Assembly: GCA_022826045.1 (NCBI GenBank)
Contig: JAJDVQ010000037.1
Coordinates: 1 to 64,000, forward strand
Direction: 5' to 3'
From: Acidimicrobiia bacterium
Lineage (GTDB): Bacteria; Actinomycetota; Acidimicrobiia; Acidimicrobiales; Poriferisodalaceae
Length of the DNA: 64,000 nucleotides
How positions within the stretch are numbered: position 1 is the stretch's first letter; each line of letters opens with the position of its first letter. The notes beneath the pieces are model-generated. The model was given only the letters and a program-made list of their open reading frames with translations, did no database searches and was not told the origin of the DNA. Below, piece by piece: positions 1 to 64,000 of this stretch. The translations under genes and the position numbers were made by a program.

Positions 1-198
1 CCTAAGAGGCCGCGCGGATAGATCGGCTCTGAACGATTTCGAGCCGTGGAATCGCCTCTGGATGGGTCTCTGACCTGCAGCATCGACACGACAGACGATG
101 CGATTGCATACAGTCGTTTTATCAATCCGCTAACGCTCTAATCTCGGCAGCGTCAAGCGAAGCCACTCACGTGGCCGCACAACGCGAGGGGGCGTGAC
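1..198. other. Left-edge non-coding stretch upstream of the dehydrogenase
   Basis: No gene is recognised here. The only clear signal is a strong purine-rich ribosome binding site (GAGGGGG) about six bases before the ATG at 199. A loose TTGCAT-like element lies near 104, but no convincing -10 partner was found, so no promoter is called. Confidence 0.5.
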
Positions 199-1290
199 AT
201 GAAGGCAGCGGTGCTCTGCGAACAGCCGGGCGACTTGGAGCTCGAGGACCTGCGTATCGACGCGCCGGGGCCGAATGAGGTGCTCATCCAGACCATGGGC
301 GCCGGCCTGTGCCACAGCGACCTGCACTTCATGGAAGGGCTGTTCCGGACGCCGCTTCCCATGGTGATGGGCCATGAATCGGCGGGGGTCGTCGAAGCGG
401 TCGGATCCGATGTGAGCTATGTGGCGCCGGGCGACCACGTCGTGGCGTGCCTCTCGATCTTCTGCGGCCAGTGCCACCGCTGCCTGTCGGGCAACCCGCA
501 CCGCTGCACCAATGTCCGGGCCACCTCCCGGTCGAGAGATGCCGCAGCCCGGCTGACCCGCGAGGACGGCACATCGGTCGACCAGATGGCTCGGCTCGGC
601 GGCTTCGCCGAGCAGATGCTGGTGCATCAGAACGCCGTTGTGAAGGTGCGTCCCGACATGCCGCTCGACCGTGCGTGCCTGATCGGCTGCGGCGTCACGA
701 CGGGCTTCGGCGCGGCGGTGAACACCGCAGGCGTCGGCGTGGGCAGCGTGGTGTGCGTGATCGGCTGCGGCGGCATCGGCCTGTCGGCAGTGCAAGGCGC
801 CCGCGTTGCAGGGGCCGGCCGCATCATCGCCGTGGACATGACGGAGGCAAAGCTCGAGACGGCCCGTCAGATGGGCGCCACCGACACCGTCAACGCCGCG
901 GAGGTCGACGACGTGGTGACCGCCGTGAAGGACATGACCAAGGGCGGCGTGGAGTACAGCTTCGAAGCCATCGGCTTGGCCGAGACGGTGCAGCAGGCGT
1001 TCAACATGCTCGACATCGGCGGCACCGCCACCGTGATCGGCATGGTGCCGTCGAAGACGAGAGTGGAGCTGCGCGGCATCGACTTCCTGTCGGAGAAGAA
1101 GCTGCAGGGCTCGATGATGGGCTCGAACCAGTTCCGCAGCGACATCCCGATGATGATCGACCTGTACCTCGACGGCCGCCTCATGCTCGACGAGATGATC
1201 TCGGCGCGCATCGACCTCGAACAGATCAACGAGGGCTACGGCTGGATGAAGGCCGGCGAGGCCACCCGCACCGTCATCACCTTCGACTGA
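199..1290 (+). CDS. Zinc-dependent alcohol dehydrogenase (MDR family)
   Basis: A 363-residue medium-chain dehydrogenase that would oxidise an alcohol or reduce an aldehyde with NAD(P) in the cytoplasm. Visible zinc ligands are Cys38 and His59-Glu60 for the catalytic zinc, and Cys89, Cys92, Cys95 and Cys103 for the structural zinc. The Rossmann motif GCGGIGLSAVQG starts near residue 190. The long lobe-1 insert and the overall pattern resemble actinobacterial class III-like or mycothiol/NDMA-type dehydrogenases, but the substrate cannot be read from sequence. The start is fixed by a GAGGGGG ribosome binding site. The next gene begins 44 bases downstream on the same strand, with a small GC hairpin between them. 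Confidence 0.9.
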   Translation: MKAAVLCEQPGDLELEDLRIDAPGPNEVLIQTMGAGLCHSDLHFMEGLFRTPLPMVMGHESAGVVEAVGSDVSYVAPGDHVVACLSIFCGQCHRCLSGNPHRCTNVRATSRSRDAAARLTREDGTSVDQMARLGGFAEQMLVHQNAVVKVRPDMPLDRACLIGCGVTTGFGAAVNTAGVGVGSVVCVIGCGGIGLSAVQGARVAGAGRIIAVDMTEAKLETARQMGATDTVNAAEVDDVVTAVKDMTKGGVEYSFEAIGLAETVQQAFNMLDIGGTATVIGMVPSKTRVELRGIDFLSEKKLQGSMMGSNQFRSDIPMMIDLYLDGRLMLDEMISARIDLEQINEGYGWMKAGEATRTVITFD

Positions 1291-1291
1291 G

Positions 1292-1305
1292 GCCCGGAGC
1301 CGGGC
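1292..1305 (+). terminator. Small GC hairpin after the dehydrogenase
   Basis: GCCCG-GAGC-CGGGC directly follows the dehydrogenase stop codon. There is no T-tract, so it may attenuate rather than end transcription into the DUF418 gene. Confidence 0.3.
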
Positions 1306-1334
1306 TAGGCACCTGGCGAACCCGCCCGACTCCC

Positions 1335-2459
1335 ATGACGTCGGGACCGCTGGCAACGCGGGCCGCTGAACGCATCACGACGCTCGACGCGGTGCGCGGC
1401 GTGGCCGTGCTCGGCATCTTGACGATGAATGCCGTGGCATTCGGCCTGCCCGCCGCCGCCTACGCCAACCTTGATGCCGGCGGCTCGCGGACGGCGCTGG
1501 ACTGGGTTGTCGGCGGCGCCGGAGAGATCTTCGCCGACCAGAAGTTCATGGGCCTGTTCTCGATGCTGTTCGGCGCCGGCGTCGTGCTTTTCGCCGAGCG
1601 TGCCGCAGCGAAGGGCAGGCGCAGCGTGCTGCTGAGCCTGTGGCGCAACGCGCTGCTGCTGGGCATCGGCATCGTGCACCTGTCGTTCTGGGAGGGCGAC
1701 GTCCTGTTCGCCTATGCCTTGTGCGCGCCGGTCGTGCTCGCGCTGCGACGCCTGCCCGCCAAGGTGCTGCTCGCACTGGGCGGCGGGTGCTATGTCGCAG
1801 TGGCAGTCATCTCGTGGTTCGTGCAGTCGTCGTTGCGCAGCTTCTCCAGCGTGCTCATCGACTTCTGGAACTATGGCGACTACTACGGCGTCATCGGGAC
1901 GTGGTTCCTGACGGACTACTTCGGTCGAGCATTGGGCGCCATGCTCATCGGCGCGGCGCTCTACCGGACGGGTGTCATCAGCGGCAAGCGGACTCCGTCG
2001 TTCTACCGCCGCATGGCCGCATGGGGCCTCGGCGTCGGGCTGCCGCTGTCGACTGCCGGATTCGCACTGATGGCGGCCACGGGCTTCGATATCGACTGGG
2101 CAGTCGCAGGAACCATCCCCAACACGCTGGCCACCGTGCCGCTGTGCCTGGGCTATCTCAGCCTGATCGCGCTGTGGAACACGGCGAGGGCGGGGGGCCT
2201 GCGGCAGCGGATCCGCGCTGCGGGACGCATGGCGCTCACCAACTACCTCACCCAGACAGCACTCGGCCTGCTCGTGCTCGGCGCGCTGCTGGGAGATCTG
2301 GACCTGGGCCGCAGCGGCATCGCCGTGTTCGTCGTGGCCGTGTGGGTGGTGCAGCTGTGGTGGTCGAAGGCCTGGCTGGACCGATTCGCCTTCGGCCCCG
2401 TCGAATGGCTGTGGCGCTGCGCCACGTACCGCCGCTGGCAACCGATACGCGCTCGCTAG
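1335..2459 (+). CDS. DUF418 family integral membrane protein
   Basis: A 374-residue polytopic membrane protein. It opens with TTLDAVRGVAVLGILTMN, the N-terminal signature of the DUF418/YeiB family, which is distantly related to membrane acyltransferases. Many hydrophobic helices follow, and the family C-terminal domain includes RAAGRMALTNYLTQT. The ATG at 1335 was chosen because it lies just before this signature; the open frame extends upstream to 447 only as an out-of-frame shadow of the dehydrogenase. Substrate and role are unknown for most family members. Confidence 0.85.
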   Translation: MTSGPLATRAAERITTLDAVRGVAVLGILTMNAVAFGLPAAAYANLDAGGSRTALDWVVGGAGEIFADQKFMGLFSMLFGAGVVLFAERAAAKGRRSVLLSLWRNALLLGIGIVHLSFWEGDVLFAYALCAPVVLALRRLPAKVLLALGGGCYVAVAVISWFVQSSLRSFSSVLIDFWNYGDYYGVIGTWFLTDYFGRALGAMLIGAALYRTGVISGKRTPSFYRRMAAWGLGVGLPLSTAGFALMAATGFDIDWAVAGTIPNTLATVPLCLGYLSLIALWNTARAGGLRQRIRAAGRMALTNYLTQTALGLLVLGALLGDLDLGRSGIAVFVVAVWVVQLWWSKAWLDRFAFGPVEWLWRCATYRRWQPIRAR

Positions 2460-2500
2460 CGGACCGGTCGCACGAACGCGGCCTGTCGGCGGCGAGCCCG

Positions 2501-3412
2501 CTACGGCAGGATCGGTGTGGCTTCCATGTAGCCGGGTTCGAGGAACTCAACGCTCGGCGTGACGCGGGCCAGCTCGGCCGCGATCGACGACGTGTCAGTG
2601 GGCACCGAGAATCCCGGCAGCCAGTTGTCGTGGTGGCCGAGGATGATCTTGCGGGGTCGCAGCAGGTCGGCTTGGCGGCCGATGAACTGCGCCAGCGAAC
2701 CCTGGATGGGCTCGCCGTCGATGTTGCCGCGGCCGGCTGCTGCGAGGATCGCCACATCGGGTCGGAGGTCGCGCATCACACCCGACCAGTGTCCCGAGGT
2801 GTCCTGGAACAGCACCGAGCCATCCGGCGCCTCGACCAGGAACAGCAGCGCTCCCCCGTCGCCGCGGTCGCTGTGGCCGGCGGCTGACGCTGCGATGTGA
2901 GCACTGGTGTCGGCATCGACTTCGGTCGCCAGGTACTTCATCAGCTCGGCGAATTTCTGCTGCTGCTCCTGCCAGGTCACGCCGAGGTCGCCCAGGCAGA
3001 CGTGGTCGGGCTGGTCCATCTGGGTGTGCGACCAGACGCAGGAGTGCTGGCTCGGATACACCGACACCCGCACGCCCGCCCCCCGGTCTCCCCGAGCGAG
3101 ATCCACCGTCTCGCCTCCGGCCACGCAGATCATCCGCTCTTCGGGCACTCCGGCCTCGGCCATCACCCGCACCGACTCGTAGGAGGCGATCAGGGTGGCG
3201 TCGGTGTTGGCCACGATGCGCTCTGCCCCGTAGAGGTGGTCGAAGTGCGAATGGCCCACCAGCACCCAGTCCGCTTCGGTGACATCATCGGCCGACAGGC
3301 CCGGACCCACCGCGTTGTCAGCCCGGTCGATGTAGGCGTCGAGAAAGACCGTGAGGCCAGCCGTGCGCAGCCGGAACGTTGCGCACCCGTACCAATCCAG
3401 CGTCGTAGCCAT
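2501..3412 (-). CDS. MBL-fold metallo-hydrolase
   Basis: A 303-residue metallo-beta-lactamase-fold protein with the di-metal motif HSHFDH (HxHxDH pattern) near residue 70. A hydrolytic role on an ester, lactone or phosphodiester-like substrate is likely but unspecified. The ATG at 3412 begins MATTLDWYGCATFRL, the usual family start, so the 39 extra upstream codons of the open frame are not used. A TAGGGT box lies seven bases upstream, which fits a leaderless transcript. The small membrane gene ending at 3423 sits directly upstream on the same strand. Confidence 0.85.
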   Translation of the reverse strand: MATTLDWYGCATFRLRTAGLTVFLDAYIDRADNAVGPGLSADDVTEADWVLVGHSHFDHLYGAERIVANTDATLIASYESVRVMAEAGVPEERMICVAGGETVDLARGDRGAGVRVSVYPSQHSCVWSHTQMDQPDHVCLGDLGVTWQEQQQKFAELMKYLATEVDADTSAHIAASAAGHSDRGDGGALLFLVEAPDGSVLFQDTSGHWSGVMRDLRPDVAILAAAGRGNIDGEPIQGSLAQFIGRQADLLRPRKIILGHHDNWLPGFSVPTDTSSIAAELARVTPSVEFLEPGYMEATPILP

Positions 3413-3422
3413 GCTGGGGACC

Positions 3423-3674
3423 CTATTCGTCCGCTGCTGGCGGCTCCGTTGCTGGTCCCGATGAGTCGCCCCGATTGGCGAAGAGGACCTCCAAGCGCGC
3501 GACGCGTTCGCGCACATGCCCGATCTCATCGGATTGATGGTCGATGCGGCCAGCGAGATGGAACGTGATCGACAGGCCGGTGCCCAAGACAGTGATCACA
3601 ATGCCCGCAGCGGCCACCAGCAGCACCCACGCGTCGACCACGATTTGAGTGGCGGCGGGAACTTCGGCGACCAT
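3423..3674 (-). CDS. Small single-pass membrane protein
   Basis: An 83-residue protein of unknown function. It has one hydrophobic helix (roughly residues 10-32, VDAWVLLVAAAGIVITVLG), then a short predicted helix with heptad-like spacing (HQSDEIGHVRERVARLEVLF) and a charged tail. The start at 3674 follows GGTGGAGCC and leaves room for a promoter before the divergent modA. An upstream in-frame ATG at 3725 (100 residues) is possible but would nearly touch the modA frame. Confidence 0.5.
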   Translation of the reverse strand: MVAEVPAATQIVVDAWVLLVAAAGIVITVLGTGLSITFHLAGRIDHQSDEIGHVRERVARLEVLFANRGDSSGPATEPPAADE

Positions 3675-3754
3675 GGCTCCACCATAGAGCGCTTGCTGCC
3701 GGACATCGCGCCGAATTTTCGACATCCGTGAGCGTCGGGCACACTGGCGAAGCT

Positions 3755-4606
3755 ATGGGCGGCGTATGCGCGGCGACGCACGACACGGATGTCGCGCAGC
3801 GTGCGACGTGGACACGCCGCTGTGCCGCACTGGCGCTGCTGGTGATGACACCGCTGGCAGCAGGCTGCGCGGCGTCTGAAGGCGACGTTGATGGATCCAA
3901 CCGCTCCGGCGCAAGCGTCAGCGGCGCAACGCTCGAAGGCAGCCTGCATGTCCTAGTTGCTGCGTCGCTGTTGCCGGTCGCTGAGGTGCTCGCCGGTGAC
4001 TTCGAACTGCTCCATCCGGGAGTGGATGTGCAGATCGCGGGAGCCGGGAGCTCGGCATTGCGCGAGCAGGTGCTCGCCGGCGCGCCGGCCGACGTGTTCA
4101 TTCCCGCTGACCCGAGTCATCTGCAGACAGTCCGCCACGAGGTCGGCATCAGCGGCGAGCCCGTCGTAGTGGCTCGCAACTCGTTGGTGCTCGCAGTGCC
4201 CGCGGGCAACGACGCCGGGGTTGCTGCGCTCGCCGATCTGACTCGCCCTGAGCTGCTGATCGGATTGTGTGCCGCCGAAGTGCCGTGCGGTGCCCATGCG
4301 CGGGCAGGCCTGTCCCGTGCCGGCATCGAGCCTGTGCCCGACACCGACGAGCCCAATGTGCGCGCTCTGGTCACCAAGCTGGCCGCCGGGGAGCTGGATG
4401 CCGCCGTGGTGTACGCCAGCGACGCACGGACCGCCGCTGGAATCGAGAGCCTGGGCTGGGACGCTGGTTCTGCCCCAGAGACGACCTACGAGGCCGCCGT
4501 GCTCACACGAGCGCCCAACACCCAGGCGGCCGAGGCCTTCGTGGACTTCTTGCACTCCGCTGCCGCCCGAGACACGTTTGTTGCCCACGGTTTTGGGGCA
4601 CCATGA
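3755..4606 (+). CDS. modA: Molybdate ABC transporter, substrate-binding lipoprotein
   Basis: A 283-residue extracytoplasmic solute-binding protein. The signal peptide ends in the lipobox LAAGC, so the mature protein is probably lipid-anchored. The periplasmic-binding fold of ModA is recognisable from LHVLVAASLLPVAEVLA, the AGAGSSALREQ segment that contacts the oxyanion, and the ADVFIPADPSH region. The C-terminus overlaps the modB start by an ATGA junction. The ATG at 3755 was preferred over the GTG at 3728 because it gives a normal signal-peptide length. It delivers molybdate (or tungstate) to ModBC. Confidence 0.88.
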   Translation: MGGVCAATHDTDVAQRATWTRRCAALALLVMTPLAAGCAASEGDVDGSNRSGASVSGATLEGSLHVLVAASLLPVAEVLAGDFELLHPGVDVQIAGAGSSALREQVLAGAPADVFIPADPSHLQTVRHEVGISGEPVVVARNSLVLAVPAGNDAGVAALADLTRPELLIGLCAAEVPCGAHARAGLSRAGIEPVPDTDEPNVRALVTKLAAGELDAAVVYASDARTAAGIESLGWDAGSAPETTYEAAVLTRAPNTQAAEAFVDFLHSAAARDTFVAHGFGAP

Positions 4607-5448
4607 CCAGCACGACCACCTCCACAAGTGCCCCTGAGCCCGCCCGTCGGCCGGCCCGCCGGTCAGCGCGTGACCTGCCGCCTTGGCCGGTCGCGCTGCT
4701 CGCCTGTATCGGCGTCGTGCTGTTCGCACTGCCGCTCGTGGGCCTTGTTGCGCGTGCGCCGTGGACTGGGCTGTGGACGCACTTGTCGAGCCGGTTCGTG
4801 GTGGATGCTGCCGTGCTCTCTGTGGTGTCCTCGATCGCTGCTGCTGCGGTTGCCGCGCTGGTCGGCGTGCCGCTGGCGTGGGTGCTGGCGCGGGTGTCAT
4901 TCCCGGGCCGCTCGGCCATACGGGCGCTCGTGACCCTGCCGATGGTGCTGCCGCCGGTGGTGGGCGGTGCCGCGCTGCTGTTCGCGCTCGGGCGTCGGGG
5001 CGTCGTCGGCGGGCCGCTGCACGATGCCACCGGCCTGCTGCTGCCGTACTCGATCTGGGGCGTCATCTTGGCGAACGCTTTCGTGGCCACCCCGCTTGTG
5101 ATCCTGACGGTCGAGGGTGCCCTGAGGAATCTCGACCGTCGCTACGAGCACGCGGCCGCCACGCTGGGCGCCTCGCGGCTGCGTGTGCTGTGGCGGGTGA
5201 CGCTGCCGATGATCGGGCCTGCGCTGGGCGTCGCGGTGGTGGTGGCGTGGGCGCGAGCCCTCGGCGAGTTCGGCGCGACCGTCACGTTTGCAGGCAGTCT
5301 CGGCGGGCGGACCCAGACGCTGCCGCTGGCGGTGTTTGTGGCGCTGGAGTCGAACCGGGATGCGGCGGTGGCTATCAGCCTGGTGCTCGTCGCACTGTCG
5401 CTGGGCTTGTTGATCTCGCTGCGAGACCGCTGGTGGCCGAGCCGATGA
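4603..5448 (+). CDS. modB: Molybdate ABC transporter permease
   Basis: A 281-residue inner-membrane permease with about five to six hydrophobic segments. The EAA loop typical of ModB/CysT permeases reads EHAAATLGASRLRVLWRVTL. The product forms the channel with ModA outside and ModC inside. It overlaps modA by four bases (ATGA) and overlaps modC in the same way, so the three genes are translationally coupled. Confidence 0.9.
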   Translation: MTSTTTSTSAPEPARRPARRSARDLPPWPVALLACIGVVLFALPLVGLVARAPWTGLWTHLSSRFVVDAAVLSVVSSIAAAAVAALVGVPLAWVLARVSFPGRSAIRALVTLPMVLPPVVGGAALLFALGRRGVVGGPLHDATGLLLPYSIWGVILANAFVATPLVILTVEGALRNLDRRYEHAAATLGASRLRVLWRVTLPMIGPALGVAVVVAWARALGEFGATVTFAGSLGGRTQTLPLAVFVALESNRDAAVAISLVLVALSLGLLISLRDRWWPSR

Positions 5449-6623
5449 ACACCGACGCCATGAGCACAACAGCCAGCGGCTTGGAGGCTGACATCCGTCT
5501 GCGGCGCGGCGAGTTCGAGCTGGACGTGTCGCTGAGCGTCGAAGCCGGCGAGACCGCTGCCCTGCTCGGACCCAACGGCGCCGGCAAGTCCACGATCGTG
5601 GCTGCGGTTGCCGGGTTGTTGCCGCTGAACGGCGGCAGCGTCCGACTGGCAGGCAGCGTCCTCGACGATCCCGCCGCCGGTGTCTTCGTTCCGCCTGAAG
5701 GGCGCCGCATCGGCGTCGTGTTCCAAGACCAAGTGCTGTTCCGGCATCTCAACGCGCTCGACAACGTGGCGTTCGGGCTGACATCTCGCGGCATGCGTCG
5801 AGCCCTCGCTCGCGAGCGGGCACAGGACTGGCTGGATGCCATGGATCTCGGCGATCTGGGCCATCGACGGCCTCGTGCGCTGTCAGGCGGCCAGCGCCAA
5901 CGGGTGGCGCTCGCTCGCGCTCTCGCCTGCGAGCCGGACCTGCTGGTTGCCGATGAGCCGCTGGGCTCGTTGGACGTCACCGCCCGCAACCGTCTGCGGC
6001 GCAACCTGGCCGCCCACCTCAGCAGCGGGCGCAACGGCGGCAGTGCGTCACCCGCGGCGCGGCGCCACGGCGCGGGCGGTGTGCCGCGCCTGCTGATCAC
6101 CCACGATCCCACCGACGCGTTCGTGCTGGCCGATCACGTGCACATACTCGAGAACGGTCGCCTCACCCAGTCGGGAACGCCGGACGAGCTGCGACGCGCG
6201 CCGGCTACCGCCTATGCCGCCGATCTGTCGGGCATCAACCTGGTGCGCGGCACCGCCCGCGACGGCGAGATCACCGTGGCGGATGACGACCCGACGCCGT
6301 CGCCGACCGGCCGCCGCCCGGCTGTGGTGCTGCACGCTGCGGACACATCGATGTTCGGGGCGGTCTTGGCCACGATCCACCCGCGGGCGATCGCCCTGCA
6401 CCGGGAGCGGCCCAGCGGCAGCCCCCGCAACGTGTGGCGCACCACCGCCGAAGCCGTCGAGCCGCTGGGCGACATCACCCGTGTGCTGCTCGGCTCTCCC
6501 CTGCCGCTCACGGCCGACATCACGCCGGGTGCTGCTCACGAGCTCCTGATCCGGCCCGGCACCACCTTGTGGGTCTCCGTCAAAGCCACCGAGGTCGATC
6601 TCGCCCCCGACAGCCGCGACTGA
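5445..6623 (+). CDS. modC: Molybdate ABC transporter ATP-binding protein
   Basis: A 392-residue ATPase that powers molybdate import. Visible motifs are Walker A GPNGAGKST, signature LSGGQRQRVALARAL, Walker B LLVADEP with D-loop GSLD, and the switch His in LLITHDPTDAF. The last 130 residues form a C-terminal extension consistent with TOBE-type regulatory domains (IHPRAIAL, and the final RPGTTLWVSVKATEV). An alternative in-frame ATG lies six codons downstream. Molybdate uptake implies molybdoenzymes elsewhere in the genome; none is encoded in this window. Confidence 0.9.
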   Translation: MNTDAMSTTASGLEADIRLRRGEFELDVSLSVEAGETAALLGPNGAGKSTIVAAVAGLLPLNGGSVRLAGSVLDDPAAGVFVPPEGRRIGVVFQDQVLFRHLNALDNVAFGLTSRGMRRALARERAQDWLDAMDLGDLGHRRPRALSGGQRQRVALARALACEPDLLVADEPLGSLDVTARNRLRRNLAAHLSSGRNGGSASPAARRHGAGGVPRLLITHDPTDAFVLADHVHILENGRLTQSGTPDELRRAPATAYAADLSGINLVRGTARDGEITVADDDPTPSPTGRRPAVVLHAADTSMFGAVLATIHPRAIALHRERPSGSPRNVWRTTAEAVEPLGDITRVLLGSPLPLTADITPGAAHELLIRPGTTLWVSVKATEVDLAPDSRD

Positions 6624-6640
6624 TCAGCCGGAACGGCTGA
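6624..6640 (+). terminator. Stem-loop after modC
   Basis: TCAGCCG-GAA-CGGCTGA is a perfect 7-bp stem beginning at the modC stop. It has no T-tract, as is common for actinobacterial terminators. Confidence 0.45.
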
Positions 6641-6729
6641 CTGCGCCCTACGACGGGTGCCGGTGAAGCTGGCCTCATTCGCCGGTACGCTCCCGCAACG
6701 ATGAGCGCGAGCGTCAGCGGAACCGGGTC

Positions 6730-7443
6730 ATGAGCGAGTACAGGCGCGGCACCCGGGTCGTAGTCAACGAAGACCTCCCCGGCGTGCCCGAAGGCACGCC
6801 AGGCAAATGCGGCCGGGGGCTCGGCTTCGCCATCAAGCGCTACCGCGTGCGCTTCGACAACGACGTCGAGATCATCTCGGTGGCCCACAACAAGCTGGTG
6901 CCCGAGGACGAGTGGCCGCAGTTCCTCGCCAAGCGAGCTCGTGAAGAGATCGAGGCCGCCCAAGAGCGCGCGCGAATTGCGGAAGCCCGTGCCGCAGCTG
7001 CGGAGTCGCGCGGACTGCCCGCCGCGAGCACCGATGACGCTGCGGCAGAACCCGCCGAGGCAGCGGTGGAGGCATCCGCCCCGGCGGAGCCGGCCGCCGA
7101 TGACAGCGGAGCGGATCCCCGACTTGCAGCGATACTCGCCCGTTCCAAGTCCGCACGCGAGGCAACCGGTGTCCCGGCCCCTGAGAGCAGTCCGGCCCCA
7201 GCGGCGGAGAGTTCGACAGACGCGGCAGAGAGCTCAGCTGCCGAGCCGACGCCGGCACCCGCGGCCGAGCCCGCTGCACCCCCACCGGCACCTGCGGCCG
7301 CGCCAGCGCGTTCAGCGCCGCCGTCTGGTCCCGAGCGCGTCGAGATACCGGAGTTCGTGCCGGGCCCCGAGGTCGATCCCGACTACGCCCCGGCGGCGAA
7401 TCGGGTGAGCGAGCTCATCTCCGAGGCACGCAAAGACGGCTGA
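6730..7443 (+). CDS. Hypothetical protein with SH3/KOW-like N-terminus and Pro/Ala-rich tail
   Basis: A 237-residue protein not assigned to a characterised family. Residues 1-60 resemble a small beta-barrel (RGTRVVVNEDLPGVPEGTPG, then a hydrophobic strand pattern ending HNKLVPEDEW). Residues 65-100 form a charged, Ala-rich helix. From about residue 100 to 210 the chain is low-complexity Ala/Pro/Glu/Ser, probably disordered, and it ends in a short conserved-looking helix (ANRVSELISEARKDG). A TACGCT box at 6686 and an 11-codon frame (6701-6733) that overlaps the start by ATGA suggest a coupled leader peptide. Confidence 0.6.
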   Translation: MSEYRRGTRVVVNEDLPGVPEGTPGKCGRGLGFAIKRYRVRFDNDVEIISVAHNKLVPEDEWPQFLAKRAREEIEAAQERARIAEARAAAAESRGLPAASTDDAAAEPAEAAVEASAPAEPAADDSGADPRLAAILARSKSAREATGVPAPESSPAPAAESSTDAAESSAAEPTPAPAAEPAAPPPAPAAAPARSAPPSGPERVEIPEFVPGPEVDPDYAPAANRVSELISEARKDG

Positions 7444-7484
7444 CCGGTCGCTCGGGCCACGGCTTCGCCGTTCGGCTCAGCCTC
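7441..7484 (-). repeat. Dispersed intergenic repeat, copy 1
   Basis: On the minus strand this reads GAGGCTGAGCCGAACGGCGA followed by AGCCGTGGCCCGAGCG. It matches the copy at 23272 with only a few differences. It fills the gap between two convergent genes and contains two small hairpins (GGC-GAA-GCC and GGCC-CGAGC-GACC), so it could also end transcription. Confidence 0.7.
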
Positions 7485-9779
7485 TTACGCGGCGGGCGGC
7501 GGGAACGGCTCGGGGTCGGCGAAACGTCGCACCACGTTGGCCGTGATACGCGCGATGTCGTTGTCGAAGCCATCACGCGCCAGCGCGCCGAACCACGAGA
7601 TCGAGCCCACCGAGAACACCGCCCCGCCGTTGGGCGTCTCGTAGAACACCATGTCTGCGCGCACCATGGGGTCGGGCGTCGGGAAGTACACGGAGCCTTC
7701 GAACTCCTCCTTGGTACGGAGCATGTCGGGACCGAAGGTCGTCGCCGAGGCCAGCACCACGGCGTGACGGGGCGATCCCAGCCGCACGTCATAGCGGTCC
7801 AGTTCCTGCCCCGCGGCGCCGCCGCCCAACCCCGATGTACCGATGCGCTCTCCCGGGACCCCGTCGAGAATCCACGCTGCCCTCGAGCCGTCCACCGCAG
7901 GATCGCGGACGAAGTACGTGGCCTTGTCGAATCCCTGCGCGGCGAAGCCGATGCCGCAGATCTCGTTGGGCGCCCGGCCCTGGCGCCGCCACATCCCGCC
8001 GTACTCGCCGCCCCAGGCGTGATAGCTCTCCCCCGGCCCGGTCTGCCAGTTGCGCACGCCGTCCTCGGCCCGGCGCAGCTCCATCGCACCTGGCCAGTCA
8101 TCGCTGAACGCCACCCTCCAGTAGAAGCCGTTGCCGCCCAGGTACATGAGCCGCCCGCCGTTGCGCTGCCAGTCGGCCAGCGCGTCCAGCATGGCGGTCG
8201 ACCAGTACTCGGGGTGGCTGCCGGTCACCAGCACGCGGTACGGCGCGATGGCGTCGACACCCTCGACATGCAGGTCCTCGTCGGTGACGATGTCGTGGCC
8301 GACTTCGAGATGCTCCAGGAATGCGTTGATGTCGGTGTCGGGCGTGAAGTTCCAGCCGTCGGCGCCAGGGCGCAGATTCAGCACGGGCCGGCGGCGCGAG
8401 CTGAACATGACGCCGCTGCGATCCGGGTGCTTCTCGTAGTGGCTGAGGCCGATCTCAGGGTGGTCACGAACGTAGGCATGCTCTGGCCGGAGCTTGGCGC
8501 GGGTGGGCATGAAGTCTGCGCCGTCGATGAGCGTCCGGTGATTGGCGTAGGCCATATAGGTCGCGGTCGGCATCAGCAATGCGACATCGGCCGTGCGTGC
8601 GCCGCGTGCTGGCCGCACGAAGAACGGCACCCGATCCTCGCCCGCATCGCCGCGCACCCGGAACGCATAGATCCCGCTCGGCAGATCCTCCGGCAGCGTC
8701 GCCTCGACCGTGGTTGCCCACCCGGCGCCGTACAGGTCGTCTCGATGAAAGTGGACAGCGTCATAGTGCTCTCGGTTGTCGATCCAACGATGATCAGAGC
8801 CGTCCCATGCCGGGCCGCTGACCGCACGTGTCGGAAGCTGATGCAGCACCATCGGCCCGCAGGCTGGATCGTCGGCTGGCACTGTCCGTCCGGCCATGTC
8901 GACAGAGAGATCCCACGACACGGTGGCGCTGTCGGCCCGGAACGTGGGGCGCGCCAGCCGTCCGTCGAAGCGTTCGCCTGCAGGCCCCGCTGCGAGCCAC
9001 AGCTCGGTCGGAGCGAGATCGCCCGCGTTGACCGGCGTCGTGCCGCTTGCCGCGCCGCCGGTGCCGTGTCGGAACACGTCGTCGTGTGGCACCCCGGCCA
9101 GCTCTGCCTCCAGTTTCGAGACCGTCAGGTCGCTCAGCCGACTTCCCTCCACCGCATCGCGCCCCGGAGAATCGGAGACCGCGGTTGTCACCGCTGCGCT
9201 CAGGGTTCCCGAGTCGAGATCCACTTCGGCATCGAGCAGGTACCACCGATTGCGGGTGAGCGGCAGATCGTCCACCACAACCCGGACTTCGTCGCCGAGC
9301 GCCGACGTCGAGGCGACGGCGCGTCCCGCAGTGAGATCAAGGCGCAGCGCCTCGATCGCCGCTGAGTCCGCTGCAGCGCCCGCGGTGTGCGCGCACAGGG
9401 TCGCGATGCGCGCCGGCCGATCTGGCAGCGTTGGCATCACCCACACTCGGAGACCGAGACGGCGCGCACTCTGCACGTCATCCAGCGCTGCAACGCCGTA
9501 CGAGCCCGGTGTGAGCGGCTGTTCGTCGAGGGTCACCGACCAGCTCCCGGCCGCGGGAGCAGGGCGTTCGTCGAAGCCGGGTCCGTAACGGGTGGGGTCG
9601 CCGCAGACGATCCGCGTGATGTCAACGTCGGCCGATCCGGGCTGGTGCGATGAGGCCATCAGCCGGATCGACTCGCCCGCACGCAGAGTCCACGGCTCGC
9701 AGTAGCCGACGATCTGCTTGCCCGGATCAGTGTCGGGAAGCTCAGTCAATTGCGTGTCGGACGCGTCTGAGTCGGTCAC
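7485..9779 (-). CDS. N,N-dimethylformamidase large-subunit-like protein
   Basis: At 764 residues it matches the length and layout of the DMFase beta subunit: an N-terminal beta-rich region, a LamG-like insert around residues 180-320, and a C-terminal catalytic domain with the conserved stretch VLVTGSHPEYWS and the GGRLMYLGGNGFYW segment. Known DMFases use a mononuclear iron held by Tyr and Glu residues to hydrolyse DMF to dimethylamine and formate. The usual small alpha-subunit gene is absent from both flanks, so the protein may act on another amide or find its partner elsewhere. It starts with GTG, 37 bases after the rhodanese gene, with an 18-bp palindrome between them. Confidence 0.75.
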   Translation of the reverse strand: MTDSDASDTQLTELPDTDPGKQIVGYCEPWTLRAGESIRLMASSHQPGSADVDITRIVCGDPTRYGPGFDERPAPAAGSWSVTLDEQPLTPGSYGVAALDDVQSARRLGLRVWVMPTLPDRPARIATLCAHTAGAAADSAAIEALRLDLTAGRAVASTSALGDEVRVVVDDLPLTRNRWYLLDAEVDLDSGTLSAAVTTAVSDSPGRDAVEGSRLSDLTVSKLEAELAGVPHDDVFRHGTGGAASGTTPVNAGDLAPTELWLAAGPAGERFDGRLARPTFRADSATVSWDLSVDMAGRTVPADDPACGPMVLHQLPTRAVSGPAWDGSDHRWIDNREHYDAVHFHRDDLYGAGWATTVEATLPEDLPSGIYAFRVRGDAGEDRVPFFVRPARGARTADVALLMPTATYMAYANHRTLIDGADFMPTRAKLRPEHAYVRDHPEIGLSHYEKHPDRSGVMFSSRRRPVLNLRPGADGWNFTPDTDINAFLEHLEVGHDIVTDEDLHVEGVDAIAPYRVLVTGSHPEYWSTAMLDALADWQRNGGRLMYLGGNGFYWRVAFSDDWPGAMELRRAEDGVRNWQTGPGESYHAWGGEYGGMWRRQGRAPNEICGIGFAAQGFDKATYFVRDPAVDGSRAAWILDGVPGERIGTSGLGGGAAGQELDRYDVRLGSPRHAVVLASATTFGPDMLRTKEEFEGSVYFPTPDPMVRADMVFYETPNGGAVFSVGSISWFGALARDGFDNDIARITANVVRRFADPEPFPPPAA

Positions 9780-9795
9780 TGCCGTGTGCTCGCAT

Positions 9796-9813
9796 CAGTC
9801 AGCAAGCTGACTG
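9796..9813. promoter_or_regulatory. 18-bp perfect palindrome between rhodanese and DMFase-like genes
   Basis: CAGTCAGC-AA-GCTGACTG is perfectly symmetric. It lies in the 37-bp gap between two minus-strand genes, so it can be either the rhodanese terminator or an operator for the DMFase-like gene. Confidence 0.5.
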
Positions 9814-9816
9814 CGC

Positions 9817-10224
9817 TCAGCGCTGTGACCTGAACGTGTCGTAGTCGGTCACGGGCATGCCGTCAGCGCGCCAGCCGCCGAAGCCGGTCTCGACATGGCT
9901 GACTTTCTCGACGCCCATGTCCTGCATGGTGTCGGCACTCAGGGCCGAACGAGCGCCGCCGGCGCAGCACAGGATGAATTCCCGGTCCTCCAGGAACTCC
10001 TGCTTGGTGTAGGGCGAGTCGGGCGAGACCCAGAACTCGAGCATGCCCCGGGGGGTGTGCATCGAACCGGGGATGGCCCCGTCTCGCTGGAGCTCACGCA
10101 CGTCTCGTATGTCCACGATCAACGCGCCCTCTTCGGTGACACGACGGTGGGCCTCCGCCGGCGAGATGTTGTCGATACGGGTCTTGGCCTCGGCGACCAT
10201 CTCGTTCACTGACTTGACGCCCAT
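9817..10224 (-). CDS. Single-domain rhodanese-like protein
   Basis: A 135-residue sulfurtransferase domain. The active-site loop is CAGGARS, with the catalytic Cys preceded by another Cys, and the fold motifs ALIVDIRDVRELQRDGAIPG and FGGWRADGMPV are intact. The start at 10224 is set by a near-perfect AGGAGG ribosome binding site about seven bases upstream. It may move sulfane sulfur or simply bind anions; the substrate is unknown. It lies upstream of the DMFase-like gene on the same strand. Confidence 0.88.
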   Translation of the reverse strand: MGVKSVNEMVAEAKTRIDNISPAEAHRRVTEEGALIVDIRDVRELQRDGAIPGSMHTPRGMLEFWVSPDSPYTKQEFLEDREFILCCAGGARSALSADTMQDMGVEKVSHVETGFGGWRADGMPVTDYDTFRSQR

Positions 10225-10388
10225 CGGTTCCTCCTGGTGGCGCTGCATTCCCTGCCCGGTCGACCGTCGCACTGCCCGAAGCGGTTCGGCCGGTCGCCGT
10301 GCCCGCAGTCTCACCGACGCGAGCACCGGAGTCCACTCGATGCCCGGTTCAGCCCCTAGCGACTGCGAACGCTGGCACACTTGCGGCG

Positions 10389-12779
10389 GTGACAGCGCCG
10401 CTCCGGACGCCGCCAGGCCGCTTCTGTCTAGGCATTGACACCGGCGGCACATTCACCGACGCCGTCGTGTACGACCACGACACCGACCGGGTCATGGCCG
10501 CGGCCAAGACGCCGACGCGGCACGAAGATCTGTACGGCTGCGTGATCGAGGCCATGACGAGCGTGCTGGCAGGCGGCCGGGGCGCTTCGGCCGACGCCGT
10601 CAGGGCGGCCGACATCGGGCTTGTGGCGGTTTCTACGACGCTGGCCACCAACGCGCTGGTCGAGGGCGCCGGGAGACCCGCCGCGCTTGTGGCCATCGGC
10701 TTCGAAGCTGAGACACTGGCTCGTGTCGGGCTGCGCACCGGCACTGGTGCGACGCCGGGCGTGCAAGGCAGCACTTCCCCCGCCGATGGCGGGCTCGATC
10801 GACGGACCGGCAGCCTCGTGTCGGCGCCGGTCGTGATCGTTGGCGGTGGCCACGGCGCTCACGGTGACGAACGCGACCCGCTCGATCTCGACGAGCTCGC
10901 TCGTGAGCTCGACCGCATCGATACGTCGGTCGAGGCATATGCCGTCGCGGCACAGTTCAGCGTCCGCAATGCCGCCCACGAGCTTCAGGCTCGAGAAGCG
11001 ATTCGCGAACGCACCGGAAAGCCGGTGACCTGCAGCCACGAACTGTCCCCACGGCTCGGCGGTCCTCGCCGGGCGGTGACGACGCTGCTCAACGCACAGC
11101 TCATCTCGATCACCGCCCGCTTCACCGGGGCGATCCGAGCAGCAATGGAATCGCTCCAGTTCGACGCCCGCCTCATGGTGGTCCGGGGAGACGGCTCCCT
11201 CGTCTCGGCCGATTTCGTGACTCAGCGACCGATCGAAACGGTGCTGTCGGGGCCGGCAGCCAGCGTCATCGGTGCACGTCACCTCGCGAGATCCTCAATG
11301 GAGGGGACGGAAACGCTCGACGCTGGCAGCTTGGTGGTCGACGTCGGCGGCACCACCACCGACATCGCCGCGATCCGCAGCGGCGCCGCCGTTGCAGCGG
11401 ACGGCAGCGACGACGCTGACACGGCCACCGTGGGCGGTCACGCCACGATGGTCACTGCACTGCCGACCGTGACGGTGGGCCTCGGCGGTGACAGCGAGAT
11501 CCGGATCCCGGCTGATGGGAGCCGCGGCGAACTCGCTGTCGGACCGCGACGGGTGGTGCCCCTGTGCGTCGCCGCCCAGCGACATCCCGATGTGGTGCTG
11601 CCGATGCTGCGACGGCAGCTAGAGGCCGAGCGTCCGCTTGCCGAGTTCGGGCAGGTGCTGCTGCGCGCAGCAACCGGGGCATCAGCCGAGGAAGCAAACA
11701 GTCGCACAGGCCAGAACAGCCGCGACAGCGAGATCATGCGACTCGTCGACGGCGCCGACGGTGCACTTCCGCTGGAGAACCTCAAGCGGTCGGCTCGGTG
11801 GCGCGGCGCCCTTGAGCGACTCGAACGCAGCGGCCGCGTGCGGCGCGCCGCACTGACACCGACCGACGCCTGCGTTGTGCTCGGCTTGATCGATGCTGGG
11901 GCCGGGGCCCGAGCGGCCCGTGAGCCCGACTCCCTTGGGCATGGGGAACAAGAGCAGAGCGCACCGTGGGATGCGGAAGCCGCCCAGACCGGTGCCGAGC
12001 TGTTCAGCCGACAGCGCGATCGCTATGGCGTTGGCGTCGGTACCGACGCAATCGATCTCTGCCGGCGGGTCATGCACGTCGCGCTGCGCAGCGCCACCGA
12101 AGCACTGCTCAGCGTCGCGCTCGGCGCAGACGGAATAACCCCGGGCGAAACCCGGCGGCAGCTTGCACAGACCGCCCTGGACCGCCGGCGTCGGGAGATG
12201 GAGAGAACCGGCGCTGATCTGCCCGGCGACGCCGCTGACGAGCGTCGGGCCGACCCGCTGTGGGGTTTGCTCGAATCCAGCGAGTCAGCGAGCGTCCCGG
12301 TCACCGGGGATGCATCCCCGGCTCGGCCGGATCGCGTTCCGCTTGCGCGAGTCGACGCCGGTGTCGGGGTTCCCATCGTTGCCATCGGCGCCCCGGCCGC
12401 CACCTACGCGCCGCTCGTCGCTGCACTGCTCGGCGCTGTGCCCATCGTTCCGGACCATGCCGAGGTGGCGAACGCTGTCGGCGCAGCGGTCGCCCGGGTG
12501 AGGATCACCAAACAGATCACGGTGACCGCACCGCGGCGCGGCAGCTACCGGGCCCACTGGGGCGACGACCCGCCGATCTGGCACAGTCTCGACGACGCCC
12601 GCGAGTGGGCGACGGCCCAAGCGTCTGCGGCCGCCCAGGCGGAGGCTGCCGCTGCGGGTGCCAGCGACGCTGCCGTCACCGTCGACTGGGAGACACGCAC
12701 CGCTCCGAGCAACGGCCGCGAACTCTTCGTGGAAGCGACGCTGCGCGTGACCGCCACCGGCCAACCCCTGCAGCAGTGA
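10389..12779 (+). CDS. Hydantoinase/oxoprolinase (HyuA-type) family protein
   Basis: A 796-residue ATP-dependent hydrolase of the HyuA/5-oxoprolinase alpha class. The N-terminal ATP-binding signature CLGIDTGGTFTDAVVYDHD sits at residues 10-30, and a second phosphate-binding segment, VVDVGGTTTDIAAI, lies about 310 residues further on. It is roughly 100 residues longer than usual HyuA proteins. The extra length includes a loop near residues 500-530 (ARAAREPDSLGHGEQEQ) that coincides with part of the dispersed repeat. The GTG at 10389 was chosen because it immediately precedes the domain. No HyuB partner follows; the next gene is a convergent amidase. Confidence 0.82.
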   Translation: MTAPLRTPPGRFCLGIDTGGTFTDAVVYDHDTDRVMAAAKTPTRHEDLYGCVIEAMTSVLAGGRGASADAVRAADIGLVAVSTTLATNALVEGAGRPAALVAIGFEAETLARVGLRTGTGATPGVQGSTSPADGGLDRRTGSLVSAPVVIVGGGHGAHGDERDPLDLDELARELDRIDTSVEAYAVAAQFSVRNAAHELQAREAIRERTGKPVTCSHELSPRLGGPRRAVTTLLNAQLISITARFTGAIRAAMESLQFDARLMVVRGDGSLVSADFVTQRPIETVLSGPAASVIGARHLARSSMEGTETLDAGSLVVDVGGTTTDIAAIRSGAAVAADGSDDADTATVGGHATMVTALPTVTVGLGGDSEIRIPADGSRGELAVGPRRVVPLCVAAQRHPDVVLPMLRRQLEAERPLAEFGQVLLRAATGASAEEANSRTGQNSRDSEIMRLVDGADGALPLENLKRSARWRGALERLERSGRVRRAALTPTDACVVLGLIDAGAGARAAREPDSLGHGEQEQSAPWDAEAAQTGAELFSRQRDRYGVGVGTDAIDLCRRVMHVALRSATEALLSVALGADGITPGETRRQLAQTALDRRRREMERTGADLPGDAADERRADPLWGLLESSESASVPVTGDASPARPDRVPLARVDAGVGVPIVAIGAPAATYAPLVAALLGAVPIVPDHAEVANAVGAAVARVRITKQITVTAPRRGSYRAHWGDDPPIWHSLDDAREWATAQASAAAQAEAAAAGASDAAVTVDWETRTAPSNGRELFVEATLRVTATGQPLQQ
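11906..11955 (+). repeat. Dispersed repeat fragment inside the hydantoinase gene
   Basis: The 20 bases from 11906 are identical to the 23272 and 45918 copies (GGCCCGAGCGGCCCGTGAGC). After a diverged stretch, GAACAAGAGC also matches. The reading frame stays open through it. Confidence 0.5.
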
Positions 12780-12800
12780 CCGGCCGCGCAGCCGGGGCAC

Positions 12801-14324
12801 TCAAGCCTGGGGTGGGGCGGAAGCGTGAACCAGCCTGCCCTCGGTGCGGCAGGCTGTCTCGAGCGTGCTGAGCCGCTCTACATCGGGAATGGGGCGTGCC
12901 GTGACGGGGTCGTCAGCGAATGCTGCCTCCAGTACTGCAGCAACCCCCAGCAACCGCCGGTCGCTGTAGCTCGGGCCGACGATCTGCAGGCCGAAGGGGG
13001 TGCCCTGGCCGTCCAATCCGCACGGCAGCGCCGTGGTGGGGTGGCCCACGACCGTGAGGGCAGCCGACAGTCCCAGCCACGCCATGTAGTTGCGCACCGG
13101 CCGGACGTCGATCTCGGCGGGATACAGCTGGTGCCAGTCGAACGGCGGCACGCTGACTCCCGGGCAGATCAGCACGTCGACCGTGTCGAACAGCGCATCG
13201 GTGGCCCGGTACAGCTCCACCTGGCGCCGACGGGCCTTGGCGATGTCGAGCACCGTGGTCTTCAGCGCTTCGTCGTAGGTGGCGCGGATGTTCGGGTTGA
13301 AGCCGCCGTCAGGTCCCGCAGCGTCGGGGTCGAACTTGTGGATGCTGCGGTGGTAGTTGGTGGCGAAGATGTCCGACCGGAGCTGCCAGTCGACGTCCAG
13401 CGCATCGCTCAGGTCGATGCCGGCCTCGTCGACTGAGCCCACGATCCCGACCAGCCGTTCGACGCGGTCAGCAAAGACAGTCCGCACGGATTCCGAAACC
13501 AGCAGCCCGCCGAGGTCGGCGCTCACGCCGACCCGCAGCGATGCCGCATCTTCCGCCGGCAGATCGGCGAATGCAGCGGCATCAAGCGGGAAGGCCATGG
13601 GGTCGCGCCGGGCATCGCGATCGCGGCCCGCGATCACCGACAGCAGCATCGCCGCGTCGGCGACGGTGCGGGCCATCGGTCCCGACACGCTGTAGTTGGT
13701 GCGACCGATGGTGCGCTCGTCGTGAGCCACGGTGCCGGGCGTGGAACGGTGCGCGACCACACCGCAGTACGAGGCCGGGATGCGCAGGCTGCCGCCATGG
13801 TCCGACCCCGTGGCCAGCGGCGCCATCCCGCACGACAGTGCAACCGCTGAGCCGCCGGAGCTGCCGCCGCAGGTCAGCGACGGGTCGAAAGGGTTGCCGG
13901 TGGCGCCGAACAGCCGGTTGACCGTGTTGGCGCCGATGCTCAGCTCGGGTGTGTTCGTCTTGCCGATGATGACCGCCCCGGCCGCCCTGACACGCGCCAC
14001 GATGCCGTCGTCGGCCTCGGGCACGTTGCCGGCGAACGGCACGGCGCCGTAGGTGGTGGTCAGCCCGGCCGTGGCCTGGATGTCCTTGATCGCCACCGGC
14101 AGGCCCGCCAGCGGGCCGAGAGGCTCGCCCCGGGCGCGGGCATCATCAATCGCCTGCGCCGTCGACTTCGCAGCGTCGTCGTCGCGAACGACGAGCGCGT
14201 TCACGGCACCATCAGTCGCATCGGCCCGCTGCAGGCATGACTCCAGCAGCTCGCGTGCTGAGATCTCGCCAGCTTTCAGCAGCGCTCGCGCATGCGCCGC
14301 ATCGAGATCACAGGGCTCACTCAT
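12801..14324 (-). CDS. Amidase signature family hydrolase
   Basis: A 507-residue cytosolic amidase (GatA-like fold). The Ser-cisSer-Lys triad is visible: Lys in GLPVAIKDI, the Gly/Ser stretch TCGGSSGGSAVALSCGM, and the nucleophile Ser in GSDHGGSLRIPAS. It would hydrolyse a carboxamide to acid and ammonia, which fits the neighbouring hydantoinase and DMFase-like genes as a nitrogen-from-amides set (inference). The ATG at 14324 is followed upstream by a 7-bp dyad and a CACGCT box. Confidence 0.88.
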   Translation of the reverse strand: MSEPCDLDAAHARALLKAGEISARELLESCLQRADATDGAVNALVVRDDDAAKSTAQAIDDARARGEPLGPLAGLPVAIKDIQATAGLTTTYGAVPFAGNVPEADDGIVARVRAAGAVIIGKTNTPELSIGANTVNRLFGATGNPFDPSLTCGGSSGGSAVALSCGMAPLATGSDHGGSLRIPASYCGVVAHRSTPGTVAHDERTIGRTNYSVSGPMARTVADAAMLLSVIAGRDRDARRDPMAFPLDAAAFADLPAEDAASLRVGVSADLGGLLVSESVRTVFADRVERLVGIVGSVDEAGIDLSDALDVDWQLRSDIFATNYHRSIHKFDPDAAGPDGGFNPNIRATYDEALKTTVLDIAKARRRQVELYRATDALFDTVDVLICPGVSVPPFDWHQLYPAEIDVRPVRNYMAWLGLSAALTVVGHPTTALPCGLDGQGTPFGLQIVGPSYSDRRLLGVAAVLEAAFADDPVTARPIPDVERLSTLETACRTEGRLVHASAPPQA

Positions 14325-14344
14325 GCTGTGGAGCGTGCCACAGC
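14325..14344. promoter_or_regulatory. Inverted repeat at the amidase start
   Basis: GCTGTGG-AGCGTG-CCACAGC is a perfect 7-bp dyad abutting the amidase ATG. It lies in the divergent region shared with the monooxygenase gene and is a candidate operator. Confidence 0.4.
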
Positions 14345-14465
14345 CGGCCGCTACCGGCCGCGTTCAGGTGCCTCAGTGCACGGATTCGCGCAGTGCTTCC
14401 TGCTCTCCCTCGCGGTCCATTCGGGCCCGGGCTCAGCGTCCGCGTCATCGGTAGTCTCTGCGGCG

Positions 14466-16091
14466 ATGAGTAGCACCGACGGGGTCAGTTCGAACGGCAA
14501 CGTGTCGAAGGTCCATGACGTCGTCGTCGTGGGCGCCGGCTTCGCCGGCATGTACGCGCTGCACAAGCTGCGCGGGCTGGGCTTCGACATGGTCGTGGTC
14601 GAGCGAGCCGACGGCGTGGGCGGCACCTGGTACTGGAACCGCTACCCGGGCGCCCGGTGCGATGTCGAGTCGATGCAGTACTCCTACTCGTTCGACCCCG
14701 AGCTCGAACAGGAATGGGAATGGTCGGAGCGGTACTCGGGCCAGCCCGAGATCCTGCGCTACGCCAATCACGTCGCCGACCGGTACGACCTGCGTCGTGA
14801 CATCCAGTTCGAGACGACGGTCGAGCGCGTCGACTGGGACGACGATGCCAGCCATTGGCATCTGCAGACTGACCGGGGGCACTACCGAGCGCGCTTCGTG
14901 GTGATGGCCACCGGTTGCCTCTCAACCGCGAACGTCCCCCAGTTCGACGGTGCTTCGACGTTCGAGGGGCCGACGTACCACACCGGCCGGTGGCCGCACG
15001 AAGGCGTCGACTTCAGCGGCATGTCGGTGGGGGTGATCGGCACGGGCTCGTCTGCCATCCAGGCCATTCCCGTCATCGCCGCCGAGTGCCGGGAGCTGAC
15101 GATCTTCCAGCGCACCCCGAACTACTCGGTTCCTGCCCGCAACGAGCCGCTCGACCCGGCTGAGCAGGCTCGCTGGAAGGACAACTACCGCGAGCTGCGG
15201 GCCAAGATGTCAGAACAGAACGCGGCGATGGTGCAGCGCCTTCCCGACAGCGACGACCTCGCCAAAGAAGCCAGCGACGAATCGTTCAACGAGCGGATGG
15301 AAGAGCGGTGGGGGGTGGGCGGCTTCACCTTCTACCGGGCATACGGAGACGTTGCCCTCGACGCAGAATCCAACAGCCGAGTTGCGGAATTCGTCCGCGG
15401 CAAGATCGCCGAGATCGTCGACGATCCTGAAACCGCCGCGAAACTCACCCCGCACAACACCATCGCCTGCAAGCGCCCGTGTCTCGACACGAACTACTAC
15501 GAGACGTTCAACCAGCCGCACGTCCACCTGGTGGATGTGTCCGAGACGGCGATCGATCGCATCTCTGCGGCCGGTGTCGTGGTGGACGGGCAGGAATACC
15601 CCGTCGACGCACTGGTCTATGCCACCGGCTTCGACGCGATGACCGGAACGCTGCTGCGCATGAACATCACTGGGCGTGACGGCGTGCGGCTGGCGGACCA
15701 CTGGGACGCCGGCCCGCGCACGTACCTCGGCCTGGGCGTGGCGGGCTTCCCGAACATGTTCACCGTGTCGGGGCCGGGCAGCCCGTCGGTGCTGACCAAC
15801 ATGATCCCGTCCATCGAACAGCACGTCGACTGGATCTCGCGCTGCCTGGTCGAACTTCGCGAGCGCGGCACCGGCACCATCGAGCCCGAGCCCGACGCTG
15901 AGGCCTACTGGGTCGACTACGTCAACGCCGTGGCTGACCTGACGCTGTATCCCACATGCAACTCGTGGTACCTGGGAGCGAACATCCCCGGCAAGACCCG
16001 GGTGTTCATGCCGCTGCCGGGCTTCCCGCCCTATGTCGAGGTGTGCGAGGACGTGGCATCCGACAACTACCGCGGCTTCGCCCTGGCTTAA
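14466..16091 (+). CDS. Baeyer-Villiger-type flavin monooxygenase
   Basis: A 541-residue FAD- and NADPH-dependent class B monooxygenase. Two Rossmann motifs (VVVGAGFAGMYAL and VIGTGSSAIQAI) flank the Baeyer-Villiger fingerprint, which reads FEGPTYHTGRWP (FxGxxxHxxxWP). It inserts oxygen next to a ketone carbonyl, giving an ester or lactone; cyclohexanone- and phenylacetone-type monooxygenases are the nearest familiar relatives. The start at 14466 follows a TAGTCT box by eight bases and precedes the FAD motif by about 20 residues. The acyl-CoA dehydrogenase pair lies immediately downstream. Confidence 0.9.
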   Translation: MSSTDGVSSNGNVSKVHDVVVVGAGFAGMYALHKLRGLGFDMVVVERADGVGGTWYWNRYPGARCDVESMQYSYSFDPELEQEWEWSERYSGQPEILRYANHVADRYDLRRDIQFETTVERVDWDDDASHWHLQTDRGHYRARFVVMATGCLSTANVPQFDGASTFEGPTYHTGRWPHEGVDFSGMSVGVIGTGSSAIQAIPVIAAECRELTIFQRTPNYSVPARNEPLDPAEQARWKDNYRELRAKMSEQNAAMVQRLPDSDDLAKEASDESFNERMEERWGVGGFTFYRAYGDVALDAESNSRVAEFVRGKIAEIVDDPETAAKLTPHNTIACKRPCLDTNYYETFNQPHVHLVDVSETAIDRISAAGVVVDGQEYPVDALVYATGFDAMTGTLLRMNITGRDGVRLADHWDAGPRTYLGLGVAGFPNMFTVSGPGSPSVLTNMIPSIEQHVDWISRCLVELRERGTGTIEPEPDAEAYWVDYVNAVADLTLYPTCNSWYLGANIPGKTRVFMPLPGFPPYVEVCEDVASDNYRGFALA

Positions 16092-16119
16092 TCACGCGAA
16101 CTCCTGCGGAGGCCTGCCG

Positions 16120-17271
16120 ATGAGATTCACGCCCACCGAACTGACCGGTCCTGAGCTTGACCTCCAGGCAGAGGTGCGCGAGTTCCTGGCAAGCGAGCTG
16201 CCGCCCGGCACCCACGAGCCGTGCCTGGGCATGGCTGCCGACCACGACCGGCAATTCTCGGCCAAGATGGCCGCCCGTGGCTGGGTGGGCATGGCGCTGC
16301 CGTCACGCTGGGGCGGCTCGGACCGGACCGCCGTGCAGCGCTTCATCGTGGTGGAGGAGATGCTGCGCTGGGGTGCGCCGGTGGGCCACCACTGGGTGGC
16401 CGACCGCCAGACCGGCAACGTGATCCTCAAGTTCGGCACCGACGAGCAGCGCGAGCGGTTCCTGCCGCCGATCTGCCGGGGCGAGCTGGGCTTCTCGATC
16501 GGCATGAGCGAGCCCGACAGCGGCTCAGACCTGGCCTCGGTGTCGACCCGAGCCGAGCGGGCCGACGACGGGTGGGTCGTGAACGGCACCAAGATCTGGA
16601 CGTCGAACGCGCACATGAACGACTGGTTCATCTGTCTGCTGCGCACAGCGCCGATGGAAGACGGCAACAAGCACGCGGGCCTGTCGCAGTTCCTGATCGA
16701 TCTGCGCTCGCCGGGTCTCGAGATCAGCCCGATCCCGTTCCTGGACGGCAGCCATCATTTCAACGAGGTGACGTTCCACGACGTGTTCGTACCCGACATC
16801 AACGTGGTGGGCCAGCCGGGGATGGGCTGGCACCAGAACACCACCGAGATGGCCTACGAGCGGGGCGGTCCCGACCGCTGGCTGTCGCCGTTCTCGACGG
16901 TGGAGCAGCTGCTGCGCGAGGCCTCCGGCACGCCGATGGAGGACGCTGTCTCGGATCTGTTCGGCGAGCTGGCCGCTCGCTGGTGGGGCATCCGGAACCT
17001 GTCGCTGTCGGTGGCACGGCTGATCGACGAGGGCGAGGCGCCGTCGGTGGAGTCGGCGCTGGTGAAGGAGATGGGGACTCGCTACGAGCAGGAAGTCGTC
17101 GAGAAGCTGGTGCAGCTGATCGACGAGGAGTACTCGCCCGAGTCCGAATCGCTGTTCGAGCGGCTGCTGGCGCAGTGCGTAGTGACGTTCCCGGGCAACA
17201 CGATCCGGGGCGGCACCATCGAGATCCTGCGCTCGGTCGCCTCGAAGGGTCTGCAAGGGCTGCCGACATGA
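16120..17271 (+). CDS. Acyl-CoA dehydrogenase, subunit 1 of an adjacent pair
   Basis: A 383-residue flavoprotein that introduces an alpha-beta double bond into an acyl-CoA. GFSIGMSEPDSGSDLAS and GTKIWTSNAHMND are the flavin and substrate segments. The C-terminal motif reads IRGGTIEILRS, where medium-chain enzymes carry the catalytic Glu. Here the base is more likely the Glu of YERGG, as in isovaleryl-type enzymes (inference). A GGAGG ribosome binding site precedes the ATG. It overlaps the next gene by ATGA, the arrangement of the heteromeric FadE pairs of actinobacterial ring and side-chain catabolism. Confidence 0.88.
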   Translation: MRFTPTELTGPELDLQAEVREFLASELPPGTHEPCLGMAADHDRQFSAKMAARGWVGMALPSRWGGSDRTAVQRFIVVEEMLRWGAPVGHHWVADRQTGNVILKFGTDEQRERFLPPICRGELGFSIGMSEPDSGSDLASVSTRAERADDGWVVNGTKIWTSNAHMNDWFICLLRTAPMEDGNKHAGLSQFLIDLRSPGLEISPIPFLDGSHHFNEVTFHDVFVPDINVVGQPGMGWHQNTTEMAYERGGPDRWLSPFSTVEQLLREASGTPMEDAVSDLFGELAARWWGIRNLSLSVARLIDEGEAPSVESALVKEMGTRYEQEVVEKLVQLIDEEYSPESESLFERLLAQCVVTFPGNTIRGGTIEILRSVASKGLQGLPT

Positions 17272-18524
17272 CGGCAGCCCCATCGAACCAGCTTGCCGGC
17301 ATGACCGTCAGGACTGCGCCCGAGCCCGTCGTGGTCGACGAGTTGATCACTGAGACGGCCGACCGGCTGTTCGGCGAGCTGTGCACGCACGAAGCGGTGC
17401 AGGCTGCCGAGGACATCGGCGGCGCACCAGAGATCTGGCAGGCGTTCTGCGAGACCGGCTTCGACCTGATCGCAGTGCCGGAGGAGGCGGGCGGATCGGG
17501 CGGCACGCTGGCTGAGGCCATCGAGGTGCTGCGCCTCGTCGGCTACCACTCGGCGCCGATCCCGGCCGCCGAGAACGGCATCCTCGGCGGCTGGCTGCTG
17601 GCCGAAGCCGGCCTCGAGCGCCCCGACGGCTTGGTCACAGTGGTCCCGCCCCGAGCAAGCGAAGGCGGCTGGTCGGGCGGCGGGACGTGCTCGGTGAGCC
17701 TCAATGGCGACGGCACCGCCGTACTGAGCGGCGAAGCCCACCGGGTGCCGTGGGCGCGCAGCGCAGAGGCGATCGTGTGCGTCTGCGAGTGCAACGGCAC
17801 GTCGATGGTCGTATCTGTTCCAGCATCGGAGTGCACGATCACGCCGCTGCCAAACATGGCGGGCGAGCCCCGCGACACCGTCAGTTTCGATGGAGCGACG
17901 GGTCAAGCGGCACCTGCGCCCACTGGTGTCGATGCCGGCGCGCTGGCGCAGCGCGGCGCGCTGTCGCGTGTGGCGCTGATGGCCGGCGCAATCGAGAAGA
18001 TGTGCCAGCTCACGGTCAGCTACACCAACGAACGGGTCCAATTCGGCCGCCCGGTGGCGCGCTTCCAAGCGGTCCAGCAGCACCTGGTCTGGGCAGCGCA
18101 GGATGCAGCGCTCGTGCGCATGGCCGCCGAGGTCGCCGCCCGCGAGGCCACCCGGGGCGATGCGCCGTTCGAGGTCGCCGCGGCCAAGCTCATCGCCAAC
18201 CAGGCAGCGGCCCGGGCCACCAAGGCCTGCCACCAGGCGCACGGCGCCATGGGCATGACCCAGGAATACCCGCTGCACCACTTCAGCCGCCGGCTGTGGA
18301 GCTGGCGCAAGGAATACGGCTCTGATGCCCACTGGTCGGCCGTGCTCGGCGAGATGGCCACCGGCGTCGGCGCCGACGGCCTCTACCCCCTCATCACCAG
18401 CGGCACCGCCCCCTGGCCTGAGCCGCAACCGGCACGAACCGCAGTTCACCGAGGGGACAGCAGGTCAGGTAATGCCGGGCGCGCGACAAAACGATTTGGT
18501 CGAGGTGCTCTCGGCGACCCATGA
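17268..18524 (+). CDS. Acyl-CoA dehydrogenase, subunit 2 of the pair
   Basis: A 418-residue partner of the preceding gene, with the beta-type C-terminal pattern SYTNERVQFGRPVARFQAVQ and HGAMGMTQEYPLHHFSRRL. The N-terminal domain is shortened relative to the stand-alone enzymes, as in known alpha2-beta2 FadE complexes. The last 30 or so residues, after WPEPQ, are basic, look unlike the family and run towards the VapBC module. The original stop may have been replaced when that module arrived. Confidence 0.82.
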   Translation: MTAAPSNQLAGMTVRTAPEPVVVDELITETADRLFGELCTHEAVQAAEDIGGAPEIWQAFCETGFDLIAVPEEAGGSGGTLAEAIEVLRLVGYHSAPIPAAENGILGGWLLAEAGLERPDGLVTVVPPRASEGGWSGGGTCSVSLNGDGTAVLSGEAHRVPWARSAEAIVCVCECNGTSMVVSVPASECTITPLPNMAGEPRDTVSFDGATGQAAPAPTGVDAGALAQRGALSRVALMAGAIEKMCQLTVSYTNERVQFGRPVARFQAVQQHLVWAAQDAALVRMAAEVAAREATRGDAPFEVAAAKLIANQAAARATKACHQAHGAMGMTQEYPLHHFSRRLWSWRKEYGSDAHWSAVLGEMATGVGADGLYPLITSGTAPWPEPQPARTAVHRGDSRSGNAGRATKRFGRGALGDP

Positions 18525-18591
18525 TCCCAACGTGTGTTTGACGCCGACCCAGTTGGCGGGGATGTCAGGAGCAGGCGTGCTACAGACGTAT

Positions 18592-18597
18592 TACAAT
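18592..18597 (+). promoter_or_regulatory. -10 box of a leaderless vapBC promoter
   Basis: TACAAT ends six bases before the vapB ATG at 18604 and there is no Shine-Dalgarno sequence, so transcription probably starts at the start codon. Confidence 0.55.
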
Positions 18598-18603
18598 GCA
18601 GGC

Positions 18604-18837
18604 ATGGGCGGTACGACCACGATCCGCCTGAGTGACGAGGATCGGCAACTGCTGGCCCAGTTGGTCCCCGAGTACGGCGACCAGTCGAGCGTCATCAGGC
18701 ATGGCATCCGCAGGCTTGCCGAGGAACAGCGACAGCGACAAGAGCTCCGGGCGCTGCTGGAGGAATGGGAGGCCGAGTCAGGCCCGGTCGACGAAGACAT
18801 GGTTGCCGAGATGCAGCGGCGCTACTTCAACCGGTGA
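18604..18837 (+). CDS. vapB: Ribbon-helix-helix antitoxin of a VapBC-type module
   Basis: A 77-residue antitoxin. Residues 2-45 fit an RHH DNA-binding fold (strand TTTIRLSDEDRQLL, then helices through SSVIRHGIRRLAEEQ). The acidic C-terminus (EEWEAESGPVDEDMVAEMQ) is the part expected to block the toxin. It should bind its own promoter and autoregulate. The stop overlaps the toxin GTG (GTGA), the usual coupling of antitoxin to toxin. An earlier ATG at 18562 is possible but would lie upstream of the -10 box. Confidence 0.82.
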   Translation: MGGTTTIRLSDEDRQLLAQLVPEYGDQSSVIRHGIRRLAEEQRQRQELRALLEEWEAESGPVDEDMVAEMQRRYFNR

Positions 18838-19214
18838 TCCTCGACGCCGGTGTGCTCATCGCGATTGATCGCGGCACCGAGACCGGCAAGGCCCTGCTCG
18901 TCAGCGTGGACCGGCTCGCCGAGCCGCTCCACACGACTGCCCCGGTCGCTGCACAGGTGTGGCGCAATGGCAGCCGACAAGCCCGGCTCACACGAGCGCT
19001 CCGATTCATGACTCTGCATCCCTTCCTGCCGGGAGACGTTGGCGTCGTAGGCGAGACACTTCGCAGGTCGGGCACTGCCGACGTCGTCGACGCGCATCTC
19101 TACGTGGTGGCAGAACGAATCGGTCACGACATCCTCACTTCCGACGTCGACGACTTCGCATCTCTTGGCACCGCAGCGGCGCCGAATGCTCCGGAGGTGC
19201 TGGCTTGGCCGTGA
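18834..19214 (+). CDS. vapC: PIN-domain ribonuclease toxin
   Basis: A 126-residue PIN domain. Asp4 in VILDAGVLIAID and the C-terminal acidic cluster GTADVVDAH...LTSDVDDF supply the metal-binding residues. The central TTAPVAAQVWRNGSRQARL segment carries Gln where many VapC proteins have Glu, a variant seen in actinobacterial PIN toxins. It would cleave RNA (often tRNA) when VapB is degraded. It starts with GTG inside the antitoxin stop codon and is followed eight bases later by a terminator hairpin. Confidence 0.85.
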   Translation: MILDAGVLIAIDRGTETGKALLVSVDRLAEPLHTTAPVAAQVWRNGSRQARLTRALRFMTLHPFLPGDVGVVGETLRRSGTADVVDAHLYVVAERIGHDILTSDVDDFASLGTAAAPNAPEVLAWP

Positions 19215-19221
19215 TCTGGCC

Positions 19222-19246
19222 CTCTCAACGCACGTCCGGTTGAGAG
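19222..19246 (+). terminator. Stem-loop terminating vapBC
   Basis: CTCTCAAC-GCACGTCCG-GTTGAGAG is a perfect 8-bp stem located eight bases after the vapC stop. Confidence 0.55.
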
Positions 19247-19512
19247 CTGTGAGCGGCGCCGGGCCGCCGAACTCATCGACGCAACTTGGCCTCAGCAAAC
19301 ACCGGGAGGATCGAATTCCAATCGGAATCGTCGGGCTCTGTCGCCTGATCGAGATGAACTGAAGTTCTGAGCGGCTGATTGCCGTGCTGTCGAAGCTGTT
19401 TCGATCACGGTTGACTGTCGATCGATAATCAATGAATATACATAATTATATCCGCAATAGATTTGTAATGATTGAAATTTGCCAAATATGATTTTGCGTC
19501 GCACTGAGTCGG
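19247..19512. other. AT-rich intergenic island
   Basis: No gene is visible. Positions 19400-19500 are markedly AT-rich for this genome (runs such as AATATACATAATTATAT) and lie between the toxin module and a decayed HNH gene. A TTGACT element at 19411 has no clear downstream partner. The base composition suggests imported DNA. Confidence 0.5.
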
Positions 19513-19530
19513 TAGAGTGAACGTATGTTC
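19513..19530 (+). promoter_or_regulatory. -10 box and SOS-box-like dyad over the HNH gene start
   Basis: TAGAGT ends six bases before the ATG at 19525. GAAC-GTAT-GTTC at 19519-19530 spans the expected transcription start and the start codon. It matches the GAAC-N4-GTTC core of the LexA (SOS) box of Gram-positive bacteria and actinobacteria, so LexA would occlude the start site. Confidence 0.6.
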
Positions 19531-20071
19531 TCGCATCTGCGGCAGGCGCTCGAAGGCCTCGGCGCAACCCTCGACGGTGTCGAAACGGCACCGACGGGCG
19601 AACCGACGCGGAGCTCGCTGAGCTGCCCGCGGCTCACACGGCGGTTTCAGAGGGCGAGATGAGCCTTGCGAATGCCGCCAAGCTCGCACAGGCAGCCCGC
19701 ACAAGACGAGCCCCGACGCAGTGCAGGGCGATGCCGATCTGGTCCAGATGGCCCAGATGGCCCAGATGGCCCAGATGGCCAAGACGCTGCCCGAGGACGA
19801 GTTCGCCCAGGCTGCCCAGCGCTGGACGATCCGGCACCAGAGTACCGACGACCTCGCCGCTCAGCATCGCCGCAACCGGCGCAACCGCCATGTGCGGTTC
19901 TGGAACGGCGACGACGGCTCAGTGCAGATGCGCGGTTCGTTCGATGCCGAGATGGGCGCCCGCATCCAGCAGCGCCTGCGGCGCCAAGCCGAGCAGCTGC
20001 GCCAAGCAGACCGACGCCGGGAGCCGCCGCGCGAATGCGAAGCCCACCACATCATCGGTCAAGTCCCGTGA
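19525..20071 (+). pseudogene. Decayed DUF222/HNH (13E12-type) gene
   Basis: The family is recognisable in pieces scattered over three reading frames. An N-terminal segment runs from the ATG at 19525. A second frame carries AELAELPAAHTAVSEGEMSL, followed by an Ala-rich helix (about 19610-19720). A third carries RNRHVRFWNGDDGSVQM, then FDAEMGARIQQRLRRQAEQL and CEAHHI (about 19780-20071). Intact proteins of this family have well over 100 residues between the DUF222 core and the HNH motif; here that stretch is missing and CEAHHI follows almost at once. At least two frameshifts and one deletion make it non-functional. Four perfect 9-bp repeats sit near one frame change. Confidence 0.8.
19745..19780 (+). 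repeat. Four tandem copies of CAGATGGCC
   Basis: A 9-bp unit repeated four times without error, encoding (QMA)4 in the third frame of the broken HNH gene. Slippage here may have contributed to its decay. Confidence 0.85.
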
Positions 20072-20182
20072 GGGGACCTGTCAGGAATTTTCTGTATCGG
20101 GCGTGATCTGAGGCTCCGCAGCCGAGGGCTGTGGGCGAACGCGAATTGGAGGTCGCACTGAGCGCTCTGGGGGCGGCGCATC

Positions 20183-20188
20183 TACGCT
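20183..20188 (+). promoter_or_regulatory. -10 box for the crotonase gene
   Basis: TACGCT ends six bases before the ATG at 20195. No ribosome binding site is present, so a leaderless transcript is likely. Confidence 0.45.
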
Positions 20189-20194
20189 CGCCGC

Positions 20195-21013
20195 ATGGAT
20201 GAGAGCACCTTTGACGAATTCGGCGAGTACGGGGATGTCTCGGTCAAGCTGAGCGATGACCACGTCGCGGTCGTGGAGATTCACCGGCCACCGAACAACT
20301 TCTTCGATCTGGAGCTCATCGACGGGCTCGTTGCCGCCTTCGGCGACCTCGACGAAGAGGACGGCTGCCGGGCCAGCGTGCTGTGCTCGGAGGGCAAGAA
20401 CTTCTGCGCCGGCGCCCAGTTCGGCTCCGACGGGCGGCGGGGCGGCGAGATCACCGCCACCAACGCAGACGGCAGCCCGCGCCACCTCTACGACGCAGCC
20501 TTCGACCTGTTCTCGGGGCGCAAGCCGGTGGTCGGCGCCATCCAAGGGGCAGCGGTCGGCGGCGGCCTGGGCGTGGCCTGCTTCCCGGACTTCCGCATCG
20601 CTGCCCCCGAGGCCCGCTTCACGGCCAACTTCGCCCGGCTCGGCTTCCACCACGGATTCGGGCTGACCGTGACGCTCCCCCGGCTTGTCGGCAACCAGCA
20701 GGCTTTGGATTTGCTCTACACCGGCCGCCGCGTCAAGGGCGACGAAGCCGTCGAGATGGGGCTGGCCGACAAGCTGGTGCCGCTCGACGACCTGCGCGCG
20801 GCTGCCTACGACTTGGCTTGCGAGATCGCCGGTTCGGCGCCGCTGGCCGTCGAGTCGATCCGCTACACCATGCGCGGCCACTTGGCCGATGCCATCAAGG
20901 TGGCCACCGACAACGAGAAGGCCGAGCAGGATCGCCTGCGCACCACCAACGACTGGCGCGAGGGCGTCAATGCCATGAACGAGCGCCGGACGCCCAACTT
21001 CACGCGCAGCTGA
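20195..21013 (+). CDS. Crotonase-fold enoyl-CoA hydratase/isomerase family protein
   Basis: A 272-residue crotonase. The oxyanion-hole segments are KNFCAGAQF and GAAVGGGLGVACFPDFRIAAP. At the position of the first catalytic Glu of rat enoyl-CoA hydratase the sequence reads TANFARLGFHHGFG with no acidic residue, and the second Glu aligns with Asp in ALDLLYTG. Simple hydration is therefore uncertain, and isomerase, hydrolase or another crotonase reaction is possible. It precedes another acyl-CoA dehydrogenase and a thioesterase on the same strand, consistent with fatty or dicarboxylic acyl-CoA metabolism. Confidence 0.85.
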   Translation: MDESTFDEFGEYGDVSVKLSDDHVAVVEIHRPPNNFFDLELIDGLVAAFGDLDEEDGCRASVLCSEGKNFCAGAQFGSDGRRGGEITATNADGSPRHLYDAAFDLFSGRKPVVGAIQGAAVGGGLGVACFPDFRIAAPEARFTANFARLGFHHGFGLTVTLPRLVGNQQALDLLYTGRRVKGDEAVEMGLADKLVPLDDLRAAAYDLACEIAGSAPLAVESIRYTMRGHLADAIKVATDNEKAEQDRLRTTNDWREGVNAMNERRTPNFTRS

Positions 21014-21089
21014 TGCCGAATCTCGCCGCCACTGCAAACAGACGAGACGCGGTGCCCTCGATACCGACGGATTCCGGTGCAGGCGTGTG

Positions 21090-22352
21090 ATGCCGGCTTC
21101 GACGGGGACGCCAGCATCGACAGTCGGCGCAGACGGCGTGGCGACGAGGCTGACAGCAGACGACATCCGGGCAGCGCTCGACGGACTGCTCGAGCGCCGC
21201 ACCGACCAGACGCGACTGACGTCGATGGGGGCCGGCAGCGACGATCTCGACGAGGGCCGGGCCTACCTCGCGGCGACCGTGGACGGCGGTTGGCATGTGC
21301 CGACCTGGCCGTCCGCCCATGGCGGCCGCGATGCCTCGGTGGCGGAGAACCAGCTCATCGGCTCGGTGCTGCGCGAGTACGTGGTGCCCGATCTCTACCC
21401 GTTCGCGATCGGGCTCGGCATGGTGGGCCCTGCCCTGCTGGCGCACGGGACAGCAGAGCAGCAGGACCGCTGGCTGCGGCCGATCGCGTCGGGCGCCGAG
21501 ATCTGGTGCCAGATGTTCTCCGAGCCCGAGGCCGGTTCGGACCTTGCCAACGTTGCGCTGAGCGCTGCGGAGGACGGCGAGGTGTGGCGGCTCGGCGGCC
21601 AGAAGACCTGGACCAGCCGGGCGATGTGGTCGAAGTGGGCCATCTGCCTGGCTCGCACCGACCCAGAGCAGCCCAAGCACAAGGGACTCACGATGTTCGT
21701 GATCGCCATGGACGCACCCGGCGTCGACGTGCGACCGCTGCGGCAGATGAACAACGACGCCCACTTCAGCGAGGTGTTCGTGGACGGTGCGGTCGTTCCC
21801 GACGCATGGCGGGTCGGCGATGTGGGAGAAGGTTGGCGGGTTGCGATGACGATCCTCTCCCACGAGCGGGCAGGCGCCGGCAGCCGCGGCGGTGGCGACG
21901 GTGCGAAGCGTGGCTCCCGCATTCCCACGTGGATCGCCGATCTGGCCGCGCTCGGTGCACTCGATGACCCAATGGAAGGTGACGCAGCGCGACGCGACGA
22001 CGCCATGTCGATCTACGCCGCCGACATGGCGTCGCGCTGGACCGCTCAGCGGGCAGCAGACGAGGCGCGGTCGGGCGGCAGTCCGGGACCGGCCGGCAGC
22101 GGCGCAAAGCTGAGGACGGTGTCGTCGTACAAGCGACGCGCGTACCTGGCGAATCGCGCCGCGGGAGCCGCAGGCATGCTCGAAGACGGTCACGGCTACA
22201 TCGAGACGGTGACGGCGCCGTCGATGTCGATACGGGGCGGCACCGACGAGATCCAGCGCAACATCCTGGGCGAGCGGGTGCTCGGCCTGCCCGGCGAACC
22301 CCGCCTCGACCGTGATGTGCCCTGGCGCGAATCCCGACGGGGACTGCTCTAG
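21090..22352 (+). CDS. Acyl-CoA dehydrogenase
   Basis: A roughly 420-residue acyl-CoA dehydrogenase of the actinobacterial FadE type. Visible segments are WCQMFSEPEAGSDLAN, GGQKTWTSRAMWSKWAI and the C-terminal SIRGGTDEIQRNILGERVLG. A Gly- and Ser-rich loop (AGAGSRGGGDGAKRG) interrupts the helical domain. The ATG at 21090 is preceded immediately by an in-frame GTG at 21087; either could start the protein. It is separate from the 16-18 kb pair and probably homo-oligomeric. Confidence 0.88.
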   Translation: MPASTGTPASTVGADGVATRLTADDIRAALDGLLERRTDQTRLTSMGAGSDDLDEGRAYLAATVDGGWHVPTWPSAHGGRDASVAENQLIGSVLREYVVPDLYPFAIGLGMVGPALLAHGTAEQQDRWLRPIASGAEIWCQMFSEPEAGSDLANVALSAAEDGEVWRLGGQKTWTSRAMWSKWAICLARTDPEQPKHKGLTMFVIAMDAPGVDVRPLRQMNNDAHFSEVFVDGAVVPDAWRVGDVGEGWRVAMTILSHERAGAGSRGGGDGAKRGSRIPTWIADLAALGALDDPMEGDAARRDDAMSIYAADMASRWTAQRAADEARSGGSPGPAGSGAKLRTVSSYKRRAYLANRAAGAAGMLEDGHGYIETVTAPSMSIRGGTDEIQRNILGERVLGLPGEPRLDRDVPWRESRRGLL

Positions 22353-22452
22353 GCGGCGCGGGCACTGGCACCCGGCGCGGCCCAGTTCGATCGCGATCGT
22401 CAGCACCTGCGAGCCGCGCTAGACACTGGCAAACCCGAGCGAGGTGTCGACC

Positions 22453-23271
22453 ATGAGCGACTGGCCCACGACCTACGGCGAGGTCATGTTCCTGGAGGAG
22501 CACGGCCCCGACACCTATGTCGGCGTCAGCCCCGAGTACATGTGGGGCCGGATCTACGGCGGGCAGGTCATCGCGCAAGGCTTGTGGGCGGCGTTCCAGA
22601 CCGTCGATGAAGCGTTCGTGCCGCACTCGGTGCACGCCTACTTCATCCGCGGCGGCACCCTCGACGAGCCAGTCCGCTACGAGGTCGACCGGTTGCGCAA
22701 CGGCCGCTCGTTCTGCACCCGGGCGGTCGTGGCCCGCCAGAGCGGCGGCGCCATCTTGAACCTGTCGTGCTCGTTCCATGTGGCCGAGCGGGACGCTGAA
22801 GTGCAGACCGCACGCACCCCGCTCGCTCCCGACCCGCAGGACTGCCGCAACATCGACGAAGAGCGCTGGCCGTGGATCATGGAACGCCGCCCGCTGCCGA
22901 GCCATCCAGGGGCGGGCCAGTCGATGGGCTGGGTGCGCATTGTCGATCCCATCGACGACGATCCCCGGCTGCACATCTGCGGGCTGGCGTTCACCTCCGA
23001 TGCCATCCAGTTCAACGCCGCTCGCTCGCTGCACCCGCTGCAAGTGCCCCGCGAGCAGTACCAGGAGACGTTCATGGGCGCGTCACTGGATCATGCAATG
23101 TGGTTCCACCGCCCGATGCGCGCCGATGAGTGGCACCTGTACCAGTTCGACTGCCACGGTCTCACGAGCGCACGCGGCATGACGGTGGGCAACCTGTTCG
23201 CTCCCGACGGCAGCCACGTCGCGACGATCGCCCAAGAAGTGCTGCTGCGCGAGCGCCGACCTCAGAGCTAG
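22453..23271 (+). CDS. tesB: Acyl-CoA thioesterase II (TesB family)
   Basis: A 272-residue double-hotdog thioesterase that releases free acid from acyl-CoA. N-terminal hotdog: GRIYGGQVIAQGLWAAFQTV. C-terminal hotdog: FMGASLDHAMWFHRP, with the conserved Asp, and later RGMTVGNLFAPDG and a Gln in ATIAQEVLLR. The ATG at 22453 has an AGGTG ribosome binding site six bases away; the upstream GTG at 22444 is less likely. A copy of the dispersed repeat begins at the base after the stop codon. Confidence 0.9.
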   Translation: MSDWPTTYGEVMFLEEHGPDTYVGVSPEYMWGRIYGGQVIAQGLWAAFQTVDEAFVPHSVHAYFIRGGTLDEPVRYEVDRLRNGRSFCTRAVVARQSGGAILNLSCSFHVAERDAEVQTARTPLAPDPQDCRNIDEERWPWIMERRPLPSHPGAGQSMGWVRIVDPIDDDPRLHICGLAFTSDAIQFNAARSLHPLQVPREQYQETFMGASLDHAMWFHRPMRADEWHLYQFDCHGLTSARGMTVGNLFAPDGSHVATIAQEVLLRERRPQS

Positions 23272-23345
23272 GAGGCTGAGCCGGACGGCGAAGCCGTGGC
23301 CCGAGCGGCCCGTGAGCGCAGCGAACAAGAGCGGGAAGCAACAGG
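23272..23345 (+). repeat. Dispersed intergenic repeat, copy 2 (longest)
   Basis: It starts directly after the tesB stop with GAGGCTGAGCCGGACGGCGA, continues AGCCGTGGCCCGAGCGGCCC, and ends with a stretch (GTGAGCGCAGCGAACAAGAG, then CGGGAA) shared with the copy at 45918. Confidence 0.75.
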
Positions 23346-23400
23346 TGACCCAACGAGAAGGTCCATCGATCCGCGCACGTTCTCGGGCCCGTCGGCGCCG

Positions 23401-23844
23401 CTATGCGCAGCAGGCGTCGTCAGCGTGACTCTCGCGCTCCACGCCGTCGCCACGTCGCGACAGCACCACATTGTTCATCACTTCGACATCGCCCTGCTTC
23501 ACGTACCACTCCCAGTCGATGCCGTGCGGATCGGTGGCCCAGGTCTCCACCTTCTCGGCGTAGCAGCACATGGTCTCGTCGATGGTGGAGGTGGTGAGGC
23601 CGGCCTCGACCATGCGGGCATGAGCCTGTTCCACCTCGCTGGCTGATTCGGTCTCGACCCCGAGATGGTTGATGGTGCCCCCGTTGCCGGGATTCTCGAA
23701 CAGCACCAGCTTCAGCGGCGGCTCGTCGATAGCGAAGTTGGCGTACCCGTCGCGCCGCTTGGCCGGTTCGGCGCCGAAGAGCCGCGAGTAGTAGTCGACT
23801 GCCTCGTCGATGTCATCCACATTGAGTGCCAGCTGCAACCTCAT
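23401..23844 (-). CDS. ArsI/CadI-like glyoxalase-fold dioxygenase
   Basis: A 147-residue vicinal-oxygen-chelate protein of the ArsI/CadI family. ArsI is an iron-dependent enzyme that cleaves the C-As bond of trivalent organoarsenicals. The likely metal ligands are Gln4, His60 and Glu112. The adjacent Cys93-Cys94 (TMCCYAEK) match the trivalent arsenic-binding pair, and a further Cys pair ends the protein (DDACCA). Gln instead of His as first ligand is known in the Thermomonospora enzyme. No ars operon is nearby; it lies between a thioesterase and a hydratase, so regulation is unclear. Confidence 0.8.
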   Translation of the reverse strand: MRLQLALNVDDIDEAVDYYSRLFGAEPAKRRDGYANFAIDEPPLKLVLFENPGNGGTINHLGVETESASEVEQAHARMVEAGLTTSTIDETMCCYAEKVETWATDPHGIDWEWYVKQGDVEVMNNVVLSRRGDGVERESHADDACCA

Positions 23845-23933
23845 GGGTTCACACTACGGCGAGCACCCTGTGCGGCAAAGGACGATCCCGGACATCTGAC
23901 TGGCCGACCGCCAGCGATCTAAGGTGCCCCGCT

Positions 23934-24713
23934 GTGACTCCGCCACAACAGCTCAACCCCGGCCAGCTCGCGGCTGCAGACGCCCTGACCGCCTACTTCG
24001 CCGATGGGGGCGAGGCGCCGGTCGAGGCGTTCGCCGACCTGGGATTCGAGGACGGGCTTGCCATCCAGTGCGAGATGCAGCGACGAGCCGTCGCGAGCGG
24101 CGCGCTGCACGCCGGCTGGAAGGTCGGGCTCACGTCGGACCGGGCCCGCACGACCGTGGGCATCGACGACCGGCCATTCGGGCACGTCAACCGGGTGCTC
24201 ACGTCGCCTGCCGATCTGCCGTCGGCAGAGATCCGCAAGGTGAGCATCGAGCCCGAGATGTGCTTCGTGATCGGTGAGCGCATTGCCGGCGACGATGTCG
24301 AGCCGGCCTCGGTGCCCGCCCGGATCGCGCAGGTCTGCGCCGGCTACGAGGTCAACGAGGCACGGGTGGCCGTGGCCGGGAACCTCGCCATGCTCATCGC
24401 CGACAACCTGACGAACTGGGCCATCGTGCGGGGCTCGGGCGTGGCCGCACCGTCGGCGGAAGAGCTCGACCGCTGCGTGGTGACGGTGTTGTGCGATGGC
24501 GCCGAACGCTTCAGCTGTACCGCCGCCGACGAGGTCGACAATCCCTACCTGTCGATCGCCCGGCTCGCAGCCACGCTGCACCGGCATGGCATGGCGCTCG
24601 AGCCGGGCCAGAGCGTGATCACCGGCGCGTATGCCCGCTTCCGGGCCGAACCCGGCCAACGCTGGGCGACCAGCTACAGCGGCATCGGCGACGTGGAGGC
24701 AACGATCTCATGA
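23934..24713 (+). CDS. 2-keto-4-pentenoate hydratase family protein (MhpD/FAH-like)
   Basis: A 259-residue hydratase or decarboxylase of aromatic meta-cleavage pathways. AGWKVGLTSDRARTTVGIDD and IEPEMCFVIGERI (metal-binding acidic residues) followed by AGYEVNEARV mark the family. It would add water to 2-hydroxypenta-2,4-dienoate or a related acid. The GTG at 23934 lies eight bases after a TAAGGT box; the open frame upstream of it has no family similarity. The last codons overlap the next dehydrogenase gene by ATGA. Confidence 0.85.
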   Translation: MTPPQQLNPGQLAAADALTAYFADGGEAPVEAFADLGFEDGLAIQCEMQRRAVASGALHAGWKVGLTSDRARTTVGIDDRPFGHVNRVLTSPADLPSAEIRKVSIEPEMCFVIGERIAGDDVEPASVPARIAQVCAGYEVNEARVAVAGNLAMLIADNLTNWAIVRGSGVAAPSAEELDRCVVTVLCDGAERFSCTAADEVDNPYLSIARLAATLHRHGMALEPGQSVITGAYARFRAEPGQRWATSYSGIGDVEATIS

Positions 24714-25735
24714 GCGCTCAGATTCCCGGCCCGACCGTCCTCGACGTGCCCGACGGGCCGCTCAACGTGCTGGTCACCAAGACCCTCACGCTGCCCGATG
24801 TCAGCCCCGCCGACGAGGCGGCAATCCGCGACGCGGCAGGGCCCGGCGCCGTCGTGAACATCGTGGACCGTGTACGAGACGGCGTTCCGCTGGCCGGCGA
24901 CGCGCAGGTGATCCTCGGCATCGTGCCCGAGTGGCTGTTCGACGCAGCCCCGAGCCTGCGCTGGATCCATGCGACGGCATCGGGCGTCGACATGTTCATG
25001 TACCCCAAGTTCCTCGCCAGCGATGTGGTGCTCACCGGCGAGAAGGGACTGGTCGGCAGCCATCTGGCCGACCACGCATTCGGCCTGCTGCTGGCGCTGG
25101 TCAGGCGCATCGCAACCGCCGTGAAGCTCGGCCCCGAAGGATGGGACAACGACCTGCGGGAGCAGATGCGCTACAGCGAGCTGGAGCTCGAGGGCCTCAC
25201 CATGGGCATCCTGGGCTTTGGCGGCACGGGCCGGCATATTGCCCGCCGGGCAGCCGCGTTCGGCATGGGGGTGCAGGCCATGGACCTGTACCCGGTGCCG
25301 CCCGGCGAGGGCGTCGAGACAGTCGGCGGGCCGGAGTCGCTGCGCGACATCGTGGCCACCAGCGACGTGCTGGCAGTAGGGCTGCCGCTCACCTCTGACA
25401 CCCGGTCGATGTTCGACGACGAGATGTTCGCCCTGATGCCCGACGGCGCCATCCTGCTCAACGTGACCCGCGGCGAGATCATCGACGGTCCATCGCTCGA
25501 GCGGGCGCTGGCCGAAGGCCGGATCGGCGGCGCTGCCCTCGACGTGGCTCCGGTCGAACCGCTGCCCGCCGACAGCCCGCTGTGGGAGTTCGACAACTGC
25601 GTCATGACGCCCCACACAGCGGGGGCGAGCCAGCACCGCGCACGGCGCAACCTGGAGCGCTTCTGCCGCAACCTCGTCGCCCTGCGCGAGGGCCGCCCGC
25701 TCGAAGGCGTCGTGGACAAGCAGACCGGATTCTGA
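24710..25735 (+). CDS. D-isomer-specific 2-hydroxyacid dehydrogenase
   Basis: A 341-residue NAD(P)-dependent dehydrogenase. The Rossmann motif is GILGFGGTGRHIARRAAAFG. The catalytic residues lie in LLNVTRGEIID (Arg), DVAPVEPLP (Glu) and MTPHTAGAS (His). It would interconvert a 2-oxoacid and its D-2-hydroxyacid and, coupled to the hydratase, may handle its oxoacid product (inference). Confidence 0.88.
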   Translation: MSAQIPGPTVLDVPDGPLNVLVTKTLTLPDVSPADEAAIRDAAGPGAVVNIVDRVRDGVPLAGDAQVILGIVPEWLFDAAPSLRWIHATASGVDMFMYPKFLASDVVLTGEKGLVGSHLADHAFGLLLALVRRIATAVKLGPEGWDNDLREQMRYSELELEGLTMGILGFGGTGRHIARRAAAFGMGVQAMDLYPVPPGEGVETVGGPESLRDIVATSDVLAVGLPLTSDTRSMFDDEMFALMPDGAILLNVTRGEIIDGPSLERALAEGRIGGAALDVAPVEPLPADSPLWEFDNCVMTPHTAGASQHRARRNLERFCRNLVALREGRPLEGVVDKQTGF

Positions 25736-25787
25736 GCTTTCAGCTCGGCCGCTGAATCCGACACTGATCTGTCACAGAAAATCCGAC

Positions 25788-25815
25788 TGGACAGGTCGGG
25801 TTTTGCCGGTACAGT
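25788..25815 (+). promoter_or_regulatory. Promoter of metY
   Basis: TGGACA at 25788 and TACAGT at 25810 are separated by 16 bp. The predicted transcription start near 25822 gives a leader of about 64 bases. Confidence 0.55.
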
Positions 25816-25821
25816 GCGGCG

Positions 25822-25885
25822 CGCTCGGCAATCCCGCCGAGTCAGGCACAGCCCGCCTTATGGGGCGTAAGAAATGGAGCTCAAC
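25822..25885 (+). promoter_or_regulatory. Structured leader of metY, possible cis-regulatory RNA
   Basis: The leader has a perfect hairpin CTCGGC-AATCCC-GCCGAG, then GCCC...GGGGC just before the ribosome binding site. The hairpin loop (UCCC) could pair with the GGGG ahead of the start, a compact pseudoknot-like layout. Methionine genes often carry SAM or SAH riboswitches, but no known class was recognised here. Confidence 0.3.
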
Positions 25886-27220
<1,335 letters not shown>

Positions 27221-27237
27221 CGCTTGACATCAACGGC

Positions 27238-27272
27238 CGGCGGGCTGGCGGCTCAAGGTTGCCAGCCCGCCG
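27238..27272 (+). terminator. Strong stem-loop after metY
   Basis: CGGCGGGCTGGC and GCCAGCCCGCCG form a perfect 12-bp stem around an 11-base loop, 17 bases after the metY stop. Confidence 0.75.
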
Positions 27273-27282
27273 CCTGATGCAA

Positions 27283-27376
27283 TTCATCCAGGCATTCGCG
27301 GGGTAGTTCCTGCTGGTTCCTACGGGTTGATTCCTGCGGGAATTCGCAGGGCAATTCCTTCCGTTTCCTGCGGGTT
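27283..27376. repeat. 12-bp periodic repeat array downstream of the DUF4143 ATPase
   Basis: TTC-headed units start at 27283, 27295, 27307, 27317, 27331, 27343, 27355 and 27365, mostly 12 bases apart. Typical units are TTCCTGCGGGAA and TTCGCAGGGCAA. The array fills the space between the metY terminator and the ATPase 3' end. Confidence 0.65.
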
Positions 27377-27438
27377 GCCTCAGCGGACAGCGCTGGCGTC
27401 GCCGCAGCTGCGCGCAGCGAGGCAAGGCGGCCGGTAGC

Positions 27439-28737
27439 TCATCCCCAGAGGCCACATATCGGCACGGCTTCGATGTTCTCGCCGAGTCCGTACCGCTGCG
27501 GTCCCGTGTGAAACACCACACCGCCTGCGAATTCGTCAGGAGCGAGCTGCTCGCGCAGCCATTCGAGGTGCCGAGCGTCGCGCCGAGTGGGAGCACTGCT
27601 GGATTTCACCTCGAAAGCCGCCACGCGGCCATCGAATTCCGCGACGAGATCGACCTCGTGATCGCCTCGCTGCGTGCGCAGGTGATGCAGATGCACCATG
27701 GTCTGCGAGGCCTCGGCTTCCGCCCGCAGCTGGGCTGCCACATAGGTATCGAGCACACGCCCGCGGGCGTCGGCATTGTGCTGAAGGGTCTTGTGGTCGA
27801 TGCGTGCCAGCCAGGCGGCGACACCTGAGTCAGTCAGGTAACGCTTCGGCATCGCGACCAGGCGCTTGAGCCGGTTCGTCCGCCATGCAGGCAGGTCATC
27901 CACCAAGCGCAGCGTTCGCAGCACGTCGTGGTAACCGGCGGCGGTGCGCACGTCGAGTTTCGCTGCGTTCGCAAGTGCGGCGTCCGGCACGACGCCGGCC
28001 GTATGCACTGCTAGCGCCCGCAGATAGCGGGTCAACCGTTCCGGCGTGCGCCGCCGTCCGGGACCGGCCTCCAACTCCCCCAGATCGCGTGAGGCCGTCG
28101 ATTCCACATAAGCCCGCATCCATCGATCACGCCGACGCTCATCGGCTGCCTCGATGGCGTCGGGAAAGCCGCCTGCCAGCGCTGTCTGCAGGTAGTCGAG
28201 AATGCCCGGCGGCTCGGAAGGCAAGGCGAAGCGGCGGTCGCTGTCCCAGCGGTCGAACAGCGTTCGTTCCGTGGCGTCGCCGAATCGCTCGCGGCCCGTG
28301 AGCGGCCACAGCTCAATGTTGAGGAAGCGGCCCGTGCCGGGCCACGATCCGACGATGAGGTCGTTACGGGCCGAGCCCGTGATGATGTATCGACGAGGTC
28401 CGCTCCGATCCTCGTCTACTGCTCTCTTGACTGCACCCAGCACCTCAGGGGCGTGCTGCCATTCATCAAGCAGCAACGGGAACGGCCCGATGGAGATCGC
28501 TGCGTCAGGATCCTCGAGTGCAAGGCCTCGCTGCCCGGGCCGATCGAACCGCAACGCCGCAGCGGCATGGCGAAGCGCCGTCGTCGTCTTGCCGACAGCC
28601 CGCGGCCCGGTGACGAGCAGCGCGGGCCAGTGCATCAGATCATCGGCAAGCAACCGATCCGCGATACGGGGAATGTACTCAGCGATACAGCGAGCATAGC
28701 TGGCAATGGGCCATTTATGCAGTTTTTCGCAGGCCAA
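27439..28737 (-). CDS. AAA-type ATPase with DUF4143 C-terminal domain
   Basis: An approximately 430-residue ATPase of the AAA_14/DUF4143 family. Walker A is GPRAVGKTTTA, preceded by YIPRIADRLL, the usual family N-terminus. Walker B lies in PLLLDEWQHAPE, followed by the sensor stretch YIITGSARNDL. The C-terminal DUF4143 domain carries a nuclease-like motif (HEVDLVAEFDGRVAAFEVKSS, D-x(n)-ExK pattern). Function is not established for the family. The start is uncertain: the longest frame begins at a TTG (28737) inside the upstream repeat array, and no ATG or GTG lies before Walker A in frame. Repeat arrays flank both ends. Confidence 0.8.
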   Translation of the reverse strand: MACEKLHKWPIASYARCIAEYIPRIADRLLADDLMHWPALLVTGPRAVGKTTTALRHAAAALRFDRPGQRGLALEDPDAAISIGPFPLLLDEWQHAPEVLGAVKRAVDEDRSGPRRYIITGSARNDLIVGSWPGTGRFLNIELWPLTGRERFGDATERTLFDRWDSDRRFALPSEPPGILDYLQTALAGGFPDAIEAADERRRDRWMRAYVESTASRDLGELEAGPGRRRTPERLTRYLRALAVHTAGVVPDAALANAAKLDVRTAAGYHDVLRTLRLVDDLPAWRTNRLKRLVAMPKRYLTDSGVAAWLARIDHKTLQHNADARGRVLDTYVAAQLRAEAEASQTMVHLHHLRTQRGDHEVDLVAEFDGRVAAFEVKSSSAPTRRDARHLEWLREQLAPDEFAGGVVFHTGPQRYGLGENIEAVPICGLWG

Positions 28738-28785
28738 TTCATGTGTGTTTACGCAGATCTATTCCTGCTAGATTTCGCACTCATC
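28714..28785. repeat. 12-bp periodic repeat array upstream of the DUF4143 ATPase
   Basis: Six units at an exact 12-base spacing start at 28714, 28726, 28738, 28750, 28762 and 28774. TTCGCAGGCCAA (28726) matches TTCGCAGGGCAA (27343) at 11 of 12 positions, and TTCCTGCTAGAT (28762) resembles TTCCTGCTGG (27307). The first two units overlap the predicted N-terminal codons. Confidence 0.65.
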
Positions 28786-28818
28786 ACCACGCTCTGCGGC
28801 CCACCCAGTCAGCGATGA

Positions 28819-29772
28819 TCAGGCCGGCTGCACAGGCCCGAGCTCGATCAAGTGGACGCCTGCATCCGAGCGTGACCGAGCCCAGTCGAGCACTTGCTGC
28901 TCCTGAGAGAACAGGATGACCTGTCGATCATCGGCAACATCGAGCAGACACTCCAAGATGGCCATTTTGCGGTCGCTGTCTGCATGCACCGTCGGATCGT
29001 CGAGCAGAAGCGGACACCGTTCACGACCTGTTGAGAGCACCTCGGCAAGAACTATTCGCAGTGCCAGATACACCTGCTCCGTCGTGCCGCGCGAAACATC
29101 CCGGGCATCCCGGCGGTTGCCGGACTCAGTCACCAGCCTGACACTGAGATCAGCCGGGTCCACCCGAATGCTGCGGTATCGGCCGTTCGTCACCCGGGAC
29201 ACCAGAGTGCCCACCTCCGCTTCGACTCGTGGAGCGAGCAGCCGGTGTGCGTTGTCGGCTGCTTGCTGCATGAAGCGCGCCGTCGTACTCAAGGTTGCGT
29301 CAAGTCGCCGAACGCGCCCGCGCTCAGCAACTGCCTCGTCAAGCTCCGCTTCGGCCCCCGCAATGTCGACGCTCGCCGGATCAATGCCGTTCAGCTCGCC
29401 CGCAGCAGTGTCCGCGTCGCTGCGAGCCTCCTGCAGGTCTTTGCCCAGTTGCTCCAAGCATCGCTCGATCTCCTGGACATCGCCGACATCATCACCTGAC
29501 CCGCCCAGTGCTTCGAACACCTGCTGCGCTTCCGCCGCGGCATTCCGCGCTTCGCTAGCGCGAATTTTCCACTCGTCAAGGCTCTGACCCTCCAGAGCTT
29601 CCTCGAGCGCCCCCTCGCCGGCACCGCGCTCGGCCTTCGCCCAGTTCCCCAAAGTGCCCGCATGAATCCCAAGATCGCGGGCGACCACAGCGATCGGCTT
29701 GCCCGTCTCTGTCACGATCCTCACCGCACCAGCGCGGAACTCCGGATCGAACCTTCTTCGTGTCTCTGGCAC
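28819..29772 (-). CDS. In-frame chimera: IS3-type OrfA N-terminus joined to SMC-like ATPase C-terminus
   Basis: A 317-residue open frame from a GTG. Residues 1 to about 52 are the helix-turn-helix of an IS3-family OrfA (RRRFDPEFRAGAVRIVTETG, then DLGIHAGTLGNWAKAE). From about residue 56 it becomes a coiled coil and then the C-terminal half of an SMC/Rad50-like ATPase: signature-like RGTTEQVYLALRI, Walker B CPLLLDDPTVHAD, and the region VILFSQEQQ where relatives usually have a His. Walker A and the Q-loop are absent, so no ATPase activity is expected. It probably arose when an insertion sequence landed in, or was deleted into, a larger ATPase gene; whether it is expressed is unknown. Confidence 0.72.
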   Translation of the reverse strand: MPETRRRFDPEFRAGAVRIVTETGKPIAVVARDLGIHAGTLGNWAKAERGAGEGALEEALEGQSLDEWKIRASEARNAAAEAQQVFEALGGSGDDVGDVQEIERCLEQLGKDLQEARSDADTAAGELNGIDPASVDIAGAEAELDEAVAERGRVRRLDATLSTTARFMQQAADNAHRLLAPRVEAEVGTLVSRVTNGRYRSIRVDPADLSVRLVTESGNRRDARDVSRGTTEQVYLALRIVLAEVLSTGRERCPLLLDDPTVHADSDRKMAILECLLDVADDRQVILFSQEQQVLDWARSRSDAGVHLIELGPVQPA

Positions 29773-29876
29773 AGCTCCCCTTCCTCAAAGAGCATGCCTC
29801 CCAGAATCCGGGGGAAGCCCAGAGATCGGAGAAAGCCAAGAATCGCATGAGGCGATGGTATTGAGGGGGTGTCACA
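29607..29876 (-). mobile_element. Truncated IS3-family insertion sequence, left end and orfA remnant
   Basis: The orfA start and about 50 codons remain. Upstream on the minus strand, TGTGACACCCCCTCAATACC at 29857-29876 has the form of an IS3-type terminal inverted repeat. The rest of orfA, all of orfB and the right end are missing; the inner boundary near 29607 is estimated from loss of OrfA similarity. Confidence 0.55.
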
Positions 29877-29925
29877 TGCTTATGAGACAGACATCGATCA
29901 GCTCGCCAGCTGGCGGTCGGTACGG

Positions 29926-31134
29926 CTAGCGGACGGCGTCGGCGTCGCGCAGGGCGGCGATCTCGTCGGGTTCCAGTCCGAACTGGGTCAGGATCTCGTC
30001 GGTGTGCTCGCCCTGCGCGGGGCTCGGCCGCCGGATGTCACCGGGCACCCCGTCGATCTGGGTGGCGTTGCGCACGATGCGGATGTCGCCCATCACCGGG
30101 TGATGCACCGGCGCGGCCATGCCCAGATGCTCAACCTGCGGGTCGGCGAAGGCTTCGGCCACGCTGTTGACGCGCCCGCACGGGATGCCCGCGGCATTCA
30201 GGCGCTCCACCCATTCGTCGCAGCCTGCGGTGGCGAGCCGCTCGCCGATGAGCTTGTTCAGCTCAGTCCGGTTGGCCGAGCGCAGCTTGGTCGATGAGAA
30301 CCGCTCATCGTCGGGCAGATCGGGCCGGCCGATCTCGGCGCAGAAAGCTCGCCACAGCCGCCCGCCGGGCGCCGCGATGTTGATGTAGCCGTCGGCGGCC
30401 TCGTAGGTGCCCATCGGGATCATCGTGGGATGGTCGTTGCCGGCCTGCGGCGGATCCTCCCCCGCCACTGTCCAGCGAGCCGCCTGGAAGTCGAGCATGC
30501 CGATCATCGACTCAAGCAGCGAGGTGTGCACCCAACGACCCACGCCGGTGCGGGATCGCTCGATGAGCGCCACCAGGACACCGATGGCGAGCTGCAGGCC
30601 GGCGGTGACATCGCTGATCGCCACGCCGGCACGCACCGGGCCGTGACCGGGCAGCCCCGTCACTGCCATCATGCCGCCGAGGCCCTGAGCGATTTGATCC
30701 ACGCCGCCGCGGGTCGCGTACGGGCCGTCCTGGCCGAAACCCGAGATCGATCCCATCACCAGCGCTGGATTCACGGCGTGCAGCGTGTCCCAGTCGAAGC
30801 CCAGCCGGTACTTGACGGTCGGTCGCAGGTTCTCGATCAGCACATCGGCTGACTGCACGAGGCGGTGCAGCAGTTCGCGGCCCGAGGGGTGCTTCAGGTC
30901 GATGACCAGCGAGCGCTTGTTGCGATGGATGTTGAGGTGGTCCGGCGATGCCTCCCGGCCTTCCTCGAAGCCGTCGGTGGGGGCGTCCACCCGGATGACG
31001 TCGGCGCCCCAGTCGGCGAGCTGGCGGACAGCAGTAGGCCCTGCACGTGCGATCGTCAGGTCCAGCACCGTGATGCCGGCGAGCGGCAGCGTCTCGCTCG
31101 CCGGATCGTCACCGGTTCCGGTCGGGGTGCTCAC
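29926..31134 (-). CDS. CaiB/BaiF family CoA-transferase
   Basis: A 402-residue family III CoA-transferase, which moves CoA between carboxylic acids in the cytoplasm. Typical segments are GITVLDLTIARAGPTAVRQL, ADVLIENLRP, SISGFGQDGPYATRGGVDQI and the C-terminal NSVAEAFADPQV. The GTG at 31134 lies five bases after the stop of the upstream amidohydrolase pseudogene; upstream in-frame codons to 31209 overlap that gene and look spurious. The donor and acceptor acids cannot be told from sequence. Confidence 0.88.
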   Translation of the reverse strand: MSTPTGTGDDPASETLPLAGITVLDLTIARAGPTAVRQLADWGADVIRVDAPTDGFEEGREASPDHLNIHRNKRSLVIDLKHPSGRELLHRLVQSADVLIENLRPTVKYRLGFDWDTLHAVNPALVMGSISGFGQDGPYATRGGVDQIAQGLGGMMAVTGLPGHGPVRAGVAISDVTAGLQLAIGVLVALIERSRTGVGRWVHTSLLESMIGMLDFQAARWTVAGEDPPQAGNDHPTMIPMGTYEAADGYINIAAPGGRLWRAFCAEIGRPDLPDDERFSSTKLRSANRTELNKLIGERLATAGCDEWVERLNAAGIPCGRVNSVAEAFADPQVEHLGMAAPVHHPVMGDIRIVRNATQIDGVPGDIRRPSPAQGEHTDEILTQFGLEPDEIAALRDADAVR

Positions 31135-31138
31135 TGGC

Positions 31139-31853
31139 TCAGCGATGCGCCGGGTCCGCCTGGGCGCCACGCACGAGCCGCCCGGGACGGGCACCGGTGA
31201 ACTCGCCATCGGCCGACACCTCGGCTCCGGCCACGAACGTGTGCCGGTACCCCGTCGAGCGCTGGATCAGGCGCTTGCCGCCGCTCGGCAGGTCGTACAC
31301 CAATTCGGGCCGACCCACACCCAACGCGTCGAAGCCGACGATGTTGATGTCGGCTCGATAGCCCGGCGCGAGCAGGCCGCGGTCGGCCAGTCCGTACGCG
31401 AGCGCGTTGGCGCGGGTCTGCTTGTGCACGAGGAACTCCAGCGGAAGGCCCTCGCCCCGGCTGCGGTCCCGGGCCCAGTGGGTCAGCAGGTACGTCGGGG
31501 ACGTCGCCGAGCTCGAAGGCACGGGTGAGCGCGTAGTCCATCCATTAGTCCTCGGTGCCCGGATGCACCGGCGCAAAGCCGACGCCGCAGTTGCCGAAGA
31601 TCGCCGTGGCGACGCCGTGCCACGACGAAGGCGTCATGTCGGGATCCCAAGTGGCCTGCCCGTCGCAGTGCGTGTGAATGTCCACCCAGCCCGGCAGAAC
31701 GAGATGGCCCTCAGCGTCGATCTCGCGCCGACCCCGGCCGCTCAATTCGCCGACCTCGGCGACCACCCCATTGTCGATAGCGATGTCCGCCGTGCGGGGC
31801 GGTTCACCGCTTCCGTCCACGACAGTCCCGTTGCGGATCACGACCTCGGCCAC
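31139..31853 (-). pseudogene. Multiply deleted D-aminoacylase/amidohydrolase gene
   Basis: The N-terminal 90 residues (from a GTG at 31853) are a normal amidohydrolase start with the metal-binding HTHCDG motif and end at a stop after HPGTED. A short middle fragment follows in a second position (ALTRAFELGDVPD). The C-terminal 115 residues (YLLTHWARDR, RPELVYDLPSGGKRLIQRST, YRHTFVAG) are in a shifted frame. Family members are about 550 residues, so roughly 350 internal residues are lost in at least two events. A TACGCT box seven bases before the start is still intact. Confidence 0.8.
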
Positions 31854-31924
31854 AGGGGTGAGCGTACTGAGTGCCGCGGGATGGGTCCCGGGCCGCCTGC
31901 CGTCTCCGAGCGCGTCGGCCAGAC

Positions 31925-32992
31925 TCAGCGGCCGCGGCGCTTGCCGACCAGGAAGCCCATCCCCCACGACAGATGCATGACCGCGAAGGCAGCCGCTGCC
32001 CGGAGTCGATCCCCAAGAGCGGGCAAGCCGCGCCCGAGACGCAGCGCTGCCACAGCGCAGGAGCCGATGTATGCAGCCGGCACCAGCCCTCCTCGCAGGC
32101 GCCCGCGAATCAACTCGATCGCTGACAGCACGAGCCCGCACACCAATGCAGGCGCGGCAAGCTGACGAGGTTGCGCTGAACGCGGATGGCGGCCGATCAC
32201 CACGCGCTTCCAGGCCCCGTAGTCGTAGTACTGACGGGCCAGGCCGTCCCAGCTAGATCGCGGCAGGTAGTCGACCACGAGACTGGGATCTAGCCAGACG
32301 AATCGGCCCTGTTCTCGCAGGCGCCAATTCATCTCGTAGTCCTGGTTTCGCTCGAGCGACTCGTCGAAGCCTCCGACAGCCGCGAGTGCCGCTGCGTCGA
32401 AAACCCCGAGATAGACGGTGTCGACGGGACCCTCGTGGCGGCCGCGCCGGAAGTGTGCCGGGCCGCCCCCGAACCCTGACGACATCGCCGCGGCAATCAC
32501 ACGGCTCAGGCCGGATTGCCCCACCGGCCGTTGCACGCCCCCCACGTTGGCTGCCCCGGTGCGGGTCAGCGTGGCCACTGCCTGCTCAACATAGCCGTCC
32601 GGAAGCCGGGACTGCGCATCGACGCGCACGATGACCTCGCCCCGGGCAGCCTGGATCGCGGCGTTGAGACCTGCCGAGGTCGTGCCTGCCGGGTTGGCAA
32701 CAACCCGGGCAGGCCACGAGCAGATCGCCTCGGCTGCCGCCTGCTCGGTTCCGTCGGTGCTGGGTGCGACTGCGATCACCACCTCCAGCGGTCCCGAATA
32801 CACCTGGGCGCCGATGGCTTCGAGACATCCCGGCAGCTCCTGCGCGCAGTTGCGGGCGGGAATCACCACCGTCACATGCGGCCCTCCGACTGTGACACTC
32901 GGCCTATCGGCCGGGACACTCGGCCCATCGGCTGACGCATTCGGCCGCCCGGCTGACGCATCCGGCCCTTCGGCCGTGCCGGCAGTGTTCAC
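31925..32992 (-). CDS. Family 2 glycosyltransferase, membrane-associated
   Basis: A 355-residue GT2 enzyme. The nucleotide-sugar fold starts at HVTVVIPARNCAQELPGCLE. The DxD-like motif is VRVDAQSRLPDGYVE, and acceptor-side elements include GGFDESLERNQDYEMNWRLR. Three C-terminal hydrophobic segments suggest membrane attachment. The first 40 residues contain a heptapeptide tandem repeat rich in Pro, Ala, Ser and Asp. It starts with GTG overlapping the stop of the upstream sugar transferase (GTGA), so the two are co-translated in polysaccharide assembly. Confidence 0.85.
   Translation of the reverse strand: MNTAGTAEGPDASAGRPNASADGPSVPADRPSVTVGGPHVTVVIPARNCAQELPGCLEAIGAQVYSGPLEVVIAVAPSTDGTEQAAAEAICSWPARVVANPAGTTSAGLNAAIQAARGEVIVRVDAQSRLPDGYVEQAVATLTRTGAANVGGVQRPVGQSGLSRVIAAAMSSGFGGGPAHFRRGRHEGPVDTVYLGVFDAAALAAVGGFDESLERNQDYEMNWRLREQGRFVWLDPSLVVDYLPRSSWDGLARQYYDYGAWKRVVIGRHPRSAQPRQLAAPALVCGLVLSAIELIRGRLRGGLVPAAYIGSCAVAALRLGRGLPALGDRLRAAAAFAVMHLSWGMGFLVGKRRGR
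32892..32975 (-). repeat. Four 21-bp tandem repeats in the GT2 gene
   Basis: Units begin at 32892, 32913, 32934 and 32955 (such as GTGACACTCGGCCTATCGGC plus C). They encode seven-residue repeats of the form A-(D/G)-(G/R)-P-x-x-x in the N-terminal linker. Confidence 0.8.
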
Positions 32993-34386
32993 CGGGCGTT
33001 GCGGCGAGCCATGACGACGAGGCTCTTGGCCATGATCTCCCAGTCGAGCACCGGCGACCAATTCACGACGTACTGCAGGTCGTGTCCCAGCTTGTAGCCG
33101 GGATCGGTCTGGTAGTGACCCTGCGTCTGCGCGAGTCCGGTGATGCCAGGCGGAACATCGTGGCGCCTGCCGTAGCCGGGAATCACCCGCTCGAGCCGTG
33201 CCACGATCTGCGGCCGTTCGGGACGGGGCCCCACGATGGACATCGACCCCCTGAGCACGTTCCACAGCTGCGGCAACTCGTCGAGCCGGGTCCGCCGGAG
33301 CCATCTCATGCCGGGAATCACCCGCGGATCGTTCACGCGCGCCAGCACGGGTCCGTTGCGTTCCGCGTCCCGGGTCATCGTGCGGAACTTCAGGAGCACG
33401 AACGGGACTCCCCCGCGGCCCACCCTCTCCTGGCGGTACAGCACGCCCCGGCCCGCCCGGGCACGCACATAGGTGGCCACCGCTGCTGACAGGGGCAATG
33501 TGATCGGCGCTGACGCCGTCAAGTACGCCAAGTCGAGCAGTCGCTTGAATCGCAGCCGACACTGCGGCAGCGCGTGCTCCCGCAGCGCGACGAAGGGCAT
33601 GCCGCCGATCTGGCGGCTCCGCTGCAGACCGAGCAGCGTGTCAGCCGCAGTGACCCGGCGATAGACGCCGACCTGCCGCAATTCGAGTTCGCCGAGCGGT
33701 TCGGGATAGATCGTTTCGAGCGGCTGCCCCGAGAGCAGCAACAGGTCTGTCGCCCCAACACGATCCACCTCGGCGCAGATGCTCGAACTGAGGTCCTCGC
33801 CGACTGTCAGGCTGCCGACGATCACCGCGTCGCCTTCGTTGTCTCCGAGATGCTGCTTGGCGGAGTCGATGTCGTCGTTCGTGCCGACAAGCAGCATCCG
33901 CGGCCGTCCGAAGCGTCGCAGCCGTACCCGCCGGGCCGCCCAGCGGTTGAACGTGATGAGCATGCTGGCCGCGACAGCCAGCACCACCAGATTGCCTCGC
34001 GGCATGAGATAGCGGCCCGTGAGCAGCGTCACCGTGGCGTCGCCGCCCACCGCCATGAACGTCAGCAGCGTTGCGCGCGGCAGCCACGGCCGATGGCCGA
34101 GGCGCTGCTCGTACTCGTAGAAGCCGCCGAAGTAACAGACCGTCATGTGCAGCACGGTGGCGACTGCAAAACCGATGAAGTAGTGGCTGCGCGGGTAGGT
34201 GGGCCAGTCGAAGCCGAACCGGACCACCGTGATCGCAGCCATCAGGGCGAACAGCGTCACCGCGTCGATGAGGTACAGATGCCGGAAGCCCGGCCGGGCC
34301 GGGGCGTTGCCGTTCCAGTTCTGCGGCGCAGCTGACGTCACGGGAGGTTCATGGCGAGTAGGGACATGGCGCTCGGTATGCGGCAT
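32989..34386 (-). CDS. Polyprenyl-phosphate sugar-1-phosphate transferase (exopolysaccharide initiation)
   Basis: A 465-residue membrane protein of the WcaJ/CpsE class that transfers a sugar-1-phosphate from its nucleotide sugar to undecaprenyl phosphate, the first step of a surface polysaccharide. Four to five N-terminal membrane helices are followed by a Rossmann-like CoA_binding_3 region (PRMLLVGTNDDIDSAKQHLG). The catalytic bacterial sugar-transferase domain has VLLKFRTMTRDAE, TRLDELPQLWNVLRGSMSIV and GPRPERP. The ATG at 34386 is preferred, with a GTG at 34341 as alternative. It is divergent from the GT-C gene. Confidence 0.88.
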   Translation of the reverse strand: MPHTERHVPTRHEPPVTSAAPQNWNGNAPARPGFRHLYLIDAVTLFALMAAITVVRFGFDWPTYPRSHYFIGFAVATVLHMTVCYFGGFYEYEQRLGHRPWLPRATLLTFMAVGGDATVTLLTGRYLMPRGNLVVLAVAASMLITFNRWAARRVRLRRFGRPRMLLVGTNDDIDSAKQHLGDNEGDAVIVGSLTVGEDLSSSICAEVDRVGATDLLLLSGQPLETIYPEPLGELELRQVGVYRRVTAADTLLGLQRSRQIGGMPFVALREHALPQCRLRFKRLLDLAYLTASAPITLPLSAAVATYVRARAGRGVLYRQERVGRGGVPFVLLKFRTMTRDAERNGPVLARVNDPRVIPGMRWLRRTRLDELPQLWNVLRGSMSIVGPRPERPQIVARLERVIPGYGRRHDVPPGITGLAQTQGHYQTDPGYKLGHDLQYVVNWSPVLDWEIMAKSLVVMARRNAR

Positions 34387-34424
34387 CCGGCAGCCGGTGC
34401 CGTCCGTCGACTGCCACCGGGCCG

Positions 34425-34434
34425 ATACTACGCT
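34425..34434. promoter_or_regulatory. Overlapping divergent -10 boxes
   Basis: ATACTACGCT reads as TACGCT on the plus strand (34429-34434) and TAGTAT on the minus strand (34425-34430). It is positioned to serve both the GT-C gene and the sugar transferase. Confidence 0.35.
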
Positions 34435-34483
34435 GCGCCCCTTCGTACGGTGGCAGCGACCGCCGCGAACCGAAAGATCCCTC

Positions 34484-36079
34484 ATGACACGCCGAGGATC
34501 TCTCACCCGCCTGTGCTCGGGCTGGGCTGTCGTAGCGCTCATCTGCATCGGCGTGTTCGCCCTGTGGGCCCCGGATCTCAACCTGCCGCTCGGCAACAGC
34601 GACGACGGTCGCATCTTCGGACGGGCGGGCATCCAGGCCCGCAACTTCTGGGATCTCGGCCCGGTGGAGTCTCGCTTCGGCACTCGGACCGATCCCTTCA
34701 TCCGGGCCGAGTACGAGGTGCCCCCACGTGCTGAGCCTCCCCTCGAAGCCGTCACCTACGCGCACCACCCGCCGCTGAAGCAATTCCTCACCATTGCGTC
34801 GGTCGGTGCGTTCGGCGACAGCCCCGCGGCGGTTCGGATCACCGATTTCCTGCTGGGCGCTGCCACGGTGGCGTTCCTGGCTGCTGTGCTGCGTGCGGTC
34901 GGCATGTCGTGGGGGCCCACGCTGCTCGCAGCGCTGGCAATGGTGAGCACCGGGTTCTTCTACGTGTACGCCCGCATGGGCATCAGCTTCTCGATGATCC
35001 TGGCACTGACCGCCGCGATCGCCTGGCTGCGCCAGGCAGCCCATCCGCCGCGTTGGGCGCTCGCGGGCGCAGGTGTGCTCGCCGCACTGACGGCGATGCA
35101 CTCATGGATCGCCGTTGCCTCGCTGGGGCTGCTGCTGCCGTGGCTGTTCATCGGCACTGTCCAGCGACGGCGCAATGAAGCGCACGGCTGGCACTCGGTG
35201 AGAACCTCGCCTCGAAGCGTCTCCGACTGGATTCGCCTGGGGTGGTCACCGGGCTTGACCGCGGTCGCCATCGGCGCGGTCGCCGGCAGTGTGCTGACCG
35301 CTGCATGGCTGCTGAACGCAACCGACATCTCCGAACTGAGCGAGCGCGTGGCGTTCCGCACCGGCAACGATGTGTCGACGGCTGCCGAGCAGGCCCAATT
35401 CACCCTCGGCGAGTTCCTCCGCCGCCAATGGACGTTTGCCAGCCACGAGATGCTGACCTCATGGTGGCTTCGCCTGCTGTTCTTCCCAGCGCTCATCGCC
35501 GCGTTCGTCGACCGCCGCACCCGGGGACCGGCACTCGTCACGCTCGCTGTTGCGGCGTCACTCACGTTCGCCCTGCAGCAGGGCGCCTGGATTCACCGGC
35601 TGTGGAACTTCCCCTGGGTGGCGCCCACGGCGATCGGTGTCGCAGCCCTTGCCGATGCCGTGCGGCGCGGCCTTCGCGGCTGGGCAGCGCGGCTGCGAGT
35701 GCCGCTGAGTCTGGCTGCTGCGACAGTTGCCCTGGTGACGCTGGCGTTCGTCGCCACCGGTTCGACTCGTGACTTCTACCTGGACCGACCCGCCGATGCC
35801 GGGGCTGTGCTCGAGCAAGCACGGGAATCTCCCGAGGCCGCCGAGGCCGAGTTGGTGTGGTTCACCTCCGGCATCTGGACTCCCCGTTGGATCGCGTATT
35901 ACCTCGATCGACCCACTTGGATGCTCGACGAGACCACGCTCGATGATGTCATTCCGACCGATGTGATCTTGGTGCGCAATGACCGGGTTCCCGAGTTCGT
36001 TCCCGCTTCGGCTATGGCCGAGCCACTGGCCGCGGGAGAGGATTACACCCTGATCACCGCGGCCGCTCTGTTCGAGTGA
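34484..36079 (+). CDS. GT-C-fold membrane glycosyltransferase-like protein
   Basis: A 531-residue protein with about ten to eleven hydrophobic helices and a periplasmic C-terminal domain. The first extracytoplasmic loop contains NSDDGRIFGRAGIQARN and EAVTYAHHPPLKQF, resembling the acidic loop and HHPP pattern of dolichyl/ArnT-type transferases that use lipid-linked sugars. The acceptor is unknown. The neighbours (GT2, sugar transferase, galE) suggest decoration or assembly of a surface glycan. The ATG at 34484 is chosen at the start of the first helix. Confidence 0.75.
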   Translation: MTRRGSLTRLCSGWAVVALICIGVFALWAPDLNLPLGNSDDGRIFGRAGIQARNFWDLGPVESRFGTRTDPFIRAEYEVPPRAEPPLEAVTYAHHPPLKQFLTIASVGAFGDSPAAVRITDFLLGAATVAFLAAVLRAVGMSWGPTLLAALAMVSTGFFYVYARMGISFSMILALTAAIAWLRQAAHPPRWALAGAGVLAALTAMHSWIAVASLGLLLPWLFIGTVQRRRNEAHGWHSVRTSPRSVSDWIRLGWSPGLTAVAIGAVAGSVLTAAWLLNATDISELSERVAFRTGNDVSTAAEQAQFTLGEFLRRQWTFASHEMLTSWWLRLLFFPALIAAFVDRRTRGPALVTLAVAASLTFALQQGAWIHRLWNFPWVAPTAIGVAALADAVRRGLRGWAARLRVPLSLAAATVALVTLAFVATGSTRDFYLDRPADAGAVLEQARESPEAAEAELVWFTSGIWTPRWIAYYLDRPTWMLDETTLDDVIPTDVILVRNDRVPEFVPASAMAEPLAAGEDYTLITAAALFE

Positions 36080-36099
36080 CGCAGTTCGAGTGATGCGCT

Positions 36100-36115
36100 C
36101 GCCTGGCGTCAGGCG
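36100..36115. terminator. Stem-loop between convergent GT-C and galE genes
   Basis: CGCCTG-GCGT-CAGGCG is a perfect 6-bp stem whose loop region overlaps the galE stop codon. It could serve both directions. Confidence 0.4.
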
Positions 36116-37116
36116 CCTAGGTCGCGCCAGCGCTGAGCGAAGTTCCAGTGGTCGGTCAGCATCTGAGCGAGGTCGCGTCCTGCCCGCCACCCCAGCTCAG
36201 CATGTGCCCGGCTGCAATCGGCCCACGACACCGCGATGTCCCCCGGCCGGCGACCGACGATCTCGTAGGGAATCGGACGCCCCGTTGCGGTGACTGCAGC
36301 GTCAATGAGCTCGAACACCGTCGTGCCCACCCCGGTGCCCAAGTTGAAGATGCGGCCGGTGTGCTCGCCGAGATCGACGTCGATCGCCGCCACATGGCCC
36401 TCGGCGAGATCAGCGACGTGCACAAAATCGCGGATTGCCGTGCCGTCACTCGTGTCGTAGTCGTCGCCGAACACTCCCAACCGCTCCGCGGAGCCTTCAG
36501 CCACCCGCATCACCGCAGGAACGAGATTCTGCGCATCCGCCAACGGCTGCTCACCGATGCGGCCCGAGGGATGAGCCCCGACGGGATTGAAGTACCGCAG
36601 GATGACGACGCTCATATCGGAAGTCGCCGCAGCATCGGCGAGGATGCGCTCGCACATCAGCTTGGTTTCGCCATAGGGGCTCAGCGGTGCAGCCAGCGTT
36701 TCCTCGGTGACAGGCAAGACCTCGGGCCTGCCGTACACCACGGACGATGAGCTGAAGACGAACCGCCCGATGCCCCGATCGACAGCGACCTCGGCCAAGC
36801 TCAGCGTCGAAACCACATTGTTCCGGTAGTAGCGCAGGGGGTCCACGAGAGACTCTGGAACGCTCTTGCAGGCCGCGAAGTGCACGATCGAGTCGATGTC
36901 GTGTTCGTCGCACAGCTGCTCGACGGTCGGGCGATCAACGGCATCGCCTTCGACGACGATCAAGTCCGGCGCTGTCAGCGACCGCAGTTCGTCGATCACA
37001 TCACGCCGCGCATTGGAGAAATCGTCGAGCACCACGACGTTCCGCCCTGCAGCGTGCAGCGCGACCACGGTGTGGCTGCCGACGTATCCGGCGCCGCCAG
37101 TGATCAGCGTGGTCAT
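36109..37116 (-). CDS. galE: UDP-glucose 4-epimerase
   Basis: A 335-residue short-chain-type epimerase that interconverts UDP-glucose and UDP-galactose, supplying sugar nucleotides to the adjacent glycosyltransferases. The NAD-binding motif is GGAGYVGS at residues 7-14. The catalytic Ser (about 124), Tyr148 and Lys152 lie in SSSSVVYG and SPYGETK. RYFNPVGAHPSGRIGE and VHVADLAEGH are also diagnostic. The ATG at 37116 is followed upstream by a CACACT box six bases away. Confidence 0.93.
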   Translation of the reverse strand: MTTLITGGAGYVGSHTVVALHAAGRNVVVLDDFSNARRDVIDELRSLTAPDLIVVEGDAVDRPTVEQLCDEHDIDSIVHFAACKSVPESLVDPLRYYRNNVVSTLSLAEVAVDRGIGRFVFSSSSVVYGRPEVLPVTEETLAAPLSPYGETKLMCERILADAAATSDMSVVILRYFNPVGAHPSGRIGEQPLADAQNLVPAVMRVAEGSAERLGVFGDDYDTSDGTAIRDFVHVADLAEGHVAAIDVDLGEHTGRIFNLGTGVGTTVFELIDAAVTATGRPIPYEIVGRRPGDIAVSWADCSRAHAELGWRAGRDLAQMLTDHWNFAQRWRDLGA

Positions 37117-37297
37117 GGGGGCAGTGTGCCACCCTCCCGCGAACCCCGACCCGATATGGTGAATGCTCGGTCGGATGGCCGCGGTGGCCCTGCTGCAGAT
37201 GTCGAGGAGCAGATCTTTGGAGCACATCCGCGAACCGTTCGCCGCAGACCGCCACGGCGCGGCCGGGGCCCACGGCAACACCGCGAGTGCTGTGCTG

Positions 37298-38461
37298 ATG
37301 GGCGACAGGCGCGGCGGCGCACAGGGCAAGAGGGGCTGGCTCTTGGCATGGGCACCTTGGCTCGGCGTCTTGGTGATGCTCGCGGCATGCTCACAGGTCA
37401 GAGTGCTGGAGACGGTCGAGCCTGCGCCCACCCTGACCGCCGCGCCGACGGCGCCATCGCAGGTTGCGCCCACGAGCACCGTGGCAGCGCCTCCCGAAAC
37501 GGCAGCGGCCACAACTCAAGCGCCGACCACCTCTGCCGTCACCACCGAGCCCGCCGCCGCCACGACTGCGGCCCCCCTCTTCACCGCACCGCTGACCGGC
37601 CTGCCGACTCCCAGCGAGATCGTGCGGCCTGCTGCCGTGGTGAAGATCGACAACCACCCCAATGCGCTGCCGCAGTGGGGCCTCAACATGGCCGATGTCG
37701 TCTACGAAGAGATCGTCGAGGCTCGGCTCACCCGGTTCGCAGCAATCTTCCACTCCCGCAACGCCGACATGGTCGGTCCCGTCCGATCGGCACGCACGGG
37801 CGACTTCGCGCTCCTGTCGAATCTCAACCGGCCCATCTTCGTGAACTCGGGCGCCAACGACTACACCGAACGTGCTCTGCGCGGCGTCGATGCGATCAAC
37901 GTCACCGACGGCGGCTCGTTCGACAACGGGGTGTTCGAGCGCTCGCCTGCAAAGAGCCCGCCGCACAACCTCGTCACCGACACGGCACGCATCTATTCGG
38001 CAGGTGCCGAACACGGCCGCACGCCGCCCGCCTACTTCCGATTCCGGGACGCAGGCGAATCGCTGCAACGGGCCGATGCCGTCCGCGGCGTCGACATTGA
38101 CTTCGGCCAGATCGAAGCCTCGTACCGGTGGGACGCCGCGCTCAGTGGTTGGATCCGCACCCAGAACGGCAGCGAACACACCGATTTCGACGGCGTCCGC
38201 GTTGCCCCCGAGAATGTGATCGTGCAGTTCGTGCGCTATCGCCAGAGTCCGGCCGACCCGCTCACCCCCGAGCCGGTGCTGACCGGCAGCGGTGCAGCGT
38301 GGATCTTCAGTGACGGACTCTTCGTGCGGGGAACCTGGGAGCGCCTGTCCGAGCGTGACGTCACCGTGTTCCGCTCAGACAACGCCGTGATCGTCCCGCT
38401 CACGCCAGGACGCACCTGGATCGCGCTTGCCCGGGAGGGCACTGCCACCCTCGTGCCGTAA
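37298..38461 (+). CDS. DUF3048 (YerB-like) lipoprotein
   Basis: A 387-residue secreted lipoprotein. The signal peptide ends in the lipobox LAACS. A 60-residue Thr/Ala/Pro linker precedes the DUF3048 domain: PAAVVKIDNHPNALPQWGLN, DVVYEEIVEARLTRF, MVGPVRSARTGD. The C-terminal half has GTWERLSERDVTVF and NAVIVPLTPGRTWIAL. Function is unproven; homologues are envelope-anchored. The ATG at 37298 gives a normal signal peptide, while the frame extends to 37163 without an obvious role. Confidence 0.82.
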   Translation: MGDRRGGAQGKRGWLLAWAPWLGVLVMLAACSQVRVLETVEPAPTLTAAPTAPSQVAPTSTVAAPPETAAATTQAPTTSAVTTEPAAATTAAPLFTAPLTGLPTPSEIVRPAAVVKIDNHPNALPQWGLNMADVVYEEIVEARLTRFAAIFHSRNADMVGPVRSARTGDFALLSNLNRPIFVNSGANDYTERALRGVDAINVTDGGSFDNGVFERSPAKSPPHNLVTDTARIYSAGAEHGRTPPAYFRFRDAGESLQRADAVRGVDIDFGQIEASYRWDAALSGWIRTQNGSEHTDFDGVRVAPENVIVQFVRYRQSPADPLTPEPVLTGSGAAWIFSDGLFVRGTWERLSERDVTVFRSDNAVIVPLTPGRTWIALAREGTATLVP

Positions 38462-38465
38462 CGTG

Positions 38466-38484
38466 CGCGGGCCAAAAGCCCGCG
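38466..38484. terminator. Bidirectional terminator
   Basis: CGCGGGC-CAAAA-GCCCGCG is a perfect 7-bp stem between the convergent DUF3048 and rsfS genes. Confidence 0.65.
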
Positions 38485-38511
38485 GCAGCGTCGCCTGTCG
38501 CAGCGGACAGC

Positions 38512-38931
38512 TCAGCCAAACTCGTGGCGAGGCACGTCTGACCACAAGCGTTCGAGGTCGTAGTACTCACGCGTGGGCTCGTGAAACACATGCGCGACGA
38601 ACTCGCCGAAATCGAGCAGGATCCACTTCGCGTCGTCCAGCCCCTCGGTGCGTATCGGGCCCTCGCCCCCGGCCACCTTCACGTGCTCTTCCATCAGCTC
38701 GGCAATGCGTCGCACGCGACGCACATTCGGCGCGCTCGCGATGATGAACCAATCGGTGATGGCCAGCACGTCGCCGACATCGAGCACGACGACGCGCTCG
38801 GCGGACATTTCTGCCGCCCCGTCGACAGCGGCGCGCACCAGCGGCGGCGGGGCAGACGCCTCGCGTTCTGCTGCCGGCTTCAGAGCGTGCGCCCCGCCGC
38901 TCGCCGGGAACGCCTGCTGAACCGATGCCAC
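38512..38931 (-). CDS. rsfS: Ribosomal silencing factor
   Basis: A 139-residue RsfS/Iojap protein that binds uL14 on the large subunit and blocks subunit joining during starvation. VVVLDVGDVLAITDWFIIAS, then EGLDDAKWILLDFGEFVAHV and a YYDLERLWSD ending are diagnostic. The N-terminal 40 residues are an extension not usual in the family, so a later start is possible. The GTG lies two bases after the nadD stop. Confidence 0.9.
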   Translation of the reverse strand: MASVQQAFPASGGAHALKPAAEREASAPPPLVRAAVDGAAEMSAERVVVLDVGDVLAITDWFIIASAPNVRRVRRIAELMEEHVKVAGGEGPIRTEGLDDAKWILLDFGEFVAHVFHEPTREYYDLERLWSDVPRHEFG

Positions 38932-38933
38932 GG

Positions 38934-39527
38934 TTACGCAGAATAGAGCTTGTGGTCCGCGATGTAGCTCATGACGGCCGGCGGCACGAGGCGGGCGAGG
39001 ATTGCCTCCGCTTCCGGCCCACCGGCCCCTTGCAGCAGTTCGCGCACCCGAGTTGCCGATGCTTCCACTGGGTCCATGAAGATCGAACTGGTGCGCCAGC
39101 CGTCCAAGTGAGCAGGGGACTCACCTGTCGGCTGGATCACTGCGATCGTCACGCGCCGCGCGAGTTCGTGCGCCCGATGCCACGTCGACAGACCTGCAGC
39201 CGTGGCCGGGCCCATGATCAACACGATCTCCGTGCCATCACCATCGAGCTCAGCCACGGTGTCGATCGTGTAGGTGGACCCGCCGCGCGCCAGTTCGATG
39301 TCGCTGACCTCGATGCCCTCGATCGTGTCGAAGGCCAGACGCGCCATCGCAAGCCGGTGATAAGACGGCGTCACCGAACGGCCTCGGGACTTTTGCCACG
39401 GATCGTTGGCGACGACGACTCGCAGGCTGCCAGTAGCGAGCTGGTCTCGTGCCTCGACAGCAGCGGCGACGTGTCCGACGTGGGGAGGGTCGAACGTGCC
39501 TCCGAAGATCCCAAGTTGCGGCGGCAC
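38934..39527 (-). CDS. nadD: Nicotinate-nucleotide adenylyltransferase
   Basis: A 197-residue enzyme that makes deamido-NAD from nicotinate mononucleotide and ATP. The nucleotidyltransferase motifs GGTFDPPHVGH and ASATRVRELL are intact. The GTG at 39527 was chosen because a TACACT box ends exactly six bases upstream and LGIFGGTFD follows at once; an ATG 11 codons earlier would sit upstream of that box. It is paired with rsfS, as in most actinobacteria. Confidence 0.9.
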   Translation of the reverse strand: MPPQLGIFGGTFDPPHVGHVAAAVEARDQLATGSLRVVVANDPWQKSRGRSVTPSYHRLAMARLAFDTIEGIEVSDIELARGGSTYTIDTVAELDGDGTEIVLIMGPATAAGLSTWHRAHELARRVTIAVIQPTGESPAHLDGWRTSSIFMDPVEASATRVRELLQGAGGPEAEAILARLVPPAVMSYIADHKLYSA

Positions 39528-39533
39528 CGCGGC

Positions 39534-39539
39534 AGTGTA
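39534..39539 (-). promoter_or_regulatory. -10 box of the leaderless nadD-rsfS transcript
   Basis: TACACT on the minus strand lies six bases before the nadD GTG, with no ribosome binding site. Confidence 0.5.
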
Positions 39540-39618
39540 GAGTCGCCCGTCACAACACATAGCTCGTGCGCACCGAGGCGCAACTCAGCCCAGAAAGTGG
39601 GTCCTCCGGTGCGGCGAT

Positions 39619-39648
39619 TTGCGCGCGCTAGGCGCTATGTGCTACGTT
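39619..39648 (+). promoter_or_regulatory. Promoter of the sigma-factor gene
   Basis: TTGCGC at 39619 and TACGTT at 39643 are 18 bases apart. This leaves an untranslated leader of about 230 bases before the ATG at 39883. Confidence 0.4.
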
Positions 39649-39791
39649 TGGCCGTCCGCTCACAGCAGTGCTGTGCACGGCCCGGCATCTCGGGTCGTTC
39701 ATCGTGTGCGGGCGTACAAGCGAATTCGGCTCCGCCACAGCGGCGGCGTCACGCCTGCGCCGGGGCTGTTCAGGCCTGGCAAGGGAAGAAA

Positions 39792-39868
39792 ATGCCCGGT
39801 GCCCCCCACCGGGTGGCATGCCAGGACGGCATGCAACCGAAAGCGAGAAAACCGGCTGCCCCCGCCGG
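39792..39868 (+). ncRNA. Two C-loop hairpins (6C-RNA-like) in the sigma-factor leader
   Basis: Hairpin 1 (39795-39813) is CCCGGTG-CCCCC-CACCGGG, with six consecutive Cs. Hairpin 2 (39852-39868) is CCGGC-TGCCCCC-GCCGG. An A/G-rich single strand lies before and between them. Paired hairpins with C-rich loops are the hallmark of the actinobacterial 6C RNA. The second ends three bases before the GGAG ribosome binding site, so it could instead control translation of the sigma factor. Identity as 6C is a suggestion, not a match to a model. Confidence 0.42.
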
Positions 39869-39882
39869 CTGGAGCGTGTGTG

Positions 39883-40749
39883 ATGGATTCCGTTGGCCAG
39901 TATCTGAATGAGATCGGTGCGGTCGCTTTGCTGACCGCCGAGGACGAGCGCATGCTGTCCCAGCAGATCGAGGCCGGCCGCGACGCACGCGAGCGCCTCG
40001 ACAGCGACGAGGAACTGTCGGTGGCAGAGCGGCGCGAGCTGCGCAAGGCCGTGCAGACCGCTGCTGCTGCACGCGACCGCTTCATCCGGGCGAACCTCCG
40101 CTTGGTGGTGTCGATCGCGCGGCGCTACCCGCTTCCCCCCACGCTGGAACTGCTCGACCTGATCCAAGAGGGCAACCTCGGCCTCGAGCACGCAGTCGAG
40201 AAGTTCGACTGGCGGCGCGGCTTCAAGTTCTCCACCTACGCGACGTTCTGGATCCGCCAGTCCATCGGACGAGCGCTGGATCAGAAGGGCAGCCTCATCC
40301 GCCTGCCGTCGGATCGCTCCGCGACGCTGCGCGCTGCGCTTCGCCACAACGGCGGCGACAGCGACTCGCTCGACGACGAGAACGCCTGGCTGCAGCGGAT
40401 CAGCACCCCGACCTCGCTGGACAAGACGGTCGGCGACGACGGCGACAGCGCGCTCATCGACCTCATCGGCGATGATGCGCCGGGGCCTGAGCATTTCGCC
40501 ATCGAAGCGGACCGCCGCGGCATGGTGATGTCCATGCTGGGCCGGCTGGAGAAGCGCGCCCGCTATGCAGTGGCTCGCCGGAACGGGATCATCGACGGCG
40601 AGCAGCGCAGCTACCGCGAGATCGGCGAGGAGCTCGGCGTGACCGCCGAAGCGGCGCGCCGTCTGGTCAAGCGCGCTGTCGATGAGCTGCAGAGCCTCGC
40701 CGCTGACGGCGAGTTCGTAGACATCGATGCCGACGCAGACGCAGTCTGA
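39883..40749 (+). CDS. Sigma-70 family (group 2-like) RNA polymerase sigma factor
   Basis: A 288-residue sigma factor. Region 1.2 is DSVGQYLNEIGAVALLTAED. Region 2 contains RANLRLVVSIARRYPLPP, LLDLIQEGNLGLEHAVEKFD and KFSTYATFWIRQSIGRAL. A compact region 3 follows, and region 4 has RSYREIGEELGVTAEAARRL. Like other group 2 factors it lacks region 1.1. The ATG at 39883 follows GGAG by eight bases. It overlaps the DAHP synthase gene by 23 bases, an odd partnership that suggests co-expression. The long structured leader points to post-transcriptional control. Confidence 0.88.
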   Translation: MDSVGQYLNEIGAVALLTAEDERMLSQQIEAGRDARERLDSDEELSVAERRELRKAVQTAAAARDRFIRANLRLVVSIARRYPLPPTLELLDLIQEGNLGLEHAVEKFDWRRGFKFSTYATFWIRQSIGRALDQKGSLIRLPSDRSATLRAALRHNGGDSDSLDDENAWLQRISTPTSLDKTVGDDGDSALIDLIGDDAPGPEHFAIEADRRGMVMSMLGRLEKRARYAVARRNGIIDGEQRSYREIGEELGVTAEAARRLVKRAVDELQSLAADGEFVDIDADADAV

Positions 40750-42145
40750 GCCAGCCGACGCGCCCTCGGCCGGGACTGACCCGGCCGCCTCGCCTCAGCA
40801 CGCACCCGGGTGGCATCCCGGCTCGTGGGCCGAACGGTCCGTCGGCCAGCAGCCCGAATGGCCTGATCCGGCTGCACTGTCGGTGTCGCTGAGCGAGCTG
40901 GGGTGCAGGCCCCCGCTGGTTTTTGCAGGTGAGGCGCGGCGCCTGACCGAACTGCTGGGCCGCGTCTGCGCCGGCGAGGCATTTGTGCTGCAGGCCGGCG
41001 ACTGCGCGGAGTCATTCGAGCTCTCGACCGCCGACCAGATCCGCGATCGCCTCAAGGTGATCTTGCAGATGGCGGTCGTGCTGCAGTACTCCGCAGGCCT
41101 GCCCATCGTGAAGGTGGGCCGGATCGCCGGTCAGTTCGCCAAGCCGCGCAGCCAGCCGACCGAGACCCGCGACGGCATGACGTTGCCGATCTTCCGGGGC
41201 CACATCGTCAACGACATCGCGTTCGAACCTGCCGCCCGCACGCCCGACCCGTCTCGTCTGCTGCAGGCGTACAACACCTCAGCGGCAACGCTGAACCTGC
41301 TGCGGGCATTCACCCGCGGCGGCTACGCAGACCTGCGCCAAGTGCACAACTGGAATCAGGAGTTCGTGGCGTCAAGCCCGGCGGGCCAGCGCTACGAGAC
41401 CTTGGCGAACGGCATCGACTCGGCGCTGCGCTTCATGAACGCCTGCGGTCTGGACACCGATGACAGCGCCATGCGGCAGGTCGAGCTGTACACGAGCCAC
41501 GAAGCGCTGCTGCTGGGCTACGAAGAGGCGCTGACCCGCACCGACAGCATCACCGGGGACTGGTACGACTGCTCCGCGCACATGCTCTGGGTGGGCGAGC
41601 GCACCAGGGAGCTCGACGGCGCCCACGTGGAGTTCCTGCGGGGCGTGCACAACCCGATCGGGGCGAAGCTCGGACCGACGGCGACGCCCGACGAGGCACT
41701 CGCGCTGTGCGAGACGCTGAATCCGAACCGGATACCCGGCCGCCTGACGCTGATCAGCCGCATGGGGGCCGGCAACATCCGTGAGGCCTTCGGGCCGATC
41801 CTGCGAGCGGTCACCGATGCCGGGCATTCGGTGGTGTGGCAGTGCGACCCGATGCACGGCAACACCTACTCCACCGACAAGGGCGTCAAGACCCGCCACT
41901 TCGACGCCATCCTGGCCGAGATCCGGCAGTACTTCGCTGAGCACGCCGAAGCGGGGACGTGGCCCGGCGGCATCCACCTCGAGATCACGGGCGACGCCGT
42001 CACCGAGTGCGTCGGGGGCGGCGACGAGCTGGCCCAGCACCAGCTCGGGGACCGCTACGAGACGATGTGCGACCCTCGCCTCAACGGCCGCCAGTCGCTG
42101 GATCTCGCTTTCCTGGCCGCCGAGCTGCTCGCTGCCGCCAAGTAG
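40727..42145 (+). CDS. aroG: Class II 3-deoxy-D-arabino-heptulosonate-7-phosphate synthase
   Basis: A 472-residue class II (plant-type) DAHP synthase, first enzyme of the shikimate pathway, joining phosphoenolpyruvate and erythrose 4-phosphate. Recognisable segments are FVLQAGDCAESFE (with the metal-binding Cys), FTRGGYADLRQVHNWNQEF, FLRGVHNPIGAKLGP and VWQCDPMHGNTY. Length agrees with the Mycobacterium enzyme. The N-terminal 25 residues are low complexity, and the gene starts inside the sigma-factor 3' end. Confidence 0.93.
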   Translation: MPTQTQSEPADAPSAGTDPAASPQHAPGWHPGSWAERSVGQQPEWPDPAALSVSLSELGCRPPLVFAGEARRLTELLGRVCAGEAFVLQAGDCAESFELSTADQIRDRLKVILQMAVVLQYSAGLPIVKVGRIAGQFAKPRSQPTETRDGMTLPIFRGHIVNDIAFEPAARTPDPSRLLQAYNTSAATLNLLRAFTRGGYADLRQVHNWNQEFVASSPAGQRYETLANGIDSALRFMNACGLDTDDSAMRQVELYTSHEALLLGYEEALTRTDSITGDWYDCSAHMLWVGERTRELDGAHVEFLRGVHNPIGAKLGPTATPDEALALCETLNPNRIPGRLTLISRMGAGNIREAFGPILRAVTDAGHSVVWQCDPMHGNTYSTDKGVKTRHFDAILAEIRQYFAEHAEAGTWPGGIHLEITGDAVTECVGGGDELAQHQLGDRYETMCDPRLNGRQSLDLAFLAAELLAAAK

Positions 42146-42163
42146 CCGAGCTGGGCTGCGGCG

Positions 42164-43600
42164 TTAGGCCAGGTTGTCCACGAAGCCTTCGAGCTGGCGC
42201 AGGTTGCGGCACTCGAAGACGCCGTCGGTGTAGGTCGAGTACTCGGTGATCACCGAGTCGCCGGTGTCCCAGTACGAGCGGGGCTCGGGGTTGAGCCAGA
42301 ACACCGAACGGGCTCGCTTCTGGCACTCCTTGAGCACCCATGCATTCGTCGAGTGGTAGTTGTTGCGGGCGTCGCCCAGGAACATCATCGTCGACTTGGC
42401 GTTGACGTCCTTGCCGAAGTTCTCCCAGAACACGCCGAACGCGTGGCCGTAGTCGGAGTGGCCGTCGACCCAGACGACATCGGCCTCGGTGTTCACCCGG
42501 TGCACCGCGTTGGTGATGTCCTCCTCGTTCTGGAACATGTGGGTGACCTCGTCGATGCCGTCGATGAAGACGAACGAGCGCACCTTGGAGAACTGGTTCT
42601 GCAGCGCATACACCAAGTGCAGCGTGAATCTGGCGAACGCCGCGACCGAGCCTGAGATGTCCGCCACCACGATCAGCTCAGGCTTGTTCGGACGAGGATG
42701 GCGGAATCGAGGTTCTGCGGGCACGCCGCCGTAGGAGAGCGAACGGCGCACGGTGGCCCGGAAGTCCAGCGGGCCCCGCCGCTTGTGCTTGCGCTTGCGG
42801 GCCAGGCGAGCGGCCAGCTTGCGAGTGAGGGGCTGGATGGCCTTGCGGATGTTCGCCATCTCCTCGCGGCTGGCATGCATGAAGTCGACGTCCTCGGGCA
42901 GCGGCTTGCGCAAGGTCTTCGCCATCGCTTCGACGCCGCGGTCTGCCACCAGCCGACGCCGGATCTCGGCTTCGATCTCGCGCTTCAGCTGCTCGATGCG
43001 GTTCTCGAATTCCTCGCGTTCGAGCCGCTCAGCCAGCGGCGTCAACTCGCCCTCGTACCGCTGCGCGGACTCGTCGACGAGGCGTTCGAGCATGCCGTCG
43101 AGGTCGAGGTTGCGCAGCGTGCGGTACAGGTAGTAGGTGCCGCCGACGGGTCGGCCAGGCTCCATGCCGGCGAACTGGGTGACGGCGGCTCGGGCCATCG
43201 CCGCCATCATCGCCTCGTCAGCGTTCAGCAGCGCCCGGAAGAGCATCTCGGCGATCTCCTCGGGGGACATGTCCTGCCCACCGCCGCGGCCGCCCATGCC
43301 CTGCATCTGCTGGGACATCCACTCTTCGAGGCTCTCGGGATCGAACTCGCCGTTGCCGTCGGGGTCGCCGACGTTGTATTCGGGTCCGCGCAGCGAGAAA
43401 TACACCTCGAAGACGGTCTCGAATGCCCGCCAGTGCTGCTCGTTCTTGACGAGCGTGGCCGCGAGCGCGTACTTGAAGGCGTCACGGTCTTCGATGGGGA
43501 TGTGCTTGACGGCTTCCATCGCGTCGAGGTTCTCCGTCAACGAGACCGGCAGCCCCGCGTTGCGCAGCTCACCCACGAAGCCGCTGAGCAGGTCCAGCAT
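42164..43600 (-). CDS. CoxE-like von Willebrand factor A domain protein
   Basis: A 478-residue protein pairing with the MoxR ATPase directly upstream. The N-terminal helical half is acidic and Met/Gly-rich (WMSQQMQGMGGRGGGQDMS). The C-terminal VWA domain carries the metal-ion-dependent adhesion motif DISGSV and DGIDEVTHMF. MoxR-VWA pairs act as chaperone-like systems that insert metals or activate enzymes; CoxD/CoxE do this for CO dehydrogenase. No target enzyme lies beside this pair. Confidence 0.85.
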   Translation of the reverse strand: MLDLLSGFVGELRNAGLPVSLTENLDAMEAVKHIPIEDRDAFKYALAATLVKNEQHWRAFETVFEVYFSLRGPEYNVGDPDGNGEFDPESLEEWMSQQMQGMGGRGGGQDMSPEEIAEMLFRALLNADEAMMAAMARAAVTQFAGMEPGRPVGGTYYLYRTLRNLDLDGMLERLVDESAQRYEGELTPLAERLEREEFENRIEQLKREIEAEIRRRLVADRGVEAMAKTLRKPLPEDVDFMHASREEMANIRKAIQPLTRKLAARLARKRKHKRRGPLDFRATVRRSLSYGGVPAEPRFRHPRPNKPELIVVADISGSVAAFARFTLHLVYALQNQFSKVRSFVFIDGIDEVTHMFQNEEDITNAVHRVNTEADVVWVDGHSDYGHAFGVFWENFGKDVNAKSTMMFLGDARNNYHSTNAWVLKECQKRARSVFWLNPEPRSYWDTGDSVITEYSTYTDGVFECRNLRQLEGFVDNLA

Positions 43601-43630
43601 GATCGACTCCCGTCCGGGTCCCGGCGGCGG

Positions 43631-44512
43631 CTAGGCCTCGACCGTCAATTCCTTGGCGGCCTTCTCGATGTCGGACTGGTACTTGAGCAGGATGTGCAGC
43701 GTCTGCTTGGCCTGCTCGACATCGATGCTCTCGATGCCCAGCAGCACCAGTGTCCGCGCCCAGTCCAGCGTCTCGGAGACCGACGGCGCCTTCTTGAGCT
43801 CGAGCTGGCGCACCGAGCGCACGACCCGTGCGATCTGCTCTGCGAGGTTCTCGCTGATGCCCTCGACCTTGGTCAGCACGATCTGCTTCTCGCGCTCGAG
43901 GTCGGGATAGTCGATGTGCAGGAACAAGCACCGGCGCTTGAGCGCTTCGGACAGCTCGCGGGTGTTGTTCGACGTCAGGAACACCAGCGGAATCTGGCTG
44001 GCCATGATGGTGCCCAGCTCGGGAATCGAGACTTGGTAGTCGGAGAGGATCTCGAGCAGCAGCGCCTCGGTCTCGATCTCGACGCGGTCGACCTCGTCGA
44101 TCAGCAGCACGACCTGGTCTTCGGCGCTGATCGCCTCGAGCAGCGGCCGGGTGAGCAGGAACTCGTCCTGGAAGATGTCGTCCTGCAGCTCCACCCAGTC
44201 CTCGTGCTCTGCGTCGACCCCCCGGTCGGCTTGGATGCGCAACAGCTGCTTCTTGTAATTCCACTCGTACAGCGCTTTGGCCTCGTCGAGCCCCTCGTAG
44301 CACTGCAGGCGAATGAGACGCGCACCGCTCATCGCCGCCACTGACTTGGCCAGCTCGGTCTTGCCGGTGCCGGCCGGTCCTTCGATGAGGACCGGCTTGC
44401 CGAGGCGTTCAGCCAAGTAGACGACGCTGGCGATGCCGTCGTCGGCGAGGTATTCGACCTTCGCCAAGCCTTCGCGGACACCCGAGAGGTCTCCGAATAT
44501 TGTCTCGCTCAT
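43631..44512 (-). CDS. MoxR-family AAA ATPase
   Basis: A 293-residue AAA+ ATPase. Walker A is GPAGTGKTELAKS, Walker B is VVLLIDEVDRVE, and sensor 1 sits in PLVFLTSNNTRELSEAL with the arginine-finger segment KRRCLFLHIDYP. The ATG at 44512 (MSETIF) has a GGAG about nine bases away and is preferred to the ATG seven codons upstream. It is transcribed ahead of the CoxE-like gene. Confidence 0.9.
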   Translation of the reverse strand: MSETIFGDLSGVREGLAKVEYLADDGIASVVYLAERLGKPVLIEGPAGTGKTELAKSVAAMSGARLIRLQCYEGLDEAKALYEWNYKKQLLRIQADRGVDAEHEDWVELQDDIFQDEFLLTRPLLEAISAEDQVVLLIDEVDRVEIETEALLLEILSDYQVSIPELGTIMASQIPLVFLTSNNTRELSEALKRRCLFLHIDYPDLEREKQIVLTKVEGISENLAEQIARVVRSVRQLELKKAPSVSETLDWARTLVLLGIESIDVEQAKQTLHILLKYQSDIEKAAKELTVEA

Positions 44513-44588
44513 AGTGGGGGTCTCCGGGAGCATCTTGGGGAATGAATCGGTCTGACAGTGTGGCAGCCGCGGCGGGTGCTCGGCACGG

Positions 44589-45881
44589 TCACCCGCGTGT
44601 GTGACCTTGACCGGTCACCACGAACTTCGTCGTCGTGAGCTGGGTGAGGCCCATCGGGCCACGAGCATGGAGCTTCTGGGTGCTGATGCCGATCTCCGCG
44701 CCGAAGCCGAACTCCTCGCCGTCGACGAAGCGGGTCGAGGCGTTCACCAGCACGGCGGCGGCATCGACGCGGCGGGTGAACTCCTGCGCGGCGGCCAGGT
44801 CACCGGTCACGATGGCTTCGCTGTGGCCGGTTCCGTGCCGGTTGATGTGGGTGATCGCAGCGTCGAGGTCGTCCACGACGGCAACGCTCATCTTCAACGC
44901 GAGGAACTCCGTCGAGAAGTCATCGGGGTTGGCAGCGCCGATGCGCGGCGAGATGGCCTGCGATGCCGTATCGCCGACGAGTTCCACGTCGCACAGATCG
45001 CCGACGATGCGCGGCAGGAAGGTCTCGGCCACCGAGCGGTGAACCAGCAGTGATTCTGCGGCGTTGCACACCGAGGGCCGACTGAGCTTGGCGTTGGCGA
45101 CGATGTCGGCTGCCATGTCGAGGTCGGCCGCGGCGTCAACGTACACGTGGCAGTTGCCGTCGCCGTCGATGACGTAGGGCACCGTGGCATTCGCGAGCAC
45201 CGAGGCGATCAGCGCAGGCCCGCCTCGCGGGATCAGGCAATCGATGCAGGAACGCAGGCGCATGAACTCCGTGGCGGCACTGTGACGGGTGTCGGTGACC
45301 AGCAGCAGCGCATCTGCGGGAAGTCCCGCTTTGGCCACGCCCTCGCGCAGCGCTCCGGCGATCGCGATATTGGACTGGAGTGCCGCCGATGAACCCCGCA
45401 GGAACGCCGCGTTGGCCGACTTCAGGCACAACCCGAATGCGTCGGAGGTGACGTTGGGCCGGCTCTCGTAGATGATGGCGACGACTCCGAGCGGAACCCT
45501 GACGCGCTCGACGACGAGCCCGTTGGGCCGCACCCAGCCGTCGACCCGCTCCCCTACCGGATCGGCAAGCGCCGCGACGTTGCGCAGCCCTGCCGCCATG
45601 GCGCCGATGCGACCGTGATCGAGCCGCAGCCTGTCGACGAGCGTGTCCGACATGCCTGCTGCTTGGGCGTTGGCGACGTCGTCCCGATTGGCAGCGAGAA
45701 CGCGGTCGGTCGCTTCTTCGAGCAGATATGCGGCAGACAGCAGGGCCTCATCCCGCACGGCGCCGGGCGCCTGCGCCAGGACCGTCGCGGTCGCCTTGGC
45801 ACGCTCGCCGAGAGCAGCCATCTCCGCAGAGACAGGGCTGCCGGTCGAGGTCAGCGCAGTCTGAGAGACCACGTCAGGCAC
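44589..45881 (-). CDS. proA: Gamma-glutamyl phosphate reductase
   Basis: A 430-residue NADPH-dependent reductase, second step of proline synthesis. The catalytic Cys is in AKLSRPSVCNAAESLLVHRS. GVVAIIYESRPNVTSDAFGL and GEEFGFGAEIGISTQKLHARGP are diagnostic. The GTG at 45881 lies six bases after a TAGTCT box, so proA has its own promoter although it follows proB; a copy of the dispersed repeat fills the gap between them. Confidence 0.94.
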   Translation of the reverse strand: MPDVVSQTALTSTGSPVSAEMAALGERAKATATVLAQAPGAVRDEALLSAAYLLEEATDRVLAANRDDVANAQAAGMSDTLVDRLRLDHGRIGAMAAGLRNVAALADPVGERVDGWVRPNGLVVERVRVPLGVVAIIYESRPNVTSDAFGLCLKSANAAFLRGSSAALQSNIAIAGALREGVAKAGLPADALLLVTDTRHSAATEFMRLRSCIDCLIPRGGPALIASVLANATVPYVIDGDGNCHVYVDAAADLDMAADIVANAKLSRPSVCNAAESLLVHRSVAETFLPRIVGDLCDVELVGDTASQAISPRIGAANPDDFSTEFLALKMSVAVVDDLDAAITHINRHGTGHSEAIVTGDLAAAQEFTRRVDAAAVLVNASTRFVDGEEFGFGAEIGISTQKLHARGPMGLTQLTTTKFVVTGQGHTRG

Positions 45882-45887
45882 CCGAGC

Positions 45888-45893
45888 AGACTA
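45888..45893 (-). promoter_or_regulatory. -10 box of the leaderless proA transcript
   Basis: TAGTCT on the minus strand ends exactly six bases before the proA GTG. Confidence 0.5.
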
Positions 45894-45917
45894 GTGGCAT
45901 CGCCCCGAATCATCCCA

Positions 45918-45979
45918 GAGGCGAAGCCGTGGCCCGAGCGGCCCGTGAGCGAAGCGAACAAGAGCGGGAAACGACACAG
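45918..45979 (+). repeat. Dispersed intergenic repeat, copy 3
   Basis: GAGGCGAAGCCGTGGCCCGA, then GCGGCCCGTGAGCGAAGCGA and ACAAGAGCGGGAA, lies between proB and proA. It lacks the first 12 bases of the 23272 copy. Confidence 0.75.
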
Positions 45980-46011
45980 GTCCCAGCAAGAGGCGACTCA
46001 TCTATCCACTC

Positions 46012-47106
46012 TTACCCCAGAACGATGAGATCGTCGCGGTGCACGACGAGGGGATGCAATCCCTCGGGCAGTTGATCGCTGCGCAACCCCGCAGTGACGG
46101 CCAGTCCCTCAGAATCAATGGCCGCGAGCCCCTTGGCGAAGATCTCGTTGTGCTCATCGACGATGTCCACCGCCTCGCCGACGGTGAACGATCCCTCAGA
46201 GCCGACGACGCCGGCCGCGAGCAGGGACTTCCCGCCTTGGGACAGGGCGCGCCGAGCGCCGTCGTCAACGGTCACCGTCCCTCGGGCAGCCACGGCGAAT
46301 CCGATCCAGAGCTTGCGGGCGGAGACTCGGGCGTCCCGTGCAGGCACCGTGGTGCCGACGCCTGGTCGGCCCGCGGCTGCGTCAGCGACGACATCGGGCC
46401 GTCGGGCTGAGGCGATCACCGTGCGCACCCCGCTCCACGAGGCCATCCGAGCCGCTGCCAGCTTCGAGGCCATGCCGCCGCTGCCGACCGCGCTCGCCGA
46501 GCCCGCGGCAGCCTGCAGCGACGGGCTCACCTCCAGAATCTCCGAGATGAGCGAAGCTTCGGGATCGATGTTGGGATCCGCGGTGAGCACTCCGGGCATG
46601 TCGGTCAGCAGGATCAGCGCATCGGCACGCACCAGGTTCGCAACGAGCGCCGCGATCCGGTCGTTGTCGCCGTAACGAATGGCGTCGTCGGCGATCGCGT
46701 CGTTCTCGTTGACAACGGGCACGACACCGAGGTCGAGCAGGTGATGGAACGTCGTCCGGGCGTGCAGGTACTGGTCGCGGTCGCGGAAGTCGTGCGGGGC
46801 GATCAGGACTTGGCCGACGACCATGCCATGGTCGGCAAACAGCTCCCGGTAGGACGCCATGAGGTCGATCTGCCCCACTGCGGACAGTGCCTGGAGCCGC
46901 TCAGGCTCGGTGGGCCGCTCGACGTCGAGCCGTTGCACGCCTGCGGTGATCGCGCCGGAGGTGACCACGATCACTTCATGCCCCGCGGCGCGTACGCCCG
47001 CGACTTCCGACGCCAGCTTCGCGACGGCATCAAGATCGACGCGCCCGTCCGACGTGGTGATGGACGACGTCCCGATCTTCGCAATCAGCCGTTGTGAGGC
47101 AGGCAT
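46012..47106 (-). CDS. proB: Glutamate 5-kinase
   Basis: A 364-residue kinase that phosphorylates glutamate in proline synthesis. The amino-acid kinase domain has VVTSGAITAGVQRL, VVPVVNENDAIADD and ILLTDMPGVLTADP. The C-terminal 75 residues form a PUA domain, as in full-length ProB. The ATG at 47106 begins 61 bases after obg, with AGGA about ten bases upstream. Confidence 0.93.
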   Translation of the reverse strand: MPASQRLIAKIGTSSITTSDGRVDLDAVAKLASEVAGVRAAGHEVIVVTSGAITAGVQRLDVERPTEPERLQALSAVGQIDLMASYRELFADHGMVVGQVLIAPHDFRDRDQYLHARTTFHHLLDLGVVPVVNENDAIADDAIRYGDNDRIAALVANLVRADALILLTDMPGVLTADPNIDPEASLISEILEVSPSLQAAAGSASAVGSGGMASKLAAARMASWSGVRTVIASARRPDVVADAAAGRPGVGTTVPARDARVSARKLWIGFAVAARGTVTVDDGARRALSQGGKSLLAAGVVGSEGSFTVGEAVDIVDEHNEIFAKGLAAIDSEGLAVTAGLRSDQLPEGLHPLVVHRDDLIVLG

Positions 47107-47167
47107 CGCCGTCAATCCTGCCGTGTTGCCGTCGCGATGACAGCAACCGGGTGTGCGTGCTGAGGAC

Positions 47168-48758
<1,591 letters not shown>

Positions 48759-48803
48759 CCTGCTGTCCTTTGGTGTCCGGTGGGGCGCGCTCGGCGCGAT
48801 GGG

Positions 48804-49118
48804 TCAGGCGGTGGCGATTGCGGTGATCTCGACCGTGCTGTAGCGCTGCCGGTGGCCCCACCTGCGCCGGTTGGTGGTGGCGTTCTTGTAGGTGAACCCG
48901 TCGATCTTGGGCCCCTTGGTCTCGCCGACGACCCGTCCTCGCACCAGGGCGCCGTCGAGTTCGTCGGGCGTCGCCAGCACCGTGCCGTCGTCGACGACGA
49001 GGACCGGCGTGAAGGTGACCTCCTCGCCGGTCTGCACCGGGAGCAGCTCAACGTCGAGCCGTTGGCCGGCCTCGACACGGCGCTGCTTGCCGCCGGTGGC
49101 GATGACTGCGTACATCAC
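48804..49118 (-). CDS. rplU: 50S ribosomal protein bL21
   Basis: A 104-residue bL21 with YAVIATGGKQRRVEAGQRL and the C-terminal NRRRWGHRQRYSTVEI. Adjacent GTG (49118) and ATG (49115) starts are in frame. The GTG is listed because the TATCCT box at 49125-49130 ends exactly six bases before it, suggesting a leaderless message for rplU-rpmA-obg-proB. Confidence 0.95.
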   Translation of the reverse strand: MMYAVIATGGKQRRVEAGQRLDVELLPVQTGEEVTFTPVLVVDDGTVLATPDELDGALVRGRVVGETKGPKIDGFTYKNATTNRRRWGHRQRYSTVEITAIATA

Positions 49119-49124
49119 CCCGGA

Positions 49125-49130
49125 AGGATA
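49125..49130 (-). promoter_or_regulatory. -10 box of the rplU operon
   Basis: TATCCT on the minus strand lies six bases before the rplU GTG, in the 57-bp gap after the RNase gene. Confidence 0.5.
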
Positions 49131-49175
49131 CCGATGACCCCCCAGTTCGGCGCAACCGATTTTCTGGCTCAGCCG

Positions 49176-51212
49176 CTAGGCAAAGAGCGACTCGCGCAGC
49201 ACGATGCCCCGGCCGTCGCAGGTTTCGCAGGGATCGGACATCGACTCCAGCAGACCCTCCCCGGTACGCATGCGGGTCATCTGGACGATGCCCATGTCCG
49301 AGATCGGCTCGGTCGCGGTTCGCGTCTTGTCGCGTGCCAATGCCTCGTTCAGCGTCGACATGAGCTTCTCGCGCTGTCGCTTGTCGTCCATGTCGACGAA
49401 GTCCACGACGATGATGCCGCCGATGTCGCGCAGACGAAGCTGCTTCGCAATCTCGGTAGCTGCCTCGAGGTTGTTCTGAAAGAGGGTCTCGTTGAGGCTG
49501 GAACTGCCGACGTTGCGCCCCGTGTTGACGTCGATCACGGTGAGCGCCTCGGTGTGCTCGATGATGAGCGAGCCGCCTGAGGGGAGCCAGACCTTGCGAT
49601 CGGTGGCCTTGCGAACCTGCTCGGCGACGTGGACCCGCTCGAACAGCGCGAGACGCTCGGCCACCGGGTCGTAGTAGCGGATCCGATCCACCAGCGGTGC
49701 GGCAACGGCCTCCATGTACCCCTTGACCTGTTCGAACAGCGACGGGTCGTCGATCACGACCTCGCGGAAGTCCGCCGTGAACTGCTCCCGGATGATGCGG
49801 ACGGCGAGCTCCGGTTCGCGGAACAGCAGCGCCGGAGCCTCAGATCGCTCGGCAAGCTGGGAGATCTGCGTCCATTGGCGGGTCAGCCGCTCGATGTCGC
49901 GGCGGATTTCCGCGGGGGTGACGTTCTCGGCCGCCGTCCGCAGGATCACACCGAAGCCCTCGGGGGTCTCCTTGGCCAGCAAGCTGCGCAGCCTGCGTCG
50001 CTCACGGCTCGGCAGCCGGCGAGAGATGCCCGTGACGCTGCTGTCGGGAATGAGCACCACGAATCGACCCGGGAGCGACACCTCAGTCGTCAGGCGGGCA
50101 CCCTTGTGGCCGATCGGGTTCTTGATGACCTGGCACATGATCTTCTGGCCATTGCGGATCAGCTCCCCGATCGCGGGTCCCTCCACAGAGCGGCCCCGGC
50201 GCCCGCCGGCTCGCTTGCGCTCGGGAGCGTCGTCGTCGCTGTCGTCGGTGTTGACCGTCAGATCGCCTCGGTAGAGCACTGCCTGCTTGGGCGTGCCGAT
50301 GTCGACGAATGCTGCCTCCATGCCCGGAAGCACCCGCCGCACCCGGCCCATGTAGAGGTTGCCGTAGATCTCGGAGATGTCGTCCGACGGACGGCTGACG
50401 TAGTACTCGATGAGCGACCGGCCTTCGAGCACGGCAATGTGGGTGGCGCCTTCCGCGACGTGGACGCACATGCGGTAGCGGCCGATCGGCTTGCCGTTGC
50501 GGTACTTCCCGCGGCGCTCGGAGAGCTGGGCATCGTCGAGTTCGACTGGCTGCTGGTCGGCCAGGATCGCCTCTACCGGCGCGTGGGATCCGTTGCGCAC
50601 CTCGCTCGCCGTCGTCGCAGGAGCCTCGCTGGATCGACCACGCCCGCCGCGTCCCCGGCCTCCTCGGCGGCGACGGCGACGACCAGTGGTGCCGTCGCCC
50701 TCGGACGGCTGGGAGGTCGGTGCCGGACGGCTGTCCCCTATCTGCGGCTTGCGCGCCGGCGGAGGTACCGGGGGCGGCAGCGGCTTGGCCGACTCAGCGG
50801 GGGTTCCGGCCGCATCGGTCTTCGAATTGGTCTTGGACCCGGCCTTGTCGCTCGGTCGAGCCCTTGACTTTGTCCCGGACCCAGACGTGGCCTTGGACTC
50901 TGGCTCGGGCTCTGCCTTGGCCTTGGGCCCTGATTTTTCCTTGGGCCCCGGAGCTTGCTTGGGCTTCGAGGAGGCCCCCTCCGATGATGTGGCCGCTCGC
51001 CTGCGCCGCGTCTGCTGCGGCGAGGACTCTGCGGGCTCTGTGGCTCCCAAACCCGGCTCGGGCTTGTCGGGCTTGTCACCGCTCGTAGGCGCCACCAATC
51101 GGCGCTTGCGAACGGCGGGCGGGGAATCCGCTGCGCTGGTCTCGGTCGAATTGCTGTCTTTGGAGTTGTTCCTGCTCTCGTTTGCTGTGTCGTTCAGTGT
51201 CGATTCATCCAC
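49176..51212 (-). CDS. rne: Ribonuclease E/G
   Basis: A 678-residue endoribonuclease of the RNase E/G family, central to mRNA and rRNA processing. Residues 1-230 are a disordered Lys/Pro/Ser/Glu-rich arm ending in an Arg/Gly run (GRRRRRRGGRGRGGRGR), as in actinobacterial RNase E. The S1 domain follows (NLYMGRVRRVLPGMEAAFVD). The catalytic domain has IIEHTEALTVIDVNTG and IIVVDFVDMDD with the metal-binding Asp residues. The Zn-link is CETCDGRG. The GTG at 51212 has AAGGAAA eight bases upstream and overlaps the DUF2344 gene by eight bases. Confidence 0.93.
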   Translation of the reverse strand: MDESTLNDTANESRNNSKDSNSTETSAADSPPAVRKRRLVAPTSGDKPDKPEPGLGATEPAESSPQQTRRRRAATSSEGASSKPKQAPGPKEKSGPKAKAEPEPESKATSGSGTKSRARPSDKAGSKTNSKTDAAGTPAESAKPLPPPVPPPARKPQIGDSRPAPTSQPSEGDGTTGRRRRRRGGRGRGGRGRSSEAPATTASEVRNGSHAPVEAILADQQPVELDDAQLSERRGKYRNGKPIGRYRMCVHVAEGATHIAVLEGRSLIEYYVSRPSDDISEIYGNLYMGRVRRVLPGMEAAFVDIGTPKQAVLYRGDLTVNTDDSDDDAPERKRAGGRRGRSVEGPAIGELIRNGQKIMCQVIKNPIGHKGARLTTEVSLPGRFVVLIPDSSVTGISRRLPSRERRRLRSLLAKETPEGFGVILRTAAENVTPAEIRRDIERLTRQWTQISQLAERSEAPALLFREPELAVRIIREQFTADFREVVIDDPSLFEQVKGYMEAVAAPLVDRIRYYDPVAERLALFERVHVAEQVRKATDRKVWLPSGGSLIIEHTEALTVIDVNTGRNVGSSSLNETLFQNNLEAATEIAKQLRLRDIGGIIVVDFVDMDDKRQREKLMSTLNEALARDKTRTATEPISDMGIVQMTRMRTGEGLLESMSDPCETCDGRGIVLRESLFA

Positions 51213-52032
51213 TGAGAGTTTCCTTCTGTCTCTGGGCGCATCGGGAAGGCACGGCCGGTTCGGCTCGTCCTGCGGCGCCACACGTCCATTGATGTGTTCT
51301 TCGGGCTTTGCCCATGTCATGTGCCGACGCGAGCGCCGGCACCAGTTCGCTGGGGCGCACCACCCGGGGCGTGGCTGACAGCTCGGCGCTCAGCACCGCC
51401 CCCAGATCCGAACGTCCGACCACCTGCAGCACCTCAACGCTGGGTCGAATATCCGAACTCACGGTTTCGCCTTTGTGCACCCGTTCGGTCACGACGGTAC
51501 CGGCGGCAAGCAGTGCCGCAACTGCTTTCGCCGCTGCGGCCTCATCCAGCCCCACGATCTCGAACCGCCAGCCGCACGTGCGGACGGCGGCCTGCAGCGA
51601 CGGCCCGCGGCCGTCGGTCAGCACAGCGGCAGACACTTCCATGCCCACCGGCAGCGCCTCGCTCAGCGCTTCGGCGATGGTGCAGTAGCTCGGGGCGTCG
51701 AGCTCTGGCTCGTGTTCGCAGGGTGCGTGGGCACCGCCCCGGCAGACGATCGCTGGACCCCCAGCAGCGACATCATCGCTTGCGCCGGCGCCGCCTTGCG
51801 CACCGTCAACCAGCGCACTGTCAACCAGCGGCAGCTCCACGAATTCGCCGTCCGATTCGTACCCGGTCGGCAGTGCCAGGCCGAAGCTCATTCGCATGCG
51901 AGGCGAGAAGCCTTCGCTGTAGGCCACGGGCAGCCCCACCTTGCGCACGGCGCGCTCGGTCACACGGGCCACATCCCGGTGGCCGATGAACCGGATCTTG
52001 CCGGTCTTGGAAAAGCGGACGCGCAGCCTCAA
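51205..52032 (-). CDS. TIGR03936/DUF2344 family protein
   Basis: A 275-residue protein always found next to TIGR03960 radical SAM genes. The family N-terminus LRVRFSKTGKIRFIGHRDVARV is clear, with YSEGFSPRMRMSFGLALP following. The only start giving a normal N-terminus is TTG at 52032, supported by GGGAG six bases away. Function is unknown; fusion and linkage suggest it assists the radical SAM partner in RNA or tRNA modification (inference). A 25-residue insert (GAQGGAGASDDVAAGG) expands one loop. Confidence 0.82.
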   Translation of the reverse strand: MRLRVRFSKTGKIRFIGHRDVARVTERAVRKVGLPVAYSEGFSPRMRMSFGLALPTGYESDGEFVELPLVDSALVDGAQGGAGASDDVAAGGPAIVCRGGAHAPCEHEPELDAPSYCTIAEALSEALPVGMEVSAAVLTDGRGPSLQAAVRTCGWRFEIVGLDEAAAAKAVAALLAAGTVVTERVHKGETVSSDIRPSVEVLQVVGRSDLGAVLSAELSATPRVVRPSELVPALASAHDMGKARRTHQWTCGAAGRAEPAVPSRCAQRQKETLSG

Positions 52033-52099
52033 TGCGGTCTCCCACCCACGAGGGTGGGAGCGGCACTGCGGCTCAGCACCGGCGCGTCGGGGCCGCGCA

Positions 52100-54133
52100 T
52101 CATGCGCCGCCTCCTGCCGGTGCTCCTGCGCCCGCCAGCTGGCGAGGTCGCAGCTCGACCGGCACCACATGGCCGGTCGCGAGATCCTGTCCCGTCCCCT
52201 GACTGCCGCCATTGGGGGCGACAGGGGACGCAACGATGTGCTCGATCCCATATTCAGTACAGGCCCCGCAGTCGTAGCACGGGGTCCATCGGCAGTCAGG
52301 CAGACCATGCCCAGCGAGGGCGTCCTGCCAGTCCTGCCAGAGAAAATCGCGATGCAGCCCGGCACCGATGTGGTCCCACGGCAGCATCTCGTGTTCGCCT
52401 CTGTGGCGGTGCACGTACCAGTCCAGATCAAGGCCGCACGCCGACATCGCTTCTTGCCACAGGGCGAGGTCGAAGCGCTCGCTCCACTCCTGGAATGTGC
52501 CGCCCTTGCGCCAGACGTACTCGATGGCCGCGCCGACCCGCCGGTCTCCGCGGCTGGCGATGCCCTCGGCAGTCGACGCTGCAGGGTCGTGCCACTTGAG
52601 CTGGACGCGCCGGTTCCGGCCCAGCGCAGAGCGAACCAGCCGCACCTTGCGGGACAGCTCGTCGGGCGGGTTCTGCCCGAACCACTGGAACGGCGTGTGC
52701 GGCTTGGGCACGAAGCCCCCCAGCGACACCGTCACCGACGCCCGCTTGGTGTACTCCTGCCCGATGCGAGCGCAGTTCGCAGCCAAATGCGCAATGGCCT
52801 CGGTGTCGGGGTCCATCTCCGACGGCAAGCCCGTCAGGAAGTACAGCTTCATGCGGTGCCAGCCCTGGCTGTAGGCCGAACGCACTGCGCCGTAGAGGTC
52901 TTCTTCGGTGATGAGCTTGTTGATGATCTGGCGCAGCCGCCACGATCCCGCCTCGGGGGCAAAGGTCAGCCCCGTGCGGCGCGCCCGTGACACCTGTGCC
53001 GCCACGTCCACGGTGAACGCATCGACGCGCAGGCTCGGCAATGAGACGCTGATGCGGCTGGGATCAGCGCCAGCGTCGGCTGTTCCATAGCCGCTGGCTC
53101 CGCCAGCGGTGTCATGTGGGCTGGCGTCGCCTGTGACCGTGTCGCGGACCAGCTCGGCGATGCCGCTGTAGTCCGCCGTGGACAGCGACATCAGGCTGAC
53201 CTCGTCGTACCCGCTGCGCTCCAGTCCTGCCGACACCATCTCGCGCACCTGTGCGGCAGGCCGCTCCCGCACCGGGCGGGTGATCATGCCCGCCTGGCAG
53301 AAGCGGCAACCTCGGGTACACCCCCTGAACACCTCGACGGACAGACGATCGTGCACCACCTCGGTGACGGGCACGAGTTGGCGGCGCGGGTAAGGCCAGT
53401 CGGCAAGATCGGCGACCGTCCGCTTGGCAACCAGCGGCGGCACGTCGGGATACCTCGGAGTGACCTCGACGAGCGCGGCCCCGTCGTAGGAGACCGCATA
53501 CATCGACGGCACGTACACGCCCTCGATGCCGGCAAGGTCCCGCAGCAGCCCCTCGCGGGTACCGCTTCGCTTGCCGGAGTGCTTCCAGGCGCCGACGACG
53601 TCGGTGATCTCGCCGACGACCTCCTCGCCGTCGCCGATCACGAAGAAATCCACGAAATCGGCCAGCGGCTCAGGGTTGAATGCGCAATGACCGCCGGCGC
53701 CGATCAGCGGGTCGGCATCGCTGCGCTGCGCCGACCTCACCGCCACACCGGCCAAGTCGATGCAGTTGAGCACGTTGGTGTAGACGAGCTCCGCAGAGAG
53801 GTTGAAGGCGATGATGTCAAACTCGCCCGCAGCCCGGTGGGTGTCCACCGAGAACAGCGGCAGCCCATGGGTGCGCATCTCGGCTTCGAGGTCGATCCAA
53901 GGCGCGTACGCCCGCTCGGCGCTCGCATCGGGCCGCTCGTTCACCAGCTCGTACAGAATCTGCAGCCCCTGATTGGGCAGGCCGATCTCGTACGTGTCGG
54001 GATACGCCAACAGCCATGAGGTGAAGTCGGAGCCAACACGTGGTTGCTGCATCCCGTCCTCGCAGCCGATGTATCGAGCCGGCTTGGAGACACGTGGCAG
54101 CAAGGGCTCGAGCCGTGGCCACAGTGTTGTCAT
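52100..54133 (-). CDS. TIGR03960-type B12-binding-like radical SAM protein
   Basis: A 677-residue protein with an N-terminal cobalamin-binding-like region and a radical SAM core whose iron-sulfur motif is CTRGCRFCQAG (CxxxCxxC). The segments VEVFRGCTRG and LRQIINKLITEEDL are family hallmarks. A Cys-containing C-terminal region (DCGACTEYG) may bind another cluster. The reaction is not established. The gene precedes DUF2344 and RNase E/G, a conserved actinobacterial order, and a TAGCGT box lies nine bases before the ATG. Confidence 0.88.
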   Translation of the reverse strand: MTTLWPRLEPLLPRVSKPARYIGCEDGMQQPRVGSDFTSWLLAYPDTYEIGLPNQGLQILYELVNERPDASAERAYAPWIDLEAEMRTHGLPLFSVDTHRAAGEFDIIAFNLSAELVYTNVLNCIDLAGVAVRSAQRSDADPLIGAGGHCAFNPEPLADFVDFFVIGDGEEVVGEITDVVGAWKHSGKRSGTREGLLRDLAGIEGVYVPSMYAVSYDGAALVEVTPRYPDVPPLVAKRTVADLADWPYPRRQLVPVTEVVHDRLSVEVFRGCTRGCRFCQAGMITRPVRERPAAQVREMVSAGLERSGYDEVSLMSLSTADYSGIAELVRDTVTGDASPHDTAGGASGYGTADAGADPSRISVSLPSLRVDAFTVDVAAQVSRARRTGLTFAPEAGSWRLRQIINKLITEEDLYGAVRSAYSQGWHRMKLYFLTGLPSEMDPDTEAIAHLAANCARIGQEYTKRASVTVSLGGFVPKPHTPFQWFGQNPPDELSRKVRLVRSALGRNRRVQLKWHDPAASTAEGIASRGDRRVGAAIEYVWRKGGTFQEWSERFDLALWQEAMSACGLDLDWYVHRHRGEHEMLPWDHIGAGLHRDFLWQDWQDALAGHGLPDCRWTPCYDCGACTEYGIEHIVASPVAPNGGSQGTGQDLATGHVVPVELRPRQLAGAGAPAGGGA

Positions 54134-54184
54134 GCACGCTCAACGCTACCGGCACCTACCGATAAAGAGGGCTGAGGCGGCCTC

Positions 54185-55354
54185 TCAGAGGGAATACCGG
54201 CGCGCGCCGACACTGATGACGATGCCCACGGCAGCGAAGGCAGTCACCGTCCCCGAACCGCCGTGGCTCATGAGCGGCAGCGGGATGCCGGTGATCGGCA
54301 TGATGCCGATCGTCATCCCGACGTTCTGGAACACCTGGAAGAGCAGCATCGAGAGAACGCCGACGGCCGTTAGTCGCCCGAAGGGGTCGCTCGCACTGCG
54401 GGCGATCTGCCAGATGCGCACCAACATGTACGCGTAGAGGGCCAGCAGGACCGAGCCGCCGATCAGGCCGAACTCCTCCCCCAGAGCGGTGAAGATGAAG
54501 TCGTTGTGCTGCTCGGGCACCAAGTCCAGATTCGTCTGGGTGCCCTGCTTCCAGCCTTGGCCCCAGATGCCGCCCGCGCCGATCGCGATCTGGCTCTGGC
54601 GCAGGTTGTAGGAAGCCTCCAGCGGCTCGAAATCCTGGTCCAGGAAGGCCGTCAAGCGGTTCCGCTGCGTCTCACTCAGCAACCGTGGCCCCTGCAGGGC
54701 GTCGACGCTGAAGATCAGCACCAGCGCCAGGATGCCGGCCAGCGTGATGACGACAATGTGCCGGAGCTGCGCGCCGGCCACCAGCAGCATGCCCATCGCC
54801 ACAGCAACGAAGACCAGCATCGTGCCGAGGTCTGGCTGCAGGTAGATCAGGCTCATCGGCACGATCAGCAGCAATCCCGCGTTGAACAGCGTGTCGAAGC
54901 GCAGGTAGCCCTCGTGGTTGGCGACGAATGCGGCCAACGACACGATCACGATGAGCTTGGCAAACTCCGAGGGCTGCACCTGAAAGCCGAAGAACGGCAG
55001 CTCGAACCACGAGCGGGCGTTGCGGATCTCGGGACCCCAACGCAGCAGCGCCACGAGGGCGACGAGCACCGCCAGGTACGCGGGCGTCGCATAGAAGCGA
55101 AGCACCCGGTAGTCGATGACCGCCGCGACCACCATGACCACGACGCCGACGCCGACGAAGATGGCCTGGCGCCGAGCCACCGTCCAAGGATCCTCGCCGT
55201 CGAAGGTGAGGCTGCGCCATGTCGCCGCATAGTTCATGGCGATGCCCACGCAAGCGACGGCAATCGCAGCCAATCCGAGCGAGTAATCGGCGAACCACGC
55301 GGGAGATCGCAGTTCGCGCCGGGTGTGCGTGCGATTCAGCAGCCGGGCGATCAT
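54185..55354 (-). CDS. rodA: RodA-type SEDS peptidoglycan glycosyltransferase
   Basis: A 389-residue polytopic SEDS protein that polymerises glycan strands in the elongasome with PBP2. Typical segments are FGFQVQPSEFAKLIVIVSLA, YLQPDLGTMLVFVAVAMGML and GIPLPLMSHGGSGTVTAF. The ATG overlaps the mrdA stop by ATGA, coupling the polymerase to its transpeptidase. Confidence 0.93.
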   Translation of the reverse strand: MIARLLNRTHTRRELRSPAWFADYSLGLAAIAVACVGIAMNYAATWRSLTFDGEDPWTVARRQAIFVGVGVVVMVVAAVIDYRVLRFYATPAYLAVLVALVALLRWGPEIRNARSWFELPFFGFQVQPSEFAKLIVIVSLAAFVANHEGYLRFDTLFNAGLLLIVPMSLIYLQPDLGTMLVFVAVAMGMLLVAGAQLRHIVVITLAGILALVLIFSVDALQGPRLLSETQRNRLTAFLDQDFEPLEASYNLRQSQIAIGAGGIWGQGWKQGTQTNLDLVPEQHNDFIFTALGEEFGLIGGSVLLALYAYMLVRIWQIARSASDPFGRLTAVGVLSMLLFQVFQNVGMTIGIMPITGIPLPLMSHGGSGTVTAFAAVGIVISVGARRYSL

Positions 55355-57558
55355 GACCTGATCTCCCTGCGACGCATCTGATGGCGCCGCAGTGCCGCCC
55401 TGCGGCGGGGCATATCGCTCTGGGGCGCGCCGGTGATCTCGTCCACATCGGGGATGCCGTCGCCGTCCGCATCCGCTGGCGTGTTGGCCCTAGGCAACTG
55501 GATTCCCCACGGGCAGCCCTCGGGTACGTATCCGAGGAAGGCTGGGTCGCCTCGCAGTGCCTCGGGCACCTCGGGGCATTCAGGCTGCGGCGGCACAAAC
55601 GCGATCTGCGGTTCCGGCCAACGCTGCTCGTAGGCACGCACCGCCTCCATGATGCGTCGCGCCACCGGCGCCGCCGCCTCGCCGCCGTACCCCGCCTCTT
55701 CCATGACGACGGCCACGACGTAGCGCGGGTCGTGGGTCGGCGCCCACGCCACGAACACTGCGGTGTCCTCCTTCTTGCGCCGCAGCACCGCGTTGAGGCC
55801 CTGCGCCTGAGCCGTGCCGGTCTTGCCGGACACCCGATAGCCCTCGTGGTCGTATCCCTCGAACGCCTTCGCCGCGGTGCCGCGCAGCCGGAAGTTGGTG
55901 ACGTTGCTCAGCCCCTCCCGCACCACTGCGCTCCCGTCGGGGAATTCCACGACATCGAGCACTCTCGGCTCGAATTCGAGCACGGCCTCGCCGAACGACT
56001 CAGATTTGCGCGAGACCACGCTCTCGACGATGTTGGGCGAAAACAAGGTGCCGCCGTTGGCGATGGTGGCGTAGGCATTCGCCAACTGGACCGGCGTCAC
56101 CGCGACGAGACCTTGGCCGATGCCGGTGTTGATGTTGTCGCCCGGGAACCAGCGAGGCGGCTCGTTGTAGGGGTTGTACGCCTCGGGGCTGATCTCGAAC
56201 AGCGTCTTCTTGACTTCGCCGTCGGGGATCCGGCCAGATTTCTCGAACGGAAGCTGCACGCCGGTCGGCGAGCCGAACCCGAGCGAGCGAGCCATGTCCT
56301 GGATCGCCCACTGCTCGGGACCGTCGACCCAGTAGAGATCGTCGGCCACCTTGTAGAAGTAGGCATCGCTCGAACGGGTCAGCGCGCCCGAGAGATCCAG
56401 CGTTCCGAGCGCAGCGCGATCAGCATTGAAGAACGTGCACCGGCCAGTGCAGCCCCGCGCCTCGGGAATGCTGTAGTACCCGACATCGTGGAACGCTGCC
56501 CTGGGCGAGATCAGTCCGGCTTCGAGCCCCGCCAGCGCCGTCACGGGCTTGAACACCGATCCCGGCGAGTAGAGGCCCTGCACCGCCAGGTTGTTGAGCG
56601 CGCCGGGCGCGTACGGATTCTCGAACACCGACTGGTACTCGGCCAGGCTCAGTCCCTCCACCATCCAGTTCGGGTCGTAGGTCGGATGTGACGCCATCGC
56701 CAGCACGTCACCGTTGCGGGCGTCGAGGACGACGGCGGCGCCGGTGAGCGCCGGGTAGAAGAAGCCCGAGTCCTCGCTGACGTTCTTGCGTGCAGCGATC
56801 AGGCCCTGCCGCAGGTACGACTCTGCCGCAGCCTGCAACTCGACGTCGATCGAGAGCACGACGTCATGGCCGGGCTGCGGCGGTACATCGGCCAAGATGC
56901 GCTGCACGCGGTCCAGCCGGTCGACTTCGAGCTTGGTGCGGCCGGGCTCGCCGTGCAGCTCTGCTTCGAACAGACCCTCGATGCCTGCCCGACCGACGCG
57001 CTCGTAGGGCAGGTAGCCGTCATCGATCAGCTCGCGGTGCTGACGCTCCGACATCGCCCCCACATACCCGACGATGTGCGCGGCAACCTCATCCTGGGGG
57101 TAGGTCCGCACCCAGTCCCACTTGGCCTCGACGCCGGGAATCGACCGTTCTGCCACACGCAGCAAGCCGTCCTCGTCCAGGCCGGTCGCGACGACTTTCG
57201 GGGCGAGCGGGTGGGTCTGCTGATCGGCGAGGCCCCTGACGAGTTGAGATTCCGGCACATCGAGCAGATCGGAGAGTTGGGCGATGACCGACGCAGCCTG
57301 ATCTTCGGTGTAGCTGGACTGGCCGATCGTCACGACGCCGGTGCGGACATTGTCTGCAAGCACAACGCCGTGGCGGTCGAGGATCCGTCCTCGGGTCGGC
57401 GGTGTGATGACGATGCGCACCTGGTTGGACTCCGCAGCCACGGAGAACTGCTCGGTCTCGAGCACCTGCAGGTACCACAGGCGAGTGAACAGCGCCCCGA
57501 ACAGGCCCACGATCACGATGCCCAAGAAGGCCATCCGGCGGCGGACCGTCTCATCCAC
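55351..57558 (-). CDS. mrdA: Penicillin-binding protein 2 (elongasome transpeptidase)
   Basis: A 735-residue class B PBP. One N-terminal membrane helix is followed by the PBP dimer domain. The transpeptidase has SPGSVFKP (active-site SxxK), SSDAYFYK (SxN-equivalent region) and SGKTGTAQ (KTG). The GTG at 57558 with an AAGGAAGG ribosome binding site is preferred over the TTG ten codons upstream; it overlaps mreD by eight bases. The last 40 residues include DADGDGIPDVDE, a thrombospondin-type-3-like calcium-binding motif not normal for PBP2, then a basic tail. Confidence 0.92.
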   Translation of the reverse strand: MDETVRRRMAFLGIVIVGLFGALFTRLWYLQVLETEQFSVAAESNQVRIVITPPTRGRILDRHGVVLADNVRTGVVTIGQSSYTEDQAASVIAQLSDLLDVPESQLVRGLADQQTHPLAPKVVATGLDEDGLLRVAERSIPGVEAKWDWVRTYPQDEVAAHIVGYVGAMSERQHRELIDDGYLPYERVGRAGIEGLFEAELHGEPGRTKLEVDRLDRVQRILADVPPQPGHDVVLSIDVELQAAAESYLRQGLIAARKNVSEDSGFFYPALTGAAVVLDARNGDVLAMASHPTYDPNWMVEGLSLAEYQSVFENPYAPGALNNLAVQGLYSPGSVFKPVTALAGLEAGLISPRAAFHDVGYYSIPEARGCTGRCTFFNADRAALGTLDLSGALTRSSDAYFYKVADDLYWVDGPEQWAIQDMARSLGFGSPTGVQLPFEKSGRIPDGEVKKTLFEISPEAYNPYNEPPRWFPGDNINTGIGQGLVAVTPVQLANAYATIANGGTLFSPNIVESVVSRKSESFGEAVLEFEPRVLDVVEFPDGSAVVREGLSNVTNFRLRGTAAKAFEGYDHEGYRVSGKTGTAQAQGLNAVLRRKKEDTAVFVAWAPTHDPRYVVAVVMEEAGYGGEAAAPVARRIMEAVRAYEQRWPEPQIAFVPPQPECPEVPEALRGDPAFLGYVPEGCPWGIQLPRANTPADADGDGIPDVDEITGAPQSDMPRRRAALRRHQMRRREIRS

Positions 57559-58084
57559 CGCGCGACCTTCCTTCGCGACCGGTGACAATCCGCGGGCGGA
57601 TCACGAGTGCCCACCGCACGACGCGCTCGACCAGCGGATGCGCCACGAGGGCGGCGAGCGCCGTGACGATCGCTATGCGCACAATCGGCGCTTCGGTCAC
57701 GTGCGCGAGATCCAACAGCCAGCCTGCACATGCAAACAGACCGATGCCGCCGGCCGTCAGCGCCGCCGCGACAGCTGCGCGGGCAATCCTGCCTGCCGAA
57801 CCAATCTGCTCGGCGATGATGCCCGACAGGTAGCCGACGAGCGTCAGCACCAGCAGGGACATGCCGAAGGGCGTGTACACGATCAGATCGGTCGCCAACC
57901 CGCAGCCGGCGCCGAAAGAGGCACCTGTGCCCCTGCCGCCCACCATCCCGCCGACCACCGCCAGCACGACCAGCGGGTCGATGACTACTCCCGCAGGGGT
58001 CATGTGGCTCAGCAGGCCGACGTGAATCACGACGGCACCCACCAGCAACAGCGCCGACCGGGCCAGCGGGCCCGAACTCGCCAT
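57551..58084 (-). CDS. mreD: Rod shape-determining protein MreD
   Basis: A 177-residue membrane protein with about five hydrophobic helices (PLVVLAVVGGMVGGRGTGAS, PFGMSLLVLTLVGYLSGIIA). MreD links MreC to the SEDS/PBP2 pair. The ATG at 58084 is preceded by an in-frame GTG with GGGAG seven bases away. Confidence 0.85.
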   Translation of the reverse strand: MASSGPLARSALLLVGAVVIHVGLLSHMTPAGVVIDPLVVLAVVGGMVGGRGTGASFGAGCGLATDLIVYTPFGMSLLVLTLVGYLSGIIAEQIGSAGRIARAAVAAALTAGGIGLFACAGWLLDLAHVTEAPIVRIAIVTALAALVAHPLVERVVRWALVIRPRIVTGREGRSRGG

Positions 58085-58100
58085 CACCGCAGATCTCCCA

Positions 58101-59009
58101 TCACGACGCACTGCTCCCCGCGTCCGGCTCCGGTTCCGGGCCCGGCTCACGGTCGACGATCACCGGCTCGGGCACGTCCGGTTCATAGAGCAGCACTTGC
58201 ACCCAGCGCAGGCGCGTCAGGTCTGCAGCGGGGTGCACAGTGACCCGCTGCGCACCCCGTACCGCATCGGGCACGACATCGGTGACCGTTCCCAAGAGCA
58301 GGCCGGCGGGAAACGTGCTGCCCGCGAACCCGCTGGTCACCACGGTCTCTCCGGGAATGACCACGGTCTCGAGTTCGATGTAGCTGACCTCGAGGTCGCG
58401 GTCGGGCCCGCCTCCCGACACGAGGCCGTCGTCGCCGGAGCGCACGATGCGAACACCAGCATCGAAGTTGGGATCAGTCAGCAGTTCCACCCGCGACCTG
58501 TTCGCGCTGACTTCTTCCACCCGGCCGACTAAGCCGTGGCCGCTCTCGACGGGCATCCCATTCCGGACGCCGTCGCGGTGGCCCTTGTCCAACTCGATCG
58601 TGCGTTCGAAGTTGGACAACGGTGCATCGATGACCCGCGCGGTGATGCGGGGAATGGCCTGCACCGTGTCGCGTGCCCCGAGCAGCGCGAGCAGCTCCTG
58701 GCGGTCCCGTTCCAATTCTCCGACCCGCAGAATGGATGCCTCCGCTTCGGCCAACTCGCCGCGCAGCTGCGCGTTGTCGGCTTCGAGGTCGTCGTAGCTG
58801 ACCACGCCGCGCCAGGCGTCCCGGATGGGCCCAGTCACCCAGTCGCCGAAGGTCCGCACCGGTCCGAGGACGTCCAGCACCGCTCCGCGCGCGGTGTCGA
58901 GAACGCCTCCTGACCCGCGGGCGTCAAGCGTCAGCAGCGCAATGGCCGTGACAACGAGCAGGCCCAGACGGAGCCACAGACGTCTCCGATTGCCGGCGCG
59001 GCGGGCCAC
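58101..59009 (-). CDS. mreC: Rod shape-determining protein MreC
   Basis: A 302-residue protein with an N-terminal membrane helix (residues 11-28), a coiled coil (residues about 70-105) and the MreC beta-domain (DKGHRDGVRNGMPVESGHGL, SNFERTIELD). It bridges cytoplasmic MreB to PBP2 outside. An acidic Pro-rich tail ends the protein. It starts with GTG, 11 bases after mreB. Confidence 0.92.
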   Translation of the reverse strand: MARRAGNRRRLWLRLGLLVVTAIALLTLDARGSGGVLDTARGAVLDVLGPVRTFGDWVTGPIRDAWRGVVSYDDLEADNAQLRGELAEAEASILRVGELERDRQELLALLGARDTVQAIPRITARVIDAPLSNFERTIELDKGHRDGVRNGMPVESGHGLVGRVEEVSANRSRVELLTDPNFDAGVRIVRSGDDGLVSGGGPDRDLEVSYIELETVVIPGETVVTSGFAGSTFPAGLLLGTVTDVVPDAVRGAQRVTVHPAADLTRLRWVQVLLYEPDVPEPVIVDREPGPEPEPDAGSSAS

Positions 59010-59020
59010 AGCCGGGGGCG

Positions 59021-60079
59021 TCAGCGCCCCTCAGTGGACGAGTAGAGCACTCCGTGCAGGACGTCGAACTCCTCAAGCGTCTGGCCGGAGCCGCGCACCA
59101 CGGCAAACAGCGGATCTTCCGCGATGTGGACCGCGACACCGGTCTCAGAACGCAGCCGCTCGGTCATTCCTCGCAGCATGGCACCGCCTCCGGCAAGGGT
59201 GATGCCGTAGTCCATGACATCGGCGGCAAGTTCTGGCGCGGTGTCGTCCAGCGTTGCCTTCACCGAGTCGACGATGGCGCTGACCGGCGCTGCGATCGCT
59301 TCGCGGATCTCCAAGCTGTCGACGCTCACCGATTCGGGCAGCCCGCTCACCATGTCGCGACCGCGGACTTCGGCGTAGATCTCCTCTTGCAGCGGCCACG
59401 CCGAGCCGAGCGCCAGCTTGATCTCCTCCGCGGTGCGCTCGCCCACGATGAGGCCGTGCTCCTTCTTGACGTGCGCGACGATCGACGCGTCGATCATGTT
59501 GCCCCCGACGCGGGCCGAACGCGCCGTGACGATCCCGCCGAGCGAGATCACCGCCACCTCGGTCGTGCCGCCCCCGATATCGACGATCATGCTTCCCTGC
59601 GCCGACTGCACCGGCAAGCCCGAGCCGATCGCTGCCGCCATCGGCTCTTCGATGATGTACGCCCGGCGGGCGCCCGCGTACTCGGCGGCTTCCTGCACGG
59701 CGCGCTGCTCGACACCGGTGATGCCCGAGGGCACGCAGATGACCATGCGCGGCTTGGGCCAGCGCGTCTGGGAGACCTGATTGATGAAATGCCGAAGCAT
59801 CTTCTCGCAGATGTCGAAATCCGCGATCACACCGTCCTTGAGCGGGCTGATCGCAGTGATGTTGCCCGGCGTACGACCGATCATCCGCTTGGCCTCTTGG
59901 CCGACAGCGAGCGAGTTTCCGGTCATCGAGTCGACGGCGACGACGGAGGGCTCGTTGAGCACGATGCCCCGGCCACGGACGAACACGATCGTGTTGGCGG
60001 TGCCCAAATCCACTGCGATGTCCCGTCCGCCGAGGACGCTGCCACGCCTGCGAGGCCGGGGTGGCGCGTTCAGGGCCAT
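59021..60079 (-). CDS. mreB: Rod shape-determining actin MreB
   Basis: A 352-residue bacterial actin that directs lateral wall synthesis. Phosphate-binding loops are VDLGTANTIVFVRGRGIVLN and MIVDIGGGTTEVAVISLGGI, and the adenosine motif is ITLAGGGAMLRGM. It shares a TGATG junction with ndk upstream. Presence of the full mreBCD set indicates a rod-forming cell. Confidence 0.96.
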   Translation of the reverse strand: MALNAPPRPRRRGSVLGGRDIAVDLGTANTIVFVRGRGIVLNEPSVVAVDSMTGNSLAVGQEAKRMIGRTPGNITAISPLKDGVIADFDICEKMLRHFINQVSQTRWPKPRMVICVPSGITGVEQRAVQEAAEYAGARRAYIIEEPMAAAIGSGLPVQSAQGSMIVDIGGGTTEVAVISLGGIVTARSARVGGNMIDASIVAHVKKEHGLIVGERTAEEIKLALGSAWPLQEEIYAEVRGRDMVSGLPESVSVDSLEIREAIAAPVSAIVDSVKATLDDTAPELAADVMDYGITLAGGGAMLRGMTERLRSETGVAVHIAEDPLFAVVRGSGQTLEEFDVLHGVLYSSTEGR

Positions 60080-60525
60080 CAGCGGTCAGCCTTGCTGTTC
60101 GAAGCGGCAACGGCGCCGAAGAACAGGGCGATCTCCCGCTCGGCAGAGGATTCGCTGTCTGAGCCGTGCACCAGGTTCTCCGTGGGGGAAATCCCGTAGT
60201 CGCCCCTGATGGTGCCGGGCGCCGCCTTGGCCGGGTTAGTGGCCCCCATCAGCGTGCGCACGACGGCGAAGACGTCATCACCGGCATCAGCAGGTCCGTC
60301 CAGCACCATCACGACCGACGGCGATCGGGTGATGAACTCCAGCAGCGGCTCGTAGAACGGCTTGCCCGCATGCTCGGCGTAGTGCCGCTCGGCGGTCTCA
60401 CGATCGATGCGGCGGTGTCCCAAGGCAGCGATTGTGAGACCCTTGCGCTCGAACCTGCCCATGATCTCCCCGACGAGGCCCCGTTCGACCGCGTCGGGCT
60501 TGCAGATCACCAGCGTTTGGGACAT
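60079..60525 (-). CDS. ndk: Nucleoside diphosphate kinase
   Basis: A 148-residue kinase that balances NTP pools. The active-site His is in NLVHGSDSE, and the start is SQTLVICKPDAVERGL with a GGGAGA ribosome binding site. The first 128 bases are overlapped out of frame by the extended 3' end of folC. Confidence 0.95.
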   Translation of the reverse strand: MSQTLVICKPDAVERGLVGEIMGRFERKGLTIAALGHRRIDRETAERHYAEHAGKPFYEPLLEFITRSPSVVMVLDGPADAGDDVFAVVRTLMGATNPAKAAPGTIRGDYGISPTENLVHGSDSESSAEREIALFFGAVAASNSKADR

Positions 60526-62044
60526 CGCGGTCTCCCTCGGCCTGTCTCCGCGCAATAGCGCGTGACGCCATCGGCTGCGCGTCCGAGGCTAATGCGGGCG
60601 CGCCCCCCAGAAGTCGCCGGGCCTCAGCAGCGACATACAGCGAACCGCTCACCACGACAGTCCCGTCTGCGCCGGCCCGATCCATCGCCCAACGCGCCGC
60701 ATCGTAGACTCCGTCAATGGGAATGATCTCAGGACTGTGGTCATCTCCGGCGGCGACCCGCTCGACTGCATCGGCGACATCGTCGGGCGCGATCGCACGC
60801 GGCCACGCCGCAGCCGTTGCGACCACGGCATCGAAGACCCCGAGATCGAGTGCTTCGCAGAACGCACCAGGATCGTGCGGCTTGTTGGCTCCGATGACCA
60901 GCACGCTCTTCGATTCGCGACGTGTCGCTGCCGCATCGCCGGATCCGACCGTTGCGTCGGCGCCGATCGACAGCGTCTCGGCGAGCGTGTCGCGCAGCGA
61001 AGCTGCACCGGCAGGGTTGTGTGCCCCGTCGATGACCACCGTCGGCTGGCGCCTGACGATCTCGAAGCGAGCGGGCAATGTGACATCAGCCAATGCAGCC
61101 TCGACGACATCGTGATCGAGGCTCCGGCCGAAGAACGCTTCGACCGAGCAGATGGCGCAGGCGGCATTGACCGCCTGATGGGCGCCGTGCAACGGCACGA
61201 AGTGGTCGCTCTGTTCCCCGAACGGCGTGATCACCGTGACGAGCTGCCCGCCGATCGCCGGGTGGCGGGCCGCGATATCCCAGTCGACGCCGCGGCGCCA
61301 CAGTTCTGCATCGTTGTCGGAGGCGACGCCGGCCACGATGCCGACAAGCTCGGGAGCGGTCTCGCCGCACACGACAATTGAGCTGGGCGCGATGATGCCT
61401 GCCTTCTCCGCGGCCACGTCTGCCAGCGTCGGCCCGATGATCTCGAGGTGGTCGGCGCCGATGTTGGTGATCACCGCCACGGCTGCGTCGACGACGTTCG
61501 TTGCGTCCCAGCGGCCGCCCATGCCGACTTCGATCACGTTCGCATGCGCCGTCGAGGCGAACCAGTTGTACGCCGCAGCGGCCATCACCTCGAAGTAGTT
61601 CGGCCGTTCCCCGCAGCGGTCGACGACCATCGGCTCGAAGACTGCTATCTCGCTGATGGCCAGCGCGAAGGACTCGTCGTCGAGTGGCTCGTTGGCCACG
61701 GTGATCCGGTCGTTGACGCGTTCGATGTGCGGAGAGGTGTAGCTGCCTGCGGCCAGACCGCAGGCGCCGAGCAGCGCCGCCGACAGTCGGGCCGTGCTGC
61801 CCTTGCCGTTCGTGCCGGTGATGTGGATGGCCGGGACGCTGTCCTGGGGGTCGCCCAGGATTCCCATGAGCGTCCACATCCGGTCGAGCGTGGGCGCGGT
61901 CGCCTCGGGACCGCCGAGCAGGCGCTCGAGATCGATGTGAGAGTCGAGCCAGTCGAGCGCAGCCTCGTAGTCGCGCAGCGGCCCTGCTGGCGCGCTGAAT
62001 GGCCCTTCTGTCGGCGGCCCGGTGTCTGGCGGCCCTGGGTTCAA
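60398..62044 (-). CDS. folC: Dihydrofolate synthase/folylpolyglutamate synthase
   Basis: A 548-residue Mur-ligase-like enzyme adding glutamate to folates. The P-loop is ITGTNGKGSTARL. DGAHNPAGAASLRDTL and VLVIGANKPHDPGAFCEALD mark the C-terminal domain. The family normally ends near VVVSGSLYVAAEARRLLG. Here about 70 further basic, low-similarity residues follow and run 128 bases into ndk. A TTG at 62044, ten bases after clpX, is the only plausible start; an unusual Pro-rich N-terminus precedes the fold. A lost stop codon or a sequence error near 60,590 could explain the tail. Confidence 0.85.
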   Translation of the reverse strand: MNPGPPDTGPPTEGPFSAPAGPLRDYEAALDWLDSHIDLERLLGGPEATAPTLDRMWTLMGILGDPQDSVPAIHITGTNGKGSTARLSAALLGACGLAAGSYTSPHIERVNDRITVANEPLDDESFALAISEIAVFEPMVVDRCGERPNYFEVMAAAAYNWFASTAHANVIEVGMGGRWDATNVVDAAVAVITNIGADHLEIIGPTLADVAAEKAGIIAPSSIVVCGETAPELVGIVAGVASDNDAELWRRGVDWDIAARHPAIGGQLVTVITPFGEQSDHFVPLHGAHQAVNAACAICSVEAFFGRSLDHDVVEAALADVTLPARFEIVRRQPTVVIDGAHNPAGAASLRDTLAETLSIGADATVGSGDAAATRRESKSVLVIGANKPHDPGAFCEALDLGVFDAVVATAAAWPRAIAPDDVADAVERVAAGDDHSPEIIPIDGVYDAARWAMDRAGADGTVVVSGSLYVAAEARRLLGGAPALASDAQPMASRAIARRQAEGDRDVPNAGDLQARRGRTGPRRGDHGQVRAQGSHNRCLGTPPHRS

Positions 62045-62054
62045 GATGCGCGGC

Positions 62055-63320
<1,266 letters not shown>

Positions 63321-63350
63321 GCTGCACCTCCCTCCCGCTGAGCGTCCATC

Positions 63351-63378
63351 GTCGTATCTGACGTCGACGGCCGTACAA
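63351..63378 (-). promoter_or_regulatory. Candidate clpX promoter
   Basis: On the minus strand TTGTAC and TACGAC are separated by 16 bases, about 30 bases upstream of the clpX ribosome binding site. Confidence 0.4.
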
Positions 63379-63546
63379 GGGTCGCACACGGCAGGTACGG
63401 GCGCGACACCCCGTTGGTCGATTCGGATTGACCGCCAAGGATGGCACAGCAACGGCGGCGCGGCGCGATCCGTTTCAGCGGGGGTGTCGGTGATGCCGCG
63501 CCCCGCACGGGGAGCGGTCGGGGCGCGCCGGTAGGCTCCGCGCTTC

Positions 63547-64000
63547 GTGAAGACGACGCTGACGCCGCTGGATCCAGCGGATTTCATCGGGCCCGCGCCG
63601 GTTTCCGAACCCGACCCCTCGGCTGAGGGCGAGGCGCCGGTTGCGCCCGTTGTGGATGCAGTAGTGGTCGATGAAGCGAGCAGCGATGAAGTGGGCGCCG
63701 ATGAGGGGGACACCGACGAGTCTCCCCCCGAGCGTTTCGTCGGCCCGCGCGTCAAGCTGACCGTCGAGGTCGACGCGGAGACCTTCGACGCGGATGTCGA
63801 CGCTGCGTTCCGCAAGCTCGCTCGTGAAGTGCGCATCCCCGGATTCCGTCCGGGGCGGGCGCCGCGACGGGTGCTGGAATCTCACTTCGGTGTCGACATC
63901 GGGCGCGCCCAGGCGCTCGAAGAGGCCCTGCCCCGCTACTACGCCGAAGCGGTGCGCGACAATCAGGTCGACGTGGTCAACCAGCCCGAGCTGCAATTGA
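63547..64000 (+). CDS. tig: Trigger factor, N-terminal part (runs off the window)
   Basis: The first 151 codons of the ribosome-associated chaperone trigger factor. MKTTLTPL is the normal first strand, and [20 protein letters not shown] with the ribosome-docking [19 protein letters not shown] continues the family. Between them, residues 9-67 are a 59-residue acidic, Pro/Ala-rich insertion (17 Asp/Glu, one Arg). The GTG start lies nine bases after a TAGGCT box. The gene is divergent from clpX and incomplete at the right edge. Confidence 0.9.

Follow-up and report, generated by a model that had tools for sequence, protein, structure and literature searches.

The short direct repeats that precede the DUF4143 gene of the window (by which we mean the whole stretch of 64,000 nucleotides analysed here) can best be read as an operator: we estimate at about 0.65 the probability that they are recognised by the gene's own DUF4143 product, which would in this way repress its own transcription. 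The gene has a second array on its 3' side, and the two arrays are different things; the 5' array is a family trait, whereas the 3' array does not belong to any general layout. The idea of an iterated binding platform, put forward in the initial annotation, fits the putative operator on the 5' side well, because roughly one in two of the 203 DUF4143 genes compared has phased repeats of its own in front of it, and at lag 23 such repeats are absent from the control genes and tiles.

Both arrays of the window locus are real and stand above chance. Direct reading of the 3'-side (left) array (27283..27385, minus strand, 24-bp units) gave eight TTC heads, at 27283, 27295, 27307, 27317, 27331, 27343, 27355 and 27365, spaced by 12, 12, 10, 14, 12, 12 and 10 nucleotides, exactly as the initial annotation had it for the downstream side (eight units at 12, occasionally 10 or 14). 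An extra, out-of-phase TTC is found at 27359. The 5'-side (right) array (28710..28780, minus strand), made of 12-bp half units with a 24-bp period, has its phased sites within the promoter region of the gene. Its 12-phased positions are 28726, 28738, 28750, 28762 and 28774, and since four of them read TTC and one TAC, there are five phased units and not the six described earlier, with the spacing of 12 unchanged. The orientation of the two arrays is identical, as had been noticed before, and both consist of direct repeats. The whole genome (3.64 Mb) contains a single copy each of TTCGCAGGGCAA and TTCGCAGGCCAA. Runs of 12-phased TTC, defined as at least four of eight hits, numbered two on the plus strand of the 64 kb and none on the minus strand, in comparison to 0.005 expected per strand (mean of 200 first-order Markov versions).

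The true phase is 24 bp and comprises two half-units: in self-comparison the right array scored 14 at lag 24 and at most 6 at lags 22, 23 and 46, and the left array differed from strain to strain by 24, 48 or 49 gap columns. A score of 14 at lag 24 was also reached by one other tile of the window, so this score alone does not single out the window gene. A repeat profile, R1, matched the right array at 28710-28779 with an E-value of 2e-17, the right array being itself one of the six arrays from which R1 was built. Neither array was reported by Tandem Repeats Finder. The arrays do not look like a CRISPR array, which would have nearly identical repeats and unrelated spacers of similar length: the 12-bp units are degenerate, were not picked up by that program and gave no Rfam match.

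The DUF4143 gene (27439..28686, minus strand) was delimited with Pfam, PADLOC, comparison of start codons and AlphaFold. If the ATC codon at 28686-28684 is the start, the protein has 415 residues; the mechanical open reading frame begins at a TTG at 28737, within the right array. The count in the start-codon comparison was 6 of 7. A -10-like hexamer, TATGCT (28693..28698, minus strand), lies 6 nt before the ATC codon and suggests a leaderless transcript; the layout of TANNNT followed by 6-7 nt before the start recurs in the aligned relatives. In Pfam the protein carries AAA_14 (50 bits, cut-off 27) and DUF4143 (111.7 bits, cut-off 28.1), in that order, and it matches the PADLOC model PDLC04790 of the phage-defence candidate PDC-S01 over residues 18-431 (E 2.4e-99). 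No match was found in NCBIfam or PHROGs, and the sequence search of solved structures returned a single, irrelevant one (E 0.55).

An AlphaFold model from 11 sequences (pLDDT 82, pTM 0.82) superseded an earlier one from 6 sequences, in which pLDDT was 54 and the AAA part was unusable. We take the protein to be an AAA+ ATPase with a probable winged helix and a PD-(D/E)XK-like domain. The putative winged-helix region comprises helices 232-244, 252-258 and 263-275 and strands 279-282 and 298-301. The ATPase motif is conserved in DUF4143 proteins, and so is the nuclease-like ExK motif to which the initial annotation had drawn attention, with E376 in 201 and K378 in 193 of 203 proteins; in the model both residues are located at the end of strand 371-377, as is expected of an ExK motif in the PD-(D/E)XK superfamily, where it sits on a beta-strand of an alpha/beta core. 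Foldseek with the 11-sequence model gave RuvB (E 6e-6), 8bob_C (1e-4), which we take to be the maltose-system regulator MalT, 1l8q (3e-4), presumably DnaA, Avs5 (5e-4) and Avs4 (8e-4). Query-normalised TM-scores in the 38 rows with E of at most 0.001 were just 0.17-0.34, and therefore the modelled likeness to AAA+ proteins of the RuvB, DnaA and STAND types that carry winged helices, among them the Avs defence proteins, would be one of domains and not of the whole protein. MarR/ArsR-type Foldseek matches of the first model (pLDDT 54) reached E-values of only about 0.005-0.06.

In the family, direct repeats at lags 22, 23, 24 or 46 were present upstream of 96 of 203 distinct DUF4143 genes, compared with 7 at control lags. 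The set was obtained from 257 profile hits after removal of 37 duplicates, 10 sequences lacking the P-loop and 7 with a short upstream region; it holds 38 of the 41 DUF4143 genes of the window's genome and 7 loci from other phyla (L008, L190 and L192-L196). Periods ranged from 22 to 24 bp, with 23 the commonest; that of the window gene is 24 (twice 12). At lag 23 and a score of at least 12, repeats were seen in 57 of the 203 upstream regions and in none of 300 other open reading frames (69 of 369 that overlap DUF4143 5' ends were excluded) or 473 window tiles. A looser threshold was also reached by 19 of the 300 frames and by 15 of the tiles, three of which are the arrays themselves. Shuffled upstream sequences gave 2 of 203 (3 at control lags) and the middle of the genes 9 of 203 (4 at control lags). 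Downstream there was no excess, with 12 of 194 against 16 of 194 at control lags. The gene bracketed by two arrays, which the initial annotation had taken for a layout, is not a general arrangement.

The 203 genes form 57 clusters at 50% identity, and at least one gene with repeats occurred in 28 of them and a majority in 24. The cluster of the window gene is itself mixed: repeats failed the threshold in 2 of its 7 members, and the other five are split between periods 24 and 23. Where the start could be located (30 repeat genes), the array extended at the median from -89 to -28 relative to the start codon, and 18 of these 30 genes had a TANNNT hexamer 5-8 nt before it. For 107 of the 203 genes the repeats were below threshold, and 86 of these also lacked a strong palindrome. 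Promoter palindromes were found in 21 of the 107 genes without repeats and in 3 of the 96 with them (Fisher p 3e-4; mid-gene, 1 of 203), so that the two kinds of element are nearly exclusive upstream of DUF4143 genes. The repeat trait required 30 changes on the protein tree compared with at least 60 in 200 shuffles, and the repeat/palindrome trait 9 compared with at least 23; both traits therefore follow the protein tree.

Upstream repeats recur on alphaproteobacterial and mycobacterial plasmids, in an archaeon and in viral contigs, a recurrence in distant hosts that is partly not independent of the 203 genes since the seven loci from other phyla are shared. A class-wide protein search yielded 11 newly aligned loci, with L319-L322 and L331 standing outside them; all 11 had repeats, a count that comes without a control-lag counterpart and in which one locus repeats L006.

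Judged from their letters, the repeats are private to each DUF4143 gene. The 23 arrays of the window's own genome resembled each other as much as shuffles did (median score 6 for both) and only 2 of 253 pairs scored at least 12; among the 23 is L116, a doubtful array resembling a coding-sequence artefact. Where the proteins were at least 80% identical the arrays were alike (32 pairs, median 36, minimum 5), and a clear rise in similarity began only at protein identities beyond about 50%. When array similarity was compared with the residues of the putative recognition helix (263-282), the link was weak, and no better than that for residues 107-126.

The 3' array has a different history. Among 96 arrays compared, the left array was closest to that of the window gene (z 7.35) and of its ortholog (7.19), the next value being 4.02, and in each of the six genomes that carry it the nearest array was one of these two. 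Four of nine congeners without the DUF4143 gene nevertheless have it. Orphan arrays without a cognate gene thus exist, and an array is therefore not always a promoter element. A dispersed repeat family was also considered and rejected: a BLAST search of its own genome with the left array found only this locus above noise (next E 0.3), and R1 gave the same picture. The DUF4143 gene is polymorphic: G000 and G023 have it, and G017 and G019, their nearest relatives at the Cys/Met-metabolism PLP enzyme gene (the Met gene; 25874..27220, plus strand), do not. The Met gene, a convergent neighbour identified with Pfam, occurs throughout the genus (11 of 11 genomes, with 91-100% amino-acid identity for the best copies) and served as the anchor for the empty-site comparison. 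A 21-bp end of caiB flanks the insert on both sides (27382..27402 and 29928..29948, with 18 of 21 bases shared; the right copy is the true end of the CoA-transferase gene) and is single in the gene-less G017. Within the insert, the frame 28819..29772 (minus strand) joins an IS3-type HTH_Tnp_1 N-terminus to a DndD/PbeC/SbcC-like ATPase C-terminus, as judged from Pfam and from weak PADLOC and PHROGs matches. This hybrid, the one other frame of the insert that was searched, looks like a remnant, its HTH_Tnp_1 fragment being the only trace of a transposase or recombinase, and beside the ortholog in L003 just its end is left.

Such features might indicate that the arrays are the borders or landing marks of a mobile unit, and that the gene inserts beside, or leaves, sites with a cognate array by means of its nuclease domain. 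The kinship of the left array with the window gene's or its ortholog's array in all six genomes, the presence of the gene in two strains and its absence from their nearest relatives, and the duplicated caiB end all speak for this, as does the R1 search, which at E below 1e-5 in 11 genomes found only the left array besides the gene's own 5' side. That search scored 150 of the 291-409 first-look candidates per genome, and since R1 was built from six arrays (left: G000, G021, G022 and G023; right: G000 and G023), the matches in G015 and G017 alone are independent of its building. Of 12 annotated plasmid regions surrounding relatives, 7 moreover contained a recombinase or transposase gene; inspection of the 12 by eye revealed no recurrent neighbour that might be a toxin-antitoxin partner and, in two, an unrelated toxin-antitoxin gene nearby. 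However, the insert adjoins the left array and ends outside it, so the array forms neither insert end; none of the 8 inverted pairs in 27250-29980 was a terminal inverted repeat of at least 14 nt joining the ends. Sequence identity drops on one side only (G000/G017 from 99.5% to 93.2%, G023/G019 from 99.0% to 92.8%), a pattern that homologous exchange of flanking DNA gives, and between G000 and G023 the DUF4143 gene (96.7% of nucleotides) has diverged about as much as the Met gene (95.0%). The family at large shows no downstream excess, and G022:C141, a second gene lying between two arrays (its decayed counterpart is in G018:C14), has a 3' array of a different gene's type. We regard the mobile unit as unlikely; for the left array itself, both a relic and an insertion landmark may be envisaged.

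The left array could instead work as a second operator, with protein bound to both arrays looping out the DNA or tightening repression. The arrays do share orientation, the 24-bp period and similar sequences, and the left one is found in both gene-bearing strains, but it is also kept in the four strains that have no gene. Between G000 and G023 the left intergenic region is more diverged (81.7% identity, 60 gap positions) than the right one (91.8%, 6 gap positions), and 3' arrays lack any excess in the family, which makes this quite unlikely. The position of the array alone is compatible with any regulator, and the repeats might be bound by a host regulator or a nucleoid protein instead of the DUF4143 product. 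But about 23 different repeat sequences (with L116 doubtful) exist in one genome, and repeats are enriched before members of one protein family, whether in bacteria, in an archaeon or in viral contigs; a single host factor reading all of them is therefore unlikely, and the chance of such a factor is to our mind small indeed. Finally, direct repeats with variable letters between the units could act as RNA, in a CRISPR-like transcript, a leader or an attenuator. Within 27000-30000 no Rfam family exceeded its gathering score, and in 18 of the 30 placed starts the -10-like hexamer near the start codon follows the array, so that arrays are probably not transcribed from that hexamer; RNA action seems very unlikely.

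We return to the preferred reading, an operator that the encoded protein would itself occupy. The DUF4143 protein would bind repeated units of 22-24 bp, a length of some two helical turns; each unit in the window consists of two half-units. Proteins would form a cooperative multimer along the promoter and hold down their own transcription, and with an own repeat for each paralog the many paralogs of a genome would be spared cross-regulation. A candidate defence nuclease could in this manner be kept at a low level until the ATP state or a signal from an invader breaks the multimer and releases it. An activator or another regulator would produce a similar position of the array. Also weighing against this reading are the many genes with neither repeats nor a strong palindrome, the background at the looser threshold, the orphan arrays, the weak link with the putative recognition helix and the limitation of clear array similarity to closely related proteins. 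The 3' array would be a second copy of the window gene's operator type, left at this locus by gain and loss of DUF4143 genes; protein may still bind there, and the family layout does not need it.

Phased direct repeats serve as autoregulatory operators in other systems, for example those of iteron-bound initiators and the direct repeats of response regulators. The arrays described here are like them in their phasing of about two helical turns and in their place in the promoter of the gene of the presumed binder. They differ in that the presumed binder is an AAA+, winged-helix and nuclease-like protein, and in that the repeat changes from paralog to paralog. PMC12988326 reports PDC-S01 as the fourth most common prokaryotic defence candidate, counting 9,986 copies in archaea and 29,494 in bacteria, and states that most such candidates still await validation; a text search of that paper gave no passage on upstream repeats or self-control of PDC-S01. 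Excerpts of PMC13356809 describe it as abundant in rumen genomes, and it does not appear in those of PMC11514479. Among the matches listed in open-licence PMC full text there was no account of upstream repeats of DUF4143 or PDC-S01 genes. In Thermus thermophilus, RNA of TT_P0211 (AAA 14, DUF4143) rose 6.6-fold with plasmid DNA and TtAgo together, and therefore a member of the family can be inducible, as far as the excerpted part of PMC4406477 goes; no operator is described there. Another Thermus DUF4143 gene, L194, has neither repeats nor a strong palindrome.

A bolder and rather unlikely extension is that DUF4143/PDC-S01 proteins are a very large class of self-addressed AAA+ nuclease switches that polymerise on a private iterated address of 22-24 bp or on a palindrome, with arrays that outlast the genes and mark their residence, and with loss or titration of the address freeing the nuclease. 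If this were true, orphan arrays would record gene turnover in a genome, as sites of past or future residence, and the address would define self, such that an invader with the same array could titrate it and release the nuclease. As a matter of caution, arrays and their gene-less orphan copies can pass for the borders of mobile elements. In roughly one of every two genes examined, the DNA that the DUF4143 protein is likely to bind lies next to the gene that encodes it, which offers many natural pairs of protein and site in which binding, specificity and induction are testable together. Members of a very common family of candidate anti-virus ATPases thus often have gene-specific repeats of 22-24 bp at the gene start, and these suggest control of each gene through binding by the protein it encodes.

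The DUF4143 ATPase gene (minus strand, 27439-28686) and the repeat arrays on either side of it lie where the initial annotation had placed them, as direct reading of the sequence confirmed. The eight TTC-headed units claimed 3' of the gene were also counted (27283-27385); on the 5' side the phased units were upheld, but not the count of six, since only five positions keep the 12-bp phase, and TTC occupies four of these (28726-28774). A profile built from both arrays, R1, matched the 5' array at 28710-28779. Runs with TTC in at least four of eight positions at 12-bp phase occurred twice in the window, compared with a mean of 0.005 per strand in 200 Markov versions of it. The true period of the arrays is 24 bp, made of 12-bp halves, because interstrain differences in the left array amount to 24, 48 or 49 gap columns and the right array matches itself at lag 24. 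One other window tile matches itself equally well at this lag; thus, the TTC phasing and the comparison of relatives mark the locus, and the lag score does not. Two tandem repeats in the window, of 9 bp (5 copies, 19740-19784) and 21 bp (3.6 copies, 32899-32974), are unrelated to the DUF4143 arrays.

The 5' array is a trait of the DUF4143 family. From 257 profile hits we removed 37 duplicates, 10 that lacked a P-loop and 7 whose upstream DNA was short; the 203 distinct genes left for analysis have a P-loop and sufficient upstream DNA, and include seven from other phyla. The mean upstream self-match score was highest at lag 23 (9.31), followed by lags 46 (6.87) and 22 (6.26); across lags 5-80 the median was 4.43. 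With repeats defined by a score of at least 10 at lag 22, 23, 24 or 46, and the same lags shifted by 5 as the control, 96 of the 203 upstream regions reached the threshold vs 7 at shifted lags. There was no repeat excess downstream of the genes (12/194 vs 16), and counts were 9/203 (4 shifted) in mid-gene sequence, 2/203 (3 shifted) in shuffled upstream sequence, 19/300 for other ORFs and 15/473 for window tiles, three of these being the arrays themselves. A stricter cut (lag 23, score at least 12) retained 57/203 DUF4143 genes, 0/300 other ORFs and 0/473 tiles. Repeat genes were present in 28 of 57 clusters at 50% identity and formed the majority in 24; in the window gene's cluster five of seven were over threshold, the period being 24 in three and 23 in two. 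In a later class-wide protein search, blind to repeats, all 11 new aligned loci reached the threshold, with no control-lag count (L313 repeats L006, and five further loci stand outside the count).

The DUF4143 genes carry two putative types of operator, direct repeats or a palindrome. Palindromes scoring at least 11 over the promoter region were found in 21/107 repeat-less genes vs 3/96 genes with repeats (Fisher p 3e-4; mid-gene control 1/203), and 86 of the 203 genes had neither at the thresholds used. Near-perfect palindromes of 35-45 nt in all were seen at the promoter regions of L193 (upstream of 3998 on a Moraxella bovis plasmid), L127, L137 and L146, three of them without direct repeats. 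On the protein tree, repeat state required 30 changes (minimum in 200 shuffles, 60), repeat vs palindrome 9 (shuffle minimum 23) and period 22, 23 or 24 required 12 (shuffle minimum 19). For the 30 repeat genes with a placeable start codon, the arrays extended between medians of about -89 and -28 from the start, and in 18 of them a TANNNT hexamer preceded the start codon by 5-8 nt.

The aligned start in the window gene's 50% cluster was ATC, ATT or ATA in six of seven genes (CAC in L172), 6-7 nt downstream of a -10-like TANNNT hexamer in these six; the same position is ATG or GTG in several more distant relatives and in L314 (62% identity). For the window gene the candidate non-AUG start is 28684-28686, and a TTG at 28737 falls within the 5' array. 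In L004 and L005 no ATG, GTG or TTG occurs from the in-frame stop to the conserved YxxR motif, which was placeable in 87/203 genes only. The start alignment, together with this absence, makes a non-AUG start on a leaderless transcript likely for L004 and L005 and possible for the window gene.

The repeat sequences were private to each gene. The 23 arrays of the window's own genome, from 38 genes analyzed out of 41, were mutually no more similar than shuffles (median 6 vs 6; similarity of at least 12 in 2/253 pairs), one of them, L116, resembling a coding artefact. Where the proteins were at least 80% identical (32 gene pairs), the median array similarity was 36 (minimum 5), and a clear rise was confined to protein identity above about 50%. 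Residues tracking the repeat sequence gave a weak, unspecific signal at 263-282, in the recognition-helix region, equalled at 107-126. We scanned 11 genus genomes for three gene-specific patterns, allowing up to 3 mismatches. Of the six places where pattern 1 occurred, five were 5' of the cognate gene and the sixth was next to a truncated DUF4143 remnant. Patterns 2 and 3 occurred in five places each, three at the cognate gene; the other two places of pattern 2 (G018:C14 and G022:C141) lay immediately beyond the 3' end of another DUF4143 gene, and those of pattern 3 (G018:C12 and G023:C38) had no DUF4143 profile hit in the available flanks. Orphan arrays therefore exist, the 23-bp ones being L332 (G018:C14), L335/L337 (G022:C141), L339 (G018:C12) and L341 (G023:C38). 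On G018:C14 two arrays persist around a DUF4143 gene reduced to a C-terminal piece, and on G022:C141 an intact gene lies between its own array and one of another gene's type.

In all six genomes having it, the left array was closer, by phased score and in the same orientation, to the 5' array of the window gene or its ortholog than to any other of the 96 repeat-gene arrays. In the window the z values were 7.35 and 7.19 (window gene and ortholog; next 4.02), and for the weakest left array, that of congener G017, 5.12 and 4.16 (next 3.84); none of 1000 shuffles equalled the match of the left array to its own 5' array. At E <1e-5, R1 found the window locus only in 11 genomes, on both sides in the window's genome (G000) and G023 and on the left alone in G015, G017, G021 and G022; the matches independent of profile building are those in G015 and G017. 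The neighbouring Cys/Met-metabolism gene (Met gene, 25874-27220, plus strand) is present in 11/11 genus genomes, and nine congeners lack the DUF4143 gene beside it, four with the left array and five without.

Identity of G000 to its nearest relative, G017, was 99.5% up to the left-array start and 93.2% past the insert; for G023 vs G019 it was 99.0% up to the left array and 92.8% past the insert. Judging by this one-sided drop, gene presence probably changed through exchange of flanking DNA. Between G000 and G023, divergence of the DUF4143 gene (96.7% nucleotide identity) is similar to that of the Met gene (95.0%) and below that of the CoA-transferase gene caiB (92.4%, by blastn). The 21-bp caiB end is duplicated, one copy on each side of the insert, and no inverted repeat of at least 14 nt joins the insert ends. 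Within the insert, at 28819-29772, is a hybrid ORF with an IS3-type HTH_Tnp_1 N-terminus and a DndD/PbeC/SbcC-like ATPase C-terminus. We read the left array as a relic of DUF4143 gene turnover; less probably, it might serve as a landing mark or as a further working operator. DUF4143 genes do decay in G000, where a broken homolog with in-frame stops was seen (G000:C7:25253-26292, 63-65% identity).

The 3.64-Mb genome G000 has 41 DUF4143 matches, including four clustered in about 16 kb of contig C55, and ten congeners have 4-37 each; at least one match occurred in 113/296 phylum genomes sampled, G000 counted in. For breadth we took 12 plasmid loci from 325 records with a match, five of six phage records, L007, L008 and L190. 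Arrays of 23 bp lay 5' of the gene in the archaeon Methanoplasma (L008), a Mycobacterium riyadhense plasmid, viral contig L190 and 4/5 human-gut phage scaffolds, and in all five distinct contigs returned from a viral collection (six loci, one pair alike, L190's contig included). Arrays of 22 bp were found on plasmids of Agrobacterium vitis, A. tumefaciens, A. pusense and Sphingomonas panacis, and a 44-bp lag on an Ensifer plasmid. Strong palindromes preceded the gene in Moraxella bovis (where lag 23 reached the threshold too), Sphingobium and the fifth gut scaffold; neither repeats nor a palindrome reached the thresholds in Thermus, Rhizobium, Tabrizicola, Pseudosulfitobacter and L007. A recombinase or transposase gene occurred in 7/12 annotated plasmid regions surrounding DUF4143 genes (L191, L193-L196, L300, L302), a hint at mobility, although plasmids are generally rich in such genes.

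The window protein has AAA_14 and DUF4143 domains. Its AlphaFold model, from 11 sequences (pLDDT 82, pTM 0.82), shows a predicted AAA+ domain followed by a PD-(D/E)XK-like C-terminal domain, and we read residues 232-301 as a putative winged helix. The Walker K was present in 203/203 genes, the Walker-B D and E each in 202/203, E376 in 201/203 and K378 in 193/203. Foldseek matched RuvB, a maltose regulator (which we take to be MalT), a structure that is presumably DnaA, and the STAND defence proteins Avs4 and Avs5 (E 6e-6 to 8e-4), with query TM-scores of just 0.17-0.34, so that the likeness is at the domain level. PADLOC assigned the protein to the phage-defence candidate PDC-S01 (E 2.4e-99), which is ranked as the fourth most common prokaryotic defence, with validation pending for most PDCs (PMC12988326). 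Among the matches listed in open-licence PMC full texts, no printed account of repeats upstream of DUF4143 genes was found. RNA of a Thermus DUF4143 gene rose 6.6-fold when plasmid DNA and TtAgo were both present (PMC4406477); thus, at least one member is inducible. Most likely, the DUF4143 product would bind the phased array of its own gene and thereby limit its own synthesis.
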